Below the pieces are notes generated by a model. That model saw only the letters and a list, made by a program, of their open reading frames with translations. It was not told where the DNA came from and did not search any database. 64,000 nt of DNA from Cytobacillus dafuensis (GTDB taxonomy: Bacteria; Bacillota; Bacilli; Bacillales; Cytobacillaceae), in NCBI RefSeq assembly GCF_007995155.1, contig NZ_CP042593.1, positions 4,568,001 through 4,632,000 on the forward strand, written 5' to 3'. This document shows, one piece after another, positions 1 through 64,000 of the stretch (positions within the stretch are counted from its first letter, which is position 1; the number at the start of each line of letters is the position of its first letter). A program made the position numbers and the translations under genes.

Positions 1-345
1 ACAAAGGAAACAGTAGTTGAGGAAGTAGTAACTAAAGAAACAGTAGTAGAAGAAGTAACAGAGGAATCAGCGGTAAAAGAAACAGTAACAGACGAACAAG
101 CTGAGACTGAAGTTGCAGAAGAAACGAAAGAAACTACTGTTGTTGCTCCAGGATTAGCTAAGAAAGAAGAAGCAAAGGCTAAGGCTGCAGAAAAGCGTGC
201 TGAAGGTCAGGCAACAGGTGCTGCTAAAAAGCAAGAAGCTCAAGAAAAGCAAGTTGATAAACAACAACAAGTAAATGAAAAGAAACAAAACGGCCAAAAT
301 AAAGGCGCTGAAAATAAGAAAGACCATGGTAAAGGAAACGAATAA
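1..345 (+). CDS. C-terminal fragment of a low-complexity Glu/Lys/Val/Gln-rich protein
   Basis: The window opens inside this reading frame, so the start and any N-terminal domain are missing. The 114 visible residues begin with imperfect repeats of KETVVEEV, pass through a Lys/Ala/Glu-rich stretch and end in a Lys/Gln/Asn-rich hydrophilic tail finishing KGNE. No catalytic motif or membrane segment is visible. The composition is that of a flexible, probably surface-exposed or wall-spanning tail, and the next genes encode secreted surface proteins, but that is only context. A strong terminator follows 13 bp after the stop. The function is not recognisable from this fragment. Confidence 0.75.
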   Translation, partial: TKETVVEEVVTKETVVEEVTEESAVKETVTDEQAETEVAEETKETTVVAPGLAKKEEAKAKAAEKRAEGQATGAAKKQEAQEKQVDKQQQVNEKKQNGQNKGAENKKDHGKGNE

Positions 346-357
346 TACATTTCATAG

Positions 358-390
358 ACCTAGTACTCCGAGTACTAGGTTTATTTTTTT
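358..390 (+). terminator. Intrinsic terminator of the first gene
   Basis: Perfect 10-bp stem (acctagtact / agtactaggt) with a 3-nt loop, followed by a T-rich tract on the plus strand. Confidence 0.92.
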
Positions 391-795
391 GCCTAGTAGT
401 TTAGGAAGCAAATCTTATGCTTAAACCATAATGCAAATGGCAACGAATAATATTCGGTAACAGCCGTTTATTTACCTTATAAAATTAGATAAAATGAGTC
501 AGTACTTTACAAATGGAACTAACAATAACCTTATCAAATTCCATAGATCTTATAAACATTCTTAATCAATTACATTTGATTACTCTTATTCAAGAAAAGG
601 GCACTATTATGGAGTAACATATTAATTTAAACGTCTTTATTGTTATGTTTATTAAGTAAAGTGAAGTATTACATCAAAGATTAAACAACTATATTTTAAC
701 CCCGTCCTACATTTAGAGCGGGTTATGCTTGTTTGAGGTTTTAAAATCATTCCTTAATAATAAATTAAACTAAAAAACTACCTCTCTATTTAGGT
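391..795. other. AT-rich intergenic stretch, no gene seen
   Basis: About 400 bp without a credible open frame or ribosome binding site. A loose inverted repeat (taaccc near 697, gggtta near 720) is present but lacks a T-run, so I do not call it a terminator. It lies between two convergent genes. Confidence 0.6.
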
Positions 796-831
796 AAAAA
801 AAAAGGAGCTACCGCCATATACGGTAACTCC
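796..831 (-). terminator. Terminator of the first SbsC-type gene
   Basis: Stem ggagctaccg / cggtaactcc with one mismatch and a 7-nt loop. The A-run at 796-804 becomes the U-tract on the minus-strand transcript. Confidence 0.88.
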
Positions 832-891
832 TCATTATTCATGTCCATCCACATATGTCAGTTGACTAAGGGATGATACCTGATATTGGTA

Positions 892-3477
892 TTAGTTAGA
901 TGCTACACCATTTTTCACTTGGTTTCCATTAGCATCTGTTAGTTCAGCTTCTTTGAAATCAACTGTTACTTTATCAGTAAGTGTAATAGCGTTCGTTAAT
1001 GTTACTGTTAACTTGCCATTGCTTACTTGTGGTGTAAATGCAGCATCAGTGCCATTTACTTTTACAGTGATACCTTCGAAGGACTTACCATCTCCATCAA
1101 GATCAGCTGATTGAATTGCTTCAGAGAAGCTTACTACTGCAGCGTTACTGCCGTTTACAGTTAATGCAGAGTTCACTGTAGGAGCAATGTTTTCAGTTAA
1201 TGCTAATTGTGCTGTGTTTTCACCGTCAGCTAAAGTGTTTCCAAATGCATCTTTTAAGTTAGATGCAGTGAATGTGTATGTGCCGTTCACTGAAACAAAG
1301 CTTTCTGGTAATGTGATAACAACTTTATTTTTGTTATCAACGAATTTAATGTCTGTGTTTGCAGGAAGAGCTTTTCCACCAATTGTGTAGTTAGATGGAG
1401 CTAGTACAGAATCAGTCATTCCTTTTGCATCTGTGTTAGCGAATGTGATCGTAACAACGTTTTTATCTTCGCTAATAGTAGTTGTTACTACTTTAGCTGG
1501 TTGTTGTCCAGCAGCTTCAGGTCTTACAACATTAAGCGTGATCGCTTTGTCATTTTTGTTTTTGTAGCTATCTTCTACTGTATTAGCAGCTAACTCAAGA
1601 ACATAGTTTTTGCCAGCTACAAGTTGAGTTCCAGCATCAAGTGTAAGTTCAAGTTTGTTAGTGACTGCTTTTCCATCTACAACTGGGTGTTTTGCAGAAG
1701 AAACAGTTACATTGCTTGCACTTTGGTAGATTCCATCAATTGACTTAACAACTAATGAAGAAATAGTAGCAGGAGATACTACATCTTCGTTAAACTCAAG
1801 TACTAGTTTGCCATCAGCTTTTGCTTCTGCGCTTACTAATGAAGCTGCTTTTGTATCAGCAGTAAAAGTTGAGTTGAATTTTACTTCCTTCATTGTATTA
1901 GGAGTAGATGCTTTATCAGCAAAACCATTCACAATTACTTCTGAAGTAAAGAAGTTTGTGTTGTTAGCAAAGAATGCACCGTTATTTGCTTTTTGAACAT
2001 CTACAACGAAAGTTTTATTATCAGTTGTCGTAATATCATTTGCAGCAACTGCTACTCCGCCAATTGATACATTGCCTTTCGTCACTTCTTCAGAGAATGT
2101 TAAAGTTAATTTGTTACCATTTGTAGAAGTAGAAACTGTAGGAACTGTAGAATCTACTACTTTAGATGGAACTGTTAGAGAAAGAGTAATGTGCTCAGCT
2201 TTATTTGCTTTAACAGCCGCATCTGTTGCACCTACGATGTCAATTGTAATGTTTTTACCTACTTCTAAGTCGCCTAAAACAACTTCACCTTTAGCTAAGT
2301 CGCTTGATTTAGGAGCAACTTCAACACCGTTTACAGAGATTGTTCCATAAGAAGTTAGCTCTTCAGAGAACTTTAATGTTAAATCTGCAGCTGTATCAGA
2401 AGTGTGTGTGAATTCTGTTTTAGCCACTGCTGGTCCTACAGCATCTTCAAATGAGAACACAGTGTTGTATTCTTTCGTTTGGATTGCATTATTAGCTGCA
2501 TCTTTCTTGTCTGTATCTAGAGCTAAAACAGTTAATTTAGCATTTGTTACTTCAGTGCTATTTACAGTATACGTAACTGTTTTTCTATCTTCAGATAATT
2601 TAGCAGCTGTATCCGTTTTACCTTCTAATGTGAATGCTGCTTTTAGTTGCTCTTCTGTCGTTCCTTTAGCTAATGCTGTAGTAAAATTAACAACGATTTC
2701 TTTCGCATTAATTGCACTTACAGATTTCACTTTAGGAGTTAATTGAGCCTCTAACTCTTCTAAAGATTTTGCTAAAGTTGCTTTCATAGTTTCATTTTTT
2801 ACTTCATTCATATATTTTGAAGCTTCAGCTAAGTGCTTTTCTGCTTCTTCTTGTTTGTTTTCTGCTAAAGCTTTTTGCGCAGCGTCAAGTTCGATTTTTA
2901 CAGTTACTTCGTATTTTACGCTGTCACGAACTGTTTCAGCAGTTTTTTTGTATTGAGCACGGATTGCATCACGTGTTGATTGACCGTATACACGATCTAA
3001 AAGGATAGCTTGTTTACGGATTTCTGTAGAAAGATCATGATAAGCAGCTACCGTTTTGTCATCGATAAGGTTTTTCGCAATTTGTGCTTCAAGAGCTTGT
3101 TTCTTAACAGTAATCTTTTCACCAGCTGTAATCGCATCGATGTAAGCCATTGTACGGTTGATATGTAGAGTTACATTTTGCTCGATGTCGGCTAAATATT
3201 TATTCTTTTGTGCAGCTGGTAATTTGTTAACTGCTGCAACCGCTTTATCGCGAGCTACTTTTGCTGCATTGTATTGTGCATATGGACGAGTTTTTCCATC
3301 AGCAGAACCTTCTGTTGAAATAGCCCATTTTAAAACAGTACCAGCGTCTTTTGCTTGTTTCACTAAGCTTTCTACGCTGCTGTTTGTAGTTGCTGCTTGA
3401 GCAGGTGCAGTTGCAACAAATGCAGATGCTGCGATAGCTGTTGCACTAAGTACTTTAATTGCTTTCTTCTTATTCAA
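892..3477 (-). CDS. Secreted S-layer-like protein with SbsC-type N-terminal domain and Ig-like repeats
   Basis: An 861-residue exported protein that starts with TTG behind a GGGGGA ribosome binding site. The signal peptide covers residues 1-28 (cleavage near AQA-A). Residues about 30-245 form a helical domain carrying the motif AILLDRVYGQSTRD. The same motif, as ILLDRVYGKTTRD, is remembered from SbsC of Geobacillus stearothermophilus, where the N-terminal part binds secondary cell-wall polymer in place of SLH domains. From about residue 250 onward the chain is beta-rich, with repeated phrases such as VVNFTTAL, LKFSEEL and LTFSEEV typical of SbsA/Big_5 Ig-like modules. Three other window proteins share the N-domain. 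The likely role is a self-assembling or wall-bound surface layer protein; whether it is the dominant S-layer subunit cannot be told. Confidence 0.88.
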   Translation of the reverse strand: MNKKKAIKVLSATAIAASAFVATAPAQAATTNSSVESLVKQAKDAGTVLKWAISTEGSADGKTRPYAQYNAAKVARDKAVAAVNKLPAAQKNKYLADIEQNVTLHINRTMAYIDAITAGEKITVKKQALEAQIAKNLIDDKTVAAYHDLSTEIRKQAILLDRVYGQSTRDAIRAQYKKTAETVRDSVKYEVTVKIELDAAQKALAENKQEEAEKHLAEASKYMNEVKNETMKATLAKSLEELEAQLTPKVKSVSAINAKEIVVNFTTALAKGTTEEQLKAAFTLEGKTDTAAKLSEDRKTVTYTVNSTEVTNAKLTVLALDTDKKDAANNAIQTKEYNTVFSFEDAVGPAVAKTEFTHTSDTAADLTLKFSEELTSYGTISVNGVEVAPKSSDLAKGEVVLGDLEVGKNITIDIVGATDAAVKANKAEHITLSLTVPSKVVDSTVPTVSTSTNGNKLTLTFSEEVTKGNVSIGGVAVAANDITTTDNKTFVVDVQKANNGAFFANNTNFFTSEVIVNGFADKASTPNTMKEVKFNSTFTADTKAASLVSAEAKADGKLVLEFNEDVVSPATISSLVVKSIDGIYQSASNVTVSSAKHPVVDGKAVTNKLELTLDAGTQLVAGKNYVLELAANTVEDSYKNKNDKAITLNVVRPEAAGQQPAKVVTTTISEDKNVVTITFANTDAKGMTDSVLAPSNYTIGGKALPANTDIKFVDNKNKVVITLPESFVSVNGTYTFTASNLKDAFGNTLADGENTAQLALTENIAPTVNSALTVNGSNAAVVSFSEAIQSADLDGDGKSFEGITVKVNGTDAAFTPQVSNGKLTVTLTNAITLTDKVTVDFKEAELTDANGNQVKNGVASN

Positions 3478-3670
3478 GGTAAATCCCCCTTATAGTAAAT
3501 AGTTATGAATAATTAATAGGTATGTAAGGAAGTTTTTTCCCCCCTACAATGATTATGTTAATTTATATTGAAATTTAGTTAAACGCTTAAAATATACCAA
3601 TCAATTATTATATTGGATGTATAGGATATTTTTTGAAGATAAAATCGAGTTTCTACTATATATATGGGAC

Positions 3671-3705
3671 AAAAAAACAACCTACAAAAATGTAGGTTGT
3701 TTTTT
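3671..3705 (-). terminator. Terminator of the beta-propeller gene
   Basis: Stem aacaacctaca / tgtaggttgtt with a short A-loop; A-runs and T-runs flank both sides. It lies 2 bp beyond the stop codon of the minus-strand gene. Confidence 0.9.
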
Positions 3706-3706
3706 A

Positions 3707-5755
3707 TTATTCTTTCATTGGATATTTCCAAAGGTCTGCTTGATTTCGGAAATATAGATTCCCTTCAGAATCTTGTGCAATTTCGTAAGCACCTTCTTCT
3801 AACAGAATCTCTACTTCCATTGTCTTCGGATCTGCTTTAAACATTTTTCCTTCCACAGTTCCATAAATATTTCTGTCAATTCCTTCAATGATCTTCGCAT
3901 TACGGAAACGGCCTGAGACTAATTCTAAAATCTGCTGCGATCTAATTTCCTTTGTCTTAGGATTATAGGAGAAAAGCGTTCCATCGGCCATACCCCAAAT
4001 GGTGCCTTCCTTATCAGCGATTAGACTTGTAATCATACTTGCTTGGAAAGGCAAATGAATATACTCTTTCTCTTCTGGGTAGTCTGGTCTAAATCGGAAA
4101 AATCTCGCGCCACGTTCATTCACCTGATAGTTGGCATGAATGGAAGTGCCACCATAAATATACTCATCATGATGTAAGAAGGAAACAAGGCTTTGGTTGT
4201 AAATATAGTTTTCATAAACCTCTTGTTTATTCTCCTTCAAATCATACACGGCTAAAGCACCACCGCCAATGCTTGTTTCAGGGTAGGTTCCAACAAACAC
4301 TTTATTTAGCTTAGGAACAGCTGTGATCGCAGTGGAACGTTCTTGACCATAATCACCTAGTCGCATAAGCTCTCTTGGATTCGTCGAGCTCCAAGGCTGC
4401 GTTAAGTCAAGCTCTAGCACACGAGATTTTGGATAGGCACCAATGTAAAGCTTATCCCCTATGATTGTCATGGACTCAATTTGGCTTATATCTTGATGCA
4501 GAACAGATTGGTTCGTTTTTGTATTATAAATCGCCAATCCGCCAGACATGTAACCATTAATGAATATATTCTCTCTTTTTTCATCTTGAATCATGGTATA
4601 CAAAGTTACTGGCTGTGGAGGTAAGTTCATCTTAACAATCTCGTTAAATCCTGTTTCTAAGTTATACTTTAATACATTTCCAGCATTATCGATCAGGCCA
4701 ACTAGCGTGTAGCCTGGATAATTTGGATCATTTAATTCTACATAATCGAGCGTAAGCATTTCTGTTCCCTTTAATAATGGAACTTGTAAATCGATCTGTT
4801 CTTTCGTTGTTAAATCGTACTTGTATAGACTGTTTTGCTTCGTAAAATAGATCGCATCCTCATTTGGTGACTTTAAAGAAACGGTTCTTGAATTTAACTC
4901 AACTTCATCAACCTTCTCTAATGTCTCCTTATTAAAGACGACTAATCGATTAGAAGGATCCATTCGAGCATAGATTTCGTTCCCAATTAAACGGATATCT
5001 CGAACGTACTTATCATTCTTGTAGTCATCTGGAAGAAATGCTGTTTTCTTCTTTGTCTTTAAATCAAACTTCACTAAGTCAGCCTTTGATCCAACACCTA
5101 TATACAAAGTATCCTTCTCTTCGTCGAATGCAAGCGACTTAGCAAATTCCTTTTTGTATAAAACTTGACCAAAATTCACGAGTTCATCGTTATGAGAATC
5201 ATATTTAAATACAGAGCCGCCGTATGCTGTCGAACCATAAACAACACCGTCTACTGCATCAATATCTTGAATGGCTGTATCCTTTGGCAGCGTCAGCTTA
5301 TTCCCATGATCACGAAACTCTTCCGTATTCGGGTTATAGCTGTACAAATTGCCGTCCGTTGTTCCACCAACCCAAACGGTTCCATCTTTATCCACATCCA
5401 GACCCCAAGCACTTGTAGAATTGGACAAAGTATACGTATTCTTTAACTCATTACTATTTAAGTCAACAACCGCTAAAGCAGACGGTGTGCCGTGCATGAC
5501 AAAATACATATAGGAATTCCCTTTATCATCCTTACCAGTAGCCGCAGTCAAAGCAGATGTTTGAAATACCTGTGGGCCAATTAAATCTGCCTTTTTCTTT
5601 TCCTTCTCATCAATTTCTCCATCAACAAATTCTTCACCAAAAATTTCTTCATCCACGATTTCATCGTAATTTTCGTCCTTAGCAAATCCCGTTGTTTGTC
5701 CAAGTGACAAGAATAGAGGAAGAATCATTAGCAGCATAAATATCTTTCTTCTCAT
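3707..5755 (-). CDS. Secreted beta-propeller protein
   Basis: A 682-residue protein with a signal peptide (residues 1-25, MRRKIFMLLMILPLF...GFAKD), a short acidic linker rich in Glu/Asp, then about 600 residues of propeller-blade repeats. Recognisable blade phrases include WGLDVDKDGTVWVGG, IYGGTSIH, LYIGAYPKSRVLELDL and GTIWGMADGTLFSYNP, similar in style to NHL, two-component-regulator-propeller or lactonase-like folds. No catalytic residues can be assigned. Such proteins usually bind ligands or partners outside the cell. It sits between two S-layer-like genes in the same orientation as the first but has its own terminator. The substrate or partner is unknown. Confidence 0.82.
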   Translation of the reverse strand: MRRKIFMLLMILPLFLSLGQTTGFAKDENYDEIVDEEIFGEEFVDGEIDEKEKKKADLIGPQVFQTSALTAATGKDDKGNSYMYFVMHGTPSALAVVDLNSNELKNTYTLSNSTSAWGLDVDKDGTVWVGGTTDGNLYSYNPNTEEFRDHGNKLTLPKDTAIQDIDAVDGVVYGSTAYGGSVFKYDSHNDELVNFGQVLYKKEFAKSLAFDEEKDTLYIGVGSKADLVKFDLKTKKKTAFLPDDYKNDKYVRDIRLIGNEIYARMDPSNRLVVFNKETLEKVDEVELNSRTVSLKSPNEDAIYFTKQNSLYKYDLTTKEQIDLQVPLLKGTEMLTLDYVELNDPNYPGYTLVGLIDNAGNVLKYNLETGFNEIVKMNLPPQPVTLYTMIQDEKRENIFINGYMSGGLAIYNTKTNQSVLHQDISQIESMTIIGDKLYIGAYPKSRVLELDLTQPWSSTNPRELMRLGDYGQERSTAITAVPKLNKVFVGTYPETSIGGGALAVYDLKENKQEVYENYIYNQSLVSFLHHDEYIYGGTSIHANYQVNERGARFFRFRPDYPEEKEYIHLPFQASMITSLIADKEGTIWGMADGTLFSYNPKTKEIRSQQILELVSGRFRNAKIIEGIDRNIYGTVEGKMFKADPKTMEVEILLEEGAYEIAQDSEGNLYFRNQADLWKYPMKE

Positions 5756-5848
5756 CCAATCTTCTCCTTTCTTCTTTACATTATAGCAAATATTACACCA
5801 ATAGGCAGGTTTTTCCTCGACTCTTTATGAGTATCATTAAATACAATG

Positions 5849-5881
5849 AAAAAGCCCTATAGAGATTTATCTCCATAGGGC
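5849..5881 (-). terminator. Orphan minus-strand terminator-like hairpin
   Basis: A stem of about 12 bp that pairs fully only on the minus-strand RNA, where an A/C mismatch becomes a U-G wobble, followed there by U5. No minus-strand gene lies directly upstream: the next gene at 6037 reads the other way. It closely resembles the hairpin at 9372-9407. It is either a leader attenuator of the propeller gene or a scar of rearrangement. Confidence 0.6.
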
Positions 5882-6036
5882 GTTAGTAATAAATTGAAAA
5901 TTCTATTAATATATGAATCTTTTTCTAAAAGTGATCTTATCTATTTCACTATATTAAATAATCTTTTACAATAGGATTATGGTAAATTCATTATGTTCCC
6001 ACATATTCCACTTATTTCATATCAGGAGGTTTAATT

Positions 6037-8592
6037 ATGAAAAATAAAAAAGCTATAAAAGTGATGAGCGCTTCTGTCATAGCTGCTTCAGCTTTTGTAT
6101 CAACCGTATCGATCGAGGCTAAGGCAGCTACAGTCAGTCAGGTAGAGAAGCTTGTCCAAACAGCTAAAGATGCTGGTACTATATTAAAATGGGCCATTTC
6201 TATAGAAGGAACAGCTGATGGCAAAACACGTCCGTGGACGGCTTATAACAATGCCAAAACAGCTTACAACAATGCTGTTAAAGCGGTTAATACTCTACCT
6301 GCAGCCCAAAAGAATAAATATATGGCTCAACTCGAAGCAGAAGTAAAAATCCATATTGATCGTACTATGCGTTATATCGATGCGATTACTGCTGGGGAAA
6401 AGATTAAAGAAAAACAACAGACATTAGCTTATCTGCTGGATCTAAATACGATAAATGATCAAACAGAAAAAGCCTATCATGAGCTTTCAACTGAGATCCG
6501 TAAGCAAGCGATCCTTCTAGATCGTGTGTACGGTCAATCCACACGTGACCTTATTCGTTCTCAATATAAGCAATCCGCAGAAAAGGTCCGTGACAAGGCA
6601 ATGTATCCTGTTACTGTGAAAATCGAAATTGATTTAGCTACAAAAGCATTAGCAGCTAATAATTCCAGTACAGCTGAAAAACATATCGCAGAAGCTAAAA
6701 AATACTTAAAGTATGTAGACAATGCTGTCATTAACAAGAGTTTAACTGACCGCTTAAGCACAATTGAAACAAATTTTACGCCTAAGGTTATTAAGGTGAG
6801 TGCTGTCGAACCAAAGCGGATTAAGGTTGAATTTAACAAAGCTATGCTTACTGGAAGTGGAACAAACGGAGCTGAAAACACTTCTAATTACTCAGTTTCT
6901 GGCAGAACGATAAAAAGCGTTAAGCTGGCAGATGATAAAAAGTCTGCGCTAATCGAGTTAAATGAACCACTTTACACAAATTCAGCTTATACAGTAACTG
7001 TGAAGAAGAATATTCAAACAGCTGACTATGTAACATTAAGCACGAATGATTATGTAACTTCCTTTAATTTTTCTGACATAGCAAAACCAACCGTTACATT
7101 TGTAACGACCGATAGCAACGGAAATCTTGAAGTTAAATTTTCGGAGCTAATTGATTATAATTCACCATTAGCCATTACGATTGATGGGAAAACTGTTAGT
7201 TATTCCTCATTCTCGGATACTGACACGGTTGTCATCAAGAAAGCAGAATTGGATCGAATTGGCTTGCAAAAAGGAAAGTCGTATTCCATTGTTGTTTCAG
7301 GAGCAAGAGATCTTGTTGTCTATACGCCTAATACGATGAATACATATAGTGGCACTTTCTTCTACAACTCTACTGCTGACACGGGGATTCCAGAAGTAAA
7401 AAGGATTCAAACAAAGGACGAAAAAACAATTACAATTGAATTTAACGAAGCTTTAGCTGATTTCTCTGCAAGTAACCTTGTGATCACAAAAGGAACTACA
7501 ACGATCAGACCAACATCTGTAAAAGACGTTTCAAGTGGAAGCAAGACAACATTCGAAGTAGAACTGCCAGCAACCATATATGGAACGAATGAAACTACTG
7601 CTTGGTTGAATGTACAAGTGAAATCATATAAGGATCTTGCTAATAATATTGGACGAACTGTTGATCAGGCCATATCGCTTGCTAAAGATTTAAACGCGCC
7701 TACTTTTGTGAGTGCTGTTTATGATGAAAAAACAAATGAATTTCAGATAACCTTTAACAAAGCATTAAAAACTGGTACGCCGCTAGCAAGTAAAATTAAA
7801 ATGTACGGTCCTGATAGTAATGAAGTTAAACCAGCATTTAAAGCAAACTCAGGCAGCAAAATGATTATCGACGCTAAAAACTTAGCAGATGGTATGTATA
7901 TTCTTGATGTTGAAGCAGGAACAGTAAAGGATAATACGAGCGCTCAAAATGATAACCGCCCATTCTCAACAACCGTTTTGAAAAAAGCAGATACGATAAA
8001 GCCAACTGTTAACACTTTAGTAACATCAACTGTAAACGGGCAATTTAAAGTTCATTTTAGTGAAGCAGTTACTGCTGAAACTGCAACATCAGCGTCTAAC
8101 TATATGATAAATGGGGTTAGCCTTCCGTCTAATACCTTATTTTCACTTAATAACGATAAAAATATCGTTACGATTACTTTACCAGAAGGACAAATTCGTT
8201 CAACAGCCTTATACTCCATTACTGTTAGAGGAGTAACAGACCTTTCTGATAATGTCATGAATTCTTATGTTAATAACGTTACAATTCAAGACAATACCCA
8301 GCCTGAATTAGAAAGTGTTACACGTGACATCAACGACAATATTAAATTAACATTTTCAGAAAATATTAATCTAATCGGGAAAGCCAACCTTATTATTAAA
8401 CTTGATGACCAACTAGTAACAGATGATCAATACACTGTTGGAATTAGTTCTAATCAAAGGGAATTAATTATTACTCCAAAAGTTGCAGGATTGTTTATTC
8501 CGGGGAAAATTTCTATCGAAACAACAGCCGCTACCGGGATTAAAGATAGTGCAGGAAATACGGTAAAGGTTGGGGTTATGGCAGAAAAATAA
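6037..8592 (+). CDS. Secreted S-layer-like protein with SbsC-type N-terminal domain (inverted paralog)
   Basis: An 851-residue paralog of the protein at 892-3477, on the opposite strand. ATG start behind AGGAGG. The signal peptide covers residues 1-31 (ending EAKA-A), then a helical SbsC-type domain to about residue 250 with ILLDRVYGQSTRD, then a series of Ig-like modules with repeated phrases such as IKVEFNKAM, LEVKFSELI, ITIEFNEAL, FQITFNKAL and FKVHFSEAV. The first 250 residues are much closer to the 892-3477 product than the rest, which suggests a conserved anchoring domain with diversified outer repeats. It is expected at the cell surface bound to wall polymer. It ends at a strong bidirectional terminator shared with the convergent transposase gene. 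Confidence 0.88.
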   Translation: MKNKKAIKVMSASVIAASAFVSTVSIEAKAATVSQVEKLVQTAKDAGTILKWAISIEGTADGKTRPWTAYNNAKTAYNNAVKAVNTLPAAQKNKYMAQLEAEVKIHIDRTMRYIDAITAGEKIKEKQQTLAYLLDLNTINDQTEKAYHELSTEIRKQAILLDRVYGQSTRDLIRSQYKQSAEKVRDKAMYPVTVKIEIDLATKALAANNSSTAEKHIAEAKKYLKYVDNAVINKSLTDRLSTIETNFTPKVIKVSAVEPKRIKVEFNKAMLTGSGTNGAENTSNYSVSGRTIKSVKLADDKKSALIELNEPLYTNSAYTVTVKKNIQTADYVTLSTNDYVTSFNFSDIAKPTVTFVTTDSNGNLEVKFSELIDYNSPLAITIDGKTVSYSSFSDTDTVVIKKAELDRIGLQKGKSYSIVVSGARDLVVYTPNTMNTYSGTFFYNSTADTGIPEVKRIQTKDEKTITIEFNEALADFSASNLVITKGTTTIRPTSVKDVSSGSKTTFEVELPATIYGTNETTAWLNVQVKSYKDLANNIGRTVDQAISLAKDLNAPTFVSAVYDEKTNEFQITFNKALKTGTPLASKIKMYGPDSNEVKPAFKANSGSKMIIDAKNLADGMYILDVEAGTVKDNTSAQNDNRPFSTTVLKKADTIKPTVNTLVTSTVNGQFKVHFSEAVTAETATSASNYMINGVSLPSNTLFSLNNDKNIVTITLPEGQIRSTALYSITVRGVTDLSDNVMNSYVNNVTIQDNTQPELESVTRDINDNIKLTFSENINLIGKANLIIKLDDQLVTDDQYTVGISSNQRELIITPKVAGLFIPGKISIETTAATGIKDSAGNTVKVGVMAEK

Positions 8593-8596
8593 GTGG

Positions 8597-8619
8597 TAGG
8601 GCGGTGCCTGTCACCACCC
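8597..8619. repeat. REP-like palindrome next to the RAYT gene
   Basis: Core GGTG-cctgt-CACC with flanking GGG/CCC arms, preceded by GTAG (8595-8598). Related palindromes occur at 31475, 31511 and 48511. The GTAG-plus-palindrome layout is the form described for REP elements mobilised by RAYT proteins. Confidence 0.6.
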
Positions 8620-8683
8620 AAATTTTCTTGTTTCACATAATGTTTCATAAGGATTAAAGCAGTCTATCAATTTCCAATAAAAT

Positions 8684-8734
8684 AAAAAGGAAAGCCCTGT
8701 GTAAGATAATAAAAATCACAGGGCTTTCCTTTTT
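8684..8734. terminator. Bidirectional terminator between convergent genes
   Basis: Perfect 18-bp stem (8684-8701 with 8717-8734) with a 15-nt loop; A-run on the left and T-run on the right give a U-tract in both directions. Confidence 0.95.
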
Positions 8735-8779
8735 GTATTTTATTCTTTTGAATTCACCACCTTATTCGTTAAGTATTCT

Positions 8780-9307
8780 TCAATTCCTCGACAGTATCTT
8801 TCTCTTTTTTCTTCTATCGAGCCACAATAATAGTCCAGAATGATGAATATCCATATAGCTTTGTTGAACTGCATTTGGGTATTTGAAAAGATGAAAACTA
8901 CTCCACGGATAATGTTCTGGTTTCTTTACCATCTTCGCTTCAAGATGGATATAGCGACTCACTTCAATCATTCCCTCTTTTCCCTCAATGATATTATCAA
9001 AAAATCGTTTTTCAAAAACATGACCGGTTAAGCGATAACGGGTATTATAATAGTTTGCATATCGCTTATTTAACAATGACATCACATTGGATATTGGCAC
9101 TTCGTGTGGACGCAGCTGCAGATGGAAGTGGTTGGTCATTAAATAATAGGATGCTAGTTCAAATGGAGTCTTTTCATAAAGCTGTTGAAGGATGTGGAAA
9201 AAAGCGAAGAAATCCGTAGTATTTCGGAATAGAGGATCTCGACGATTGCCGCGGCAAACGACATGATAGAAATGATTTGGAATCCAGATTCTTGGTTTTC
9301 TTGCCAT
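8780..9307 (-). CDS. REP-associated tyrosine transposase (Y1/IS200-like, RAYT)
   Basis: A 175-residue protein of the Y1-transposase superfamily. Start chosen at the ATG at 9307 (MARKPRIW) because GGGAG lies just upstream; an upstream in-frame start lacks this. The N-terminal HFYHVVCRGN strand, the HUH metal-binding motif NHFHLQLR near residue 80, and YIHLEAKMVKKPEHYPWSSF near residue 130 match the RAYT pattern. A catalytic tyrosine lies in the C-terminal half (candidates in VSRYIHLE). There are no terminal inverted repeats or second ORF, as expected for a domesticated single-copy RAYT. REP-like palindromes, one of them 160 bp beyond its 3' end, are plausible substrates. The gene looks intact. 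Confidence 0.85.
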   Translation of the reverse strand: MARKPRIWIPNHFYHVVCRGNRRDPLFRNTTDFFAFFHILQQLYEKTPFELASYYLMTNHFHLQLRPHEVPISNVMSLLNKRYANYYNTRYRLTGHVFEKRFFDNIIEGKEGMIEVSRYIHLEAKMVKKPEHYPWSSFHLFKYPNAVQQSYMDIHHSGLLLWLDRRKKRKILSRN

Positions 9308-9371
9308 TATCTCTCCCTCACAGCGGACTGATATTACCTTCTCCTTCATATTCCTATTCTGAAAATAAAAT

Positions 9372-9407
9372 AAAAAGCCCCGCAGAGACTTATCTCCACA
9401 GAGCTTT
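9372..9407 (-). terminator. Terminator of the third SbsC-type gene
   Basis: Hairpin about 75 bp beyond the stop of the gene at 9483. The stem uses several G-U pairs that exist only on the minus-strand RNA, and is followed there by a U-tract. A near copy lies at 5849-5881. Confidence 0.8.
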
Positions 9408-9482
9408 CTACCTTGTCAAACATATTCATTCGACAATCTTCAGGAAGGGACAGAAACCTTTCCCATTCCCTTCTCCTACGGA

Positions 9483-11735
9483 TTAATATCCGAAAATATT
9501 AACCATTCCAGATGTGCTTAATTTTAAGTTGTACTCATTCTTAACTCCTACTACATCAGAAACAGTTAGAGAACCTGTAAGTTTACCATCTCCACCACCG
9601 ATAGAAACTGGTCCACCAAAAGTAATAGAGAATGTAGTATCAGTAACTTTTTCAATCTTAGTATTATTTACTCCATTAGTAAATGTAGCTTTTGTTAAGT
9701 CACCATCAGTTAAAGTAATAGATGATGTACCATCGACTACTACCTTGTCTCCTAATGCAGGGTCAATAGTGTAAGTAAACTTATCACCATTTAAAGAAGC
9801 ATCTGCTGCACCAGAAAGTGCTGCAACTGGAGCTACACCGTTAGTCTTGAATGTACCCGCAATTACTTTAAGAGGTGTAGTAGCACCAGCTAATCCAGCA
9901 GCGTAATCAGGAGCAATTTCATTTACACTAGCTGCTTGACGCACAGAAAAATCTACGCCAGCAACAATTGTTGGATCAACAGGAACAGTTACTTCCCATT
10001 TATTATTTGAATTTACTTTTGTTTGTGCAACAGGACGTAATTTAGTTACATCATAAATTGAAATTGTTTTTCCAGCTTCACCAGAACCAGAGAATGTAAT
10101 AGTATTACCTGCCACACGGAAAGCAGTTGTATTTTCTTCAAGCTCTTGGTCCAATTCAAACTCAGCTGTTGCAACAAGATCTAAAGCTAATTTTAACACA
10201 GAGCTACTGTCTTTAGCATATTGTCCAGTTACAACGTCACCTTTAGATAATTTTGCTTTTAAAGCATCTAAAGTAATTACTGTATTATTAGTATCTTGAT
10301 AGATATTACCGCTTGATTTTAGTAAATACTTATGTCCAGTATTAGCAACAAAGTAATTATTTGCAGCATCTACATACTCAACCTTACCAGTAGTAGCAGT
10401 TAAATCCTCAACATCATCTAACTTATAGAAATTAAGTTTTCCAGATTCTTTAGTTTCAACTACAGTACCAGTAGCACCAGTTAATTGTTCAAACTTAACT
10501 TTTTTGCCAGTAGCAGGAGTATCTACGTCATCTGCAGTAACAACTACAACGATTTGTCCATCTACTGGTGATACTTGTTCAGTCGTACCTGAAGCAATTG
10601 CTTTAGTGGCTCCATTAACACTAGTTACTTTGTAACCAGCTGGAACTGTAACATCAACTGGGTTGTTATTTGCTGTGCCTTGCTTAGTTTTGAAAGTCGC
10701 TACTAAAGCAATGCCTTGTGTAGTTTCAGCATGTACTTCTGCTTGGTCAATTGAAACATTACCAGCAGGATCTACAGGAGTAACAAACTGAGCTGTTGTT
10801 CCTTTGTATGTTACTGTATATGTTTTTCCAGCAGCTTGTTTAGTAGTTGTTAATGTAACAGTCTTTTTATCAGCACCTAATACTGCACTTGTTGCAACTA
10901 AACCGTTGTCAAAAGTAAATTCAGATGCAGCTACTGCTACTACTGGTTTATTTAATGAAACAACAACTGAAGTGTCATTTACACGTGAAACAGAAGTAAC
11001 ACCTAATGGTAAAGAAGTTAACACATCATCAACTGATTTTTGTAAAGAAGTTTCCCATTTAAGAACATTAGCATCAAGAATAGCTTGAGCTTCTGCAATC
11101 TTTTTACCTGCTTCTGCAGTTTTACCAGCTTTCACATCAGCTGCAGCGCCTTTAGCAAGCATGTTAACAGTTACGTCATTTTTCAATTCAGCAACTAATT
11201 TTTCAAGAGCTGGTTTTACTGCGTTACGGATACCGTCACGAGTAGATTGACCATATACGCGGTCTAATAATGCAGATTGCTTACGGTACTCAGCAGTTGC
11301 TTTGTGGTAAGCAGTTTCTACTTTTTCAATATCATCAGATTTAACTGCAGCATTTAAGTTAGCAGTTAATTCTTTAATCTTTTCGCTTGAAGTGATTGCA
11401 TCAATGTAAGCTTGTGCACGTTTCACTTGGATTTTTGGATCAGTTAAACGAGCTTCGTACTTAAGTTTGTCAGAAGCACTAGCACCTTTAAGAGCTTTAT
11501 CAGCAGCGTCAATTGCTTTCTTAGCTGCATTGTACTGAGCGTAAGGACGTGTTACATAATCAGCAGAACCCTCAACTGAGATAGCCCACTTAAGAACTGT
11601 ACCTGCGTTTTGTGCATCTTGAACGATTTGATCAAGGTTTACCGCTGCATCAGCTTTGTTCACTGGTGCTGCAGCAACGAATGCTGAAGCTGCTACTGCT
11701 GTAGAAGCTGCGATTTTAATAGCTTTCTTTTTCAT
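9483..11735 (-). CDS. Secreted S-layer-like protein with SbsC-type N-terminal domain
   Basis: A 750-residue exported protein. Start chosen at the ATG at 11735 (MKKKAIKIAAST) with AGGGAG upstream; a longer frame has no ribosome binding site. The signal peptide covers about residues 1-30 (ending KADA-A). The helical N-domain spans about 30-245 with ALLDRVYGQSTRDGIRN, shared with the paralogs. The rest is beta-rich and Thr/Val/Ala-rich, with one segment (EDLTATTGKVEYVDAANN) unlike the paralogs, so its outer region has its own domain makeup. A near-consensus sigma-A promoter and a long leader of about 100 nt precede it, as is common for highly expressed surface-layer genes. It could be the main S-layer protein, but this is inference. 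Confidence 0.87.
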   Translation of the reverse strand: MKKKAIKIAASTAVAASAFVAAAPVNKADAAVNLDQIVQDAQNAGTVLKWAISVEGSADYVTRPYAQYNAAKKAIDAADKALKGASASDKLKYEARLTDPKIQVKRAQAYIDAITSSEKIKELTANLNAAVKSDDIEKVETAYHKATAEYRKQSALLDRVYGQSTRDGIRNAVKPALEKLVAELKNDVTVNMLAKGAAADVKAGKTAEAGKKIAEAQAILDANVLKWETSLQKSVDDVLTSLPLGVTSVSRVNDTSVVVSLNKPVVAVAASEFTFDNGLVATSAVLGADKKTVTLTTTKQAAGKTYTVTYKGTTAQFVTPVDPAGNVSIDQAEVHAETTQGIALVATFKTKQGTANNNPVDVTVPAGYKVTSVNGATKAIASGTTEQVSPVDGQIVVVVTADDVDTPATGKKVKFEQLTGATGTVVETKESGKLNFYKLDDVEDLTATTGKVEYVDAANNYFVANTGHKYLLKSSGNIYQDTNNTVITLDALKAKLSKGDVVTGQYAKDSSSVLKLALDLVATAEFELDQELEENTTAFRVAGNTITFSGSGEAGKTISIYDVTKLRPVAQTKVNSNNKWEVTVPVDPTIVAGVDFSVRQAASVNEIAPDYAAGLAGATTPLKVIAGTFKTNGVAPVAALSGAADASLNGDKFTYTIDPALGDKVVVDGTSSITLTDGDLTKATFTNGVNNTKIEKVTDTTFSITFGGPVSIGGGDGKLTGSLTVSDVVGVKNEYNLKLSTSGMVNIFGY

Positions 11736-11844
11736 AAACTTGTATTCTCCCTTCATGCTATGTAGTGCATTTTTATTTGTTAGCAATGAATAAACCAATG
11801 GTTGTGTTTTCCTCTATATCCACCGCTTACCTAACTAGTAAAAA

Positions 11845-11873
11845 AGTATACCAAACTATTAACTTTTATGCAA
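11845..11873 (-). promoter_or_regulatory. Sigma-A promoter of the third SbsC-type gene
   Basis: On the minus strand TTGCAT (11868-11873), a 17-bp spacer and TATACT (11845-11850). The predicted start gives a leader of about 100 nt before the ATG at 11735. Confidence 0.8.
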
Positions 11874-12218
11874 TAGTTACCAATGTATAATTTTTTTGGC
11901 AAGTGGACATAGGTTTTCCAACTTTGGTTTATATATCATATCATAATATAAAGCTTGCTAAATTTCTACAATTTTTATCATATTTTTATTAATTTTGTAA
12001 TATATTTACTATTTTATAGAAAAGCGTAAACCCCTTAGAAACCTCCCTTGTGGAGCTGACAATTCTCTAACTCTAGAAAGCATATGATAATTGTATTGAA
12101 ATGCACACTTTTTCATTCTATTCAGAAGTTTCGTAAAGATGCATGCCGAAATAAAAAATTGGCTATATTAGAAAATTTTACATGTATTTTTTTGATTTTT
12201 TTGGTACACTATGGTTAA
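11874..12218. other. AT-rich intergenic stretch, no gene seen
   Basis: Separates the divergent S-layer-like gene and the Ig-like operon. It contains long T-runs and a possible -10 (TACACT, 12205-12210) but no convincing -35 and no open frame with a ribosome binding site. Confidence 0.5.
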
Positions 12219-12330
12219 GAAGGTTTTCTCCCAAATGGATGCTTTCTTTAACTTGTATAGTACACATGTACTAACCTTCGCTTCAGCGTTCAGGAAGGGT
12301 CGCCAATTTTGGCGGCTTTTTCCTTTTTTT
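12219..12330 (+). promoter_or_regulatory. Structured leader ending in a terminator before the Ig-like operon
   Basis: GAAGGTT (12219-12225) pairs with AACCTTC (12273-12279), with the palindrome TAGTACA-ca-TGTACTA (12258-12273) inside. A second hairpin, CGCCA/TGGCG at 12301-12314, is followed by T-rich sequence. The terminator lies about 70 bp before the first ORF of the operon and no plus-strand gene precedes it, so this is either an attenuated leader or a small RNA. I recognise no known riboswitch class. Confidence 0.5.
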
Positions 12331-12402
12331 ATGGAGAAATGTCGAATTTCGTAGTATATTAAGACTAGAGCGTCATTATATACGAAGGTGGTTAGTTACC
12401 AA

Positions 12403-13383
12403 ATGAGAAAAGTAAAGATATTGGGAGTTGTTTTCCTTTTGCTCCTTTCGATACTCGTTCCTGCAATCAATCATCCAGTACAGGCATCAAATTATCCGAA
12501 AATCGAAAAGACGATCCCTGCAGCCGGTGATCAACATGTGCCGATTGACACTGATATCCGCATTCAATTTAATAGCAATATCCTAAAAATATCTGCGAAT
12601 TATATTAAACTATTTGTCAAAACAAATGGAACCTATACCGATCTGCCGATTAAAACCATTCGTAAGGATCGAAATGTATTAAACATTATTCCTGAGCAAT
12701 CCCTTGAATTTAACAAGGATTATCTCGTTCAGATTAATGGACCTGCGATTGATTTAGAGAACGGCACTTATAGCCAGTCTCTTTCATACGAATTCTCAAC
12801 AAACTATATTGATTTTTATGAGCTAATGGTTATTAACGAGCTGCGCCTAGAAAATTTACTTACACAATATACGCCGAGGGAAATTAAAGCCTTCGCTCCA
12901 AAGAGATATATAAATGAAATAAATGTTACTCATAAAAAACCTGGTGCCTTTAAAGAAGACCAAACATCGATAAGCGGCATTACAAACATCGATATTACAA
13001 CGAAGAGCGAAGATGTTAAAAATGTGCATGTCGAAATTTTGAAAAATGGCAAGCTCCTTCAGAAAGGGTATGCCCATCCATTAAATGATGAAAAGGGACA
13101 AAAAAATACATTAAAATTTGACATTGGTTTTTCCAAGATGCCTGACTTTTTTGATGTGCATGTAACCGCACTCGATAGCTCTCAAAAAATTATTGATTCT
13201 AAGATTCTTAAATTTGCAACAGAAGAGGGCAAAATCATGAACACTTATAAAGAATCTTTTAAATATAAGACAGAGGGGAAAGGTTACACCCTGCACGAGC
13301 TTCTATCCAAGGAATCGCTTTTCTCGGATTTCCTAGCAGAAAGTTCGCTGACGGACATCAAAGTACAGGTTGAGGATAAGTAG
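12403..13383 (+). CDS. Secreted protein with N-terminal SbsA-type Ig-like domain
   Basis: A 326-residue protein. Start chosen at the ATG at 12403 with AAGGTGG 11 nt upstream. The signal peptide covers about residues 1-29 (VFLLLLSILVPAI...VQAS-N). Residues about 30-130 match the SbsA/Big_5 Ig-like pattern: an opening KTIPAAGDQHVPIDTDIRI, the strand IRIQFNSNI and the closing INGPAIDLENG. The remaining 190 residues look beta-rich with no recognised domain. First gene of a tightly packed operon: its TAG stop abuts the next ATG. A scaffold or partner role at the cell wall, near the S-layer-like genes, is inferred from context only. Confidence 0.78.
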   Translation: MRKVKILGVVFLLLLSILVPAINHPVQASNYPKIEKTIPAAGDQHVPIDTDIRIQFNSNILKISANYIKLFVKTNGTYTDLPIKTIRKDRNVLNIIPEQSLEFNKDYLVQINGPAIDLENGTYSQSLSYEFSTNYIDFYELMVINELRLENLLTQYTPREIKAFAPKRYINEINVTHKKPGAFKEDQTSISGITNIDITTKSEDVKNVHVEILKNGKLLQKGYAHPLNDEKGQKNTLKFDIGFSKMPDFFDVHVTALDSSQKIIDSKILKFATEEGKIMNTYKESFKYKTEGKGYTLHELLSKESLFSDFLAESSLTDIKVQVEDK

Positions 13384-14133
13384 ATGAGAAAGCCTTTTAT
13401 TCTCCTTATGATGCTTGTCTCCATTGTTCTAGTTCCAGGCATTCTTGTCGGACAGGCGTCGATTGAAAAGGTGGTTCTGGAGGATCGAACGATTCAGGAT
13501 CCATTAAAGAGTTGGTCTGTTACTTTTACCCAGCCGGTTAATAAAGGAACGATTAAAAAGCAAAACTTCTATATTATAGATGAAAGAAATCGAGAGCTGA
13601 AAACAAAGCTCCGTGTTTCGGAAGATGAAAGTAAAGTGACGATTACGCCGGAATCCCCTTACAAGGATGACGTTCAATATTATTTACATATTAAAGGGAA
13701 TGTGAAATCTGGCAAGACGTTTTTGAACGAGCATACGATTTTACCGTTTAAGCTGGAAACTCAAAAAAGCTCGAATAAAGGAACGAATAAGACGTCAGGA
13801 ACCGACAAAAAACAGGTTTCATCAAATACCGGAAAGAGTGAAACTAATACCGGTAAGAGCGAAACGAACTCAGGCCCTAAGCCAAATCAAAAGAATAAAA
13901 CAAAAAACTTAACAAGTGTGCAAACAGAGCGCCATTCCCATTTCGTTGAGATTACAGTCAATGTAAGTGAGCAGGTAGTAAAGGTAAAGGCCGGCAGTGA
14001 TGAGTTTGAGTATAAGGGCAATAATCTATTCGTGCTCTATAAACCAGACCTTAAAAAAGGCGAAAAGCTTACGGTAAAAGGATACAGCATCTCAAATAAG
14101 GTGCTGGAAACAAAGGAGATCGTGATTCCGTAA
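13384..14133 (+). CDS. Secreted Ig-like domain protein with Ser/Thr/Lys linker
   Basis: A 249-residue protein whose ATG directly follows the upstream stop. The signal peptide is about residues 1-25 (FILLMMLVSIVLVPGILVG). Residues about 27-120 carry an Ig-like module (WSVTFTQPVNKGTIKKQNF, VTITPESPYKDDVQY) resembling the one in the upstream product. A low-complexity linker rich in Ser/Thr/Asn/Lys, with the tandem phrase TGKSETN, covers about 130-180. A beta-rich C-terminal module of about 65 residues follows. Its pairing with the upstream gene suggests that the two products act together outside the membrane. The function is unknown. Confidence 0.76.
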   Translation: MRKPFILLMMLVSIVLVPGILVGQASIEKVVLEDRTIQDPLKSWSVTFTQPVNKGTIKKQNFYIIDERNRELKTKLRVSEDESKVTITPESPYKDDVQYYLHIKGNVKSGKTFLNEHTILPFKLETQKSSNKGTNKTSGTDKKQVSSNTGKSETNTGKSETNSGPKPNQKNKTKNLTSVQTERHSHFVEITVNVSEQVVKVKAGSDEFEYKGNNLFVLYKPDLKKGEKLTVKGYSISNKVLETKEIVIP

Positions 14134-14400
14134 ATGGCTAAGAAAGCTTTCGTAAACACAATTATATTCACACTCATTATCATTAACCTCATCATCTGGC
14201 CTTCCCTCTTCATGGATTTAAAGGAGGACTCTGGGGAAGCAAGTGTTGATCAGGAAACACCGGAACAGTCGGTGAAGTCTGAAACGGAAATAGCAGAGAC
14301 AGAAGCAGAAGATTCATCTGTCACGGCTGAAGAAAATGCCGATTCTCCTCAAGTGAAACCATCGGAGAAAAATACTTTTAAAATTCTTAAGATTGAATGA
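14134..14400 (+). CDS. Small single-pass membrane protein with acidic outer tail
   Basis: An 88-residue protein whose ATG follows the preceding TAA with no gap. A single membrane segment (residues about 8-27, NTIIFTLIIINLIIWPSLFM) is followed by an acidic Glu/Asp/Ser/Thr tail. It has no ribosome binding site of its own beyond the end of the upstream gene, so translational coupling is likely. As the last gene of the Ig-like operon it may anchor or assist the two secreted proteins. No family is recognised. Confidence 0.7.
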   Translation: MAKKAFVNTIIFTLIIINLIIWPSLFMDLKEDSGEASVDQETPEQSVKSETEIAETEAEDSSVTAEENADSPQVKPSEKNTFKILKIE

Positions 14401-14435
14401 AACCTTTTTGGCCTTCACCTCGTCTTATAGGTGGA

Positions 14436-14536
14436 CACTAGCAACGGGTAACTCCATTGGTAGTGCTTACCTAACTAAGGCAGTGCGACTGCCAAATGAT
14501 TTGTCAGTATTCCAAATGAGGATACTGACTTTTTTT
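14436..14536 (+). terminator. Three-hairpin 3' region with terminator
   Basis: Hairpin CACTAGCAA/TTGGTAGTG (14436-14465, one mismatch), hairpin GGCAGT/ACTGCC (14479-14493), then a perfect 8-bp stem GTCAGTAT/ATACTGAC (14503-14529) followed by T7. Only the last hairpin is needed to end transcription of the Ig-like operon, so the first two may belong to a processed 3' RNA. Confidence 0.8.
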
Positions 14537-14546
14537 GTTTTTCTGG

Positions 14547-14603
14547 GCGATCCTATTAGCAGATATTTAATTGAACATACACTTTACTTTAGTACATCAA
14601 TAA
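14547..14603. repeat. Partial copy of the dispersed element
   Basis: Matches the 3' half of the elements at 41445 and 48296: GCGATC, then TTAGCAGATATTTAATTGAA, CACTTTACTTTAGTAC and an AT-rich end. The 5' hairpin half is absent; another terminator hairpin occupies that place. Confidence 0.85.
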
Positions 14604-14612
14604 GCTTATAGC

Positions 14613-14659
14613 AAAAAAACTCCGGCAGCTTCTTTATTGCTATGAAGACTTACCGGAGT
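14613..14659 (-). terminator. Terminator of the acidic coiled-coil gene
   Basis: Outer stem ACTCCGG/CCGGAGT with an inner CTTC/GAAG pairing; the A7 run at 14613-14619 gives a U-tract on the minus-strand RNA. Confidence 0.9.
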
Positions 14660-14680
14660 ATTACATGTGTCTGGTTCATA

Positions 14681-16537
14681 TTAAACTGGGCTTATTGTAG
14701 GACCTGGTACCACTTCTCTTGCTTGTTCAGTTGACTCCCCTTCAATCCTTATATCTAGCTTGCTGTTTGCGATCGTAAGGTTATTGCTTTCTCTTTGTTC
14801 CTCGTTCTTATGAATAGATGGGACTGAATATGGAGTGCTTAGCATGCCCATAAATTTAGCAGCTGCTGCTGAACTATTAATGGCATCCTTCTCTTTCCCT
14901 TTGTTTCCTGTATCCACATCTTTATTCTGTTTATGATCTTTCGGCTCTGATGCTTTTGGTTCTTGCTTTACAGGATCATTTTGCTTTGGTTTTTCTTGAT
15001 TATCCTTTTTGGGATCATCTGGATTTGGATTCTTAGGATCTTCTTTTACAGGATCTTCTTTCCCTGGTTGATCTTGATCTTCTTGATCCTTTCCTTGCTC
15101 ATCCTCGTTTTGACCTTCTTCATCTTGTTCGTCCTTTTCTGACCCGCCCTCTTCTTTCTCTTGATCCTCTTTATTTTCTTCCTCTAAATCTTCACCGTCT
15201 TCTTTCTCTTCTTCCGCAGGAGCTTCTTCATCTTCTCCTTCTTCTTTCCCTTCCTCTAGACCCTCTTCACCTTCTTGTTGCTCCTCTTGCTCTAATTCCT
15301 CATTTTCTTTCTGTTCCTGCTCTAGCTTTTCCTTCTCTTCTTGTTCTAAGCGTTCTTTTTCTAATCTTTCTTTTTCAAGTCTTTCTTTTTCAAGTCTCTC
15401 TTTTTCTAATCTAGCTTCCTCTTCTTTTTGCTTCATTTCCTGCTCAATTTTTGCTATGGCCTTTTCGATCGCAGACACATCTTGGTTATCTAGATTAATT
15501 TTATCTATTTCCCCTATTACACCAGTTAGTTTTTCTATTAATTGTTGGATTTGTTCCTCTGTTAAAGATGTGGACTCTTTAAGCTTTTGAATTAACGAGG
15601 CCGTTCCTTCCTTTAAACCATTCTTTTGTGCTTGGAGTGCTTTAAAGGTCGCAATTTGTTGATCAATGGCTGCAATTTGGGTTTCGATCTCCACAATTTT
15701 TGCTAACAAGCCTTCGTTTTCAGTTTGCAGCGTTTCAATATTATCATTGAGCTCTGTTGCTTTCTCATTCATCTCCTGAATGAGTTCTTCCGTTTTAACC
15801 AATTCTTCATCCAGCTTTAGAATTAATTCTTCCGTTTCAGCTTTATACATATTCATTTGCTCCAATATATTAATGAAAAACTCTGGATCAAATTTGCACT
15901 CTTGAATAGCGCGATCCTTGATCTCTTCGATAAATTGAATGATTTCAATCATTTCGTCAAATTTTAATTGGGCTTGTTCCTTTGCCTCTGGGAAAACAGT
16001 TGAAACAATTTCTTCCAATTGTGTAATCAATTCTTGAACCTCTGTGATGATCTCTTGGAGTTCGGCTATTTGTTGTTCATTAGCAGCAATGGTGCTTTGG
16101 ATTGTGGTAATTTCTGATTGTAATTGGCTCTGGAGTGCTTGTAGTCCTTCAATCGTACTTGTATCCGCTTGGAAATCTGGGGGTGTGACGCCTTCTTCAT
16201 CCGCTTTTTCCTCATTTAAGGCGTCTAATTTTTCAGTCATAGCCGAAATATTCAGTTCGGTCAATTTCGCTAATGCATCGTTTATTAATATTTCTGTTTC
16301 TTGCTGGAGTTCATATGTACGATCTCGATACTCTTCGACCGTTCTAGGAAAGATAAAGCAGGCTTGAATATCTGAATCTTGATCATTTTGGGAATTGAAT
16401 TCCCCATACGTTGGTCTTGTGATCTGTGCGCTTCCTAATAGTATAGATGATATCGCTACACTTGTTGCGAAGTTCTTCAGCATTTTTTTTCGCTGCATTT
16501 TCTTCCGTTTTTTATATCTTGAAGACCTTGGTACCAC
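14681..16537 (-). CDS. Exported acidic coiled-coil protein with atypical signal region
   Basis: A 618-residue protein. Start chosen at the GTG at 16537 (spacing 8 nt from AAGGGAGG); another GTG 6 bp upstream is too close to the site. A basic N-terminus and hydrophobic segment (NFATSVAISSILLGSAQ) are followed by RPTYGEFNSQNDQDSDIQAC, which resembles the region around SipW-type cleavage sites and DUF4047-type proteins. Residues about 60-330 are predicted long coiled coils. A highly charged segment follows with repeated RLEKE, then Glu/Asp/Lys/Gln-rich low complexity and a Lys/Pro tail. It is likely a secreted or matrix-associated filamentous protein. The specific role is unknown. Confidence 0.72.
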   Translation of the reverse strand: MVPRSSRYKKRKKMQRKKMLKNFATSVAISSILLGSAQITRPTYGEFNSQNDQDSDIQACFIFPRTVEEYRDRTYELQQETEILINDALAKLTELNISAMTEKLDALNEEKADEEGVTPPDFQADTSTIEGLQALQSQLQSEITTIQSTIAANEQQIAELQEIITEVQELITQLEEIVSTVFPEAKEQAQLKFDEMIEIIQFIEEIKDRAIQECKFDPEFFINILEQMNMYKAETEELILKLDEELVKTEELIQEMNEKATELNDNIETLQTENEGLLAKIVEIETQIAAIDQQIATFKALQAQKNGLKEGTASLIQKLKESTSLTEEQIQQLIEKLTGVIGEIDKINLDNQDVSAIEKAIAKIEQEMKQKEEEARLEKERLEKERLEKERLEKERLEQEEKEKLEQEQKENEELEQEEQQEGEEGLEEGKEEGEDEEAPAEEEKEDGEDLEEENKEDQEKEEGGSEKDEQDEEGQNEDEQGKDQEDQDQPGKEDPVKEDPKNPNPDDPKKDNQEKPKQNDPVKQEPKASEPKDHKQNKDVDTGNKGKEKDAINSSAAAAKFMGMLSTPYSVPSIHKNEEQRESNNLTIANSKLDIRIEGESTEQAREVVPGPTISPV

Positions 16538-16729
16538 GGTCACGTCCTCCCTTTTTTATTCGTTATATAGAACATTTGGAGCAAAAAAATATGCTGAACA
16601 ATGTGACAAATGGATTATATTACACATTATACAACACAACTTGATAGATTAAAACAGGAAAATAAAGAAAATTTCTTAATAAAGAACGATGCGGTTGAAA
16701 GTAAACAAGGTACAACTACCAAAAGCATG

Positions 16730-16763
16730 AAAAAAGAAAGCCAAAAATCTGGCTTTCTTTTTT
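16730..16763 (-). terminator. Terminator of the chemoreceptor gene
   Basis: Stem aaaaaagaaagcca / tggctttctttttt with a 6-nt loop, ending 3 bp beyond the minus-strand stop. Confidence 0.93.
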
Positions 16764-16765
16764 AA

Positions 16766-18868
16766 TTAACTTAATTTGAATCGATTCACAACTTCCTGCA
16801 ATTCTCCGGCAATATTGTTCATTTGCTCGGTTAAGGCAGCAGCTCGTTCCATTTCTAGCTGTTGCTGTGCAGCGGAAGCACTTACCTCTTCAGCGGATGC
16901 TGCGGTTTCCTCCGAAATGGCGGATACACTTTGAATCGCATCTACTGCCTGATTTTTATAATTAATCATTTCATTTAATTTTGCAGATAAATGACTAACT
17001 GATTCGCCTAGCTGTTTGGCTATATTGGCATTTTGTTTAAATGTAGATTCAGTGTCGGAAACGGACTGATTATTCTTTTCCATTAGTTCAATGTTTTGTG
17101 TGATCATATCCACCGTTTGTTTCGACTCATCCAATATTTCCTGAACTGTTTTTTGAATAATATCTGTTTCCCTACGTGACTCCTCCGCTAGCTTCCGTAC
17201 TTCTTCTGCAACGACGGCAAAGCCTTTTCCATGTTCTCCTGCGCGGGCCGCTTCAATACTTGCGTTTAGTGCAAGCAAGTTCGTCTGTGCGGTGATGCCA
17301 TTGATAGAAGCAATAACGGAATCAATATCAGCGATTTTTTGGGCAAGTGTTTGAATTTGCTGCTGAACTTTTTCATTCATTTCATTTGTGGCTTCATTAT
17401 GTTCACGAAGTAGATTCACCTGTTCTATCCCTTGTTCGGTTGACTGACCAGCTTTTTGGGATAATTGATTCATTTCATCCGATAGAATCGCTAACACATC
17501 AATTTGTTGTGCAAGATCGACCATCTGTTTACTTGTATGCTCTGCATCTTCCGACTGCTGTGAGGCTCCTTGAGCAATTTCATCCACTGCTGCTGCTACT
17601 TCTTCGCTAGAAGCAGAGACTTCCTCAAATGTATGATGCACTTCATTAGAAGATCGATTTAATTGAACAGATGATTCTTTTACAATATTAATAGCCTCAT
17701 TGGTCTTCTCTAACATATCGTTAAAAGCCGTTGCCACGACCCCAATTTCATCTTGGCGAAATTGCGATTCTGCCACCTTTTCTGTTAAGTCACCTGTTGC
17801 AGCTGTTTCAATAGACTTTCTTAAATAAGCAAGAGGCTTTAATTGTCGATGAATAAACCAGGACGAAGCAATTGCCATTATTAAAATGATTAACACCACA
17901 ACTGCAATCGTTATATATAAAATCGTTCTATATGTTTCAAGAATACTTGATTTTGGAACGGCCGCCTGTACAGACCAGACTTCATCGATTCCTTCAATCG
18001 AGACAGGAGCAAATGCATTAAATGCCTCTTCATTTAGCGTTTTTGAATCCCTATATAAATTGGATACTTTTCTATCGTTTAAATCAGACTTAACTGTTTC
18101 CCAATCAATTTGTTCCTTCATATTCGTTCCAATTAATTTTTCATTCTTGCTGTTTGCTACTATAAGGCCTTGATCCGTAATAATGCTTGCATAGCCGCCT
18201 TCTATTTTTATTTTCTTCACTAACTCATTTAAATAATCTACTGAGAAATCAGCTGTTATAACGCCGATAAATTGATCGTCTTTCGAAAGCAATGGAACAG
18301 CTATGGTAGCCATCGCAATTGTTTGATTACCAATTTGATACTCATATGGCTCTGATAAAATAGCCTTCTTCTCTTTTTTAGGTATAAGGTACCAATCTCC
18401 TTCACCTTCTGTTTCATACCCGCTAACTGCTTCTGTATGAATCTTCTCTCCTTCTTTATACGCGTAAGGAATAAAGCGTTTTTGCTTATCTAATAAGCTT
18501 GGATCAATAGAGGTATCCTCTGGCAGAATGCCACTCTCCAAAACAGCCCCCATTCCGCTAATATGATCATTTTTAGCAAGGTTGTTTTCAATAATCTTTA
18601 AAACGGCTTGGGCTGTCAGCATTTCATTGTCGCTAAGTGCTTCAATTATATTCTTACTTGTTGTTAAAGTCTCATTCGTCTGCTTGAAACGATCACCCAT
18701 TTCTGCAGCGTATACTTTTGTCAGCTCATTCGCATAATTCTCTGAATCTTTCATACTTTTATTATACAAAATGACATTCGTCAAAACGGAGTATAATAAA
18801 AACAAAATTAAAAATAACCCAATAATTAGTCCCGACAACTTCCACGCAATACTTTTTGTTCGTCTCAT
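16766..18868 (-). CDS. Methyl-accepting chemotaxis protein (dCache-HAMP-MCP)
   Basis: A 700-residue membrane chemoreceptor. TM1 at about residues 10-32; an extracellular sensor of about 280 residues with dCache-like features ([44 protein letters not shown]); TM2 at about 315-335 ([20 protein letters not shown]); HAMP at about 336-390; and a cytoplasmic signalling domain with the hairpin tip [20 protein letters not shown] and [13 protein letters not shown] that contacts CheA/CheW. Potential methylation helices flank it ([30 protein letters not shown]). ATG start behind GGAGG. Monocistronic by its own terminator. The ligand is not predictable; small amino or organic acids are usual for this sensor type. 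Confidence 0.95.
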
Positions 18869-19261
18869 CTGTCCATTTCCTCCAGTAAAAAAGTCCTATC
18901 ACTCTATTATCATCGGAAGAAAATAATGTTCATTAATAGCTTGAAATAACTTTTTTTCACTACGATCGTATTAAAAAATCACCTTTTTTACAAATTAAAA
19001 CCATACTAGTATTAACCTTCCAAATAAGGGATTTTTGTGATTTAAAATGAAATCGATTACAAGAATCGGAGTGTGTTTTTCTTTTTACAACTAGTGGGAA
19101 AATGCATTCTGAATAACAAATGAGAGATAAAATGCTAGGTACCACATAAGAGAATTGGTGATGCAAAGCATGGAGCGAAGTGAAAGAAACTTAAAGGCTG
19201 CTTCAAGTAGTAATTGTTATTCTACAATAAAAAAATATTGGGAATCATAGATACCTCTCTT

Positions 19262-19354
19262 GGTTATCGTTGATCACGAAAATCTAGCTTTTTATGCATA
19301 AAAGGGCTATTTTGGGGCTTCGATTTTTCCTGAAATATGGTCTATTTCTCTTCG
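19262..19354. repeat. Left flank of the 102-bp array with boxes repeated on the right
   Basis: Contains a GGTTATCG...CGAAAA box (19262-19290) and a TCCTGAA-TGGTCT-TTTCTCTTCG box (19328-19354). Both recur on the far side of the array at 20123-20150 and 20091-20117 in the same orientation. No gene is visible between 18869 and this point. Confidence 0.7.
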
Positions 19355-19391
19355 GTTATGACCACATAGCTTTGATTTTTCGTGGAAAATT

Positions 19392-20085
19392 GGAAACAAA
19401 GCTTTGTTAGTTTCCAAATTTAAAGATACTCGCGAAAAAGGTAGAAACATAAGACGACTAGTTTCCCATTTTTTGAAAAAATCGCGGAAAAGTGGAAACA
19501 AAGCTTCCGTAGTTTCAAAATTTAAAGATATTCGCAAAAAAGGTGGAAACAAATGACGACTAGTTTCCCATTTTTTGAAAAAATCGTGGAAATGTGGAAA
19601 CAAAGCTCCTTAGTTTCCAAATTTAAAGATACTCGCGAAAAAAGTGGAAACAAAAGACGACTAGTTTCCCATTTTTTAAAAAATCGTGGAAATGTGGAAA
19701 CAAAGCTTCGGTAGTCTCCAAATTTAAAGATACTCGCGAAAAAGGTGGAAACAAAAGACGACTAGTTTCCCATTTTTTGAAAAAATCGTGGAAAAGGGGA
19801 AACAAAGCTTCGTTAGTTTCCAAATTTAAAGATATTCGCGAAAAAGGTGGAAACAAAAGACGACTAGTTTCCCATTTTTAAAAAAAATCGTGGAAAAGCG
19901 GAAACAAAGCTTCGTTAGTTTCCAAATTTAAAGATATTCGCGAAAAAGGTGGAAACAAAAGACGACTAGTTTCCCATTTTTTAAAATAATCGTGGAAATG
20001 TGGAAACAAAGCTTCGGTAGTTTCCAAATTTAAAGATACTCGCGTAAAAAGTGGAAACAAAAGACGACTAGTTTCCCAGTTTCAA
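19392..20085. repeat. Tandem array of about 102-bp dimeric repeats (array 1)
   Basis: About seven units begin with GGAAACAAAGC near 19392, 19494, 19596, 19697, 19798, 19900 and 20000. Each unit is two 51-bp halves, each opening with GGAAAC-N12-GTTTCC, so every half can fold into a hairpin. Open frames of 60-98 codons run through it on the minus strand because 102 is a multiple of three, but they lack ribosome binding sites and are broken by indels. The same family forms the array at 38835-39766. Confidence 0.93.
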
Positions 20086-20090
20086 AAAAA

Positions 20091-20150
20091 TCCTGAAGTG
20101 TGGTCTGTTTCTCTTCGTTTTAGGTTATCGGTTAACTCGAAAAACTTACT
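20091..20150. repeat. Right flank boxes of array 1
   Basis: Direct-orientation copies of the two boxes found to the left of the array. The order is reversed relative to the left side (GGTTATCG then TCCTGAA on the left, TCCTGAA then GGTTATCG here). The rest up to 20280 shows no gene. Confidence 0.65.
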
Positions 20151-20281
20151 TTTCGGGCATCATACTTCGGTTACGTTTTCCTTTGAAAACGATCATTTGG
20201 GGAACCATTGTTATTCAATGTAATACCCATCCCCTGTAATATGGACACAAATAGCTAATCGCCAGGCAATGCAGTTGACAG

Positions 20282-20320
20282 AAAAATCTCCTCTAGTCTT
20301 GATGACTAAAGGAGATTTTC
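20282..20320 (-). terminator. Terminator of the S41 protease gene
   Basis: A 16-bp stem (20283-20298 with 20304-20319) with a 5-nt loop and one mismatch; the A-run on the left supplies the U-tract of the minus-strand RNA. Confidence 0.92.
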
Positions 20321-20353
20321 ACGTAAATTTTATGATGTGGCTAGGTATTATGC

Positions 20354-21736
20354 TTATTGAACTGTTACTTCAAGGTAAATGCCCTTTTGCATACGGTTAG
20401 CGTTTTTGCTCGTCCATTTTGGATGGATAATGAGCATGTATTTTCCTTTTGATTGAAGATTTGCTTTTGGTTTGATCGTCATTTTGGAATGGTCTTCTGC
20501 CTTCACCTCAACAGGCACTTCATTCCCGCCTAATTGGATGAGCTGAACATCCTGTGGGCTTAGCTTTGACCAATCCATTTCCATGTTCATTTCAACGTTG
20601 AATGTTTTTGTAACAGGAACACCATTAAGAGCAGGAAGCTTCTGATAAGTAGCGTGTTTTGCTATTAATTGGTCTCTGTGGGACGTAATGATTTCTTCAC
20701 CTACAGCTGTATCAATATTCGGAGTGACACCTGTTTCATGGACTGGCACTCCCTTTGGTGAATAGAAACGGGCTGTTGTTAATTTTAACATGCTGTTGTC
20801 GCTTAATGGGAATAATGACTGCATGGAGCCTTTCCCGAAGGAGGTTTGCCCATATAGTGTCGCGCCTTTTTGTTCTTTTACCGATACTGCGATCATTTCT
20901 GAAGCACTTGCACTGTATTCATTGATCAGTATATGTGTCGGGCTTGTAAATTTCACTTTTTGTGGAATAGCTGCATAAATTTCTGGCTGCTTTGTTTTAT
21001 CTCGAATCTGAAAAGCTTTATTCACGTTTGGAAAAAGTCCGGCTACTTCTTGAGCAGTGGATACATAGCCTCCTCCATTGTTTCTAAGATCGAAAATCCA
21101 GCCTTTGGCTCCGTTTAATTTTCCAATTGCGTTTGTGATTTCCTTCGTAGCATCTTTGGAAAAGCTATTCAGGCGAATATATCCGATTTCTCCACCGAGC
21201 ATTTGATATTCGACATTTGGAAGCTTGATTAATTCTCTCGTCAGTTTTTTTGTTACGGTTTCATTCGTATCGACTGATATATAGTGTAGTGTGACCGATG
21301 TATTAGCCTTGCCGCTTATGAGTGAGACGGCTTTTTGCACAGGTTGTCCAATTAGGCTTACACCATTGACGCTGACAATAATATCTCCTGCCTTCATGCC
21401 ACCTCGATCTGCTGGACCCCCTTTGATCACTGACATGATTTTGATTCCCTTTTCATCCTCATCAAGAACGATTCCAACTCCAACTAGTTGCTGCTCGATT
21501 CCATTTGAGAACTGGGCGAATTCCTCAGCGGTCATATAGACAGAATAAGGGTCCAAATGCTTCGTGATTTCCTTTGCAGTTGGCTTCGCTAATACGGAAG
21601 CAGGCACATCCTCTATGTAATATTCCTTAATTAAATCTCGTATTTCATTAATCGGCTCAGCTGCCGAAACAGCCGTCACATTCGACAAAAGTAATAAAAC
21701 TAGTAAAAAACTAAAATACTTTTTCAAGTTATGCAT
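20354..21736 (-). CDS. S41 carboxyl-terminal processing protease with C-terminal Ig-like tail
   Basis: A 460-residue exported peptidase. Signal peptide about residues 1-25; a PDZ domain around 80-160 (GVGIVLDEDEKGIKIMSVI, GMKAGDIIVSVNGVSL); and an S41 catalytic core with the nucleophile Ser in NEYSASASEM (about residue 277) and the general-base Lys in TSFGKGSMQ (about residue 300), as in CtpA/CtpB. A further 85 residues (from about 375, ending GKYMLIIHPKWTSKNANRM) look like a Big_5/SbsA-type module, not typical for CtpA/CtpB. It probably trims C-termini of exported proteins. Monocistronic, downstream of the Nudix gene by about 100 bp. Confidence 0.92.
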   Translation of the reverse strand: MHNLKKYFSFLLVLLLLSNVTAVSAAEPINEIRDLIKEYYIEDVPASVLAKPTAKEITKHLDPYSVYMTAEEFAQFSNGIEQQLVGVGIVLDEDEKGIKIMSVIKGGPADRGGMKAGDIIVSVNGVSLIGQPVQKAVSLISGKANTSVTLHYISVDTNETVTKKLTRELIKLPNVEYQMLGGEIGYIRLNSFSKDATKEITNAIGKLNGAKGWIFDLRNNGGGYVSTAQEVAGLFPNVNKAFQIRDKTKQPEIYAAIPQKVKFTSPTHILINEYSASASEMIAVSVKEQKGATLYGQTSFGKGSMQSLFPLSDNSMLKLTTARFYSPKGVPVHETGVTPNIDTAVGEEIITSHRDQLIAKHATYQKLPALNGVPVTKTFNVEMNMEMDWSKLSPQDVQLIQLGGNEVPVEVKAEDHSKMTIKPKANLQSKGKYMLIIHPKWTSKNANRMQKGIYLEVTVQ

Positions 21737-21844
21737 AGATGGCCTCCTACAGTGTCAAGCACCACTACGGATTGCGTTGTGGTAGAAAATGACATGTTAT
21801 TTATTTCTATTTTAGTATATATATTGATGAGGTGATAGTTCTTT

Positions 21845-22591
21845 TTAAACATATTTTTCGAGAACTGGGGCCAAGTAATCTACCATTGGTGATGTCTCAT
21901 TTTTAATATAGGCTTCTATGGCTGCTTTTTCTAGTGGGATGAATAGAAGCTCATCGAATTCTGGCTCCTGTCCGTTGTCTATTAATTGCTGGTTATGCTT
22001 TAAGAATTGAGCGTGCAGTGCTTCAACGGTGCAATGGACGGATAGCTCATACATAACTGCCCAAAAACCATGTGTTCCTTTATGCTTAATGAACTTAGGA
22101 AGGAAAGAGCGTGTGGATGAGGAATGAATATTCAACCCCATCTCTTCCTTTATCTCTTTACAGATATTTTTTTCTAAATCAAAAATGGATCCTACTAGAT
22201 CTGATTCATCTAGCCCACCTCCTGTGAATTGCAGGCGTCCAGGTGTGGAGGTTGATTTATTCATTCGTCCAATGGCTATATGGTGATCGCTTGTGATGAC
22301 AGATGCACATGTATAGATGACTTTACAAGGAGAAGCGCAATCTTCATGGTGGAGGGTGTATAGATAGTGTTTGTAGTCAGTCTTTGCGACAGTTACTTCA
22401 AGCTCGTCAGGTGCTTTGTTTACTTTCGTTATTGTAAAAACTTCTCCGTTTCGTAGAGAGGGGTTCTTTCCTATTTGTTGTTCCCAATAATAATGATGTT
22501 GTTGTCGAATTTCAGATGGTAGATTAATAGGGCGGTTGTCCAGCTTAACCTTTACATTTGCCGGGGCTGTTTCTATTATAATTCGTTTCAT
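21845..22591 (-). CDS. Nudix hydrolase family protein
   Basis: A 248-residue cytosolic protein. The central part holds a Nudix box in the form GGGLDESD...KEIKEEMGL (about residues 125-155); the REUXEEXGU core appears as KEIKEEMGL, and the loop before it is longer than standard. The first 100 residues resemble a separate small domain found in front of Nudix modules. Nudix enzymes cleave nucleoside diphosphate-linked substrates; the specific substrate cannot be assigned. ATG start with GGAGG upstream. No terminator is seen between it and the S41 protease gene, so cotranscription is possible. Confidence 0.85.
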   Translation of the reverse strand: MKRIIIETAPANVKVKLDNRPINLPSEIRQQHHYYWEQQIGKNPSLRNGEVFTITKVNKAPDELEVTVAKTDYKHYLYTLHHEDCASPCKVIYTCASVITSDHHIAIGRMNKSTSTPGRLQFTGGGLDESDLVGSIFDLEKNICKEIKEEMGLNIHSSSTRSFLPKFIKHKGTHGFWAVMYELSVHCTVEALHAQFLKHNQQLIDNGQEPEFDELLFIPLEKAAIEAYIKNETSPMVDYLAPVLEKYV

Positions 22592-22785
22592 CGGTTTCCT
22601 CCTTTTTCTTTTTCAGTTATAGAAAGATTGATAGATTGGTAGGCCAAAATCAATCGTTTATCAGCCAATTCCAAAATGGATACCTATTCTACCATTAAAA
22701 ATATACCTAAAAAAGTAAATAGTCGTAAATTAAAGTGAAATTTTTCCCCAAAATATTACTAAAGTAATATTGCTCTATCAGTTTT

Positions 22786-22861
22786 GGCGAAAACAGGAGA
22801 AAAGATAGGGTTTCCCTCAAAATTTCCCGATTTTCGGCGAAAACAGGGAAATTAACATTAT
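22786..22861. repeat. Two-copy 50-bp repeat
   Basis: GGCGAAAACAGG occurs at 22786 and again at 22836, with T-rich sequence ahead of both. It lies in a 410-bp gap that otherwise shows no gene. Confidence 0.55.
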
Positions 22862-22943
22862 GCTTTAATAGAATTAAGCAGTTCTAGTTTCAACCCAAGC
22901 TATTTTACTTTTTTAAGTACAATAGCCTTTCAAATCTCTATTT

Positions 22944-22977
22944 GTCATCTCAATTATGAGGTGGCCTTTTTTTGTTT
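22944..22977 (+). terminator. Plus-strand terminator without an obvious upstream gene
   Basis: GTCATCTC/GAGGTGGC stem (two G-U pairs) followed by CTTTTTTTG. On the minus strand there is no U-tract, so it does not serve the sigma-factor gene at 23002. A small RNA starting upstream is one explanation. Confidence 0.6.
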
Positions 22978-23001
22978 AGAAAGAATCTGTCTGGCTGCTT
23001 C

Positions 23002-23490
23002 TTAATCCCTTATCTCTAAGCTTCCCTTCAGCTTCTCCTTTGCACCCTTCCTCCATGCTTTGACGGCCGATACGGATACACCTTCCTTAAGGGCGATTTC
23101 CTTTACTGTTAATTGATAAATACAAGTGTACAAAACCCATTTCTTCTGATTATCCGTTAACCCCTCGCAATAGGATAGAAGAAATTTCACTTCGAAGGGC
23201 TGTTCAAGAGAGTTGTCCTCGATTCCCTCCCAATACTCCTCCTTAGCGTATACACTTCTTTCATCGTGTTTATTTTGCCTCGTCATCTCGGACAAAAATC
23301 TGCCCTTAATATAGGCGTAGGCAAAGCTAGTAAACTCTCCTTTTTCTGGATCGAATCGTTCATTAGCCTCCCATAGAGCAATCCTCCCAATTTGGAAAAA
23401 TTCATCCTTGTTCTTGTAAATATGCAGCCTGTTCATGATTTTATGAATCATTGGTCCGTATTGTTTTACTAATTGCTCAAAGCCCTCCAT
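23002..23490 (-). CDS. Small sigma-70 family sigma factor
   Basis: A 162-residue protein with a region 2 module (about residues 8-75, including DEFFQIGRIALWEANERFDP and FTSFAYAYIKG) and a C-terminal region 4 helix-turn-helix (about 110-155, LTVKEIALKEGVSVSAVKAW). It lacks regions 1.1 and 3, so it is a compact alternative sigma factor. ATG start behind GAAAGGA. It is divergent from comK across 336 bp. No anti-sigma gene is adjacent. Its size and position recall competence-linked sigma factors, but a link to competence is inference. Its own promoter was not identified. Confidence 0.85.
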   Translation of the reverse strand: MEGFEQLVKQYGPMIHKIMNRLHIYKNKDEFFQIGRIALWEANERFDPEKGEFTSFAYAYIKGRFLSEMTRQNKHDERSVYAKEEYWEGIEDNSLEQPFEVKFLLSYCEGLTDNQKKWVLYTCIYQLTVKEIALKEGVSVSAVKAWRKGAKEKLKGSLEIRD

Positions 23491-23614
23491 TTTAAAAAAA
23501 TCCTTTCGTAGAGCGCGCTTGCTATTGTATTCCCGGGTGCCTTAAACATAACCGAGACGGAGGAATCCAGGCTAACAGTCGAATACGTGAATATTCGCCT
23601 TTTCATGGTCGATT

Positions 23615-23705
23615 TTCGCAAAATTTGCCTCAAATCTCTCTGTACAGATCAAAAAAAAGGGAAATTCGCAAAAAAACGTGCAATTTAAATCAAAATTTAA
23701 ATTTT
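23615..23705. promoter_or_regulatory. comK upstream region with AT-rich palindrome
   Basis: AAAATTTAAATTTT at 23692-23705 is a perfect palindrome close to, but one base longer than, the AAAA-N5-TTTT AT-box of ComK. TTCGCA recurs at 23615 and 23665, 50 bp apart. An extended -10 (TGGTATGAT) lies near 23749. The region could carry comK autoregulation, but the evidence is weak. Confidence 0.4.
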
Positions 23706-23826
23706 CCAATTGTTCACATAATTGTAATATATTTCTTTAAATATTTCTGGTATGATGGATTTAGATCAAATTAACTACATCTTTTGTCCTACTTCATATT
23801 AAATTTTAAAAATGAGGTGTAGGGAA

Positions 23827-24390
23827 ATGTATTTATTAAAGCATTATCTTGTCAATCAGGAGACATCATTGATTAAGGGTGAGTACAATCAGTACGGGAA
23901 GCTTTGTTCGAGGATATTGGAAGGGAGAAAGACATTTCTAGTCGAGTGTTCGCCAATCAAATTGCTTGATGAAACATTAAAATTCAATGGCTTCGATTAC
24001 AAGGGTGCTACGATTGGCGCGAAATCAATTCTTCGAAAAAACAGTATGTGCCCGATTGTTCTGAACCAAGCATTAGGCATTTGTATGTTCCCAATTAATT
24101 CTCCTGATAAGCACGACAACATTTGGTTTAACCCCGATCATATTGTACAAACCTTCCCCTATGGCAGTAAGACAGATGTAGAATTAAGTAATGGCGTTAT
24201 CATTCGAGTCAACTTAACATTAACCACTTTTAACAATAAACTTCAGGTTGCCCATCAATACAGAAAAATCACCCACAATAGAGGCAGACTCACCATGACC
24301 ATGATTCTGGAAGCAAAAAAAGAGCCAGTCGTCATTAAAAAAGAAAAGGGCCATTATAATTTTGACAAAATGAAGAGGGATGATGATTAG
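23827..24390 (+). CDS. comK: Competence transcription factor ComK
   Basis: A 187-residue protein recognisable as ComK by its order of motifs: YLVNQETSLI at the start, KLLDETLKFNGFDYKGA near residue 50, CPIVLNQALGICMFPINSPD in the middle, then WFNPDHIVQTFPYG and ELSNGVIIRVNLTLTTFNNK. B. subtilis ComK is 192 residues. Start chosen at the ATG at 23827, with GAGGTG 7 nt upstream. ComK binds paired AT-boxes in the minor groove and turns on DNA uptake and recombination genes, including ssbB, whose homolog here (36349-36708) has such a box. It is followed by the hom promoter without a clear terminator. Confidence 0.92.
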   Translation: MYLLKHYLVNQETSLIKGEYNQYGKLCSRILEGRKTFLVECSPIKLLDETLKFNGFDYKGATIGAKSILRKNSMCPIVLNQALGICMFPINSPDKHDNIWFNPDHIVQTFPYGSKTDVELSNGVIIRVNLTLTTFNNKLQVAHQYRKITHNRGRLTMTMILEAKKEPVVIKKEKGHYNFDKMKRDDD

Positions 24391-24411
24391 TTATCCATTT
24401 CAACTTTTGTA

Positions 24412-24440
24412 TTGACGAGACCCTATGAAAAAGATATGAT
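24412..24440 (+). promoter_or_regulatory. Sigma-A promoter of the SAM-riboswitch/hom transcript
   Basis: TTGACG (24412-24417), 17-bp spacer, TATGAT (24435-24440). It sits about 25 bp before the aptamer. Confidence 0.88.
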
Positions 24441-24465
24441 AATAAATAATTTCATAATTGCAAAT

Positions 24466-24575
24466 CTTCTTATCAAGAGAGGTGGAGGGACTGACCCTGT
24501 GAAGCCTCGGCAACCAGCATCCATATGCCACGGTGCCAATTTCAGAGGAATGATCACAATTCCGAAGATGAGAAG
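24466..24575 (+). promoter_or_regulatory. SAM-I (S-box) riboswitch aptamer
   Basis: Carries the conserved S-box phrases: CTTATCAAGAGAGG, GGAGGGACTGACCCTGTGAA, GCCTCGGCAACC and a closing GAAGATGAGAAGG. P1 is formed by CTTCTTATC (24466-24474) with GATGAGAAG (24567-24575). When SAM binds, this class favours the downstream terminator, so the gene is off when methionine and SAM are plentiful. Confidence 0.97.
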
Positions 24576-24606
24576 GTGGAACGGATACTGTAATGTTATT
24601 CATCCT

Positions 24607-24646
24607 CCCCTTCTGTCTTTCTATGCAGAGGGGGTTTTTTGTTTTT
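24607..24646 (+). terminator. Riboswitch-controlled terminator
   Basis: CCCCTTCTG (24607-24615) pairs with CAGAGGGGG (24626-24634, one G-U), followed by T6. It is the expression platform of the SAM-I riboswitch, 40 bp before the hom start. Confidence 0.93.
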
Positions 24647-24685
24647 CCATTTTTATTTTTCAAACAAAAACAGGAGGAATGAGTT

Positions 24686-25891
24686 ATGTCAGCTATTCAT
24701 ATTGCCTTATTAGGATACGGTACTGTTGGGAAGGGTGTGTATCAGACCGTTCAATCCCATCAGAAAAAGCTTCAAGCTATTTTTGGAAAAGAAGTGAAGA
24801 TTTCTGCGATTCTCGTAAAAAATTTAGAAAAGCACCACTCGCCAGATGATGATGTTATTTTAACAGATGATTTTGATAAGATTTTTTCATTGGAAAAGCT
24901 TGATATCGTCATTGATGCGATTGTTGGAAAAGAGCCGTGCTTTTCCTATTTACAGAGGGCCATTAAGCGGGGCTGTCATGTGATCACGGCGAATAAAGAA
25001 ATGTTTGCCCATTATGGAAGTCAATTAAAACGGTTAGCTAACGAGCATGGCGTTACACTCAGCTTTGAGGCAACTGTCGCCGGTGGGATTCCTGTCATCC
25101 AAACGCTAAAACAATTACTTAATGTCAACAATATCAAAAAAGTACAAGGCATTCTTAACGGAACTTCTAATTTTATTTTGACAAAGATGAGGGAAGAAAA
25201 CGTACCATTTTCGTCAGCCTTAAAGCTCGCTCAGGAAAAAGGCTATGCAGAAGCTGATCCGACCAATGACGTCGAGGGATATGACGCCTTTTACAAAGCC
25301 GTGATCTTAAGTGAGCTTGCATTTGGGGAATCGCCGAACTGGGGTGAGTCGATTAGAGAAGGTATTCGGGGAATTACGCCTGAACAGATTGAAATCTTTT
25401 CATCATTAGGATTCCGATTTAAGCATGTAGCTTCGATAGAACGAACTGCTGATGGTGTTCAATGCGCCGTTAAGCCAGTGCTTGTGAATGAACAGCATCC
25501 ATTTTACCATGTAGAAGGAGTTCAAAATGCCGTGTCCATTGATGGCGATATTGTTGGAAATATCAGCTTACAAGGACCGGGTGCAGGAATGTTTCCGACC
25601 GCAAGTGCCATTCTAGAGGACTTAGTTCATATTAATCGAAAAAGCGTATCTCCTATATTTACCGAACAGAAGCCAGATGGAGATGAGGCATCCACTGTGT
25701 CCTTTTGGGCAATCGGCGGGGATGTGAATGCCTCCATCTTACCCACACCTATTCAAGTAATCGAAAGAATTCATCCAAATGTTTTATTAGTTAAAGCACC
25801 TGAAGAAACAGTGTACGCGATTCATTTGCCGAATGTTCATGTCTATCAAATTCTTGGGGATGTGGTGTATAAGGGCTTGGTTGTTAGTTAG
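24686..25891 (+). CDS. hom: Homoserine dehydrogenase under SAM-riboswitch control
   Basis: A 401-residue NAD(P)-dependent enzyme that reduces aspartate semialdehyde to homoserine, the branch-point precursor of methionine and threonine. The N-terminal Rossmann motif is LLGYGTVGKGVY (residues 7-18); catalytic-domain signatures include TANKEMFAHYG, EATVAGGIPVI, GILNGTSNFILTKM and EKGYAEADPTNDVEGYDA with its active-site acidic residues. ATG start behind GGAGG. B. subtilis Hom is about 433 residues with a C-terminal ACT domain; here the last 70 residues do not form a clear ACT domain. SAM-I control plus this tail suggests a methionine-dedicated isozyme, with a threonine-branch copy expected elsewhere. 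Confidence 0.93.
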   Translation: MSAIHIALLGYGTVGKGVYQTVQSHQKKLQAIFGKEVKISAILVKNLEKHHSPDDDVILTDDFDKIFSLEKLDIVIDAIVGKEPCFSYLQRAIKRGCHVITANKEMFAHYGSQLKRLANEHGVTLSFEATVAGGIPVIQTLKQLLNVNNIKKVQGILNGTSNFILTKMREENVPFSSALKLAQEKGYAEADPTNDVEGYDAFYKAVILSELAFGESPNWGESIREGIRGITPEQIEIFSSLGFRFKHVASIERTADGVQCAVKPVLVNEQHPFYHVEGVQNAVSIDGDIVGNISLQGPGAGMFPTASAILEDLVHINRKSVSPIFTEQKPDGDEASTVSFWAIGGDVNASILPTPIQVIERIHPNVLLVKAPEETVYAIHLPNVHVYQILGDVVYKGLVVS

Positions 25892-25989
25892 GTTTTTTTT
25901 GAAAACTTGATTTTGATTTTTTCTCTTTTTACAGGGCTATAGAGACGGATTTATGTGGGTTCTCCTTATTCTTGGCTTCATTATGAGCG

Positions 25990-26250
25990 AATGTGGACAC
26001 GGGGGCAGGATTTCCTCCTTTCCTTGGCTTCTTTCGAGGTCAATGTGGACACAGGGGCAGAATTTCCTTCTTCCTTGGCTTCTTTCGGGCTCAATGTGGA
26101 CACGGAGGTGGGATTTTCTTCTTTCCTTGGCTTCTTTCGGGCTCAATGTGGACACGGGGGCAGAATTTCCTTCTTTCCTTGGCTTCTTTCGGGCTCAATG
26201 TGGACACGGAGGTGGGATTTTCCCCTCTCCTTGGCTTCATTACAAAGAGA
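25990..26250. repeat. Tandem array with 51-52-bp period
   Basis: AATGTGGACAC recurs at 25990, 26042, 26093, 26145 and 26197. Units combine GTGGACACGG-type, GGGCAG/AGGTGG-type and CTTTCCTTGGCTTC segments. Overlapping open frames on both strands arise from the repetition and lack ribosome binding sites. The flanks 25892-25989 and 26251-26329 hold no gene. Confidence 0.92.
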
Positions 26251-26329
26251 GCTATCCCCTAATTTGAATTATAAACCGATTTATGCGACGGCCCATGTCG
26301 AACAAAAATAACAAGGTGCGACATAGCAT

Positions 26330-26360
26330 AAAAGGCCAACACTCATCGTGATGGCCTTTT
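26330..26360. terminator. Terminator between hom side and cysteine desulfidase gene
   Basis: AAAAGGCCA / TGGCCTTTT, 9-bp perfect stem, 13-nt loop. The U-tracts are short but present on both strands. Confidence 0.8.
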
Positions 26361-26386
26361 CCATTGCTCTATATTCTCTTAAGAAA

Positions 26387-27661
26387 CTATTTTTCCATCA
26401 TTAATTTCAAGATCAATTCATCGGTTTGCCTTGTTCCTTCATTTCCTAGCTGGCAGAAGGCTTCGATGCTTTTTTCTACGTCATCGTGAATAAATCCGTC
26501 TGTGGATTGTATTTCTTTATGGTTCAATGCCAGTAAAGCCGATTGGACTGCTACGTTTGAACAGGTTGAAACCTTCATGGCACAGCCAGCCTTCGCACCA
26601 TCACAGATCATTCCGGACACATTGCCAATTGTATTTTGAACTGCTGCCTTTACTTGTTGAAGGGAACCATCCAGCAAATAGACAATAGCCGCACTTGCCC
26701 CCATTCCCGCTGCCGTGACGCCACATAAAGCTGACAGACGGCCAAATTTAGATTTAATATGAATCGTGACAAGGTGGCTTAGTGCGACGGCACGAAGCAT
26801 TTTTTCTTCAGACACCTGGAGCTTCTCTGCCGCAGCGACGACAGGAAGGGTGACCGCTATTCCTTGATTGCCGCTTCCTGTATTGGCCATAACCGGCAGC
26901 GTTGAGCCTGCCATTCTTGCATCTGAACCAGCAGCAGCTAATGACATAGCAGCCGTTGCTAAATCATCTGATAAGATCCCCTTTTTCACATTGTCCTGTA
27001 TGGTTTTTCCAACATTTAAGCCGTAATCGCCTGAAAGTCCTTCCATTCCGATTACACGATTTAACTCAATGCTTCTTTTAACAAGGCCGAAATTCTTTAC
27101 ATCTGTCTGCAGAACCCATTCATAAATTTCATCAATGGTGAGTTGCTCCAAATCTTCCTCAGCCGTTTGAATGCCAATATTCTCGCATCCACCGAGGAAA
27201 ATAGCTTTGCCATCCACTTCAATTAATGTGATATTACTATGATTATCAGAGATCACAACCTTCGCATTCTGTTGGTCCGTCTGAACGATCACCTCAATAT
27301 AAAGCCTTTTCGGTGAATCCGCTTGACTTGCTTTAACCTTTCCCTCTTCAATCAACTTAAAGGCTAAAAGCTCATCTTCCTTTGTAAGACCATGCAGCAC
27401 TTCTAGTTTTTTCTCCGAGTTGCCTGCAACTGCTCCAAGTGCAGCAGAGAAATCTAAGCCTTTACCAGTCATCCCAGGAATGCCGACTGATTTTGCGTTT
27501 TTAATAATATTCCCGCTTGCCTTTACTTGAATTTCTTGTATGACTCCGCTCACATAGCTCTTCGCTGTCGCAGCTGCTAGCGCAATCGCTACTGGCTCCG
27601 TACAGCCAAGTGCCACTACTAACTCTTTTTCTAAGATAGTTAATATTTTGTCCTTTTGCAT
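26387..27661 (-). CDS. L-cysteine desulfidase-like protein (UPF0597/CyuA family)
   Basis: A 424-residue protein. Start chosen at the ATG at 27661 (MQKDKILTILEKEL) because GGTGGAG lies 6 nt upstream. Family signatures: VVALGCTEPVAIALAAA near the N-terminus, GNIIKNAKSVGIPGMTG, NTGSGNQGIAVTLPV, and GMICDGAKAGCAMKVSTCS near the C-terminus. The conserved cysteines are those expected to ligand an iron-sulfur cluster, as in the serine-dehydratase alpha family. CyuA-type enzymes degrade L-cysteine to pyruvate, ammonia and sulfide. Its position next to the SAM-controlled hom gene is consistent with sulfur amino-acid metabolism, though it is on the opposite strand and separately terminated. Confidence 0.88.
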   Translation of the reverse strand: MQKDKILTILEKELVVALGCTEPVAIALAAATAKSYVSGVIQEIQVKASGNIIKNAKSVGIPGMTGKGLDFSAALGAVAGNSEKKLEVLHGLTKEDELLAFKLIEEGKVKASQADSPKRLYIEVIVQTDQQNAKVVISDNHSNITLIEVDGKAIFLGGCENIGIQTAEEDLEQLTIDEIYEWVLQTDVKNFGLVKRSIELNRVIGMEGLSGDYGLNVGKTIQDNVKKGILSDDLATAAMSLAAAGSDARMAGSTLPVMANTGSGNQGIAVTLPVVAAAEKLQVSEEKMLRAVALSHLVTIHIKSKFGRLSALCGVTAAGMGASAAIVYLLDGSLQQVKAAVQNTIGNVSGMICDGAKAGCAMKVSTCSNVAVQSALLALNHKEIQSTDGFIHDDVEKSIEAFCQLGNEGTRQTDELILKLMMEK

Positions 27662-28268
27662 TTGGTTCTCCACCGCCGTCCATCTATTTATAAGTCTCAT
27701 TTTGTTTTTTTATAATTTTGATAATTACTTTACTTACATTATCTCTTTTTCACTTCAATTTCAATGGACTGATGAAAAGATCATTTCCGACGACAAATTT
27801 TTTTACACAAAAATAAAACCTCCTTAGCCATATAGAATTAGGAGTTGAACCTAATTCTTTGAACAAAGAAGGTTATCTGTAACAGATTATATTATAAGAC
27901 TCATACAAAGAATTATTCACCAAAGGCCTGAGGAGCTTGTTCTACTTTTACATAATAATGTAGGATTGCTTGTACAATTAAACCTCCTCATATATTATTC
28001 TTCCAATCAAATAATAATAGTAGATGAAGTAACTGTAGAGTAAAGCCCTGCGTACATTGGACACCTACTGCTCAATGTGCATGATGAATAAGTGTGGCTG
28101 ATTCAATTAAGAAAATTTTTGATTTTATAGAGGATATTCGAAAAATAATGCGAATTTATTAATAATAAATATCGTTAAAATCGTAGTTTTTTGAAAACTC
28201 ATGCAATTTCACCTAAATAAATTATTTGTGATAATATCATTGTAGAGAGAGTTGAAAAGAGGGATATT
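27662..28268. other. Intergenic region between divergent genes, no gene seen
   Basis: About 600 bp, AT-rich. Weak inverted repeats: AACCTCCT/AGGAGTT around 27825-27860, and ATTCG/CGAAT around 28137-28156 about 110 bp before the HTH-TPR gene, the latter a possible operator. A -10-like TAATAT lies near 28233. No credible ORF. Confidence 0.5.
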
Positions 28269-29153
28269 ATGAAACTAGATGGATATTTATTCGGTGAGAT
28301 GCTTCAATCCTTTCGCCAGTTTAAAAATTTGACTGTAGAAGAATTAGCAGAAGGTATTTGTACAGAGGAAGAATTAATATCTTTTGAGAAAGAGAGAGCA
28401 TATCCAACTCTCGATGTTCTTTACAAAATTGCTATCAAGCTCGAGGTGGAGTTAACACACTTCCTTGATATTGCATCAAAATCAACGGTTAGCTATCCAA
28501 ATGCCGTTATCCAAATCATTGAAAAATATAAAAGAGAACGCAATTATGAAGCTATCAACACGATCGTTCAGCAAGAGAAGAGCAATCCTCTATTCAATCA
28601 AAAACCATTAAAGCAGTATTTGATGTGGAATCAAGGGATTTGTGCATTTTATTTAGATGGAAATCCAGATAAAGCATTTGATACCCTAAGCAAGGCAATA
28701 GCCATAACGAATCCTAGAAGAAGTTCCCTTTCAGAAAGGGAGATAGAGATATTGATTAGTATCGGAATTATCTTTTATGAAACACAAAATTACCGAAGTG
28801 CAATTACCATTTTTTTGGAAGCATTAAATAACATAGAGAAGCTGCCATACATCAAAAATATGAAAGGGAAATTAAGAATATTATTTGGGTTATCACAAGC
28901 ATTAACAGAAATAGGGGAATATAAAGAATCACTTACTTATTGCCATAAGGGGCTTAATCTTTGTATTAATGAGGAATTACTTTATCTTTTAAATGAATTT
29001 CATTATCAAATTGGTGAAAACAACATCAAAATGGGTGAAATTGAAAAAGGAAAAGAATACTTAGAGGAGTGCCTCCACCTCTTAAAGTTAGAAAGAAAAA
29101 CAAAAATTCAAAAGATTATAGAGGGAGAGATTGAAAAACTACTAAATTCTTGA
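28269..29153 (+). CDS. PlcR-like HTH-TPR regulator, probable peptide receptor (RNPP family)
   Basis: A 294-residue protein. Residues about 6-65 form an XRE-type helix-turn-helix (GEMLQSFRQFKNLTVEELAE, then the recognition helix in TEEELISFEKERAYPTLDVL). Residues about 75-290 are consecutive TPR-like helical pairs (YLDGNPDKAFDTLSKAIAI, FYETQNYRSAITIFLEAL, LTEIGEYKESLTYCHKGLNL, KMGEIEKGKEYLEECLHLL). Length and layout match PlcR (285 residues) more than Rap or NprR. RNPP regulators bind re-imported oligopeptides in the TPR groove and thereby change DNA binding. ATG start behind GAGGGA. The gene for its likely cognate peptide follows after 48 bp on the same strand without a terminator, so cotranscription is likely. 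Confidence 0.88.
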   Translation: MKLDGYLFGEMLQSFRQFKNLTVEELAEGICTEEELISFEKERAYPTLDVLYKIAIKLEVELTHFLDIASKSTVSYPNAVIQIIEKYKRERNYEAINTIVQQEKSNPLFNQKPLKQYLMWNQGICAFYLDGNPDKAFDTLSKAIAITNPRRSSLSEREIEILISIGIIFYETQNYRSAITIFLEALNNIEKLPYIKNMKGKLRILFGLSQALTEIGEYKESLTYCHKGLNLCINEELLYLLNEFHYQIGENNIKMGEIEKGKEYLEECLHLLKLERKTKIQKIIEGEIEKLLNS

Positions 29154-29201
29154 TACAATAAATTACAGAAATTATAAAATTTTGAGAAAGTTGGTGAAAA
29201 A

Positions 29202-29438
29202 ATGAAAAAGTTACTAGCTGGTACGGCTCTAGCACTAACTATTCTTGGTATGAGCGCATTTAGCTCAAATTCTACTGACTTAGCTGGATACCCTACTCAA
29301 CATGGTGTTGAATTACAAGGATACCCTACTCAACATGGTGTTGAATTACAAGGATATCCTACTCAGCACGGTGTTGAATTACAAGGATATCCTACTCAGC
29401 ATGGCGTTGAATTATTAGGATACCCTACTCAACATTAA
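29202..29438 (+). CDS. Multi-copy peptide pheromone precursor (candidate)
   Basis: A 78-residue exported pre-peptide. Residues 1-20 form a short signal peptide (MKKLLAGTALALTILGMSAF). Residues 29-78 hold five copies of GYPTQH (29-34, 40-45, 51-56, 62-67, 73-78) in an 11-residue period, separated by GVELQ or GVELL; the chain ends exactly at the His of copy five. Copies differ only at synonymous codon positions, apart from the residue before the Gly (A, Q, Q, Q, L). RNPP pro-peptides such as PapR and NprX are small exported precursors encoded just after the receptor, with the active peptide at the C-terminus; here the signal would be amplified five-fold. The likely mature form is a hexa- to octapeptide ending in PTQH. 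Function is inferred, not proven. Confidence 0.82.
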   Translation: MKKLLAGTALALTILGMSAFSSNSTDLAGYPTQHGVELQGYPTQHGVELQGYPTQHGVELQGYPTQHGVELLGYPTQH

Positions 29439-29443
29439 TTAAT

Positions 29444-29479
29444 AAAAAGCGGGTGATTACATAGTCACCCGCTTTTTTT
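29444..29479. terminator. Terminator of the receptor-pheromone cassette
   Basis: AAAAAGCGGGTGA / TCACCCGCTTTTT, 13-bp perfect stem, 8-nt loop, T-run on the plus strand, 6 bp after the pheromone stop. Confidence 0.95.
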
Positions 29480-29655
29480 GTGCATTTTCTTATCGATTTT
29501 TTGCCATATATAACGGCAAATCCCCCGCTCCTCTTCAAGTAAACCCTCATGTGAAACAAGATTATTCTATGAAAGCACTCCTCAAAGTTTTTTCCCCCAC
29601 CCCTGTCCTTTCCCTCCCTTTCTTTATATATAGGGAGTGAAGGGAGGTGAACAGA

Positions 29656-29874
29656 ATGGCACAAGCGCGGATGTTTGATACGAAGCTTCGTCTTAGCTTT
29701 GAAACGGGTTTAAACGAAAAGGGTGAACCGATTTTCAAATCAAAAACTTTCGGAAATGTGAAGAATACGGCTACTGCTGATCAGCTTCACCAAGTGGCAC
29801 AGGCAATAGCAGCACTTAGCAATGACCCATTAGCAGCAGTTGTAAGGAACGATAGCTTTGATATTGTTGGTTAA
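29656..29874 (+). CDS. DUF1659 family small protein
   Basis: A 72-residue protein. Start chosen at the ATG at 29656, 6 nt after GGGAGGTG, and not at the in-frame GTG inside that site. The pattern LRLSFETGLNEKGEPIFKSKTFGNVKNTATADQ, followed by a helical segment (LHQVAQAIAAL), fits DUF1659. Members are short, often sit beside a DUF2922 gene in Bacillus, and have no established function. There is no signal peptide or membrane segment. Confidence 0.8.
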   Translation: MAQARMFDTKLRLSFETGLNEKGEPIFKSKTFGNVKNTATADQLHQVAQAIAALSNDPLAAVVRNDSFDIVG

Positions 29875-29945
29875 TTTGAAGCTAAAAGCTGATTAGCCTC
29901 AAACAATGAGTAAAGATTAAATCAAATAAAAGGAGGATGAAATCG

Positions 29946-30164
29946 ATGACAAAATCTTTGGAGCTGACGTTTTTAACAGATATGGGAAAGTTATCGAGAA
30001 TTTCTATCGATAACCCGAAGGAACCGATTGATCCAGCTGCTGTTAAACTGGCAATGGATCAAATCGTCGCTGCTGATATTTTTCAAACGAATAACGGCAG
30101 TTTTGCTTCAGCAAAGGAAGCAAGGGTCATTGAACGAAATGTGACTGAATATGCATTAGCATAA
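29946..30164 (+). CDS. DUF2922 family small protein
   Basis: A 72-residue protein. Start chosen at the ATG at 29946: the earlier in-frame ATG at 29937 directly abuts GGAGG and leaves no spacing. The pattern SLELTFLTDMGKLSRISIDNPKE followed by AVKLAMDQIVAADIF matches DUF2922. It lies 71 bp after the DUF1659 gene, the common pairing, and the two probably form an operon. The function is unknown. Confidence 0.8.
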   Translation: MTKSLELTFLTDMGKLSRISIDNPKEPIDPAAVKLAMDQIVAADIFQTNNGSFASAKEARVIERNVTEYALA

Positions 30165-30174
30165 AGTGAAACTT

Positions 30175-30424
30175 CCATCAGTGGGGGTTTTTCGACGCAC
30201 AGGACGTGCTAGTGCCGACGTTGCCACAGGACGTGGCGTTCTTAGTCGGCCTTCATCCCCCACTGATGGTTAGTTGAACCAATCGGGCATTTACGGGCAG
30301 TTGATCCCCACTTACTCTTCTTTGTATACGCGAATCCTTGAAGTGGGGGTCTTACTGCCCGTTAATCTGCGATAAAGTAAAACTACAATTAGCGTGAGAC
30401 TCACAGCCCGTTAATCTACGATAA
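30175..30424. other. Highly structured intergenic element (possible ncRNA or mobile-element remnant)
   Basis: Outer stem CCATCAGTGGGGG (30175-30187) with CCCCCACTGATGG (30257-30269), perfect 13 bp. Inside: GCAC/GTGC (30197-30209) and GCCGAC/GTCGGC (30214-30250) enclosing GCCAC/GTGGC (30223-30237); both small hairpins share the loop AGGAC. A second domain has ACGGGCAGT/ACTGCCCGT (30293-30362) enclosing CCCCACTT/AAGTGGGG (30306-30348). GCCCGTTAATCT-CGATAA is repeated at about 30357 and 30406. There is no ORF. The compactness and multi-branch fold suggest a functional RNA or the end of a transposon; HEARO/omega-RNA-type elements are one comparison to test. Confidence 0.7.
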
Positions 30425-30430
30425 TCTTAA

Positions 30431-30468
30431 AGAGATCGGCTTGCACAAATGCAGCCGGTCTCTTTTTT
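30431..30468 (+). terminator. Terminator after the structured element
   Basis: AGAGATCGGCT / AGCCGGTCTCT (one G-U) followed by T6 on the plus strand. It could end the DUF2922 transcript or a transcript of the structured element. Confidence 0.88.
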
Positions 30469-30540
30469 CGATTCAGATTGTTTTGTCATCACTATAGCTC
30501 AATCATTCTACCGTGCTAGCTGTGATAATGAAGCCACTTA

Positions 30541-30568
30541 TATTACAATATCAATTTATTTTGTAATA
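30541..30568. promoter_or_regulatory. Inverted repeat upstream of the LysM-3D gene
   Basis: TATTACAA / TTGTAATA, 8-bp arms with 12-bp spacer, about 85 bp before the start. Possibly an operator. I looked for a WalR-type TGTAAT-N5-TGTAAT match and did not find a good one. Confidence 0.4.
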
Positions 30569-30650
30569 CAAATAGTAAATCTCTGAAACATTCTTGTTAT
30601 CTTCCTCTGCTATCATACTTTGTACAAGCAACTTAAAGGAGAATACTATT

Positions 30651-31205
30651 TTGAAAAAAATACTACTATTTGTAAGCACTTGTGTTTTTCTACTATTCGG
30701 ATACTCTAACAATACTTTTGCAGCTGCGAATACATATCAAGTAAAAAAAGGAGATACTCTTTGGTCAATTGCTAAAGAGAACCATATTTCTGTTCAACAA
30801 TTAAAGTCTTGGAACAACTTAAAATCAGATACCATTAAAACTAATCAAGTGTTAAAGGTAGCATCAGCTACTAAGACAGAAAACAAACCTGCACCTCCTG
30901 TAAAAACTGCCAGCTTTAAAGAAATTACTGTCAAAGCCACTGCTTATACGGCAAACTGTAAAAGTTGCAGCGGTATTACATATACAGGCGTCAACTTAAA
31001 AAAGAATCCAAAAGCGAAGGTCATCTCGGTCGATCCAAAAGTGATTCCACTTGGTTCAAAAGTGTTTGTACCTGGATATGGGGAAGCCATTGCCGCTGAC
31101 ACAGGTGGTGCTGTGAAAGGGAACAAAATTGATGTATTTATCCCATCTAAACAGCAAGCATTACAATGGGGCAACAAGACCATTAAGATAAAAGTATATA
31201 AATAA
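30651..31205 (+). CDS. Secreted LysM-3D domain cell-wall protein (YocH-like)
   Basis: A 184-residue exported protein. Start chosen at the TTG at 30651 with AAAGGAGAA upstream. The signal peptide is about residues 1-25 (ILLFVSTCVFLLFGYSN...FAA). One LysM domain at about 27-71 (YQVKKGDTLWSIAKENHISV, ending TNQVLKV) binds peptidoglycan. A Pro/Lys linker leads to a C-terminal 3D domain (about 88-183) with conserved Asp residues in SVDPKVIPLGSKVFVPG, AADTGG and IDVFIP; this fold occurs in YocH, YuiC and lytic transglycosylases such as MltA. A muralytic role in wall turnover is likely. Monocistronic between two terminators. Confidence 0.9.
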   Translation: MKKILLFVSTCVFLLFGYSNNTFAAANTYQVKKGDTLWSIAKENHISVQQLKSWNNLKSDTIKTNQVLKVASATKTENKPAPPVKTASFKEITVKATAYTANCKSCSGITYTGVNLKKNPKAKVISVDPKVIPLGSKVFVPGYGEAIAADTGGAVKGNKIDVFIPSKQQALQWGNKTIKIKVYK

Positions 31206-31216
31206 TGTTTTACTTG

Positions 31217-31259
31217 AAGGACCTTGAAGATCTTTTTTCTTCAAGGTCCTTTCTTTTTC
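31217..31259 (+). terminator. Terminator of the LysM-3D gene
   Basis: AAGGACCTTGAAGA / TCTTCAAGGTCCTT, 14-bp perfect stem, followed by a T-rich tract. Confidence 0.95.
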
Positions 31260-31407
31260 ATTTCGACTTTCCTCGAATTCAGATGTAAGCTAATACCCTA
31301 TTCGCTGTTGCCCTACAATGATCCCTACACAAATGGTATAATAAAGGAATGTATTTTTCAGATATAAACACGAAGAAATTTTATAGATGTTCAATAGATG
31401 ATTACGC

Positions 31408-31529
31408 GGTGTAAAAGGCAACAAAGCCTATTTGTCCGTTACCAAACGAACAAATACACCTGAAGTGTCCACGCGCGGTGTCTGACACCGCTGAAATACA
31501 AATGTCCACAAGCGGTGCCTAACACCGCT
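31408..31529. repeat. Branched structure followed by two REP-like palindromes
   Basis: GGTGT (31408-31412) closes with ACACC (31456-31460) around GGC/GCC and an 11-bp hairpin ATTTGTCCGTT/AACGAACAAAT (one mismatch). Two palindromes follow, each introduced by TGTCCAC: GCGGTGT-ctg-ACACCGC (31475-31491) and AGCGGTG-cctaa-CACCGCT (31511-31529). They resemble those at 8597 and 48501. The rest of the gap (31260-31407) holds only a possible -10 TATAAT near 31334. Confidence 0.7.
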
Positions 31530-31571
31530 AATCACCGAAAAATGACACCAATAAATTAAGGAGGTCTTTGT

Positions 31572-33188
31572 ATGTCTACGATCCCGGAGCGGTTTCTTGA
31601 GCCATTGGAGTTCGCGGCGAAGGAGTTGATGGGGTTATTACGTGCGGATGTGGAGGAGGATGAGCGGCTTGTACAGAAGGGCCTGCTGCTTTTTCGGCAG
31701 AGGCTTGTTTATCAAGTGCGGTTTGATGGGGACAAGATTACGGCCGCTGTTCAGGATGTAACACCTGTAAAGGTTCAGCTAAATCTTGATTTCATCCATT
31801 TAAGCGAATGCTCGTGTCCAGCAGATGGATTTTGTCGCCATCAGCTTGCCGTGTTTTTCCAGCTCCTTTCACATGCTAAAAGTGTGACGGCGTGGGTAGA
31901 AGAATGGAGACAGCCATTGAAGGAGAAGAAGGTTGCCAAACAATTAGGAATACAAAGAGCCAAAGATTTATTAAAGACAGCAGGCCGGCAAAAGCCAGAT
32001 TATGATCGATGGATTGCAGCTTTTAATGAAAGCTTTGACACCATAATGACTGGGAACGGAGCGCCAAAGCCTTACGTCATCCCTGAGCTCTATCATGTAT
32101 ACACAAGGCGCTGGAAAGCGAATACTCCCTTCGAGCAGGAATGGAAGCTCCTTTATCAGCTAGTAGCCTCCTTTTTTTCGTTTAAAAAATTGATGGAATT
32201 AAGTATAGAGCTTGGGCATTCAGGAGATATCATTAATCGATACTACATTCACCTCTTTCAGGATTTGATGCAAGATACCGTTGAAGTGATGAATAAGCTA
32301 TCGGTCCACTCTCTCCCCTTTGCCTTTGATGAATTTATTGAGAAATTGAAAGAGGATTCGTCCGACTTACTGACAGTTGACTTTGCACTTGAATACGAAC
32401 GAACTCAATTATATCGGTTATTATGGACAAAATTTTTCAAAAAAAAGGCTTGGTGTACGGAAGAGATTAAAAAGCTTCGTGCGATAGATAATAAAAATTG
32501 TCCCATCTTGGTGGGCATTCTACATCTGCATATCCTTCTAGGTGAAGATGAAACTGCTCTTGAATATTTGTCTCTCCCTGATAAGTGGATGACACCTTAT
32601 TTCCTTTATTGGATTGAACTATTTACTATTCAAAGGGAATGGAAGAGAATGGGCCCATACGTGGAGGAATTTATAAAAAAACTACGTGAATATCTCAGCG
32701 TTTCGGATGATTATTACGCAAAGAGAAACTACACAAATTTAGTCATTCGATCCATCAAGCCCTATTTTTCAGAAACGGGCAGGCAGGAATTATTTGAGAA
32801 AGCACTCAGTGAGACGCTTCCATATAGCTATGGTGAATATGAATATATTCTTTTCGAAAACGAAGCCTATGATAAGTGGGCAGACTTGCAGGCCTTTATG
32901 AATCAAGATATTGATATGCTGTCGAATGAACGCATTAAAGCAATCGAAAAAAGAGAGCCTACGCTGCTGCTGCCGCTCTACCATCATTCCATTCACAGCC
33001 ATATTGCTCATAAAGGCAGGGACCATTACCGAGAGGCAGTTCGGAAACTGAAAAAGCTCCGCACTTTATATAAAAAGCTGAAACGACAAGAGGACTGGGA
33101 GTTTTTCTTAGAAGCCTTGATGGAAAAAACAAAGCGGCTTCGCGCCTTTCAGGAAGAATGTAAAAGGGGAAAGCTGATCGATGCTTGA
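31572..33188 (+). CDS. ywqB: SWIM zinc-finger protein YwqB-like
   Basis: A 538-residue protein with an N-terminal SWIM zinc finger (CSCPADGFCRHQLAVFF, about residues 80-96, CxC...CxH pattern), followed by helical sequence without a recognised catalytic site. ATG start behind AAGGAGG. Its last 8 bp overlap the start of the SNF2 helicase gene, implying translational coupling. In Bacillus, ywqB precedes ywqA, and SWIM proteins commonly pair with SWI2/SNF2 ATPases as DNA or protein interaction partners. The biological role of the pair is not established; DNA repair or remodelling is an inference. Confidence 0.9.
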   Translation: MSTIPERFLEPLEFAAKELMGLLRADVEEDERLVQKGLLLFRQRLVYQVRFDGDKITAAVQDVTPVKVQLNLDFIHLSECSCPADGFCRHQLAVFFQLLSHAKSVTAWVEEWRQPLKEKKVAKQLGIQRAKDLLKTAGRQKPDYDRWIAAFNESFDTIMTGNGAPKPYVIPELYHVYTRRWKANTPFEQEWKLLYQLVASFFSFKKLMELSIELGHSGDIINRYYIHLFQDLMQDTVEVMNKLSVHSLPFAFDEFIEKLKEDSSDLLTVDFALEYERTQLYRLLWTKFFKKKAWCTEEIKKLRAIDNKNCPILVGILHLHILLGEDETALEYLSLPDKWMTPYFLYWIELFTIQREWKRMGPYVEEFIKKLREYLSVSDDYYAKRNYTNLVIRSIKPYFSETGRQELFEKALSETLPYSYGEYEYILFENEAYDKWADLQAFMNQDIDMLSNERIKAIEKREPTLLLPLYHHSIHSHIAHKGRDHYREAVRKLKKLRTLYKKLKRQEDWEFFLEALMEKTKRLRAFQEECKRGKLIDA

Positions 33189-36003
33189 TACTAGATATAT
33201 AAAAATTAACATACGACATCTACATTCTGATCTTTATTGTATCTCTGCCCTTGATGAGGATGGGGATTATTTAGATACGGATTTCTGGAGCAAGCTTCTT
33301 TTCCATCACCATGAGGAAAGCTTCTACGGAACTCTTTTTCATGCAGATAAGTCTGTGGATAAAACGGAGATCCCTCTTAACGGCTGGCAGCTTGTCACCT
33401 TGCTTGCGAAAGAACGATTCAACCAGCTTATCGATTGGGATTGGGATGAATTAGCGCAGGTGTGTTTAGCGTCCTCCCTTCCCATTTACGAGGCGATCAC
33501 GGAAAAGGAATGGATTCCTGACTTTTCAGCATGGGAAAAAGGGCAATTTCGCTGGGCATTGCCTGACAGCGTCCTTTATGAATTCAATTCTTCCTTTTGG
33601 GAGCAAATGATTGGGGACACGTCTGTAAAAGACTTTATCCACGAGTGGTTTCATCATGCACTCGACGGCTTTTTCCTCCGAAACAGCAAGTTGAAAAAGG
33701 ATTTAAGCAGTAAATTGAACACTTTACGGAATGAACAGCTCTCACCACGTGATCTTGCAGCATACTTCGATGAGGAAAGCTTTCAGGAATGGATCGGACT
33801 TAAGGAAAGTGAAGTTCCTTTTACGATCGGCCTTAAATTGGAAGAGCCTGCTGATTTAGACGGATTATGGGATCTGGGAATCTTCCTTCGTGGGAAAAAT
33901 CAGCCTGATTTGCTCATTGATGTGAATGATTTTGCTAATTACCCTCGCGGTTGGAAGAAATATGATGAAGCGATTTTAAAGGAACAGCAGAGATGGCTTA
34001 AGGTTTTTCCTTGGCTTGCTGGAGATAAAGGAATGGCCACTCGTCTGACAGAGGATGAGGCATGGACCTTTTTGACAGAAGCGAGTGAAACCCTTCTCTC
34101 TCTCGGAGTGGAAATATTGCTGCCTTCCTGGTGGCAGGCGATGAAAAACGCCAGCTTGAAGGTAAAGGCACGTGTAAAAGGGCAATCTGCAAGCCATCGA
34201 CCGTCATTCGTCGGGCTGCAGGCGATGCTTGATTATGACTGGCGGATATCCATGAACGGCGTGGATTTATCAGAGGATGAGTTCCGCAGCATGGTCGAAG
34301 AAAAAAGACGGCTTGTTTATATCCGCGGCAGATGGATTAAGCTGGATCCTGCCTTCGTCCGCCAAATTCAAGATTTAATGAAAAAGGCCGAAAAAGAAGG
34401 ACTTCATGTCCGTGATTTAATTGAACAAGAGCTTCTTTCAGAGGAATCCTCCTCGGAAGATGAACTAGAGAATCCGAAGGCGTTTGCCCGCATTCAAATT
34501 GAATTGAACCGCCAATGGAAGCAAATGGTGAAGCAACTTCGAGATATTAAGGATATCCCTCTTGTAGAGGTTCCTGACACGTTTCAAGGTGAGCTTCGTC
34601 CGTATCAACAACTTGGTATGAGCTGGATGTTATTCTTACGTCAGTACGGATTCGGGGCTTGCCTGGCAGATGATATGGGACTTGGGAAAACGATTCAGCT
34701 CCTAAGCTATCTATTAAAAGTGAGAGAGCTAGAGAAAGACGGTGGCCCCGCTCTTATTATTTGTCCAACCTCTGTTCTAGGCAATTGGCAAAAGGAAATT
34801 GAGCGGTTTGCTCCCGATCTTAATGTGTATCTCCATTACGGAGGAAATCGGTCTAAGGGTGATGAATTTTCACAAAAGGCAACAGCCAGTGATATTGTCC
34901 TCACTTCATTCGGACTTACCCACTTGGATGCGGAGCATTTCGAGGGCATCGAATGGAGCTCCATCAGCATCGATGAAGCACAAAATATTAAAAATGCACA
35001 AACGAAGCAGTCAAAGGCTGTCCGGAAATTGAAGGGAAAGCACCATATCGCCCTAACCGGAACACCAATGGAAAACCGCTTATCGGAGCTTTGGTCGATT
35101 TTTGATTTTACAAACCATGGCTATCTCGGCAGTATGGGCCAATTTCAAAAGCGGTTTGTCCTGCCGATTGAAAAGGATGATGATAAGGAAAAGGTTCAGC
35201 AGCTCCAAGCCTTTATTCGCCCTTTCCTTCTGCGCCGCACGAAAAAGGACGAAGAAGTCGCGCTCAATCTCCCAGATAAGCTCGAGCAGAAGGAATACTG
35301 CCCATTAACAGCAGAACAAGCTTCCCTTTATGAGCAGCTTGTGAAGGATACATTTGAGCAAATTGAAAAGCTGTCCGCCTTTGAGCGCAAAGGCTTAATT
35401 CTGCAAATGCTGAGCCGTTTGAAGCAGCTTTGCAACCACCCTGCTCTCTATTTAAAGGAAGAGAAGCCAACGCACACGATCGAGAGGTCCGCCAAGCTTG
35501 AGAAGCTAAACGAGCTTGTGGATTCTGTCCTTGATCAAGGGGAAAGCTGTTTGATTTTCACCCAATATATTGAGATGGGGAATATCATCCGACAGACGAT
35601 TAAAAAGAAATTTGGACTGGATGTTCCATTTTTAAACGGAAGTGTACCAAAAAATGAACGGGATCAAATGATCACCCGGTTCCAAAATCAAGAATTTCCT
35701 ATTTTCCTTTTATCCTTAAAAGCCGGGGGTACGGGATTGAATTTAACAGCAGCTAATCATGTTATCCATTATGATCGCTGGTGGAATCCGGCTGTTGAAA
35801 ACCAGGCCACCGACCGGGCATACCGTATCGGACAAAATCGCTTTGTCCATGTTCATAAATTCATCAGCACTGGCACACTGGAGGAAAAAATTGATGCCAT
35901 GCTTGAGAAGAAGCAATCGCTTAATGATCAGATCATCCAAAGTGAAAGCTGGATTACTGAATTGTCAACGAATGAGCTGCGGGATCTTGTGAATTTGTCC
36001 TGA
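33181..36003 (+). CDS. ywqA: SWI2/SNF2 family helicase YwqA
   Basis: A 940-residue ATPase. An N-terminal SNF2-associated bacterial region of about 450 residues is followed by the RecA-like core: Walker A DDMGLGKT (about residue 497), DEAQ box in SIDEAQNIKNA (about 597), LTGTPMENRLSELWSIFDF (motif III region), then the C-terminal helicase lobe with CLIFTQYIEMG, LNGSVPKNERDQMI, LLSLKAGGTGLNLTAANHVIHYDRWWNPA and ATDRAYRIGQ (motifs IV-VI). It translocates on double-stranded DNA using ATP and does not unwind strands in the classical sense. Operon with ywqB. A short hairpin downstream may end the transcript. Confidence 0.95.
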   Translation: MLDTRYIKINIRHLHSDLYCISALDEDGDYLDTDFWSKLLFHHHEESFYGTLFHADKSVDKTEIPLNGWQLVTLLAKERFNQLIDWDWDELAQVCLASSLPIYEAITEKEWIPDFSAWEKGQFRWALPDSVLYEFNSSFWEQMIGDTSVKDFIHEWFHHALDGFFLRNSKLKKDLSSKLNTLRNEQLSPRDLAAYFDEESFQEWIGLKESEVPFTIGLKLEEPADLDGLWDLGIFLRGKNQPDLLIDVNDFANYPRGWKKYDEAILKEQQRWLKVFPWLAGDKGMATRLTEDEAWTFLTEASETLLSLGVEILLPSWWQAMKNASLKVKARVKGQSASHRPSFVGLQAMLDYDWRISMNGVDLSEDEFRSMVEEKRRLVYIRGRWIKLDPAFVRQIQDLMKKAEKEGLHVRDLIEQELLSEESSSEDELENPKAFARIQIELNRQWKQMVKQLRDIKDIPLVEVPDTFQGELRPYQQLGMSWMLFLRQYGFGACLADDMGLGKTIQLLSYLLKVRELEKDGGPALIICPTSVLGNWQKEIERFAPDLNVYLHYGGNRSKGDEFSQKATASDIVLTSFGLTHLDAEHFEGIEWSSISIDEAQNIKNAQTKQSKAVRKLKGKHHIALTGTPMENRLSELWSIFDFTNHGYLGSMGQFQKRFVLPIEKDDDKEKVQQLQAFIRPFLLRRTKKDEEVALNLPDKLEQKEYCPLTAEQASLYEQLVKDTFEQIEKLSAFERKGLILQMLSRLKQLCNHPALYLKEEKPTHTIERSAKLEKLNELVDSVLDQGESCLIFTQYIEMGNIIRQTIKKKFGLDVPFLNGSVPKNERDQMITRFQNQEFPIFLLSLKAGGTGLNLTAANHVIHYDRWWNPAVENQATDRAYRIGQNRFVHVHKFISTGTLEEKIDAMLEKKQSLNDQIIQSESWITELSTNELRDLVNLS

Positions 36004-36040
36004 TTTCGTTCAGCCTCTATATGTCTTTTTTCTTCATTAA

Positions 36041-36066
36041 TAAAAATCCGGCGCTTATAGCGCCGG
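36041..36066. terminator. Terminator between ywqA and the ssbB operon
   Basis: CCGGCGCT-tat-AGCGCCGG, 8-bp GC-rich stem. The A5 at 36042-36046 gives a U-tract on the minus strand, so it mainly serves the ssbB transcript. Confidence 0.82.
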
Positions 36067-36143
36067 TAATAATGAGGATGTTTGGGGAGTCGATTGTTTT
36101 TCTCTATGGTAGGAAAGGGAGATGGAAAAACCCGAGGATATTT

Positions 36144-36344
36144 TCATGAAGTATAGTTAGGAGAATTTCTATCTTCCTCTCCTGCTTGAATTGGGTTGCA
36201 GCCCTGCAATATCGATTCACGTAGGATAACTTCCATTTGATTAACCCGTTTATTTAAGTCATTCACCCTTTCATTCGATTTTCCGAGCATTCTTATTAAG
36301 GCCTCAACTAAATTTTCTAATTCCTTCTCTCGTCCGACATTCAA
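36144..36344 (-). CDS. Small coiled-coil protein downstream of ssbB
   Basis: A 66-residue protein. Start chosen at the TTG at 36344 with GGGAGG 9 nt upstream, directly after the ssbB stop; a longer frame reaching back into ssbB has no ribosome binding site. The sequence is mostly one amphipathic helix (ELENLVEALIRMLGKSNERV, then NDLNKRVNQMEVIL) and a polar tail with a single Cys. No known domain. Cotranscription with ssbB suggests a role in competence or recombination, but there is no direct evidence. Confidence 0.65.
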   Translation of the reverse strand: MNVGREKELENLVEALIRMLGKSNERVNDLNKRVNQMEVILRESILQGCNPIQAGEEDRNSPNYTS

Positions 36345-36348
36345 TTCG

Positions 36349-36708
36349 TCATGCCTCCCTCCCTGCTGCAATCCAAGTTTCTTCTTGCTTTTTTTGATCA
36401 AGAAATCTTACTGAATCTGCCAGTACTTCGGTCACATAGACTCTTGTGCCTTCTGGATTATCATAATGTCTCGTTTGAATTCGACCGGTGATACCAATTA
36501 ATGAGCCCTTTCGGCAATAGCGAGAAGTATTTTCCGCGGTTTTTTTCCAAAGTGTGCATTGGACAAAGTCTGCTCCAATTTCCCCTTGCTGATTGCGGAA
36601 GTGACGATTCACAGCTAGGGTTACATTGGTTACGGGAGTACCTTCAGGTGTTCTTTTTAGTTCAGGGTCTTTTGTCAGTCTACCAACTAATGTTACTTGA
36701 TTAATCAT
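36349..36708 (-). CDS. ssbB: Single-stranded DNA-binding protein SsbB
   Basis: A 119-residue OB-fold protein (MINQVTLVGRLTKDPELKRT, FVQCTLWKKTAENTSRYCRKGSLIGITGRIQTR). It is about the length of B. subtilis SsbB/YwpH (113 residues) and lacks the acidic DDDIPF-type C-terminal tip of SsbA. SsbB coats incoming single-stranded DNA during transformation. ATG start behind GAGGAGA. A paired ComK-type AT-box lies 67-111 bp upstream, and comK itself is at 23827-24390. The next small gene follows 4 bp after its stop. Confidence 0.93.
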   Translation of the reverse strand: MINQVTLVGRLTKDPELKRTPEGTPVTNVTLAVNRHFRNQQGEIGADFVQCTLWKKTAENTSRYCRKGSLIGITGRIQTRHYDNPEGTRVYVTEVLADSVRFLDQKKQEETWIAAGREA

Positions 36709-36774
36709 GAGTATATCTCCTCTCTACTTGATGCCATTATCATAGCTTCTACAAGATGTACTCGTAAAAAGCGA

Positions 36775-36819
36775 AAAACAAAATTTTCAACGGATTACAT
36801 TTATAAAAAATGGAATTTT
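36775..36819 (-). promoter_or_regulatory. Candidate ComK box upstream of ssbB
   Basis: Two exact AAAA-N5-TTTT boxes: 36775-36787 and 36807-36819, separated by 19 bp. ComK sites consist of two such boxes, with spacings of about 8, 18 or 31 bp described in B. subtilis. ssbB is a known ComK target there. Confidence 0.72.
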
Positions 36820-37009
36820 TATAGGCAAAAGGTATTGTTGGTGATGAAATATGATTAGATAATTCATATTTTGACAATACAATAAATAATTTTCGACATG
36901 TATACATTTAACATGAAATTTCGATTCGTTTACGTGTCTATGTTATAATTTTTGTAATGAGAAGCGTTTAGGATCTTACAATAACGATAAATTTCGAAAG
37001 GAGAATAGG

Positions 37010-37444
37010 ATGAAGACTTTTAAATTGGTCTCGTTACAGGTTGTTGAAGATGATTCATTGGTGGATATCGAGCTTGAAGACGGGTTGATTATCAATCAAG
37101 AGGACGATATAAGCAAATGGCTGCTTGAGGCTTACATTAATAACTCCTATCTTAACTACTTCCAACAACTTAGTAATAAAGGTGATGATATTACTGTTCA
37201 AGTTGTTATTACAAAAAAGGAAAACAGCCCCGCTGCATTTCTAACAAAGATAGTTACAATAAAACAGCTAACAGATCATATCAGTATTCTTTTTGAAGGA
37301 AAGCTTATGAAAACGAATTATGATTATGCAGAAATTGTTTTAAAGAGGCTCATTAGCCAAGGACTTTCAGGAGAAGAGCTCTTAAAAGAATTTAAAACTC
37401 TTGTTCGAAGCAAGCCTCAGATGACAGCCGCAAAAAACGAATAA
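37010..37444 (+). CDS. ywpF: YwpF family protein
   Basis: A 144-residue soluble protein matching YwpF by length, sequence style (MKTFKLVSLQVVEDDSLVDI, LEDGLIINQEDDISKWLLEA, LKRLISQGLSGEELL) and position between ssbB and fabZ as in B. subtilis. There is no signal peptide or membrane segment. ATG start behind AAAGGAGAA. The function of the family is not established. Ends in a strong terminator. Confidence 0.88.
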   Translation: MKTFKLVSLQVVEDDSLVDIELEDGLIINQEDDISKWLLEAYINNSYLNYFQQLSNKGDDITVQVVITKKENSPAAFLTKIVTIKQLTDHISILFEGKLMKTNYDYAEIVLKRLISQGLSGEELLKEFKTLVRSKPQMTAAKNE

Positions 37445-37470
37445 AACTCCCACATCCTGTTGGGAGTTTT
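37443..37470. terminator. Terminator of ywpF
   Basis: AAAACTCCCA / TGGGAGTTTT, 10-bp stem with an 8-nt loop, overlapping the stop codon; U-tracts on both strands. Confidence 0.9.
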
Positions 37471-37508
37471 ATGGTTATTAATTGTTATTTCCAGCCAATC
37501 TAAATAAA

Positions 37509-37829
37509 TTATCTATCTACATTATCTTTGTCATTCCGGTCTCTTTTATCTTCAATTGGTTCTTCACCAGGATCGTTATGATCTTTCATCATGTCCCCAT
37601 CGTTATCCGTATTAATGTCGTTATTGTTATTTTGAATATCATTGTTTCGGTCTAAATCGTCATTCACACCATTGTTTCCATTGTTTCCATTATTATCATT
37701 TACTCCTGGGGTATTGACGTTATTATTTTTATTTTCCGGAGGCGGTTCCTGGTCAGTTGTCGCACATCCAGCAAAAAGCATTGCTGTAAGGAAGGTTCCT
37801 CCAATGATGCTTAAAAGCTTTTTACTCAT
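37509..37829 (-). CDS. Asn/Asp-rich lipoprotein
   Basis: A 106-residue protein with a lipoprotein signal (MSKKLLSIIGGTFLTAMLFAGC), lipobox LFAGC with Cys22. The mature part is almost entirely Asn, Asp, Gly, Glu and Lys, low complexity and acidic, without a folded domain. It would be anchored by lipid to the outer face of the membrane. Spore-associated and wall-adjacent lipoproteins of this style occur in Bacillus, but no role can be assigned. ATG start behind AAAGGAG. Confidence 0.8.
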   Translation of the reverse strand: MSKKLLSIIGGTFLTAMLFAGCATTDQEPPPENKNNNVNTPGVNDNNGNNGNNGVNDDLDRNNDIQNNNNDINTDNDGDMMKDHNDPGEEPIEDKRDRNDKDNVDR

Positions 37830-37914
37830 AAGAAATAACTCCTTTCAATCAATTTATGGTGACCTTTTTTTATTTGGTCTTCTGTTATAATTCCCTAATT
37901 CGTTTGCAACTTGC

Positions 37915-37985
37915 ATTAGAAAAACTTAGCATTCGTCAACTTTTTCCAACGAATGCCTTAGTTTTATACGATCTTTTTTGCAGAT
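37915..37985. repeat. Dispersed element, diverged copy
   Basis: ATTAGAAAAACTTAGCATTCG, then a partner CGAATGCCTTAGTTTT and a GATC-TTTTTGCAGATA end: the same layout as the copies at 41445 and 48296 but more diverged in the 3' half. Confidence 0.75.
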
Positions 37986-38045
37986 ACTATATCGAAGCCT
38001 CATATTAACTTAAATATCGAATAAAAATTAGCATACCCTATTAGC

Positions 38046-38080
38046 AAAAAAATAAAGCCAGCAATTTATATGCTGGCTTT
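38046..38080 (-). terminator. Terminator of fabZ
   Basis: AAAGCCAGCA / TGCTGGCTTT with a 7-nt loop; the A-run at 38046-38052 supplies the minus-strand U-tract. Confidence 0.9.
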
Positions 38081-38104
38081 CACTAAATATTTTTCGATAA
38101 AGGT

Positions 38105-38527
38105 TTACTGTAATGCAAACATAATTTCCGTTTCACACACAAGCTCACCATCAACAGTTGCAATGCCTTTACCTTTACCAATTGGTCCTTTAATTCGAAT
38201 CATCTCAACTTCAAGACGGAGCTGATCTCCAGGCTTTACCTGCCTTTTAAATCGGCATTTATCAATTCCAGTAAAAAAGGCTAGGCGGCCTCGGTTTTCT
38301 TCCTTTTTTAACATGGCGACTGCACCAACTTGCGCTAATGCTTCGACGATAAGCACCCCTGGCATTACAGGATAATCTGGAAAATGACCGTTAAAAAATT
38401 CCTCATTCGCGGTTACATTTTTGATGCCAATTGCTTTGTGCCCTTCCTCAACTTCAAGAATTCTATCAATAAGTAAAAATGGATAACGGTGGGGAATGAT
38501 TTCTTTAATTTGCTGAATATCCAACAT
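38105..38527 (-). CDS. fabZ: 3-hydroxyacyl-[acyl-carrier-protein] dehydratase FabZ
   Basis: A 140-residue hot-dog fold enzyme that dehydrates (3R)-hydroxyacyl-ACP to trans-2-enoyl-ACP in type II fatty acid synthesis. Catalytic His48 in [12 protein letters not shown] and Glu62 in [12 protein letters not shown] are present. N-terminal [21 protein letters not shown] is typical. ATG start behind GGAGGAGG. The position upstream of flhOP-mbl matches ywpB/fabZ in B. subtilis, though here a repeat array and an S-layer-like gene are inserted between. Confidence 0.97.
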
Positions 38528-38834
38528 ATTTAGTACCTCCTCCTAATATTAGGTGTAATATTATTATTTTACTAAAAAAATCGGCATTCGCAAAGGGATT
38601 TCATTTTCGTCAAAAACTTCTTTCAAAAGTAGGAAATATATCAAACCTCACCTTGTCCTTTTATTCGTTAACTTATACTCTATCCCATACTTCTTTATGA
38701 GAAGCTGGATACACATGAGAACATAGGTAGGTTTGTTAGAACTCCATCATCACTGTCTATCGAGAAAAGCATAAAACGAATTACGCATAAATTTCCTATA
38801 TATTTCAAATTATATTAAATTAAAGTTTTACAAA

Positions 38835-39766
38835 GTGGAAACAAGAGCCGCCTTGTTTCCCATTTTTTTAAAAAAATAGTGGAAAAGCGGAAACAAAGAT
38901 TCGTTAGTTTCCAAATTAAAAAATATTCGCGAAAATGATGGAAACAAGAGCCACTTAGTTTCCCATTTTTTTAAAAAATCATGGAAAAGTGGAAACAATG
39001 ATTCGTTAGTTTCCATATTTAAAGATATTCACAAAAAAAAAATGGAAACTAGAGCCACATAGCTTCCCATTTTCTAAAAAAATCATGGAAAAGTGGAAAC
39101 AAAGACTCGTTAGTTTCCAAATTTAAAGATATTCGCAAAAAAAAATGGAAACAAGAGCCGCTTAGTTTCCCATTTTTTTAAAAAATCATGGAAAAGTGGA
39201 AACAAAGATTCGTTAGTTTCCAAATTTAAAGATATTCGTGAAAAAAATGGAGGCAAGAGCTGCCTAGTTTCCCATTTTTTTAAAAAAATCATGGAAAAGT
39301 GAAAACAAAGATTCGTTAGTTTCCAAATTTAAAGATATTCGCAAAAATAATGGAAATAAGAGCTGCCTAGTTTCCCATTTTTTTAAAAAATCGTGGAAAA
39401 GTGAAAACAAAGATTCGTTAGTTTCCAAATTTAAAGATATTCGCGAAAATAATGGAAATAATTGCCGCTTAGTTTCCCATTTTTTTAAAAAATCATGGAA
39501 AAGTGGAAACAAAGACTCGTTAGTTTCCAAATTTAAAGATATTCGCGAAAATAATGGAAACAAGAGCCGCTTAGTTTCCCATTTTTTTAAAAAATCATGG
39601 AAAAGCGGAAACAAAGATTCGTTAGTTTCCAAATTTAAAGATATTAGCAAAATAATGGAAATAATAGCCGCCTAGTTTCCCATTTTTAAAAAAAATCGTG
39701 GAAAAGCGGAAACAAAGATTCGTTAGTTTCCAAATTTAAAGATATTCGCGAAAAAGGGTTATTGGG
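38835..39766. repeat. Tandem array of about 102-104-bp dimeric repeats (array 2)
   Basis: About nine units of the same family as array 1, with GGAAACAAAGATTCG-type halves near 38889, 38991, 39095, 39198, 39301, 39403, 39505, 39606 and 39708, alternating with GGAAACAAGAGCCGC-type halves. Each half carries GGAAAC and GTTTCC arms. Minus-strand open frames of up to 128 codons result from the multiple-of-three period, without ribosome binding sites. The flank 38528-38834 has no gene. Confidence 0.93.
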
Positions 39767-39811
39767 TAGGTAGTGAAAAAGCGACAAAAATATATTATTT
39801 TCCTTATAAAT

Positions 39812-39872
39812 AAAAAAAGCTTAGGTCATCTGAATTGCAATAGCATACAACAATTGCAGTTCACGACCTAGC
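39812..39872 (-). terminator. Terminator of the fourth SbsC-type gene
   Basis: TAGGTC (39822-39827) with GACCTA (39865-39870) and inner AATTGCAAT/ATTGCAGTT; the A7 at 39812-39818 gives a minus-strand U-tract. Confidence 0.8.
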
Positions 39873-39896
39873 CCTTTTAAAAAAAAATCAAACCGA

Positions 39897-41246
39897 TTAT
39901 TTTGCTTTTACTTCATAATAGTAATCAAGTTCATAACCATTCCAAGAAACGATTAGAGACGCTTCACCGGCACCAACTGCTGTAACTTTTCCTGTTGGAC
40001 TTACTGTAAATACCTTTTCATTAGTGGAGCTAAATGTTATTCCTGGCAGATCGGCTAAAGAGACACTTTCTCCTGGATCATTGCCAATTTCTTTTCCATT
40101 ATAGGTTACGGCCAATGTTGGTTTAAATTGGTATGTTTTTCCGACGATAAGGTTTTCTGGATCTTTACCTGATTCATCTGTCAGATTGCCTTGATCGAGA
40201 TAATATAGTTTATTTCCATCAATTACATCAAGATTCGCTTCTTTTACAACTTTTTTTGTCTTTGCATCAATAAGCTCTATTTTCACCTTTTCAAATTTCG
40301 TTAAACCTGTCTTTACATAAGCATCAACAAGGGTACCATCTTCTTTGAAGTAGCCTTTATCATCTTTGATAATATATCCGTATTTATAAGGATCAATGTC
40401 TAGCTCATTTCCATGCTTATCAAAAAATAAAAATGCTAAAAATATGTCAAGGTCGTTAGCATCAGTAGGAATGACTACATTGGCAAGAGTAACTTCGGCA
40501 ACCTCTGGAACATATAAACTATCAACCTCATAATATCGTTCCAATAATGCATCAAAAAGTGCATCCTCTTCTACGAATTCGAACCATTCTTCAATATTAG
40601 ACATGCGTTGCATATACTTGCTGTCGTCGCCTTTTTCAAGCTCTTTTGCTAGCCGTTCTAGCTCAATATGAATGCTGACTGGGAAACGAGCTTTTTCTTT
40701 CGCTTCTTCTGCTGGTACCTTATAGTATTCTAGCATGGCTTGACGGGTTGATTTTCCATGTACACGGTAAAGAATTTTTGCTTGCTTATTTATTTCATTA
40801 GAAAGTTTGTGGTAAGCTTCGGTTGCTTCTTTCGGATTTCCTGCTTTTAGGTGCTTTTGCAGAGCAGCTTGAAGCGTAATCAATTTTTTTCCTGAGGAGA
40901 TCGCATCGATGTAACCTGCGCCGCGATCCAACCATTGCTTTACGACGTCAAGACGGGCACTCAGGATTTGCTTTTGCTTTCCTGATAACTGATTAACCGC
41001 TTTCTTTGCAGCTAAATAATCGTCTTTTGCCTTGTTATATTCTTTAATAGGCTGAATCTTTACACTTGCGCTGTAGTCAACTGAAATAGCACGCATCAAA
41101 GCAACTTTACTTTCTTCTGATTTTTTTACAAGTGTTTCTGCTGAAGTTGCTGCCTCCGTTTGAACTGGGCTAAATGCAACAAAGCCTGAAGTAGCAACGG
41201 TTGTTGCCGCTATTATTTGGACAGCCTTACTCATTTTTTTCTCCAT
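39897..41246 (-). CDS. Secreted protein with SbsC-type N-terminal domain and BIG2 domain
   Basis: A 449-residue exported protein, the shortest of four SbsC-type paralogs. Start chosen at the ATG at 41246 with AAAGGTGG 8 nt upstream; a GTG 12 bp earlier overlaps that site. Signal peptide about residues 1-31. The helical N-domain to about 245 keeps the family motif in altered form (AKILYRVHGKSTRQAMLEYY). A beta-rich middle is followed by a C-terminal BIG2 module (ITFSSTNEKVFTVSPTGKVT, then AVGAGEASLIVSWNG). It is likely wall-bound through the N-domain, with a small outer part. It sits between fabZ and the flagellar genes, so it was probably inserted into a conserved block. Confidence 0.85.
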   Translation of the reverse strand: MEKKMSKAVQIIAATTVATSGFVAFSPVQTEAATSAETLVKKSEESKVALMRAISVDYSASVKIQPIKEYNKAKDDYLAAKKAVNQLSGKQKQILSARLDVVKQWLDRGAGYIDAISSGKKLITLQAALQKHLKAGNPKEATEAYHKLSNEINKQAKILYRVHGKSTRQAMLEYYKVPAEEAKEKARFPVSIHIELERLAKELEKGDDSKYMQRMSNIEEWFEFVEEDALFDALLERYYEVDSLYVPEVAEVTLANVVIPTDANDLDIFLAFLFFDKHGNELDIDPYKYGYIIKDDKGYFKEDGTLVDAYVKTGLTKFEKVKIELIDAKTKKVVKEANLDVIDGNKLYYLDQGNLTDESGKDPENLIVGKTYQFKPTLAVTYNGKEIGNDPGESVSLADLPGITFSSTNEKVFTVSPTGKVTAVGAGEASLIVSWNGYELDYYYEVKAK

Positions 41247-41444
41247 CTGCTGCTCCACCTTTTCTAAAAATAGGTTATGATGTAATTATTTTCTATGTAA
41301 AAACTAGCATAATTATAATCTCAATCGAAGAGATTGACAACTAGAAAATCGCAATATCTCCGCCTACCGTAAATGGAATTGTGCAGGAAATCCTGATTTC
41401 TGTAGCCCTGATCTAACGGAAGCTATCATGCTGCACATTCTTTA

Positions 41445-41562
41445 ATTAGAAAAACTTGGCATTCGCCAAGTTCGTTATGACGAATGCCTTAGTTTTTCTT
41501 ATGCGATCTTATTAGCAGATATTTAATTGAACACACACTTTACTTTAGTACATTAATAAACT
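41445..41562. repeat. Dispersed element, full copy
   Basis: Begins ATTAGAAAAACTTGGCATTCG, forms a hairpin GGCATTCG/CGAATGCC, continues TTAGTTTTTCTTATGCGATC, then TTAGCAGATATTTAATTGAA, CACTTTACTTTAGTAC and an AT-rich end. Nearly identical to 48296-48412. The rest of the gap (41247-41444) shows no gene. Confidence 0.92.
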
Positions 41563-41580
41563 TTATCTTTCCTTTTAGCT

Positions 41581-41606
41581 AAAAAAAAGGAAGGGTCTCC
41601 CCTTCC
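41581..41606 (-). terminator. Terminator of the flhP-epuA transcript
   Basis: GGAAGGG / CCCTTCC stem with a 4-nt loop; the A8 at 41581-41588 gives a minus-strand U-tract. Confidence 0.88.
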
Positions 41607-41619
41607 TTCACATTTGCAC

Positions 41620-41892
41620 TTATTCATTTTCAACAAGGTCCTTGATATGCGTCCATGTTGATTTTTTAAAAATATCCTTAGCATCCCCGTCGCCTACGAC
41701 TCCATATCCGAAAGCGGCTCCCGCAATTGCACTTAGGGAAATTAATACAGCAACAATGATAATCCGCAGCCAAATAGGAATCAAACGCACGCGAATACGG
41801 CGATTGCGTTTTGTCCCTTCTTTAACGGTTTGTTCTTTTTTAAATTGCTCACGCGATTTTGCTGCTTCTTGATTATTATTGTTCAAAGCCAT
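41620..41892 (-). CDS. EpuA-like small membrane protein
   Basis: A 90-residue protein with a charged cytoplasmic N-terminus (KSREQFKKEQTVKEGTKRNR, then RIRVRL), one membrane segment at about residues 40-66 (IWLRIIIVAVLISLSAIAGA, then AFGYGVVG) and a short outer tail. The RLIPIWLRI and GYGVVGDG phrases match the EpuA family, sometimes mislabelled as an RNA polymerase beta subunit; in streptococci EpuA anchors the competence nuclease EndA. ATG start behind AAGGGGA. It lies 15 bp after flhP on the same strand, so probably the last gene of that transcript. Its role in Bacillus is unclear. Confidence 0.82.
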   Translation of the reverse strand: MALNNNNQEAAKSREQFKKEQTVKEGTKRNRRIRVRLIPIWLRIIIVAVLISLSAIAGAAFGYGVVGDGDAKDIFKKSTWTHIKDLVENE

Positions 41893-41907
41893 ATTTCGAT
41901 TTCCCCT

Positions 41908-42750
41908 TTAACGAATTCCGTTGACAAGTCCCATCATTTGATCGGCTATTGAAATGGATCTAGACTGAAATTGATAGGATCGTTGGAGGTTAATTAATTC
42001 GGTCATTTCCTTTGCCATATCAACATTAGACTGTTCAAGAGCACCCTGTTGAATAGCAATTTGATTACGTAAAGGCCCACTCATTTCGGTTAAAATATCC
42101 TCTACAGGCGTATTTAATTCCTCGAAATTTTCTGGAAGACCAAGGAGATTGCCTCCTTTTTGCTCAAGAAATTGAGGTTTTTTTATAAGGGATATTCCAA
42201 GATTGAATTCGCTTGTACTTCCGTTATTCATCGTCGCAATCAATCTTCCTTGCTCTGTCACCTTAAATTCCTTCACATCTCCAGTAATGGTAATTGGATT
42301 ATTATTCTCATCTAAAACAGGATAGCCATCACCTGTTACAAGCATTGTTTCATTTTGTGATAACGGTGTTAAATAAAAGGCGCCATCTCTTGTATAGCGC
42401 ACAGCAGAACCATTCTCTCCTTGCTCTAAAACACGAAAATATTGACCTGTAGTCGTGAAAGCTAGATCAAGAGGCCTGTCAGTCGTTTTTAAGCTTCCTT
42501 GCGTCATCACGAGCTGAGATTGACCAAGCTTAGCCCCAACTCCTACACGAACCCCATTAGGTGTTAACCGATTTCCTTCAGCATTAGGCCTTGTCTGATT
42601 ATTGAACTGCTGAACAAGCAAATCGGTGAAATTCGCTTCTCTGCGCTTATAGCCAGTCGTATCAATATTAGCCATATTATTACTGACAATGTCCATTTGC
42701 TTTTGCAGCTGGGTTAATGTATTTTGTGCAGTGATCATTGTTCTGTTCAT
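41908..42750 (-). CDS. flhP: Flagellar hook-basal body protein FlhP
   Basis: A 280-residue axial protein of the FlgG/FlgF family. It has the N-terminal rod signature LDxxxNNxAN in the form MDIVSNNMANIDTTGYKRRE, a FlgE/F/G-like centre (DRPLDLAFTTTGQYFRVLEQ, RYTRDGAFYLT, VTGDGYPVLDE) and the C-terminal coiled pairing region EQSNVDMAKEMTELINLQR ending in SISIADQMMGLV. B. subtilis FlhP is a distal rod protein needed for hook assembly. ATG start behind AAGGGAG. It follows flhO by about 55 bp, as in B. subtilis. Confidence 0.93.
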   Translation of the reverse strand: MNRTMITAQNTLTQLQKQMDIVSNNMANIDTTGYKRREANFTDLLVQQFNNQTRPNAEGNRLTPNGVRVGVGAKLGQSQLVMTQGSLKTTDRPLDLAFTTTGQYFRVLEQGENGSAVRYTRDGAFYLTPLSQNETMLVTGDGYPVLDENNNPITITGDVKEFKVTEQGRLIATMNNGSTSEFNLGISLIKKPQFLEQKGGNLLGLPENFEELNTPVEDILTEMSGPLRNQIAIQQGALEQSNVDMAKEMTELINLQRSYQFQSRSISIADQMMGLVNGIR

Positions 42751-42804
42751 ATTTTATCTCCCTTATCGGGTTATATGTTTATAGTGATTTTCTTATGTTA
42801 AAAA

Positions 42805-43626
42805 TTAACCGATTCGTCCAATTTCGTTTGCAGCTCTTTCCATGCTGCGGTCGTATGCTTGAAGGACTTTCTGATTCGCTTCAAACGCGCGGTAAGCTGT
42901 CATCATATCGGTCATCGTTCTTCCAACATCTACATTAGACCGCTCGATAAAGCCTTGCTGAAGCTTAAAGCCGTCACCAGCTTCATCGTATGCGCTGCCA
43001 AGAGCATTGCCATCCTCTGTACGATACAGACCGTCTCCTTGTTTCATTAGTCGGTTCGGATCATCTGAAAAGGCAATTCCTAGTCTTGCTGTTTCTCCCG
43101 CATCTCCAGTTAAAACACCATTTTCATTCACGGTAAAATGGTCGCTTGTTAGCTGGATCCGGTTCCCTGCATCATTTAAAACGTATAATCCGCTTGCCGT
43201 TGTTAAGAATCCTTGTCCATCAATTGTAAAGTTCCCGTTTCGTGTATACTGCTGCTCCCCGTTTGGGCCAGCAACTGTAAAAAATACACCGCTATTCTCA
43301 GGCAAAGAAACATCCAATAAGGCAATGTCTGTCTGGTTTCCCGTTTCCTTTAAATCCCCTTGCATAAAAGCAGGAATCGTTTCTTGCATATATACACCTG
43401 TGTTTAGGGAACCAATTTTTTTATTAAAGGGAAGATTAACTCCCTTTGGTGTGGAGCTCGATTGCTCATCGAATCGCGTAAGTAGCATTTCAGGAAATGC
43501 ACGCAAAGAGGATTGATCAGCCTTATAGCCAGGTGTATTGGCATTTGCCATATTATTTGTTAACATTTCAGTTCTTCTTTGCTGAGCGATCATACCGGAA
43601 GCAGCTGTATAAAAACCTCTGAACAT
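42805..43626 (-). CDS. flhO: Flagellar hook-basal body protein FlhO
   Basis: A 273-residue paralog of FlhP with the N-terminal signature MFRGFYTAASGMIAQQRRTE followed by MLTNNMANANTPGYKAD, a central FlgG-like segment (QYTRNGNFTIDGQGFLTTAS) and the C-terminal RSNVDVGRTMTDMMTAYRAF with VLQAYDRSMERA. FlhO forms the distal rod with FlhP. The order mbl-flhO-flhP is that of B. subtilis. A terminator separates it from mbl, so a promoter is expected in 43627-43790. ATG start behind GAGGTGA. Confidence 0.93.
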   Translation of the reverse strand: MFRGFYTAASGMIAQQRRTEMLTNNMANANTPGYKADQSSLRAFPEMLLTRFDEQSSSTPKGVNLPFNKKIGSLNTGVYMQETIPAFMQGDLKETGNQTDIALLDVSLPENSGVFFTVAGPNGEQQYTRNGNFTIDGQGFLTTASGLYVLNDAGNRIQLTSDHFTVNENGVLTGDAGETARLGIAFSDDPNRLMKQGDGLYRTEDGNALGSAYDEAGDGFKLQQGFIERSNVDVGRTMTDMMTAYRAFEANQKVLQAYDRSMERAANEIGRIG

Positions 43627-43790
43627 AAAAAGTTCACCTCATTGTAAAAACTTGGATAAATATTTATGTATAAAAAGCTTAATTTCTCATAGAATTAGAC
43701 GCTATTTCTATTATAAAAAAAATCCATGAAATAAACATTAAATTTTTCGAAAAAAGTATTTATTACTATAACTAGGAAAACGGTTATTCA

Positions 43791-43827
43791 AAAAAGGAGC
43801 CCGCCAGCAGTTTGGCGGGCTCTTTTT
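43791..43827 (-). terminator. Terminator of mbl
   Basis: GAGCCCGCCA / TGGCGGGCTC, 10-bp perfect stem with a 6-nt loop; A-run on the left for the minus-strand U-tract. Confidence 0.95.
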
Positions 43828-43834
43828 AAAACAA

Positions 43835-44836
43835 TTAACCAAGCTTTCTTCTAGGAAGCTTATCAATATTATCGAGCATGATTCCTGTGCCTATTGCAAC
43901 ACAATCCATTGGATTTTCAGCAATAAGTACTGGGACTTTTAATTCTTCAGCTAGAAGGGTGTCAATGCCATGGAGAAGCGCTCCTCCACCTGTTAGGATG
44001 ACACCGCGGTCAATAATGTCAGCTGACAATTCTGGTGGTGTTCGTTCTAATACACTTTTCGCTGCTTGAACGATAACTGAGACTGATTCTCTAAGTGCAT
44101 GCTCAATTTCCTCTGAACGAACAGTAATCGTTCTAGGAAGACCAGTAACCATATCTCGGCCGCGAATTTCCATTTCTTCCGTTCTAGAACCTGGGAAAAC
44201 AGTACCGATGCCTGTTTTAATATTTTCAGCTGTTCTTTCCCCGATTAGAAGCTTGTACTCGCGTTTGATATACTGGAGAATTTCATTGTCAAATGCGTCC
44301 CCAGCCATTTTAATAGAAGAGGAAGTAACGATATCACCCATGGAAAGGACGGCTACATCCGTCGTTCCTCCACCAATATCAACAACCATATTTCCGCTCG
44401 GTTGGAAAATATCCATACCAGCACCGATAGCTGCCACTTTCGGCTCTTCTTCTAAATAAATTTTCTTTCCACCACTTTTTTCGGCCGCTTCTCTAATTGC
44501 TTTTTGCTCGACACTTGTGATGTTTGTCGGACAGCAGATTAAAATGCGAGGCTTTGATAAAAAGCCTTTCACATTCAATTTGTTAATAAAATGCTTTAAC
44601 ATTGCTTCTGTGACATCAAAGTCTGCAATAACTCCATCTTTAAGAGGGCGAATAGCTGCAATATTTCCAGGTGTACGCCCGACCATACGACGTGCTTCCT
44701 CACCTACAGCAAGTACCTTATTCGTGTTTTTATCAATTGCAACAACTGATGGTTCATTCAATACAATTCCACGGCCTTTAACGTGAATCAGCACATTTGC
44801 CGTACCTAAATCAATTCCAATATCCCTTGCAAACAT
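43835..44836 (-). CDS. mbl: MreB-like rod-shape protein Mbl
   Basis: A 333-residue bacterial actin homolog. Nucleotide-binding motifs: phosphate-1 DIGIDLGTANVLIHVKGRGI, phosphate-2 MVVDIGGGTTDVAVLS, adenosine motif VILTGGGALLHGI. It polymerises at the membrane and guides lateral wall synthesis with RodA/PBP and hydrolase partners. The context upstream of flhO and downstream of spoIIID identifies it as mbl, not mreB or mreBH. ATG start behind AGGAGG; its leader contains a 14-bp palindrome just before the ribosome binding site. Confidence 0.95.
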   Translation of the reverse strand: MFARDIGIDLGTANVLIHVKGRGIVLNEPSVVAIDKNTNKVLAVGEEARRMVGRTPGNIAAIRPLKDGVIADFDVTEAMLKHFINKLNVKGFLSKPRILICCPTNITSVEQKAIREAAEKSGGKKIYLEEEPKVAAIGAGMDIFQPSGNMVVDIGGGTTDVAVLSMGDIVTSSSIKMAGDAFDNEILQYIKREYKLLIGERTAENIKTGIGTVFPGSRTEEMEIRGRDMVTGLPRTITVRSEEIEHALRESVSVIVQAAKSVLERTPPELSADIIDRGVILTGGGALLHGIDTLLAEELKVPVLIAENPMDCVAIGTGIMLDNIDKLPRRKLG

Positions 44837-44862
44837 CCTTTATTCGTTCCTCCTTGATTACT

Positions 44863-44876
44863 GGACAGCACTGTCC
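44863..44876 (-). promoter_or_regulatory. Palindrome in the mbl leader
   Basis: GGACAG-ca-CTGTCC, 6-bp arms, about 15 bp before the AGGAGG of mbl. Either an operator or a small RNA hairpin near the ribosome binding site. The remaining gap up to 45180 shows no gene. Confidence 0.45.
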
Positions 44877-45179
44877 GCCATTTTTGACTTATGGACATAA
44901 TCAAGCGCCAAACCTTAAGCCCGGCACAATTTCTTATGTTTTTCAGCTATGTTAAGCGAACCTCGCTATTTTTTTGTATTTTCTTCTCATGTATGAATCT
45001 ATAAACTTTTGATATACGAACTAAGTTCTATCCTAATTCATTATTCTACCACACTCATTGAAATTTAAATAACATTTTGTCAGAAATTGTGAGAGTTTTT
45101 GAAGAAATTTGTCGTAGGCAGAAAAGATTAGGTGAATATTGGTCATTTTCATTTCTTTTTATAGGTCCTGCTGCATATT

Positions 45180-45214
45180 TAAAAAGCAACCAGCTGAAAT
45201 TGCCGATTGCTTTT
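45180..45214 (-). terminator. Terminator of spoIIID
   Basis: AAAAGCAA / TTGCTTTT, 8-bp stem with a 17-nt loop, 43 bp beyond the spoIIID stop; modest stability. Confidence 0.7.
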
Positions 45215-45256
45215 GCGCTTCAAATATCATAGTCGATCAGTCGCTTTAGCATTATT

Positions 45257-45529
45257 TTACTTAACGACCTCTCCTTCCATTTCTTCTTTCTTATATTTCA
45301 TCTTTGTGGCTTCTCCCCCGCGTAAATGTCGGATTGATTTATGATAATCTAGAATTTCCTTCACTTCATTCGCCAGTTCAGGGTTAATTTCAGGAAGTCT
45401 TTCTGTTAAGTCTTTATGGACTGTACTTTTGGATACGCCAAACTCTTTCGCAATGACGCGAACTGTTTTTCTCGTCTCCACGATATACTTTCCAATCTTG
45501 ATAGTTCTCTCTTTGATGTAATCGTGCAC
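45257..45529 (-). CDS. spoIIID: Mother-cell sporulation regulator SpoIIID
   Basis: A 90-residue DNA-binding protein. Start chosen at the GTG at 45529 (MHDYIKERTIKIGKYI), behind GGGAGG, matching the 93-residue B. subtilis protein almost residue for residue at the N-terminus. The helix-turn-helix is KTVRVIAKEFGVSKSTVHKD. The C-terminal basic helix (HLRGGEATKMKYKKEE) also contacts DNA. SpoIIID activates or represses many sigma-E genes and helps switch to sigma-K. A 7-bp inverted repeat CCGCATG/CATGCGG (45606-45645) lies upstream; no clear usd-like leader ORF was found. Confidence 0.97.
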   Translation of the reverse strand: MHDYIKERTIKIGKYIVETRKTVRVIAKEFGVSKSTVHKDLTERLPEINPELANEVKEILDYHKSIRHLRGGEATKMKYKKEEMEGEVVK

Positions 45530-46291
45530 ACCACTCGCCCTCCCTAAATTGGATGTGAGAAGTGTGAAATGAGACTCGCTTTTTCGCCTTGACCTATACT
45601 TCATTCCGCATGGAAAAGGTTGCTAAAATAATCTTACTCATGCGGCAGAAAGCTATTACTTTCTGAACTTGCGGTGAATAAACATGTCCCGAGGCACATT
45701 CAATGTTACTTCTAAACGACTCCTCACCTCAAACACTCTCTTTGTAAGGTTTGTATCAGTGTATTAGCTTGGTTGCTGATATATGCACGAAAAACTCAAT
45801 AGGGACAAGGTATTATGAAAGTTTTTTGAAAATTTAACGATTTACCAAATATAACCCATCTTATTTAATAAAATACTTTTTCTGACCTACATAAAAAAAT
45901 TAATACAAATGTCAAATTCACCAGATCTAAACACCTAATTAAGGAAGATTTTCACTGTGCAAAACTAAGTCTTATTTCCTTATCATTCGACATTTTCTTT
46001 ATTAACAAATTATGTCTTTACAATGTAAACATTGCTTTCCGAATCTTTATTTTTATATTTATAGGAATTTATTACCTATGCCAACAATATCTCTAGTCTT
46101 TCTTGCCTGCATCTTGAATACTTACCTAGTGGATAAGAAGGAGACAAAATTCTGCAATTATCATGATATTATCCCTATTGTCGACATTAATAGATTCAAA
46201 TAGAATGAGTCTGAATGGCTATTCATATTTATGGTTTTAGCACCATGTTTATCCATTTGTTTCCTAGTTGTTAGAAGAAGGGGAGTTTTCG
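45530..46291. other. Intergenic region between divergent spoIIID and LysM genes
   Basis: About 760 bp, AT-rich. A 63-codon frame at 46012-46203 has no ribosome binding site and unusual composition, so it is not called. Apart from the inverted repeat near 45606-45645, no structured feature was seen. Confidence 0.5.
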
Positions 46292-46936
46292 ATGATCATG
46301 CAAAGTCGTAAAGAGAGAATAATAGCAGAAAGGAGAACAAAGGCTAGAAAGCGGAAGGTTACGTTTGCTGGAGCAACACTTGCCGCAGCAATTACTGCTT
46401 CATCTTTTGCATTAACAACAAATGAAGCAAAAGCACTCAGTGGCACTTATACAGTCAAAGAAGGAGATTCTCTTTACCGTATTTCAAAGGAAAATGGAAT
46501 ATCTATTAAAGAGCTAAAAAGTATCAATAAGCTTACTTCCGACAAAATTTATATCGGACAAACCTTAGAGGTTCCTGTAAAGCTTCAAACACCAGGAGAT
46601 TCTTTACAGAGTGCTGCTGTCTATACTGTTGCCCCTGGAGACACTCTTTGGAGTATCGCAAATAGATTTGGTATTTCAGTAGAGGAGCTTAAAAAGCAAA
46701 ACAATCTGACGAAAAATATGGTTCTTATCGATCAAAAACTTATCATTCTTGATAACATTTTTTATAAAAAAGCAAAGGTCATTGGTGCTGTTGATAAACA
46801 GACAGTTGAATTCATCTCTAATAATAACCATTTTGTCTTAATGGTCCCATACGGCACAGCACATACCTATCAAAAACTCGCTGGTAAGGAAGTCATTGTT
46901 TCCTATAAAAATGGAGCACTAATTCAAATTCAATAA
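46292..46936 (+). CDS. Secreted double-LysM protein
   Basis: A 214-residue protein. Start chosen at the ATG at 46292 with AAGGGGAG 6 nt upstream. The basic N-terminus (RKERIIAERRTKARKRK) precedes a signal segment (VTFAGATLAAAITASSFAL) ending near EAKA. LysM 1 spans about 45-88 (YTVKEGDSLYRISKENGIS) and LysM 2 about 104-147 (YTVAPGDTLWSIANRFGIS). A C-terminal module of 60 residues has no recognised catalytic motif. It probably binds peptidoglycan; its place beside spoIIID and spoIIQ hints at a cortex or spore-coat role, unproven. Confidence 0.86.
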   Translation: MIMQSRKERIIAERRTKARKRKVTFAGATLAAAITASSFALTTNEAKALSGTYTVKEGDSLYRISKENGISIKELKSINKLTSDKIYIGQTLEVPVKLQTPGDSLQSAAVYTVAPGDTLWSIANRFGISVEELKKQNNLTKNMVLIDQKLIILDNIFYKKAKVIGAVDKQTVEFISNNNHFVLMVPYGTAHTYQKLAGKEVIVSYKNGALIQIQ

Positions 46937-47153
46937 TCAACAGAGATCATTCTTCACCTCTTCCCGAAAAAACCTGCGTAGATAATCATTTTTATTTACT
47001 CCAAATGATATAACTAACCCAATCAGTCTTTTGTTACAGTTTATTAATATACCAGATTTTATGAAGAAAAATGACATAAGCTCCGGTATTTCTCGGGAAA
47101 TTTGTCGATTTTGTATCCTGAACTTATTCATAACTCGAATTTTACGTTGCAAT

Positions 47154-47179
47154 AAAAAAACCCGCCATTGGCGGGTTTT
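47154..47179 (-). terminator. Terminator of spoIIQ
   Basis: CCCGCC-att-GGCGGG stem with the A7 at 47154-47160 on the left, overlapping the end of the gene region. Confidence 0.9.
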
Positions 47180-47180
47180 C

Positions 47181-48068
47181 TTATGCATTTGAGGATTCTT
47201 TTGTATTTTCTTTTGTCTTGTCATCAGAATTTTCTTTTTCTCCAGAATCCTTCTCTTCATCGCTTGATTTATCATCTTCAGGTTTATCTTCTGGAGTCTT
47301 GTCCTCTACCGCATCTTTTTCTTCTGTTGGTTTTTTATCATCAGCTGATTCCGTTTTATCAGTTTGCTCAAGCTCCTGTAACGTGCTTAACGGTTTTTGT
47401 AAGTAATCTTCCGGATTTACAGCTACACTGTTCTTGCGAATTTCAAAATGTACATGTATACCGCTTTCTTCGTCAAACATGCTTTCTCCAGCTTTTGCAA
47501 TAACTTGTCCTTGCTTCACTTCGTCGCCAACCTCAACAACGATCTCATTAACTGATTGATATTGGGTTACAATTCCATTGTCATGATCAATTTCAATGAC
47601 ATTTCCCAAAAGCACATCTTCATCCACTTTTGTAACAGTCCCACTTAGTGATGCTACAACATCAAATGTTTCGCCTTCTCCCACTTGAATATCAATACCT
47701 GTATTTTGATGGTATTGATTATGGTAAAACACCAGTGCCGCTTCCTGATCTTCAGCCTTGCCATTCTTATCATAGAATTTTCTTAGAATGACTGCTGAAT
47801 CAGCGTCTTTTACAGGCATCGTGAAGTTTTCCATAGCACGGTTAACCTCAATTCCAGGATCGTTGAACTTTTTGCCTGGAACATCTGTCGCCTTATTATC
47901 TAGGCTTTTCGGATCCGTTGCACTGTTATTTGCGTTTTGATACCAAAGGACCGCGGTTAGAATGATTGCTGCTGTTGCAATGTAGATAGCTGGGAATGCC
48001 CAACGCTTTTTGAAAAAGCGCTTAAAGCTGGATTTTTGAGAAGATCGTTTCTTTTCTTCCTCTCTCAT
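47181..48068 (-). CDS. spoIIQ: Forespore protein SpoIIQ (M23-like)
   Basis: A 295-residue bitopic membrane protein: cytoplasmic basic N-terminus, TM at about 24-43 (FPAIYIATAAIILTAVLWYQ), extracellular LytM/M23 domain at about 110-225, and a Lys/Glu/Asp/Ser-rich low-complexity tail. The HVHFEIRKN motif is kept, but the first zinc ligand region reads QNTGIDI without the expected His, as in SpoIIQ, which is a degenerate peptidase. SpoIIQ in the forespore membrane binds SpoIIIAH across the septum during engulfment. B. subtilis SpoIIQ is 283 residues. ATG start behind GAGGTGA. Confidence 0.95.
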   Translation of the reverse strand: MREEEKKRSSQKSSFKRFFKKRWAFPAIYIATAAIILTAVLWYQNANNSATDPKSLDNKATDVPGKKFNDPGIEVNRAMENFTMPVKDADSAVILRKFYDKNGKAEDQEAALVFYHNQYHQNTGIDIQVGEGETFDVVASLSGTVTKVDEDVLLGNVIEIDHDNGIVTQYQSVNEIVVEVGDEVKQGQVIAKAGESMFDEESGIHVHFEIRKNSVAVNPEDYLQKPLSTLQELEQTDKTESADDKKPTEEKDAVEDKTPEDKPEDDKSSDEEKDSGEKENSDDKTKENTKESSNA

Positions 48069-48143
48069 TTATCATCACCTCAGCAATCATTCTGAACAGT
48101 TTAGAAGAATTATATACATTCTATAAAAAATATTTTTTTCGAT

Positions 48144-48173
48144 TATTTTTCGACATGATCGATGAAATTATAC
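48144..48173 (-). promoter_or_regulatory. Candidate sigma-F promoter of spoIIQ
   Basis: On the minus strand GTATA (48169-48173), 15-bp spacer, TCGAAAAATA (48144-48153). Matches the sigma-F pattern GTATA-N15-GGnRAnAnTR at all but the two leading G positions. spoIIQ is a known sigma-F gene. Confidence 0.65.
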
Positions 48174-48295
48174 ATTTTTGTTTAAAAATTTTTCTATAAA
48201 AATCATTAGTACCCACTTTCAACCTTGTATGTAGCTGGTGATTACTTCGTACATCAATGCTTGCTCAACCAGTCCGACGACATTTTCATTTTTAC

Positions 48296-48412
48296 ATTAG
48301 AAATACTTGGCGTTCGCCAAGTCATTTTTGGCGAATGCCTTAGTTTTCTTATGCGATCTTGTTAGCAGATATTTAATTGAACACACACTTTACTTTAGTA
48401 CGTTAATATACT
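48296..48412. repeat. Dispersed element, full copy
   Basis: ATTAGAAATACTTGGCGTTCG, hairpin partner GCGAATGCCTTAGTTTTC, TTATGCGATC, then TTAGCAGATATTTAATTGAA and CACTTTACTTTAGTAC. About 90 percent identical by eye to 41445-41562. The remaining gap around it holds no gene. Confidence 0.92.
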
Positions 48413-48430
48413 TAAACTTTCTTATTAGCC

Positions 48431-48457
48431 AAAAAAAGCTACCATCATTATGGTAGC
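48431..48457 (-). terminator. Terminator of spoIID
   Basis: GCTACCAT-catt-ATGGTAGC, 8-bp stem with the A7 at 48431-48437 on the left. Confidence 0.93.
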
Positions 48458-48500
48458 TCCTTTGATTTAATCTCCACCCCAAAAACACAAATAATCCATT

Positions 48501-48525
48501 TGTCCACGAGCGGTGCCTGGCACCG
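48501..48525. repeat. REP-like palindrome
   Basis: TGTCCAC (48501-48507), then CGGTGC-ctg-GCACCG (48511-48525). Same family as 31475 and 31511, and related to 8597. Confidence 0.7.
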
Positions 48526-48532
48526 ATGAATG

Positions 48533-49564
48533 TTATTTTTTTGCTAGGACTTTTGTTAATACATTTTCTGAATCGGCGATTTCTACGCCTTGATAATAAT
48601 AGGCGATGATGTCTTTATAGTTTTTTCCTTCTGCAGCCATCCCGTTTGCTCCGTATTGGCTCATACCAACGCCGTGTCCATAACCCTTTGTGTTAATGAC
48701 AATATTGTCGCCCTTACGCTTCCAAGTAAAGTCTGTGGAATTGAGCCCGAGCTCTTCCCTTACATCTTTCCCCTTCACAACCTTGCCGTTTATTTCAACC
48801 TTGCCTACACGCTTGCCAGCAGTCCTCTCTGTTACCGTACCAATTGTACTATCATCAGGTAGCTTCACGCCAAGCTTCGACTCGAATTCTGAAATGGACA
48901 ATACTTTTTGATCGCTGAACTTAGGAGATTTTAAATCCCATGGGCTTTCTACACTTTTTAAATATGGAATTGGAGTTAACCAGATGTCCTCGGAATTTTC
49001 CGTAAACCCATTACTTGTCGAAAAGAAACTTGCATCTATCGGTGTACCTTCGTATGTTATGATTTGTCCGCTTGTTTCGTTGACCGCTTCTGTGATTTTT
49101 TTAATCGCCCAATTATAATCAGCTTTAAACGTTCTTTTTATTTCTTCTTTATCTTTATATACCTGATGTTCCACCGTATCAGTAACAAGGGCATCACCAG
49201 GTAATCCCGACTTCTTTTTACTTAGCATTTGATTAACAATATATGTTCTTGCTGCTAAAGCCTGAGCCTTTAAAGCTTCTTTTTCGAATTGTCTTGGCAT
49301 TTCTGAAGCAACGACACCAACTACATATTCCTCAAGCGGAAGCTTTTCAACTTTCTTTTTTTCCATTCGAAAAACGGCTACTTCTATGGAAGATTGAGTA
49401 GAAGAAGATGCTGTTTCAACCGAGCTGTCTCCCTTTTTTAGTTGCTCCCCTAACTTGCCGGTTACCTTATCTTCAGTAAAAGGGAGTACTAACAAAGAAG
49501 GGATCAAGAGTGTAATGAAAATCAGCAGTGCGGCTAGTGCGATGATAGGTTTGAATTTTGTCAT
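48533..49564 (-). CDS. spoIID: Stage II sporulation protein D (SpoIID)
   Basis: A 343-residue membrane-anchored lytic transglycosylase. N-terminal TM at about 7-30 (IIALAALLIFITLLIPSLLV). SpoIID domain: LPLEEYVVGVVASEMPRQFE with the conserved catalytic Glu, KAQALAARTYIVNQM, DASFFSTSNGFTENSEDIW, and C-terminal NTKGYGHGVGMSQYGANGMA. SpoIID cleaves denuded glycan strands made by SpoIIP during engulfment. ATG start. It lies downstream of murAA on the same strand but after its own candidate sigma-E promoter. Confidence 0.97.
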   Translation of the reverse strand: MTKFKPIIALAALLIFITLLIPSLLVLPFTEDKVTGKLGEQLKKGDSSVETASSSTQSSIEVAVFRMEKKKVEKLPLEEYVVGVVASEMPRQFEKEALKAQALAARTYIVNQMLSKKKSGLPGDALVTDTVEHQVYKDKEEIKRTFKADYNWAIKKITEAVNETSGQIITYEGTPIDASFFSTSNGFTENSEDIWLTPIPYLKSVESPWDLKSPKFSDQKVLSISEFESKLGVKLPDDSTIGTVTERTAGKRVGKVEINGKVVKGKDVREELGLNSTDFTWKRKGDNIVINTKGYGHGVGMSQYGANGMAAEGKNYKDIIAYYYQGVEIADSENVLTKVLAKK

Positions 49565-49626
49565 GATTTATGCCTCCATAAGATAGTATTCTATAGACCC
49601 TTACCTTCAAGTCTCGTCTCTTTTCA

Positions 49627-49655
49627 TTCTTATGGTCTTGGACAGGCTATTATGA
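49627..49655 (-). promoter_or_regulatory. Candidate sigma-E promoter of spoIID
   Basis: On the minus strand TCATAAT (49649-49655), 14-bp spacer, CATAAGAA (49627-49634), close to the sigma-E pattern with ATATT-like -35 and CATAcanT -10, about 65 bp before the spoIID start. spoIID is a known sigma-E gene. Confidence 0.65.
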
Positions 49656-49741
49656 CAAGTTTTTTTCACTTAAATGTGCATGAATTTCCTTTCATTCGAT
49701 CAAGCTATTAAGGTTTGAAAAGGAATTCAGTCCAGAAATAG

Positions 49742-49790
49742 AAAAAACGCAAAATCGGCCGGTCAGATGTCTGACAGGTTAATTTTGCGT
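49742..49790 (-). terminator. Terminator of the murAA transcript
   Basis: ACGCAAAAT / ATTTTGCGT outer stem with inner GTCAGA/TCTGAC; A-run at 49742-49747 for the minus-strand U-tract. Confidence 0.9.
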
Positions 49791-49837
49791 GATTGGTATC
49801 TTAATTGCAGATATATAGGGAAATACATCCCCATAAA

Positions 49838-51151
49838 TTATGCATTCATATCAGAAACAAAGCTTCTTTCTTGAGCAGCCGTTTCATCCATATCATGAAT
49901 TCGTTCAATATCAGCACCTAAAGCAGCAAGCTTCTCGTGGAAGTCCACATATCCGCGGTCAAGATGCTTTAATTCTGTTACTCGTGTCACTCCGTCTGCA
50001 ACCAATCCAGAAAGAATGAGTGCAGCTGCTGCGCGTAAATCTGTAGCTCCTACCTCTGCTCCCTGAAGGTTGGAAGGACCATTCATAATCACAGAACGAC
50101 CTTCAATCTTAATATCGGCATTCATACGGCGGAATTCCTCTACATGCATGAAGCGATTTTCAAATACAGTTTCAGTAATGACACTCGTACCGTTCGCATG
50201 CAGTAATAAAGCCATCATCTGTGATTGCATGTCTGTCGGGAAGCCTGGATGTGGCATCGTTTTAATATCAACTGCCTTTAGCTTCTTAGGTCCTAATACA
50301 CGAATCCCATCTGCTTCTTCAATAAACGTAACACCCATTTCTTCCATTTTTGCAATTAAGGAAGTGGAATGCTCAGGAACTGCACCTTTTACAAGTACAT
50401 CGCCGCCTGTAATAGCAGCTGCAACCATAAAAGTACCCGCTTCAATTCGGTCTGGAATAATATGATGCTCTGTTCCAAATAATTGATCGACACCTTCTAT
50501 TTTGATTGTACCTGTACCAGCGCCTTTTACTTTTGCACCCATTTTATTTAGGAAATTTGCTAAGTCTACAATTTCAGGTTCTTTCGCTACGTTTTCTAAA
50601 ATGGTTGTTCCTTTTGCAAGGGTAGCAGCCATCATAATATTTTCCGTTGCACCAACGCTTGGGAAGTCAAGATATATTTTTGCCCCATATAAGCGGCCAT
50701 TAGCTGCCTCAGCTTCAATAAACCCATTTCCAACCTTAACTGTAGCACCCATCGCTTCAAAGCCTTTTAAATGCTGATCAATTGGGCGAGATCCAATAGC
50801 ACAACCGCCAGGCAATGCTACACGGGCACGGCCATTCCTAGCGAGCAGTGACCCCATTACTAAAACGGAAGCACGCATTTTACGAACATATTCAAAAGGT
50901 GCTTCTTCCCTTAACTCTCGAGATGCATTTACAGTTACTTCGTTATTTTTAAACTCTACTTCTGCGTTTAAATAGCGTAAAACTTCATTGATGGTGTATA
51001 CATCGGAGAGTGTCGGTACATCACGAATTACGCTTTTGCCATCACTTGCTAATAGTGTTGCGGCGATAACTGGTAAGACAGCGTTCTTTGCTCCTTCTAC
51101 TTTTACAATACCGCTTAGCCTTTTTCCGCCGCGGACGATGATTTTTTCCAA
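49838..51151 (-). CDS. murAA: UDP-N-acetylglucosamine 1-carboxyvinyltransferase MurAA
   Basis: A 437-residue enzyme that transfers enolpyruvate from PEP to UDP-GlcNAc, the first committed step of peptidoglycan precursor synthesis. Catalytic Cys117 in [20 protein letters not shown], the residue targeted by fosfomycin, is present. Other signatures: [16 protein letters not shown] near the N-terminus, [17 protein letters not shown], and [16 protein letters not shown]. The neighbours spoIID and ywmB identify it as the murAA copy, not murAB. ATG start; TTGGGGAAT-like spacing suggests a GGAGGGG site upstream. Probably cotranscribed with ywmB, 33 bp upstream. Confidence 0.97.
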
Positions 51152-51184
51152 AATGTATTCCCCTCCGCGTCCATTTTCTCTATA

Positions 51185-51928
51185 TTAATATTCAATCGTT
51201 ATGATGGGTGTGCCAACTACAAGGGTAGTCTCCCCGCCCAATCCTTGATTTCTAATTGCAATTTGCAAATTCATATCCTTGCCTTTCGTTGCAATGGATT
51301 TATCAAACATGGTTGAATAAGCCGATGTGGAAATGAAATTCCCCTCACTTAAAGCTTCAACTTCTTCTGCATTAAAGGCTGTCAATAAATTTTCCATTTC
51401 ATTAGACAAAGTCTTTTCAATTCTATCATTGAATTCGCCTTTTAAACAAGAGAAAAATGTGGCATTTCCACGAAAAATGTCAGAAATTCTGCTTTCCAAT
51501 TGCTTTGATATCTTTTGCTCTACTTTTTCTTGCCAACCTTTACCTTTAACCTCATAAATGACATACGTCTGAACTTGACCGTTTATGGGGGTCGTAAGAA
51601 TTTTTATTGTTTCACTTTGGGCATTAGAGTTTAAAACAGCCACTGTTTCCAAATGTTTCTCGTATGACTTACTCGTCCATTCCCAATTATAAAATTGTTG
51701 TTTTAAATCCTCTGTTAAGTTCTGAACCTGCTCAAGGCTTTCGACATTTTCCATTTTTTCTCTTGCATGTAAAGACCATTCAGTGATCAAAATATTTTCG
51801 TCTTGTAAAATGGAGGCTAACGCCAAGAGGTCAAGCTCTCCTTCTGCTACAGTCGTTTTATTTCCAATGTTTATTATCACTAAACCGGTTATTCCAATAA
51901 TTAACAAAATTAATTTTGTGGTCTTCAT
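51185..51928 (-). CDS. ywmB: YwmB family exported protein
   Basis: A 247-residue protein. Start chosen at the ATG at 51928 (MKTTKLILLIIGITGLVIIN), with AGGGAGAGG upstream; an extended frame lacks such a site. N-terminal signal or anchor of about 20 residues, then a soluble alpha/beta domain (EWSLHAREKMENVESLEQVQ, TAFNAEEVEALSEGNFISTS, NLQIAIRNQGLGGETTLVVG). It matches YwmB by its place between ywzB and murAA. The family has a TATA-box-binding-protein-like fold; its function is unknown. Confidence 0.88.
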   Translation of the reverse strand: MKTTKLILLIIGITGLVIINIGNKTTVAEGELDLLALASILQDENILITEWSLHAREKMENVESLEQVQNLTEDLKQQFYNWEWTSKSYEKHLETVAVLNSNAQSETIKILTTPINGQVQTYVIYEVKGKGWQEKVEQKISKQLESRISDIFRGNATFFSCLKGEFNDRIEKTLSNEMENLLTAFNAEEVEALSEGNFISTSAYSTMFDKSIATKGKDMNLQIAIRNQGLGGETTLVVGTPIITIEY

Positions 51929-52243
51929 ATCTGCTTCCTCTCCCTTAGTACCATTGTTACCAAGGAGAAGAAGAGCATACTTGGGAAATGTCGTCACTTT
52001 TTGACAATAAGAAATACACAAGGCGTCACTCAGTATTGAACACAGACTATAACCCTCACTGCTTTATTATATTCACAAACGTAATATTTGGGATTATTTA
52101 TCTCTATTCATTAATTGGAAGCACACCAAATAGAATTGTACTCAATTACCAAGTGAATGAAAACATGTACGAAGACCTATATTTGCTAGTTTTCGGATAT
52201 TTTCTCGTTTTTTTGAAACTCGTGAAAAACCGTTTCTAAATTG
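51929..52243. other. Intergenic region between ywzB and ywmB
   Basis: About 315 bp with long AT-rich tracts. No ribosome binding site-linked ORF, repeat or hairpin terminator is apparent. Confidence 0.5.
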
Positions 52244-52489
52244 TTAAAGAATGGTTTGTAAAATAAGGGGCAGCTGCTTTGACCATAAAAGGTAATCAAG
52301 GAAAAAATTACTTACTGTCGACCCGATTGCAATCGATAATAATATGTAGAGTACCCTTGCTTGAATTACATGGTTAGGACGCAAAATCTGATCAATACGC
52401 AGTGCCTGAAGTGCCCACCAAGAAAGTGCAATAAAAACTAAGTGTGAAATAATACTAAGTAAGGCCTGCTGTCCAAATCCTGAAATCAT
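52244..52489 (-). CDS. ywzB: YwzB/DUF1146 small membrane protein
   Basis: An 81-residue protein with two membrane helices (about residues 9-28, SIISHLVFIALSWWALQALR, and 46-66, VLYILLSIAIGSTVSNFFLD) separated by a polar loop DQILRPNHVIQ. Length and pattern fit DUF1146. The order ywzB-ywmB-murAA-spoIID is that of B. subtilis. ATG start behind GAAGGGAG. The function is unknown. Confidence 0.9.
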   Translation of the reverse strand: MISGFGQQALLSIISHLVFIALSWWALQALRIDQILRPNHVIQARVLYILLSIAIGSTVSNFFLDYLLWSKQLPLILQTIL

Positions 52490-52740
52490 GAATACAAACT
52501 CCCTTCATAAATCACCGCCAATTTTTTTACAATCCGCCTTTAATATTAGCATTAATTTCCCTTTAAGAATAGGAATTACTCTTGCAAGAGCGATGAAAGA
52601 TAAGAAAATTGTGATTGATTACTGTGAGTAGGGTAAAATTGAATTAACGGACTTCGATTGCACAAGTTCGTAACTGATGTACTCGGAAATTAGAGTGGTG
52701 GGAAACCATCAATACTGATTGATGACCAAGGATCTCTAAA
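52490..52740. other. Intergenic stretch upstream of the 52-bp array
   Basis: No gene. The last 60 bp (ATCAATACTGATTGATGACC region) may be a degenerate start of the repeat array. Confidence 0.45.
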
Positions 52741-53020
52741 TCTCGGTGAGAGGGGCACCATTAACCCGGTTTGGTTACCGGAGTTCTCAAATTTTCGGCG
52801 AGACGGGCACCATTAACCCAGTTTGATTACCGGGGTTCTCAAAATCTCGGCGAGACGGGCATCAATAACCCGGTTTGGTTACCGGGGTTCTCGAAATCTC
52901 GGCGAGACGGGCATCAATAACCCGGTTTGGTTACCGGGGTTCTCGAAATTTCGGCGAGACGGGCACCATTAACCCGGTTTGGTTACCGGTGTCCTCGAAG
53001 TTTCGGCGGGGCAGACACCA
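52741..53020. repeat. Tandem array with 52-bp period
   Basis: GGGCA recurs at 52753, 52805, 52857, 52909 and 52961 with a degenerate sixth near 53013, an exact 52-bp period. Units read GGCGAGACGGGCACCATTAA, CCCGGTTTGGTTACCGG, GGTTCTCGAAAT. ACCCGGT/ACCGGGG and TCTCG/CGAGA arms give two possible hairpins per unit. A through-running plus-strand frame has no ribosome binding site. 53021-53315 shows no gene. Confidence 0.94.
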
Positions 53021-53315
53021 ATTCCTTTGTTTAATAACTGTTCGTCATGAAAAACATGGCCAGGATTGAGTTAATAAAGTTCTTTGAAGACAGGTGATTT
53101 TAACTAGTTAATAGTTTTACTTTAGTCCTATAAGGACAAAAATACAGCAGTTTCACAAGTCCCAGGCTCTATACGCTGTTGATGGCTTCCTAGGATATCA
53201 AAGTAAGAAACTAAACTCCAAGTACAGAAAGCAATCCCTTTTTATCTCAAAAATAATAAAAAGCTCATTTCAGCAAGCTGAAACTTCAAGGAATCAGTTA
53301 AAAGACTTATTTCCT

Positions 53316-53356
53316 AAAAAAAACGACCTATCCGTAATCACGGATAGATCGTTTTA
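53316..53356. terminator. Terminator of the nuo operon
   Basis: AAAACGA-c-CTATCCGT / ACGGATAG-a-TCGTTTT with a 4-nt loop, 75 bp beyond the nuoN stop. Confidence 0.93.
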
Positions 53357-53431
53357 TTCCCCCATCGAAAGAGCCTGATTAAATTATTTATCCTTACCCC
53401 TTTTAAAGCCTTTTCCCCTGTAATACTCCTC

Positions 53432-54949
53432 CTACTGGAAGAAGTCACTAAATGAATGAAAGTTTTCGTGTAAGAAATCAAATGCAATACTTGGTGCTAC
53501 CCCAAAGAGAATGGTTGCAAATACACAGACACCAATCACAACACCAAGGCCGATCGGCAGTTTAATTTTCTCTTGCTCAGCTGCTGGTCTAAAGAACATT
53601 TGGACCATAATGCCGAAATAGTAGAAATAAGATACGACTGTTGTCGCGATCATGATCGACACTAATACATAATGGGCTGGCTGTACAGCTAATGCCCCCA
53701 TAAAGATATTTAGTTTTCCAATAAAGCCCGCTGTTCCTGGAATTCCTGCCAAGCTTAGGATGAATATCGCCATCGCGAGCGCAAGAATAGGTGCTCTTCG
53801 ATATAGACCAGCAAACTGCGAAATATCCTCAGAGCCTGTTTTTTGCGTGATCAGCTGAATGATCGCAAATGCGCCAAGGTTCATAAACAAGTATGCTCCT
53901 AGATAAAACCAAAGCGTATCAAACATAAATGCGGACATAGATGCCAATACAACGAGAAGGTATCCAGCTTGAGCGATACTTGAATAGGCGAATAATCGTT
54001 TAATATTTTTCTGCCTTAATGCAATGACATTCCCGATAATCATCGTTGCCGCTGCTAGGAAAGCAATGTAATCCTGAACCTTTATTAAAAGCGGCATTGA
54101 ATTTGGCAAATCGGAAGATGGTGTGGTGAAGAAAACGACCATCATAATACGAACAATAATGATAAATCCTGCTGTTTTTGAAACAACACTCAAAAAGGCA
54201 GTAACAGGTGTTGGTGCCCCTTGATACACATCAGGTGCCCACATATGAAACGGTGCCGTTGCCAGCTTAAATGACAAACCGACAAGAATCATAAATAAAG
54301 CAAGACCCATCAAATAAATATGCTGAATATTCGTAAGTGCTAGTAAGCCGTGAGCCATATCAAGTAGATTCGTCGTTCCTGTAATTCCATAAACATAGCT
54401 CATCCCAAATAAGGTAATCGCTGTCGAAATCCCGCCATTAATGACATACTTCATGGATGCTTCATTAGATTGAAGGTTTTTCTTCCGTATTCCAGCGAGA
54501 ATATAGGACGAAATGGAAAGAAGCTCAAGGCCAACGAACAGTGTAATTAAATCGCCGCTAGAAGACATCATCATCGCGCCAAGTAAAGCAGCTAAGAAAA
54601 GATAGTAGAATTCTCCTCTATACTCCGTTATCCCTTCCTGCGGCTCATAGCTTATCGCAAGAAGCATGACAAATGCAGCTCCAATTAGCAATAACAGCTT
54701 GAATGCCTTTGCAAATGAATCCAATCTGAAAGTATCATATAGGATTGATTCTGGGCCATGTCCAAGCAAGCTCATTAACGAAGCGATGGCTGCCAATATA
54801 CCAGTAAAACCGATCCAGCCAAGAACCTTTCTATTCACTGACTTCGGCATAAATAAATCTAATAAAGAAAGTAATGTTGCTACACCTAGGATGATGAACT
54901 CAGGTGTCATGATGCTCCATTTATACGATAATAATGTTTCGAGATCCAT
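53432..54949 (-). CDS. nuoN: NADH-quinone oxidoreductase subunit N
   Basis: A 505-residue Mrp-antiporter-like membrane subunit of complex I with about 14 helices. Key segment FVGLELLSISSYILAG carries the conserved Glu; ASMKYVINGGISTAITLFGM the conserved Lys; APFHMWAPDVYQGAPTPVTA the family signature; RLFAYSSIAQAGYLLV the second Lys region. One of three proton-pumping antiporter-type subunits. It starts 6 bp after the nuoM stop and is the last gene of the operon. Confidence 0.97.
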   Translation of the reverse strand: MDLETLLSYKWSIMTPEFIILGVATLLSLLDLFMPKSVNRKVLGWIGFTGILAAIASLMSLLGHGPESILYDTFRLDSFAKAFKLLLLIGAAFVMLLAISYEPQEGITEYRGEFYYLFLAALLGAMMMSSSGDLITLFVGLELLSISSYILAGIRKKNLQSNEASMKYVINGGISTAITLFGMSYVYGITGTTNLLDMAHGLLALTNIQHIYLMGLALFMILVGLSFKLATAPFHMWAPDVYQGAPTPVTAFLSVVSKTAGFIIIVRIMMVVFFTTPSSDLPNSMPLLIKVQDYIAFLAAATMIIGNVIALRQKNIKRLFAYSSIAQAGYLLVVLASMSAFMFDTLWFYLGAYLFMNLGAFAIIQLITQKTGSEDISQFAGLYRRAPILALAMAIFILSLAGIPGTAGFIGKLNIFMGALAVQPAHYVLVSIMIATTVVSYFYYFGIMVQMFFRPAAEQEKIKLPIGLGVVIGVCVFATILFGVAPSIAFDFLHENFHSFSDFFQ

Positions 54950-54955
54950 CCTTCA

Positions 54956-56467
54956 TCACCCTCCAATCTTAAAGATAATAGTTTCAATTGTTGAATTCAG
55001 CGGTTCACTTAAGACACTTGGGTATACACCAATCAAAACAATGATTCCTAATAAAACTACCGCCGGAACCCATTCCTGCTTGCGAATATCCGTTACACCG
55101 TCAAACTCACGATGCGCTTTTCCATACGTAATACCTAAAACGGCTCGAAGCAGGTAAACAGCTGTTAAAATAATACCCAGTGCCCCAACTGCAGCCAAAA
55201 TCGGCATTTCCTTAAATAAACCAAGGAAGGCCATAAATTCACTAACAAACCCTGACATGCCTGGCATTCCTAGTGATGCCATTGCCCCTGCAAGCAAAAA
55301 GCCAGCTGTAATCGGCATCCCCTTTGCCAAGCCTCCAAGGTTCTTAATATTGGATGTATCCAGACGCTCATAAAATACACCAACAAGGAAGAATAGAAGA
55401 GCTGCGATCAAACCATGTGACACCACTTGGAAAATAGCTCCTTGTATTCCCGCCTCATTCATAGCGCCAAGCCCAATTAAGACGATCCCCATGTGGGAAA
55501 TGGATGAGTAAGCAAGAACCATTTTGAAATCTTTTTGAATCAATGCAAGGAATGCTCCGTAAAGCAAATTCACGACCCCTAGGACTGCAATTATGACAGC
55601 TAAGTCCTGGAATTGCTCTGGGAAAATCCCCATTCCGAAACGGATAATTCCGTAAGCACCAATTTTTAATAAAATCCCTGCGTGAAGCATAACGACAGAT
55701 GGTGGCGCCTGTACGTGAACTCGGACCATCCAGCTATGCAATGGGAAAATTGGAAGCTTCACCCCAAAAGCAATTAACATTGCAATGAGCAAGCCCATTT
55801 TTGTCCCTGAAGAAAAGAGTATATTTTGACTGTCAGCTGCTAAAATGGAAGCAAGTGCGCTAATATTAGATGTCCCTGTACGGGCAAATAGCACCATGAT
55901 CACAATCAGAAGTACTGCTGATCCTAAACCGTTATAAATTAAGAAGCTAAATGCAGCCTTTTCCTTTTCAAAATATCCCCACTTTCCAATAAGGAAGAAT
56001 GTCGGAATAAGTGTAATTTCGAAAAAGATGAAGAATAAGATTAAATTTTCAGCAGTAAATACTCCAAGCATCCCTACTTCAAGAAGAAGGAATAACATGA
56101 AATAACCCTTCCATTCTTTTTTAATATACATGGAAGCAATGGCTGCTAGAGTTGAAAGGATCGCCGTTAATACAATCATGATGAGGGAAAAACCGTCTAC
56201 CCCTAGCTCATAATTAATAGAAAACAAGTCTCCTAGTCTGTTCGGATCACCGAATTGAACCCAGCGTACATTTTCACTTAATTCTTCCAAAGATGCCCCA
56301 GACCGATACTGAAAAAAGGCTACAAGTGACAAAATCAAAGCAGGAAGAGTCGCTAAGAATCCAACTGTTTTGATGACAGATTCCTTCGTATTCGGTATAA
56401 AGGATAATACTAAAACACCAAGCAGAGGGGAGAAAACTAAAAAGGTTAGAAAGTAGTCAAAGTTCAT
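54956..56467 (-). CDS. nuoM: NADH-quinone oxidoreductase subunit M
   Basis: A 503-residue antiporter-type membrane subunit with about 14 helices. FFIFFEITLIPTFFLIGKWG holds the conserved Glu, FGVKLPIFPLHSWMVRVHVQ the conserved Lys and the HSW signature, and KMVLAYSSISHMGIVLIG the second pumping centre. Overlaps the nuoL stop by 4 bp (ATGA), indicating translational coupling. Confidence 0.97.
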   Translation of the reverse strand: MNFDYFLTFLVFSPLLGVLVLSFIPNTKESVIKTVGFLATLPALILSLVAFFQYRSGASLEELSENVRWVQFGDPNRLGDLFSINYELGVDGFSLIMIVLTAILSTLAAIASMYIKKEWKGYFMLFLLLEVGMLGVFTAENLILFFIFFEITLIPTFFLIGKWGYFEKEKAAFSFLIYNGLGSAVLLIVIMVLFARTGTSNISALASILAADSQNILFSSGTKMGLLIAMLIAFGVKLPIFPLHSWMVRVHVQAPPSVVMLHAGILLKIGAYGIIRFGMGIFPEQFQDLAVIIAVLGVVNLLYGAFLALIQKDFKMVLAYSSISHMGIVLIGLGAMNEAGIQGAIFQVVSHGLIAALLFFLVGVFYERLDTSNIKNLGGLAKGMPITAGFLLAGAMASLGMPGMSGFVSEFMAFLGLFKEMPILAAVGALGIILTAVYLLRAVLGITYGKAHREFDGVTDIRKQEWVPAVVLLGIIVLIGVYPSVLSEPLNSTIETIIFKIGG

Positions 56468-58323
56468 TTCAAATACCCCCCTGTTACGGCAAATACAACA
56501 ATTAAAATGGCTAAGCCGACAAAAGCAACCGTTCCATATCTTTGAATTTGGCCATCATGGAACTTCGAACCTAATCCGCCAAAGCCAGATACAGCTCCTG
56601 ATACCCCTTTTACAAGCCCTTCAACAATGAAGCTCTCGATGTAGTGAAGGAGTAAACTAAAGAATTTCATCACCTTTACTACTGTCAGCTCGTAAAATTC
56701 ATCAATATAGTATTTGTTATATAAAATATTGTACATCGTTTGTGCGCCAAGCCAGTCGCGTGATAAAGAACGCTTGCCATAAATCAGCCAAGCAAGGTAG
56801 ATTCCTAGCAGCGAAACGGCCGTTGCTACAATCATAATCCATGATGGACCTTCAATATGACCGTGTCCAAGAGCAGCATTGCCTTCTGTTAACCAGTCCC
56901 CAAGATATGTTCCGAACCATGGTGTATTCACGTAGCCAGCTACAACAGCTAGAATAGCGAGAATAACCATCGGAACCGTCATCACGCTTGGTGACTCCTT
57001 TACATGGCTCATATCCGAGCGGGATTCCCCTGAGAAAACCATAAAGAATAAACGGAACATATAAAATGCCGTAAAAAATGCTGCGATAACAGCGAGCCAG
57101 AATAACACCGTATTCCCATGTGCCCATGCTGCAATTAAGATTTCATCTTTACTAAAGAATCCAGAAAATAAAGGTACACCGCTAATCGCCAATGTTCCAA
57201 TTAAGAACAATGGACCTGTCACACGAAGCTTCTTCCATAATCCGCCCATTTTCTCAATATCCTGTGTATGAACAGCATGGATAACACTTCCTGCAGCAAG
57301 GAATAGCAATGCCTTAAAGAAAGCGTGTGTCATTAAATGGAACACACCAGCTACATAACCAGCAGATCCGAGCGCGAGCATCATATAACCAAGCTGACTG
57401 ACTGTTGAGTATGCTAGTACTCTTTTAATATCTGTTTGGACTAGACCAATGCTTGCTGCGAAAATAGCTGTAATGGCACCAATGGTCGCAACTGTCATCA
57501 ACGCGGTTTCACTAGCTGCGAATAGAGGGAACAGTGCCGCCACTAAATAAACCCCAGCTGCAACCATTGTTGCGGCGTGGATTAAGGCTGAAACTGGAGT
57601 TGGTCCCTCCATTGCATCTGGCAACCATGTATGTAGTGGAAATTGACCAGACTTCCCAACAGCTCCAATAAATATTAAAATAGCTGTCAATGTAATCATT
57701 GTTGATGAAACAGCTCCAGCTGCTACAGCTGCAAAGATTTCATCATATTCAAAGCTGCCAACCTGCCAGAATAAGAGAATCATTCCGATTAAAAGGCCCA
57801 CATCCCCAATACGCGTCATGATAAACGCCTTTTTAGCAGCCTTTTTCGCTTCTTCCTTATAAAAGTAGAAACCAATCAATAGGAATGAACCTAAACCGAC
57901 AAGCTCCCAGAAAATATATGTTTGCAATAGATTAGGTGATAGAACAAGCCCTAGCATTGCAAAGGTAAATAAACCTAAATAAGCATAGTAAACATGGAAT
58001 CGATCATCCCCGTGCATATATCCTTTTGAATATGTATGTACAAGGAAGCTGACGAGTGAAACAATTACAAGCATTAATGCATTTAATTGATTTACTTCAA
58101 AACCCGCTGTTAACTGAATATCCCCGATCGTCAGCCAAACAGCCTCTGTCTTATGCGTTGGCGAAGAAAACCTTTCGAATAACACCAACAAGGAGTAGAC
58201 AAATGATGCAAGCGAAAGCAAAATTCCTATGTAAGCACTCGCATCTTTAAGCCGTTTGCCGAAAAAGATAAGGAATAAAAATGATAAAAGCGGGAAAAGC
58301 GGTATGATCCATGCATTCTCCAT
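56464..58323 (-). CDS. nuoL: NADH-quinone oxidoreductase subunit L
   Basis: A 619-residue antiporter-type membrane subunit, the distal pump with the long lateral helix at its C-terminus. Start chosen at the ATG at 58323 (MENAWIIPLFPLL), though a TTG 3 bp upstream is better spaced from AAAGGGG. Signatures: YIFWELVGLGSFLLIGFYFY, GKSGQFPLHTWLPDAMEGPT and RVLAYSTVSQLGYMMLALG. A 91-bp gap separates it from nuoK, the only notable gap besides nuoI-nuoH. The usual length of about 613 residues is matched. Confidence 0.96.
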   Translation of the reverse strand: MENAWIIPLFPLLSFLFLIFFGKRLKDASAYIGILLSLASFVYSLLVLFERFSSPTHKTEAVWLTIGDIQLTAGFEVNQLNALMLVIVSLVSFLVHTYSKGYMHGDDRFHVYYAYLGLFTFAMLGLVLSPNLLQTYIFWELVGLGSFLLIGFYFYKEEAKKAAKKAFIMTRIGDVGLLIGMILLFWQVGSFEYDEIFAAVAAGAVSSTMITLTAILIFIGAVGKSGQFPLHTWLPDAMEGPTPVSALIHAATMVAAGVYLVAALFPLFAASETALMTVATIGAITAIFAASIGLVQTDIKRVLAYSTVSQLGYMMLALGSAGYVAGVFHLMTHAFFKALLFLAAGSVIHAVHTQDIEKMGGLWKKLRVTGPLFLIGTLAISGVPLFSGFFSKDEILIAAWAHGNTVLFWLAVIAAFFTAFYMFRLFFMVFSGESRSDMSHVKESPSVMTVPMVILAILAVVAGYVNTPWFGTYLGDWLTEGNAALGHGHIEGPSWIMIVATAVSLLGIYLAWLIYGKRSLSRDWLGAQTMYNILYNKYYIDEFYELTVVKVMKFFSLLLHYIESFIVEGLVKGVSGAVSGFGGLGSKFHDGQIQRYGTVAFVGLAILIVVFAVTGGYLK

Positions 58324-58414
58324 CAATATCACAATCCCCTTTTTTGAACACACTGCCTTAGTTTTTTTATTCTGTTGAATCAGCGTGTTTGATTGAGGCC
58401 AAGTTAGAGAACCT

Positions 58415-58729
58415 CTAGTTTTTCATAGAATTCATTTCATCAATATTAACGGTTTTTCGATTACGATAAAGAGCAATTAAGATCGCTAATCCGACTGCAG
58501 CCTCTGCTGCAGCGACTGTCATGGCAAAAAGGGCGAAGATTTGACCTGTAATCGCAGGCGCAGCACCGTATTTGCTGAAAGCTACTAAGTTAATATTCAC
58601 TGCATTTAGCATGAGCTCAATAGAAATTAAGACAATGACTGTATTTCGTTTTGTTAAAGCGCCGTATAAACCAATACAGAATAATATTAACGCTAGAGCC
58701 AGATAGGCTGAAATGGGAACTGAACTCAT
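58415..58729 (-). CDS. nuoK: NADH-quinone oxidoreductase subunit K
   Basis: A 104-residue, three-helix membrane subunit. Conserved Glu residues in the second and third helices ([20 protein letters not shown] and [24 protein letters not shown] [14 protein letters not shown]) are part of the central proton-conducting axis. The length matches E. coli NuoK (100 residues). The start overlaps the nuoJ stop by 4 bp. Confidence 0.97.
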
Positions 58730-59247
58730 TCCTTCTCCGCTCCCTTCTCATCATCCTTCTTCGCTAAAACAATCGCTCCGATAAGAGCAGCTAATAACAA
58801 GACTGAGGTTAATTCAAACGGAATGATATACTTCGAATAAAGGGCCATTCCAATTTGCTCAGTATTATTTTCATGCAATGTATTTGGCACTTGCCCAAAA
58901 TCGAGGTTATAAATTCCGATATAAACTGCAAATCCAAATCCGAGAACACCTAAAAACAGAAGCACCTTGCGTAAGCTACCTGCTTTCGGCTCACTCGTAT
59001 CATCATGGCGGGTAAGCATAATTCCAAATAGCATGATAATTGTAATGGCACCGGAATAAAGTAAGATTTGGACAACTGCAAGGAATTCAGCTGATAGTAA
59101 AACAAAAATTCCCGCAATGCTTATAAATGTAAAAACAAGCGCCACTACCATATGCACGACTTTGGTAAGGTTCAATAAAAGCACTCCGCCCATTACCGCC
59201 ACTATTGCAAGTGACAAAAACGCTAGAAATTCACCTGATAACGTCAT
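58726..59247 (-). CDS. nuoJ: NADH-quinone oxidoreductase subunit J
   Basis: A 173-residue membrane subunit with five predicted helices ([60 protein letters not shown] among them). The [15 protein letters not shown] segment is the family signature and contains the helix that changes shape during turnover. A charged C-terminus ([11 protein letters not shown]) ends the chain. Overlaps nuoI and nuoK by 4 bp each. Confidence 0.96.
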
Positions 59248-59663
59248 GCTTTATTCACCTTCCGTATATTCTCATCATTTTCGTCAAGCCATTCTAGATT
59301 TTTAAATAATTCATCACGGCTGTATTCGGCCAATTCGAAGTTATTTGTCATAATAATCGCTTCTGTTGGACAAACCTCTGTACATAAATCGCATAAAATA
59401 CATATTTCGAAGTTAATGTCATACGTATCAATAATTTTTCCTTTTTTATTCGGGTCTGGATGCTTTTTACCTGTTAACTGAATGCATTCAGTCGGGCAAA
59501 TATTCGCACACTGATTACATACAATACATTTTTCAGGATAAAATTTTTGAATCCCGCGAAACCGATCTGGTAATGGAAGCGGCTCATTCGGGTAATCATA
59601 AGTAACCTTTTTGCGTGTTAAGTTTTTTAGGGTATATGATAAACCTTTCGCTAATCCAAGCAT
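59244..59663 (-). CDS. nuoI: NADH-quinone oxidoreductase subunit I (2x[4Fe-4S])
   Basis: A 139-residue ferredoxin-like subunit carrying clusters N6a and N6b: CIVCNQCANICPTEC (about residues 45-59) and CILCDLCTEVCPTEA (about 84-98), each CxxCxxCxxxCP. It passes electrons toward cluster N2 in NuoB. The N-terminus (LGLAKGLSYTLKNLTRKKVT) lies on the membrane. Shorter than E. coli NuoI (180 residues), as in other Bacillus enzymes. About 40 bp separate it from nuoH. Confidence 0.97.
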   Translation of the reverse strand: MLGLAKGLSYTLKNLTRKKVTYDYPNEPLPLPDRFRGIQKFYPEKCIVCNQCANICPTECIQLTGKKHPDPNKKGKIIDTYDINFEICILCDLCTEVCPTEAIIMTNNFELAEYSRDELFKNLEWLDENDENIRKVNKA

Positions 59664-59703
59664 GTTTTTTCACCCCTTGTTTTCAAATGATCAAATTGCT
59701 TAT

Positions 59704-60711
59704 TTAGAATAATTTCACTAGTTCCTTTAATAAAGCGGTTAAGAAGATATTTGCCAACGCAATTGGTAAAAGCACCTTCCAACCAAATTCCATTAATTGG
59801 TCTGCACGAACACGTGGGAATGTTGAACGGAACCAAGCTAAAATAAATACAACAACTGTAAATTTAAGAGCAAACCAAACGGCTCCTGGAATAAAGTCTA
59901 AAAATGGAAGCGGTAGCCAGCCGCCTAAGAATAATACGGTCGTCAAAGCTGCCATTGCAAAGAAATAAACATACTCTGCAAGCATAAAGAATGCCCAGCG
60001 GAAACCCGAGTATTCAACATGGAATCCAGCAATAAGCTCTGATTCTGCTTCCGGCAAGTCAAATGGTACACGATTTAATTCAGCAACTGCTGCAATGAAA
60101 AAGACAATGAAACCGATTGGCTGCCATACGATGAACCAGCCATTTTTTTGTGCCTCGACAATGTCATTTAAATTTAAACTGCCCGTCAAAAGAACAACGC
60201 CGACAACAGACATAACGAGTGGGATTTCATAAGAAATCATTTGTGCAGCTGCACGCATTCCCCCAAGAAGGGCGTATTTATTATTCGAAGCCCATGCGCC
60301 TGTAACAATTCCGACAGTCGTAATGCCTGACACCGCAATATAATAAAGCAGCCCTACGCCGATGTCAGCAAACTGGAACTTATCAGTAAAAGGAATCGTC
60401 GCTAATACCATAAATGCAGGAGCAAACGCAATGACCGGTGCTATTATAAATAATGGGCGATCAGCTAGCTTCGGAATGACATCTTCTTTTAATAGAAGCT
60501 TTAGGACGTCTGCCACTGTTTGCAATAATCCCCACCGACCACCGACTTGGTTTGGACCGTGGCGCATTTGCATAAATCCCATAACTTTCCGCTCTGCTAA
60601 AATCGCATATGTTACAAAGCCTAACACAACTAAAAGCAATACGACGGCCAGTAAGAAGAAAATACCGAAATTAAGCCATCCGGCACTAGAATGTAATAGA
60701 TCTTCTACCAT
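59704..60711 (-). CDS. nuoH: NADH-quinone oxidoreductase subunit H
   Basis: A 335-residue membrane subunit with about eight helices that forms the quinone chamber with NuoB and NuoD. Signatures: ILAERKVMGFMQMRHGPNQV (quinone-site loop), EDVIPKLADRPLFIIAPVIA, and ELNRVPFDLPEAESELIAGF with the Glu-rich loop. Start ATG overlaps the nuoD stop by one base (TAATG). Confidence 0.97.
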   Translation of the reverse strand: MVEDLLHSSAGWLNFGIFFLLAVVLLLVVLGFVTYAILAERKVMGFMQMRHGPNQVGGRWGLLQTVADVLKLLLKEDVIPKLADRPLFIIAPVIAFAPAFMVLATIPFTDKFQFADIGVGLLYYIAVSGITTVGIVTGAWASNNKYALLGGMRAAAQMISYEIPLVMSVVGVVLLTGSLNLNDIVEAQKNGWFIVWQPIGFIVFFIAAVAELNRVPFDLPEAESELIAGFHVEYSGFRWAFFMLAEYVYFFAMAALTTVLFLGGWLPLPFLDFIPGAVWFALKFTVVVFILAWFRSTFPRVRADQLMEFGWKVLLPIALANIFLTALLKELVKLF

Positions 60712-61811
60712 TAACCGTCCACCTCCCCGAGGACAATATCAATTCCTCCTAGAATCGCAATCATGTTTGCCATGTTTTCTCCTTCAAGCAATTTTGGGAG
60801 AATTTGAAGATTATAAAATGATGGTCTTCTAAACTTTAATCGATATGGTTCCTTTTTACCGTCACTTGCAATATAGCAGCCAATTTCTCCACGTGGAGAT
60901 TCAATTCTAACGAAAGCCTCGCCCTTTGGTGCTTTAATTATCTTTGGCACCTTCGCCAAAATTTCTCCTTCTGCAGGAAATTGTTCTACAGCTTGTTCTA
61001 GAATCTTTAGCGATTCCTCAATTTCTTCCAAGCGAATATGATAGCGTGCCCAAGCGTCTCCTTCTTCTCTGGTCACGACGTTAAAATCAAAACGGTCATA
61101 TATTGAGTATGGCTCATCCTTACGAAGGTCCCATTTCACCCCGGTACAGCGAAGTGTTGGCCCGCTTAATGAGTAGTTGATGGCATCTTCTTTTGAATAA
61201 ATACCGACGCCTTTAACACGATTTATGAAAATTTCATTACCCGTTACGAGCTGGTGGTAGCCTTTAAGCTGTTCACGCATATAGGGAACGAAATCTTTTA
61301 CCTTTTCAACCCAGCCCTCAGGCGCATCCCATTTTACTCCGCCAACACGCATATAGTTAAATGTCAAACGAGCACCTGAAAGTTCATTCAGCATATTAAT
61401 AATCATTTCCCGTTCTCTGAATGCATAAAGGAATGGACTTGTTGCACCAAGGTCTAATAAGAATGTTCCCCACGAAACTAAGTGGCTGGCAATCCTTCCA
61501 AGCTCCATCGCCATGACACGCAAGTATTCAGCACGTTCAGGGATCTCGATGCCCATCATCGTTTCAACCGCATGACAGATGACATAGTTATTCGTCATTG
61601 CAGATAAATAATCCATCCGATCTGTGTAAGGAATGATTTGTGTGTACTGCAGATTTTCAGCCAATTTTTCCGTCCCACGATGTAAATAACCGATGACTGG
61701 TTTCGCTTCAGTAATTATTTCTCCATCAATTTTAACGACGAGACGAAATACACCGTGCGTACTTGGATGCTGAGGTCCCACATTTAAGAGCATTTCTTCG
61801 GTACGTATCAT
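60711..61811 (-). CDS. nuoD: NADH-quinone oxidoreductase subunit D
   Basis: A 366-residue peripheral subunit, homologous to the large subunit of NiFe hydrogenases without the metal ligands. Signatures: LNVGPQHPSTHGVFRLVVKI (contains the quinone-contact His), GYLHRGTEKLAENLQYTQII, YLSAMTNNYVICHAVETMMG, ESPRGEIGCYIASDGKKEPY and SFYNLQILPKLLEGENMANM. It forms the quinone site with NuoB. Starts 2 bp after the nuoC stop. Confidence 0.97.
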   Translation of the reverse strand: MIRTEEMLLNVGPQHPSTHGVFRLVVKIDGEIITEAKPVIGYLHRGTEKLAENLQYTQIIPYTDRMDYLSAMTNNYVICHAVETMMGIEIPERAEYLRVMAMELGRIASHLVSWGTFLLDLGATSPFLYAFREREMIINMLNELSGARLTFNYMRVGGVKWDAPEGWVEKVKDFVPYMREQLKGYHQLVTGNEIFINRVKGVGIYSKEDAINYSLSGPTLRCTGVKWDLRKDEPYSIYDRFDFNVVTREEGDAWARYHIRLEEIEESLKILEQAVEQFPAEGEILAKVPKIIKAPKGEAFVRIESPRGEIGCYIASDGKKEPYRLKFRRPSFYNLQILPKLLEGENMANMIAILGGIDIVLGEVDG

Positions 61812-61813
61812 GG

Positions 61814-63088
61814 TTACACCTCCACATCATACGGTTCATAGTCTTTTCTCAACGGATGGCCAACCCATTCTTCCCCAAGCATAATCCGATGGAGGTTCGG
61901 GTGTCCCGTAAAGCGAATACCTAACAAATCATATGCTTCACATTCAGGCCAATTTGCTCCTGCCCATAATGGCTGCAATGATTCAATTGTTGGTTCATTA
62001 CGATCAATCTTCACTTTTAATGCAACAGACTGGCTATTTCTATATGAGTAAAGGTGAACATACACTTCCATATGTGTTTCGAAGTCTGTCCCATGGATCT
62101 CAGATAAATAATCAAATCCTAACTGTTCATTATATTTTAGAAATTCTGCCACTTTAAAATATGACTCTCTCTTAGCTACCAAGGTTGGAACATCCTTGGA
62201 AAGACTATTGATATAGTAATCTTCTAAAACATCTTGTCCGAGATTCTCTTCAATGACTTTCACATATTTATCAAGATAAGGCTTGTTTGGTGATGGTTTA
62301 CTCTCTTCAGCCGGCTCTGCTTCGACCTTCCCACCAGCTAATTTCGCTTTTGCTGCTGCGGCCGCGGCGGCTTTTGCTTTTGCTGCAGCTATCGCTTTTG
62401 CTTTTTCGTCATCACCTGCTCCGCCTTCAGCTTTTGCGGTTGCGGCGGCTTTTGCCTTTGCAGCGGCTGCAGCCTTTGCTTTCGCGGCAGCAATCGCTTT
62501 AGCCTTTTCGTCATCTCCAGCTGCGTCAGATTGCTTTGCTAGAGCAGCTGCTTTCGCTTTTGCTGCTGCAGCTGCCTTTGCCTTTGCGGCTGCGGCGGCT
62601 TTTTGTTTCGCTACATCAAGGTCTTCTGCTGGTGCTTCCTCTTTTGATTCGACCTGTTCCTTCGCCTTCATTTTGGCTAGTGCGGCTGCCTTTGCCTTTG
62701 CAGCGGCGGCGGCTTTTTGTTTTGCCATATCAAGGTCTTCTGCTGGTGCTTCCTCTTTTGATTCGACCTGTTCCTTCGCCTTCATTTTGGCTAGTGCGGC
62801 TGCCTTTGCCTTTGCAGCGGCGGCGGCTTTTTGTTTTGCTATATCAAGGTCTTCTGCTGGTGCTTCCTCTTTTGATCCGACCTGTTCCTTCGCCTTCATT
62901 TTGGCTAGTGCGGCTGCCTTTGCCTTTGCAGCGGCGGCGGCTTTTTGTTTTGCTATATCAAGGTCTTCTGCTGGTATTTCCTCTTTTGATTCGACCTGTT
63001 CCTTCGCCTTCATTTTGGCTAGTGCGGCTGCCTTTGCCTTTGCAGCAGCCTCTTTTTTTAACTGCTCAAGATCCTTCTCCCCGCTCAT
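61814..63088 (-). CDS. nuoC: NADH-quinone oxidoreductase subunit C with long Ala/Lys repeat extension
   Basis: A 424-residue protein. The C-terminal 150 or so residues are the NuoC domain (LVAKRESYFKVAEFLKYNEQ, VKIDRNEPTIESLQPLWAGA, then NWPECEAYDLLGIRFTGHPN, LHRIMLGEEWVGHPLRKDYE). The N-terminal 270 residues are an Ala/Lys-rich, probably helical extension: four tandem 38-residue units of the type KMKAKEQVESKEEAPAEDLD separated by AAAAAKAKAAALA, then a degenerate poly-Ala/Lys stretch. NuoC proteins are normally about 180-220 residues, although shorter Ala/Lys extensions are remembered from other Bacillus species. DNA units repeat at exactly 114 bp, so copy number may vary between strains. Confidence 0.94.
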   Translation of the reverse strand: MSGEKDLEQLKKEAAAKAKAAALAKMKAKEQVESKEEIPAEDLDIAKQKAAAAAKAKAAALAKMKAKEQVGSKEEAPAEDLDIAKQKAAAAAKAKAAALAKMKAKEQVESKEEAPAEDLDMAKQKAAAAAKAKAAALAKMKAKEQVESKEEAPAEDLDVAKQKAAAAAKAKAAAAAKAKAAALAKQSDAAGDDEKAKAIAAAKAKAAAAAKAKAAATAKAEGGAGDDEKAKAIAAAKAKAAAAAAAKAKLAGGKVEAEPAEESKPSPNKPYLDKYVKVIEENLGQDVLEDYYINSLSKDVPTLVAKRESYFKVAEFLKYNEQLGFDYLSEIHGTDFETHMEVYVHLYSYRNSQSVALKVKIDRNEPTIESLQPLWAGANWPECEAYDLLGIRFTGHPNLHRIMLGEEWVGHPLRKDYEPYDVEV

Positions 63089-63091
63089 AGG

Positions 63092-63604
63092 TTAGATCAC
63101 CTTCTTCCCAGTTTTAGCCTCGTAGCGGATTTTTTCCTTTAATTTATTTATCCCATATATTAATGCCGCCGGATTCGGAGGACATCCAGGTATGTAAACA
63201 TCAACTGGTACAATCTGATCAACGCCTTTTACAACTGCATAGGATTTTACATATGGACCACCTGCAGTCGCACATGATCCCATCGCAATGACCCATTTTG
63301 GTTCTGGCATTTGATCATACAGTCTGCGAACGATTGGTGCCATTTTCTTCGTCACTGTACCTGAAACAATCATGACATCTGATTGACGAGGAGATGTTCT
63401 GAAAAACGACCCAAAACGGTCTAAATCGTAGTGAGCACCACCGACACCCATCATTTCGATGGCACAACAAGCAAGCCCGAAGGTCATTGGCCATAATGAG
63501 TTACTCCGCGCCCAAGCTTTTATTTGTTCTAATGTTGCCATAAATACATTACGCTGCAGCTCTTCCATTTCTTCAGGTGAAATATTTTCCAGTTTTAAGT
63601 CCAT
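63092..63604 (-). CDS. nuoB: NADH-quinone oxidoreductase subunit B (cluster N2)
   Basis: A 170-residue subunit carrying [4Fe-4S] cluster N2, the last electron carrier before quinone. Ligands: the adjacent pair in [10 protein letters not shown], Cys in [11 protein letters not shown] and Cys in [11 protein letters not shown]. Start chosen at the ATG at 63604 ([13 protein letters not shown]), 5 nt after GAAGGTG; a longer frame runs through nuoA in another frame and is not credible. The start overlaps the nuoA stop region by 10 bp. Confidence 0.96.
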
Positions 63605-63969
63605 TTCAGCACCTTCTTCTTCCATGCATAAATAAGTCCTATTACTAGCATGAACACAAAAATTAACATTTCTATTAATGCAAAGATTCCGAGTTTTTCG
63701 TACGCAACAGCCCACGGATATAAAAATACCGTTTCTACATCAAAAATAACGAACATTAGTGCAAAAATATAATAGCGGACATTGAACTGTACCCTTGAAT
63801 CATGAAATGGCACAATCCCGCTCTCATAAGTGGTGTACTTCGACTCATACGGTTTATATGGCCGCAAAAGTTTCCCTAAAAACAGGGCCACCACAGGTAA
63901 CAAAATTCCTAGACATAGGAACACAAAAACAATCAAATAGTTATTTTGATATAAATTTAGCATCTCCAT
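63595..63969 (-). CDS. nuoA: NADH-quinone oxidoreductase subunit A
   Basis: A 124-residue, three-helix membrane subunit. Start chosen at the ATG at 63969, 6 nt after GGAGGGG; nearer ATGs overlap the site. Signatures: [20 protein letters not shown] and [20 protein letters not shown]. It shapes the quinone-chamber loop with NuoH and NuoK. First gene of the 11-gene operon; its promoter lies beyond the window edge. Confidence 0.95.
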
Positions 63970-64000
63970 GTCCATCCCCTCCAATATTATTGAATTTTCC

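Follow-up and report, generated by a model that had tools for sequence, protein, structure and literature searches.

In the window, a 64,000-nucleotide stretch of the genome (4.92 Mb in total) of the soil bacterium Cytobacillus dafuensis, ORF calling finds a receptor gene, a short precursor gene and a hairpin terminator, all on the forward strand (Table 1). The initial annotation had described this layout as a 294-residue receptor, 48 bp of spacing, a 78-residue precursor with five GYPTQH copies and a terminator, and both the reading frames and the folding calculations confirm it. The five copies are exact and recur with an 11-residue period. They are separated by the spacers GVELQ or GVELL, and the residue preceding the core is A in copy 1, Q in copies 2-4 and L in copy 5. 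Tandem Repeats Finder (TRF) describes the precursor gene as a 33-bp unit in 4.5 copies (92% matches, score 244). The core codons differ between copies, but synonymously only (TAC/TAT, CAA/CAG, CAT/CAC), so that the identity of the copies is not merely the product of a fresh DNA duplication.

Table 1. Features of the receptor-precursor locus, in window coordinates
Feature	Position	Strand	Remarks
Promoter-like site of receptor gene	28208..28235	+	TTCACC-16-GATAAT, TG before second hexamer; consensus scan
PlcR-like receptor, N-terminal HTH and C-terminal TPR (RNPP_C)	28269..29153	+	294 aa
Recognition helix, codons 33-40	28365..28388	+	EEELISFE; helix 33-40 in model
TPR domain, putatively peptide-binding, residues 76-293	28494..29147	+	RNPP_C match 84-283; model helices
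Codons R89, E90, R91	28533..28541	+	R89 and R91 align with PlcR Lys87 and Lys89
Codon E243	28995..28997	+	aligns with PlcR Gln237
Gap from receptor to precursor		+	48 bp, same strand
Putative pheromone precursor	29202..29438	+	78 aa; ORF; homologues directly 3' of branch receptors
Predicted export leader	29202..29285	+	28 residues before first core; hydrophobic N-terminus, by inspection
GYPTQH copy 1	29286..29303	+	
GYPTQH copy 2	29319..29336	+	
GYPTQH copy 3	29352..29369	+	
GYPTQH copy 4	29385..29402	+	
GYPTQH copy 5	29418..29435	+	abuts stop codon
Intrinsic terminator hairpin	29444..29477	+	-21.5 kcal/mol, z -6.67

None of 200 shuffled sequences folded as well as the terminator. The hairpin is absent from the output of a simple consensus terminator scan, probably because its T-run is pulled into the stem. 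The promoter call for the receptor gene is weak, since the consensus scan returned 15 such sites in the region where 8.9 are expected.

Several other elements of the window may be recorded here. A gene for a ComK-family competence regulator (23812-24390, 115 bits) lies about 4 kb upstream of the pair. Two closely similar 102-bp tandem arrays with inverted GGAAAC/GTTTCC pieces occupy 19380-20082 and 38836-39754, and a 52/103-bp array (25990-26238) is situated between the genes for homoserine dehydrogenase and the alpha chain of serine dehydratase. A 52-bp array is found at 52733-53008, and at 62373-63046 there are long repeats whose units measure 102-114 bp.

The pair in related genomes

Our survey covered 61 genomes, the own genome and 60 relatives. 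Twenty-nine receptors with at least 42% identity were found in 25 of the 36 same-genus genomes, the closest one (90% identical) in Cytobacillus citreus. An array follows the receptor in all 29 cases. With the precursor as query, 24 of these arrays were found independently, and the remaining five (G015, G012, G016, G020:C17, which is the place of L071, and G022:C83, the place of L072) were read by translation. Conversely, all 27 matches of the precursor search lie directly 3' of a branch receptor. Because the layout is the same in every examined relative of the branch, it does not reflect chance. The initial annotation had considered that homologues of the receptor might never be accompanied by such a precursor; the 29 of 29 receptors followed by an array are the opposite.

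Scanning named genomes yielded 80 loci, many of them from the same genomes as the 61-genome survey. The tree contains 80 receptors, namely 79 found with the window query and a PlcR fragment that sits on a long branch, and has no NprR, Rap, Rgg or AimR rows. Within this sampling, 43 rows (two of them counted by eye) form one branch with support 100/95, composed solely of multi-copy systems with 2-16 copies. Its members come from Cytobacillus, Mesobacillus, Robertmurraya, Peribacillus saganii and related strains. Together with L040, L045 and L065, which are not in the tree, there are 46 loci. At least two full copies are present in 45 of them, and L065 enters unknown bases after one full copy. 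The highest number, 16 copies of GLPTQH, occurs in C. purgationiresistens.

Nine relatives outside the branch (Priestia, Metabacillus and others) have one copy each, and on the tree of 52 rows a single step from one to many copies suffices. For example, Priestia receptors are followed by single-copy 39-residue precursors ending in GLPNQH or GLPSQH. Of 25 loci classed as outgroup or intermediate, four (L083, L090, L091 and L098) have a single-copy peptide that convincingly resembles PapR, and L093 has one further downstream; none was found at L084, L089 and L097. At the Aneurinibacillus loci L090, L091 and L098, the exported single-copy peptide ends in RLPYQH and is encoded next to a PlcR-like receptor, on the other strand. 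At L085-L088, PlcR-like receptors with a canonical HTH are followed by a large secreted ORF that resembles a zinc carboxypeptidase by eye. This ORF matched the core pattern falsely in L087 and L088, which were dropped from the selection analysis. Neighbour clustering of 53 loci revealed no gene family common to the whole branch beyond receptor and precursor. A LysM-3D domain protein (window 30594-31205) is a recurrent neighbour at 15 of the 53 loci in varying orientation, and its adjacency to the pair may be plain synteny.

As to receptor class, PlcR is the best match both by sequence and by fold, and the HTH plus RNPP_C/five-TPR architecture typical of the PlcR subfamily (about 285-300 aa) is present. 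Rap receptors, which target Spo0F or ComA, lack the HTH, and Rap membership is ruled out by the HTH fold kept at residues 8-69 of the model. NprR has nine TPRs with an HTH and about 420 aa, which does not agree with a five-TPR receptor of 294 aa. AimR is a phage receptor with a degenerate nine-TPR fold; it was not among the 50 structures listed in the fold comparison, and the genes around the pair are chromosomal. The proposal of a PlcR-like receptor with a multi-copy precursor is thus borne out by the RNPP_C match, the PlcR similarity, the adjacency in 29 of 29 cases and the covariation of contact sites described below.

Recognition helix and possible output

The branch departs from canonical receptors in the helix expected to read DNA. 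In and immediately before it, most relatives outside the branch have CTQAQISKIE, and the window receptor has CTEEELISFE. An acidic residue among positions 33-35, 37 and 38 is present in 43/43 multi-copy receptors, 0/8 single-copy relatives and 0/24 outgroup receptors, position 35 being D or E in all 43. QAQIS is kept in every outgroup receptor (24/24, with one letter varying in some) and every single-copy relative (8/8). The mean charge of the HTH is -4.7 for branch receptors; it is -0.1 for nine single-copy receptors (including L101) and +1.0 for 25 outgroup receptors (including PlcR). Of the 27 other HTH_3 matches in the genome, five short ones were left out, and in the 22 that remain the positions of E33-E35 are never acidic. 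Identity of the recognition helix drops from 90% in the outgroup to 55%. Mean identity within the branch is nevertheless 53.7% for the HTH and 52.1% for the TPR part. An HTH as conserved as the TPR domain is presumably kept for something, which suggests that it was repurposed rather than left to decay.

The acidic helix makes direct reading of an operator doubtful, and the view of the HTH as a working DNA reader, taken in the initial annotation, is weakened. One reading goes further: the receptor would no longer read DNA at all, its HTH would serve to contact a protein or to mimic DNA, and the pheromone would control a protein target in the manner of Rap. We consider this possible, although at somewhat less than even odds. 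The uniformly acidic helix, the charge shift and the fall in helix identity within a conserved HTH all argue for it, and the Rap subfamily itself is reported to have been founded by loss of the HTH (PMC12700828). On the other hand, the domain still folds as an HTH in the model and just passes the Pfam HTH_3 threshold (23.7 versus 23 bits). Further, a lysine at position 19 was gained and is kept in 42 of 43 branch receptors, so another mode of DNA binding is possible. Loss of the helix motif is also seen in relatives with no multi-copy array (L101, L084, L089 and L097). The acids themselves occur in L101 and in three Peribacillus-type rows just outside the branch, and the helix therefore changed before the multiplication of copies, or with it. 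We know of no protein partner of the branch receptor.

A search for the PlcR box in the 400 nt upstream of the receptor gave at best 7 of 10 specified bases in the window; over the window and 54 loci the best sites reached 6-9 of 10 as raw counts, with no full match. In upstream alignments of 6 and 7 loci, conservation was confined to the vicinity of the start codon and no common operator was found, therefore we propose no regulon.

Alternatively, the acidic-HTH receptor might cooperate with, or counteract, another PlcR-like receptor whose HTH is normal and which lacks a peptide gene, by means of mixed dimers or a shared signal. A second PlcR-like gene is indeed located within about 2 kb in 14 of the 25 same-genus genomes with the receptor. 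At the seven named loci checked (L037, L038, L039, L041, L043, L063 and L067) it has a canonical helix and no PapR-like ORF downstream, and an eighth, at L060, is in fragments. In the C. dafuensis genome the RNPP_C domain occurs in just a single further protein (G000:C1:1547593-1548207), whose helix is near-canonical. However, old duplicates may have stayed side by side by chance, and a second receptor is not obligatory, a full-length one being absent from G016, G021 and G028. We dropped a partner receptor as a general rule, as three genomes seem to lack one, and find the idea unlikely also in its restricted form. The other RNPP_C protein (L146:11543-12451, G000:C1 about 1547.5-1548.5 kb) lies a few kb from an Opp-like cassette; no PapR-like peptide was seen beside it.

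Copies, code and pocket

The first core starts after exactly 28 residues in 30 of the 43 arrays. Cores were counted by pattern, and L070 (seven units, DIPSLY once, then DIPSLH) and L073 (two DLPSLH) were added by eye. Over the 43 arrays, pN/pS is 0.016 in the core and 0.835 in the four codons before it; the low core value is partly built into the core-finding pattern, and a looser unit finder gave 0.040. Core positions 1 and 4, which are free of the pattern, still yielded 0.029 and 0.093. The cores are under strong purifying selection. They are identical in amino acids in 38 of 43 arrays, and all 38 have synonymous differences. At the same time, the tree requires at least 24 changes of the core code. 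As arrays stay nearly uniform despite these changes, their copies must be rewritten together. Such joint rewriting is hard to square with the high synonymous divergence (pS about 0.6).

In principle, only the C-terminal copy might be the signal, as in PapR, with the other copies as a by-product of repeat expansion. The last core does end the protein in 24 of 43 arrays, among them copy 5 of the window. In the other 19, residues follow the last core, so that cutting on both sides is needed, and most internal junctions have S or G right after the core. An inactive copy would not be kept like the others, as all copies are here, and for Rap105 and Rap3T both copies are reported to be made and active (PMC11343458). 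We regard the single-signal explanation as quite improbable.

The peptide itself is of the PapR kind. Among 52 systems, the third residue of the core is always Pro and the sixth always His; the fifth is Q in 37 of them, E in nine and L, I, H or R in six. Reported PapR types are ADLPFEF, SDMPFEF, NEVPFEF and SDLPFEH, with CSIPYEY for PapRa (PMC3673130), and Pro4, Glu6 and Phe7 are reported as critical in PapR (PMC6568020). At these critical positions GYPTQH, DLPSQH and GIPSEH match SDLPFEH. The Mesobacillus units read ADLPSQH, and single-copy peptides ending in RLPYQH, DIPFHH and TLPFQH are encoded beside outgroup receptors. The initial annotation saw no resemblance to PapR; both this match and the covariation of the receptor contact sites contradict it.

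Glu6 of PapR is reported to contact Lys89, Gln237 and Tyr275 of PlcR and to form ionic pairs with Lys87 and Lys89 (PMC6568020). Tyr275 could not be mapped onto our receptor alignment; the other sites correspond to R89, R91 and E243. All nine systems with E at peptide position 5, which form one tree branch, have W91 and N or S at residue 243. In the 43-row branch, each of the 29 systems with Q at that position carries R91 and E243, and a complete separation of the two groups is seen in only six of 294 columns. The four changes at R89 all fall on branches on which peptide position 5 changes as well. Ranked by co-change with position 5 among 291 columns, against a background of 16.6% (the overall share of changes on position-5-change branches), R89 is first, G207 third and E243 fifth; R91, which changes only once, is 26th. 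None of these four sites is outstanding for peptide positions 4 and 2. Y52, where no contact is expected, ranks second with a score as high as R89. The covariation rests on seven peptide changes, and an independent-pairs test points the same way with too few pairs (four in the same direction, none opposite, one without difference, p 0.125). Two exceptions, L052 (HH) and L101 (IH), changed position 5 and left R89, R91 and E243 unchanged. As judged from the aligned sequences, receptor residues at the presumed counterparts of the PapR-Glu6 contacts change together with peptide position 5.

The counterparts of PlcR Asn201 and Lys204 are Gly207 and Gln210 (G, A or S, and Q, respectively, in 43/43). 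We take Asn201 to anchor the peptide in PlcR; with G207 in its place, the binding mode would not be fully PlcR-like. A like anchoring role is reported for N205 of PlcRa (PMC3519770). Structure prediction of a receptor-precursor read-through chain placed no copy in the groove, with a precursor pLDDT of about 25, so this model says nothing on binding.

That the repeat protein is a structural, antimicrobial or metal-binding secreted peptide merely adjoining a regulator would suit an exported low-complexity repeat rich in His, but it is very hard to reconcile with 27 of 27 precursors behind a branch receptor, the PapR-like core, the single-copy GLPNQH/GLPSQH relatives behind Priestia receptors and the covarying pocket.

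Proposed system and its significance

We suggest, with a probability of roughly 0.8, that the locus encodes a quorum-sensing pair of the PlcR/PapR type with several identical signals per precursor and a changed output domain. The precursor would be exported and cut by extracellular proteases into identical signals, either GYPTQH or a heptapeptide with one residue more in front. An oligopeptide permease would then re-import them; 12 SBP_bac_5 matches and an Opp-like cassette are present in the genome. Inside the cell, signals would dock in the pose of PapR onto the TPR domain of the receptor whose gene precedes that of the precursor, with the position-5 Gln (Glu in PapR) held by R89, R91 and E243. 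Five copies would raise the signal yield per precursor, and selection would keep them alike in amino acids. Output might proceed via a protein partner or via a changed DNA site. Layout, conservation, selection on copies, receptor covariation and the PlcR-like fold were computed; export, cutting, uptake and binding are what we infer from them and from what is known of the family.

With PlcR-PapR the system shares the HTH plus five-TPR receptor, a co-directional precursor gene immediately downstream, the peptide core x-hydrophobic-P-x-E/Q-H/F and the aligned Glu6-contact sites. It differs in that branch receptors have 33-38% or lower identity to PlcR-like outgroups, copies are several instead of one, Asn201 is replaced by Gly, the recognition helix is acidic and no PlcR box is found upstream. 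PlcRa-PapRa7 (CSIPYEY) is likewise a PlcR paralogue with a PapR-like peptide that is internal rather than C-terminal (PMC3519770), but it has one copy, papRa lies upstream, and binding to the abrB2 promoter was shown. If the acidic helix is interpreted correctly, Rap would be similar as well, being a pheromone receptor with TPRs that does not read DNA; it has a three-helix bundle where the branch receptor keeps the HTH fold.

Multi-copy propeptides with up to six copies are reported for AimR, NprR, PlcR and Rap, among them three of 15 large PlcR propeptides (PMC9765709), and Phr propeptides with up to eight copies (PMC11343458). The statement of the initial annotation that one copy is usual still holds, but the alpha-factor-like design as such is no novelty, since multi-copy propeptides are already published for these four subfamilies. 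Phr105, Phr3T and other multi-copy RRNPPA precursors equally deliver several identical or nearly identical pheromones per exported chain. There they are a minority within a subfamily; here a whole branch has 2-16 copies. This branch could include the three multi-copy PlcR propeptides of PMC9765709. In the freely accessible main texts searched, we found no DLPSQH, GIPSEH, GLPTQH, GLPNQH or YPVQH, and YPTQH once, in an unrelated venom paper. This search, together with others on PlcR-PapR in the genera concerned and on degenerate DNA-binding domains among such receptors, brought up no account of the branch, of 10-16-copy precursors or of a PlcR-type receptor whose recognition helix is acidic.

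A bolder version would hold that a whole PlcR-type branch abandoned operator reading, its HTH having been converted into an acidic surface for protein contact or DNA mimicry. The branch would thus be a five-TPR counterpart of Rap, driven by 2-16-copy precursors whose code is rewritten jointly while the pocket follows. We hold this to be less likely than not.

Why some pheromone precursors have identical copies is stated as an open question in PMC11343458. The branch offers a natural series for it, with 2-16 copies, at least 24 code changes, synonymous divergence and matching receptor changes, so that dose, code switching and receptor specificity are testable pair by pair. If the acidic helix does mean lost DNA reading, a transcription-factor receptor would have become a protein switch with its HTH fold kept.
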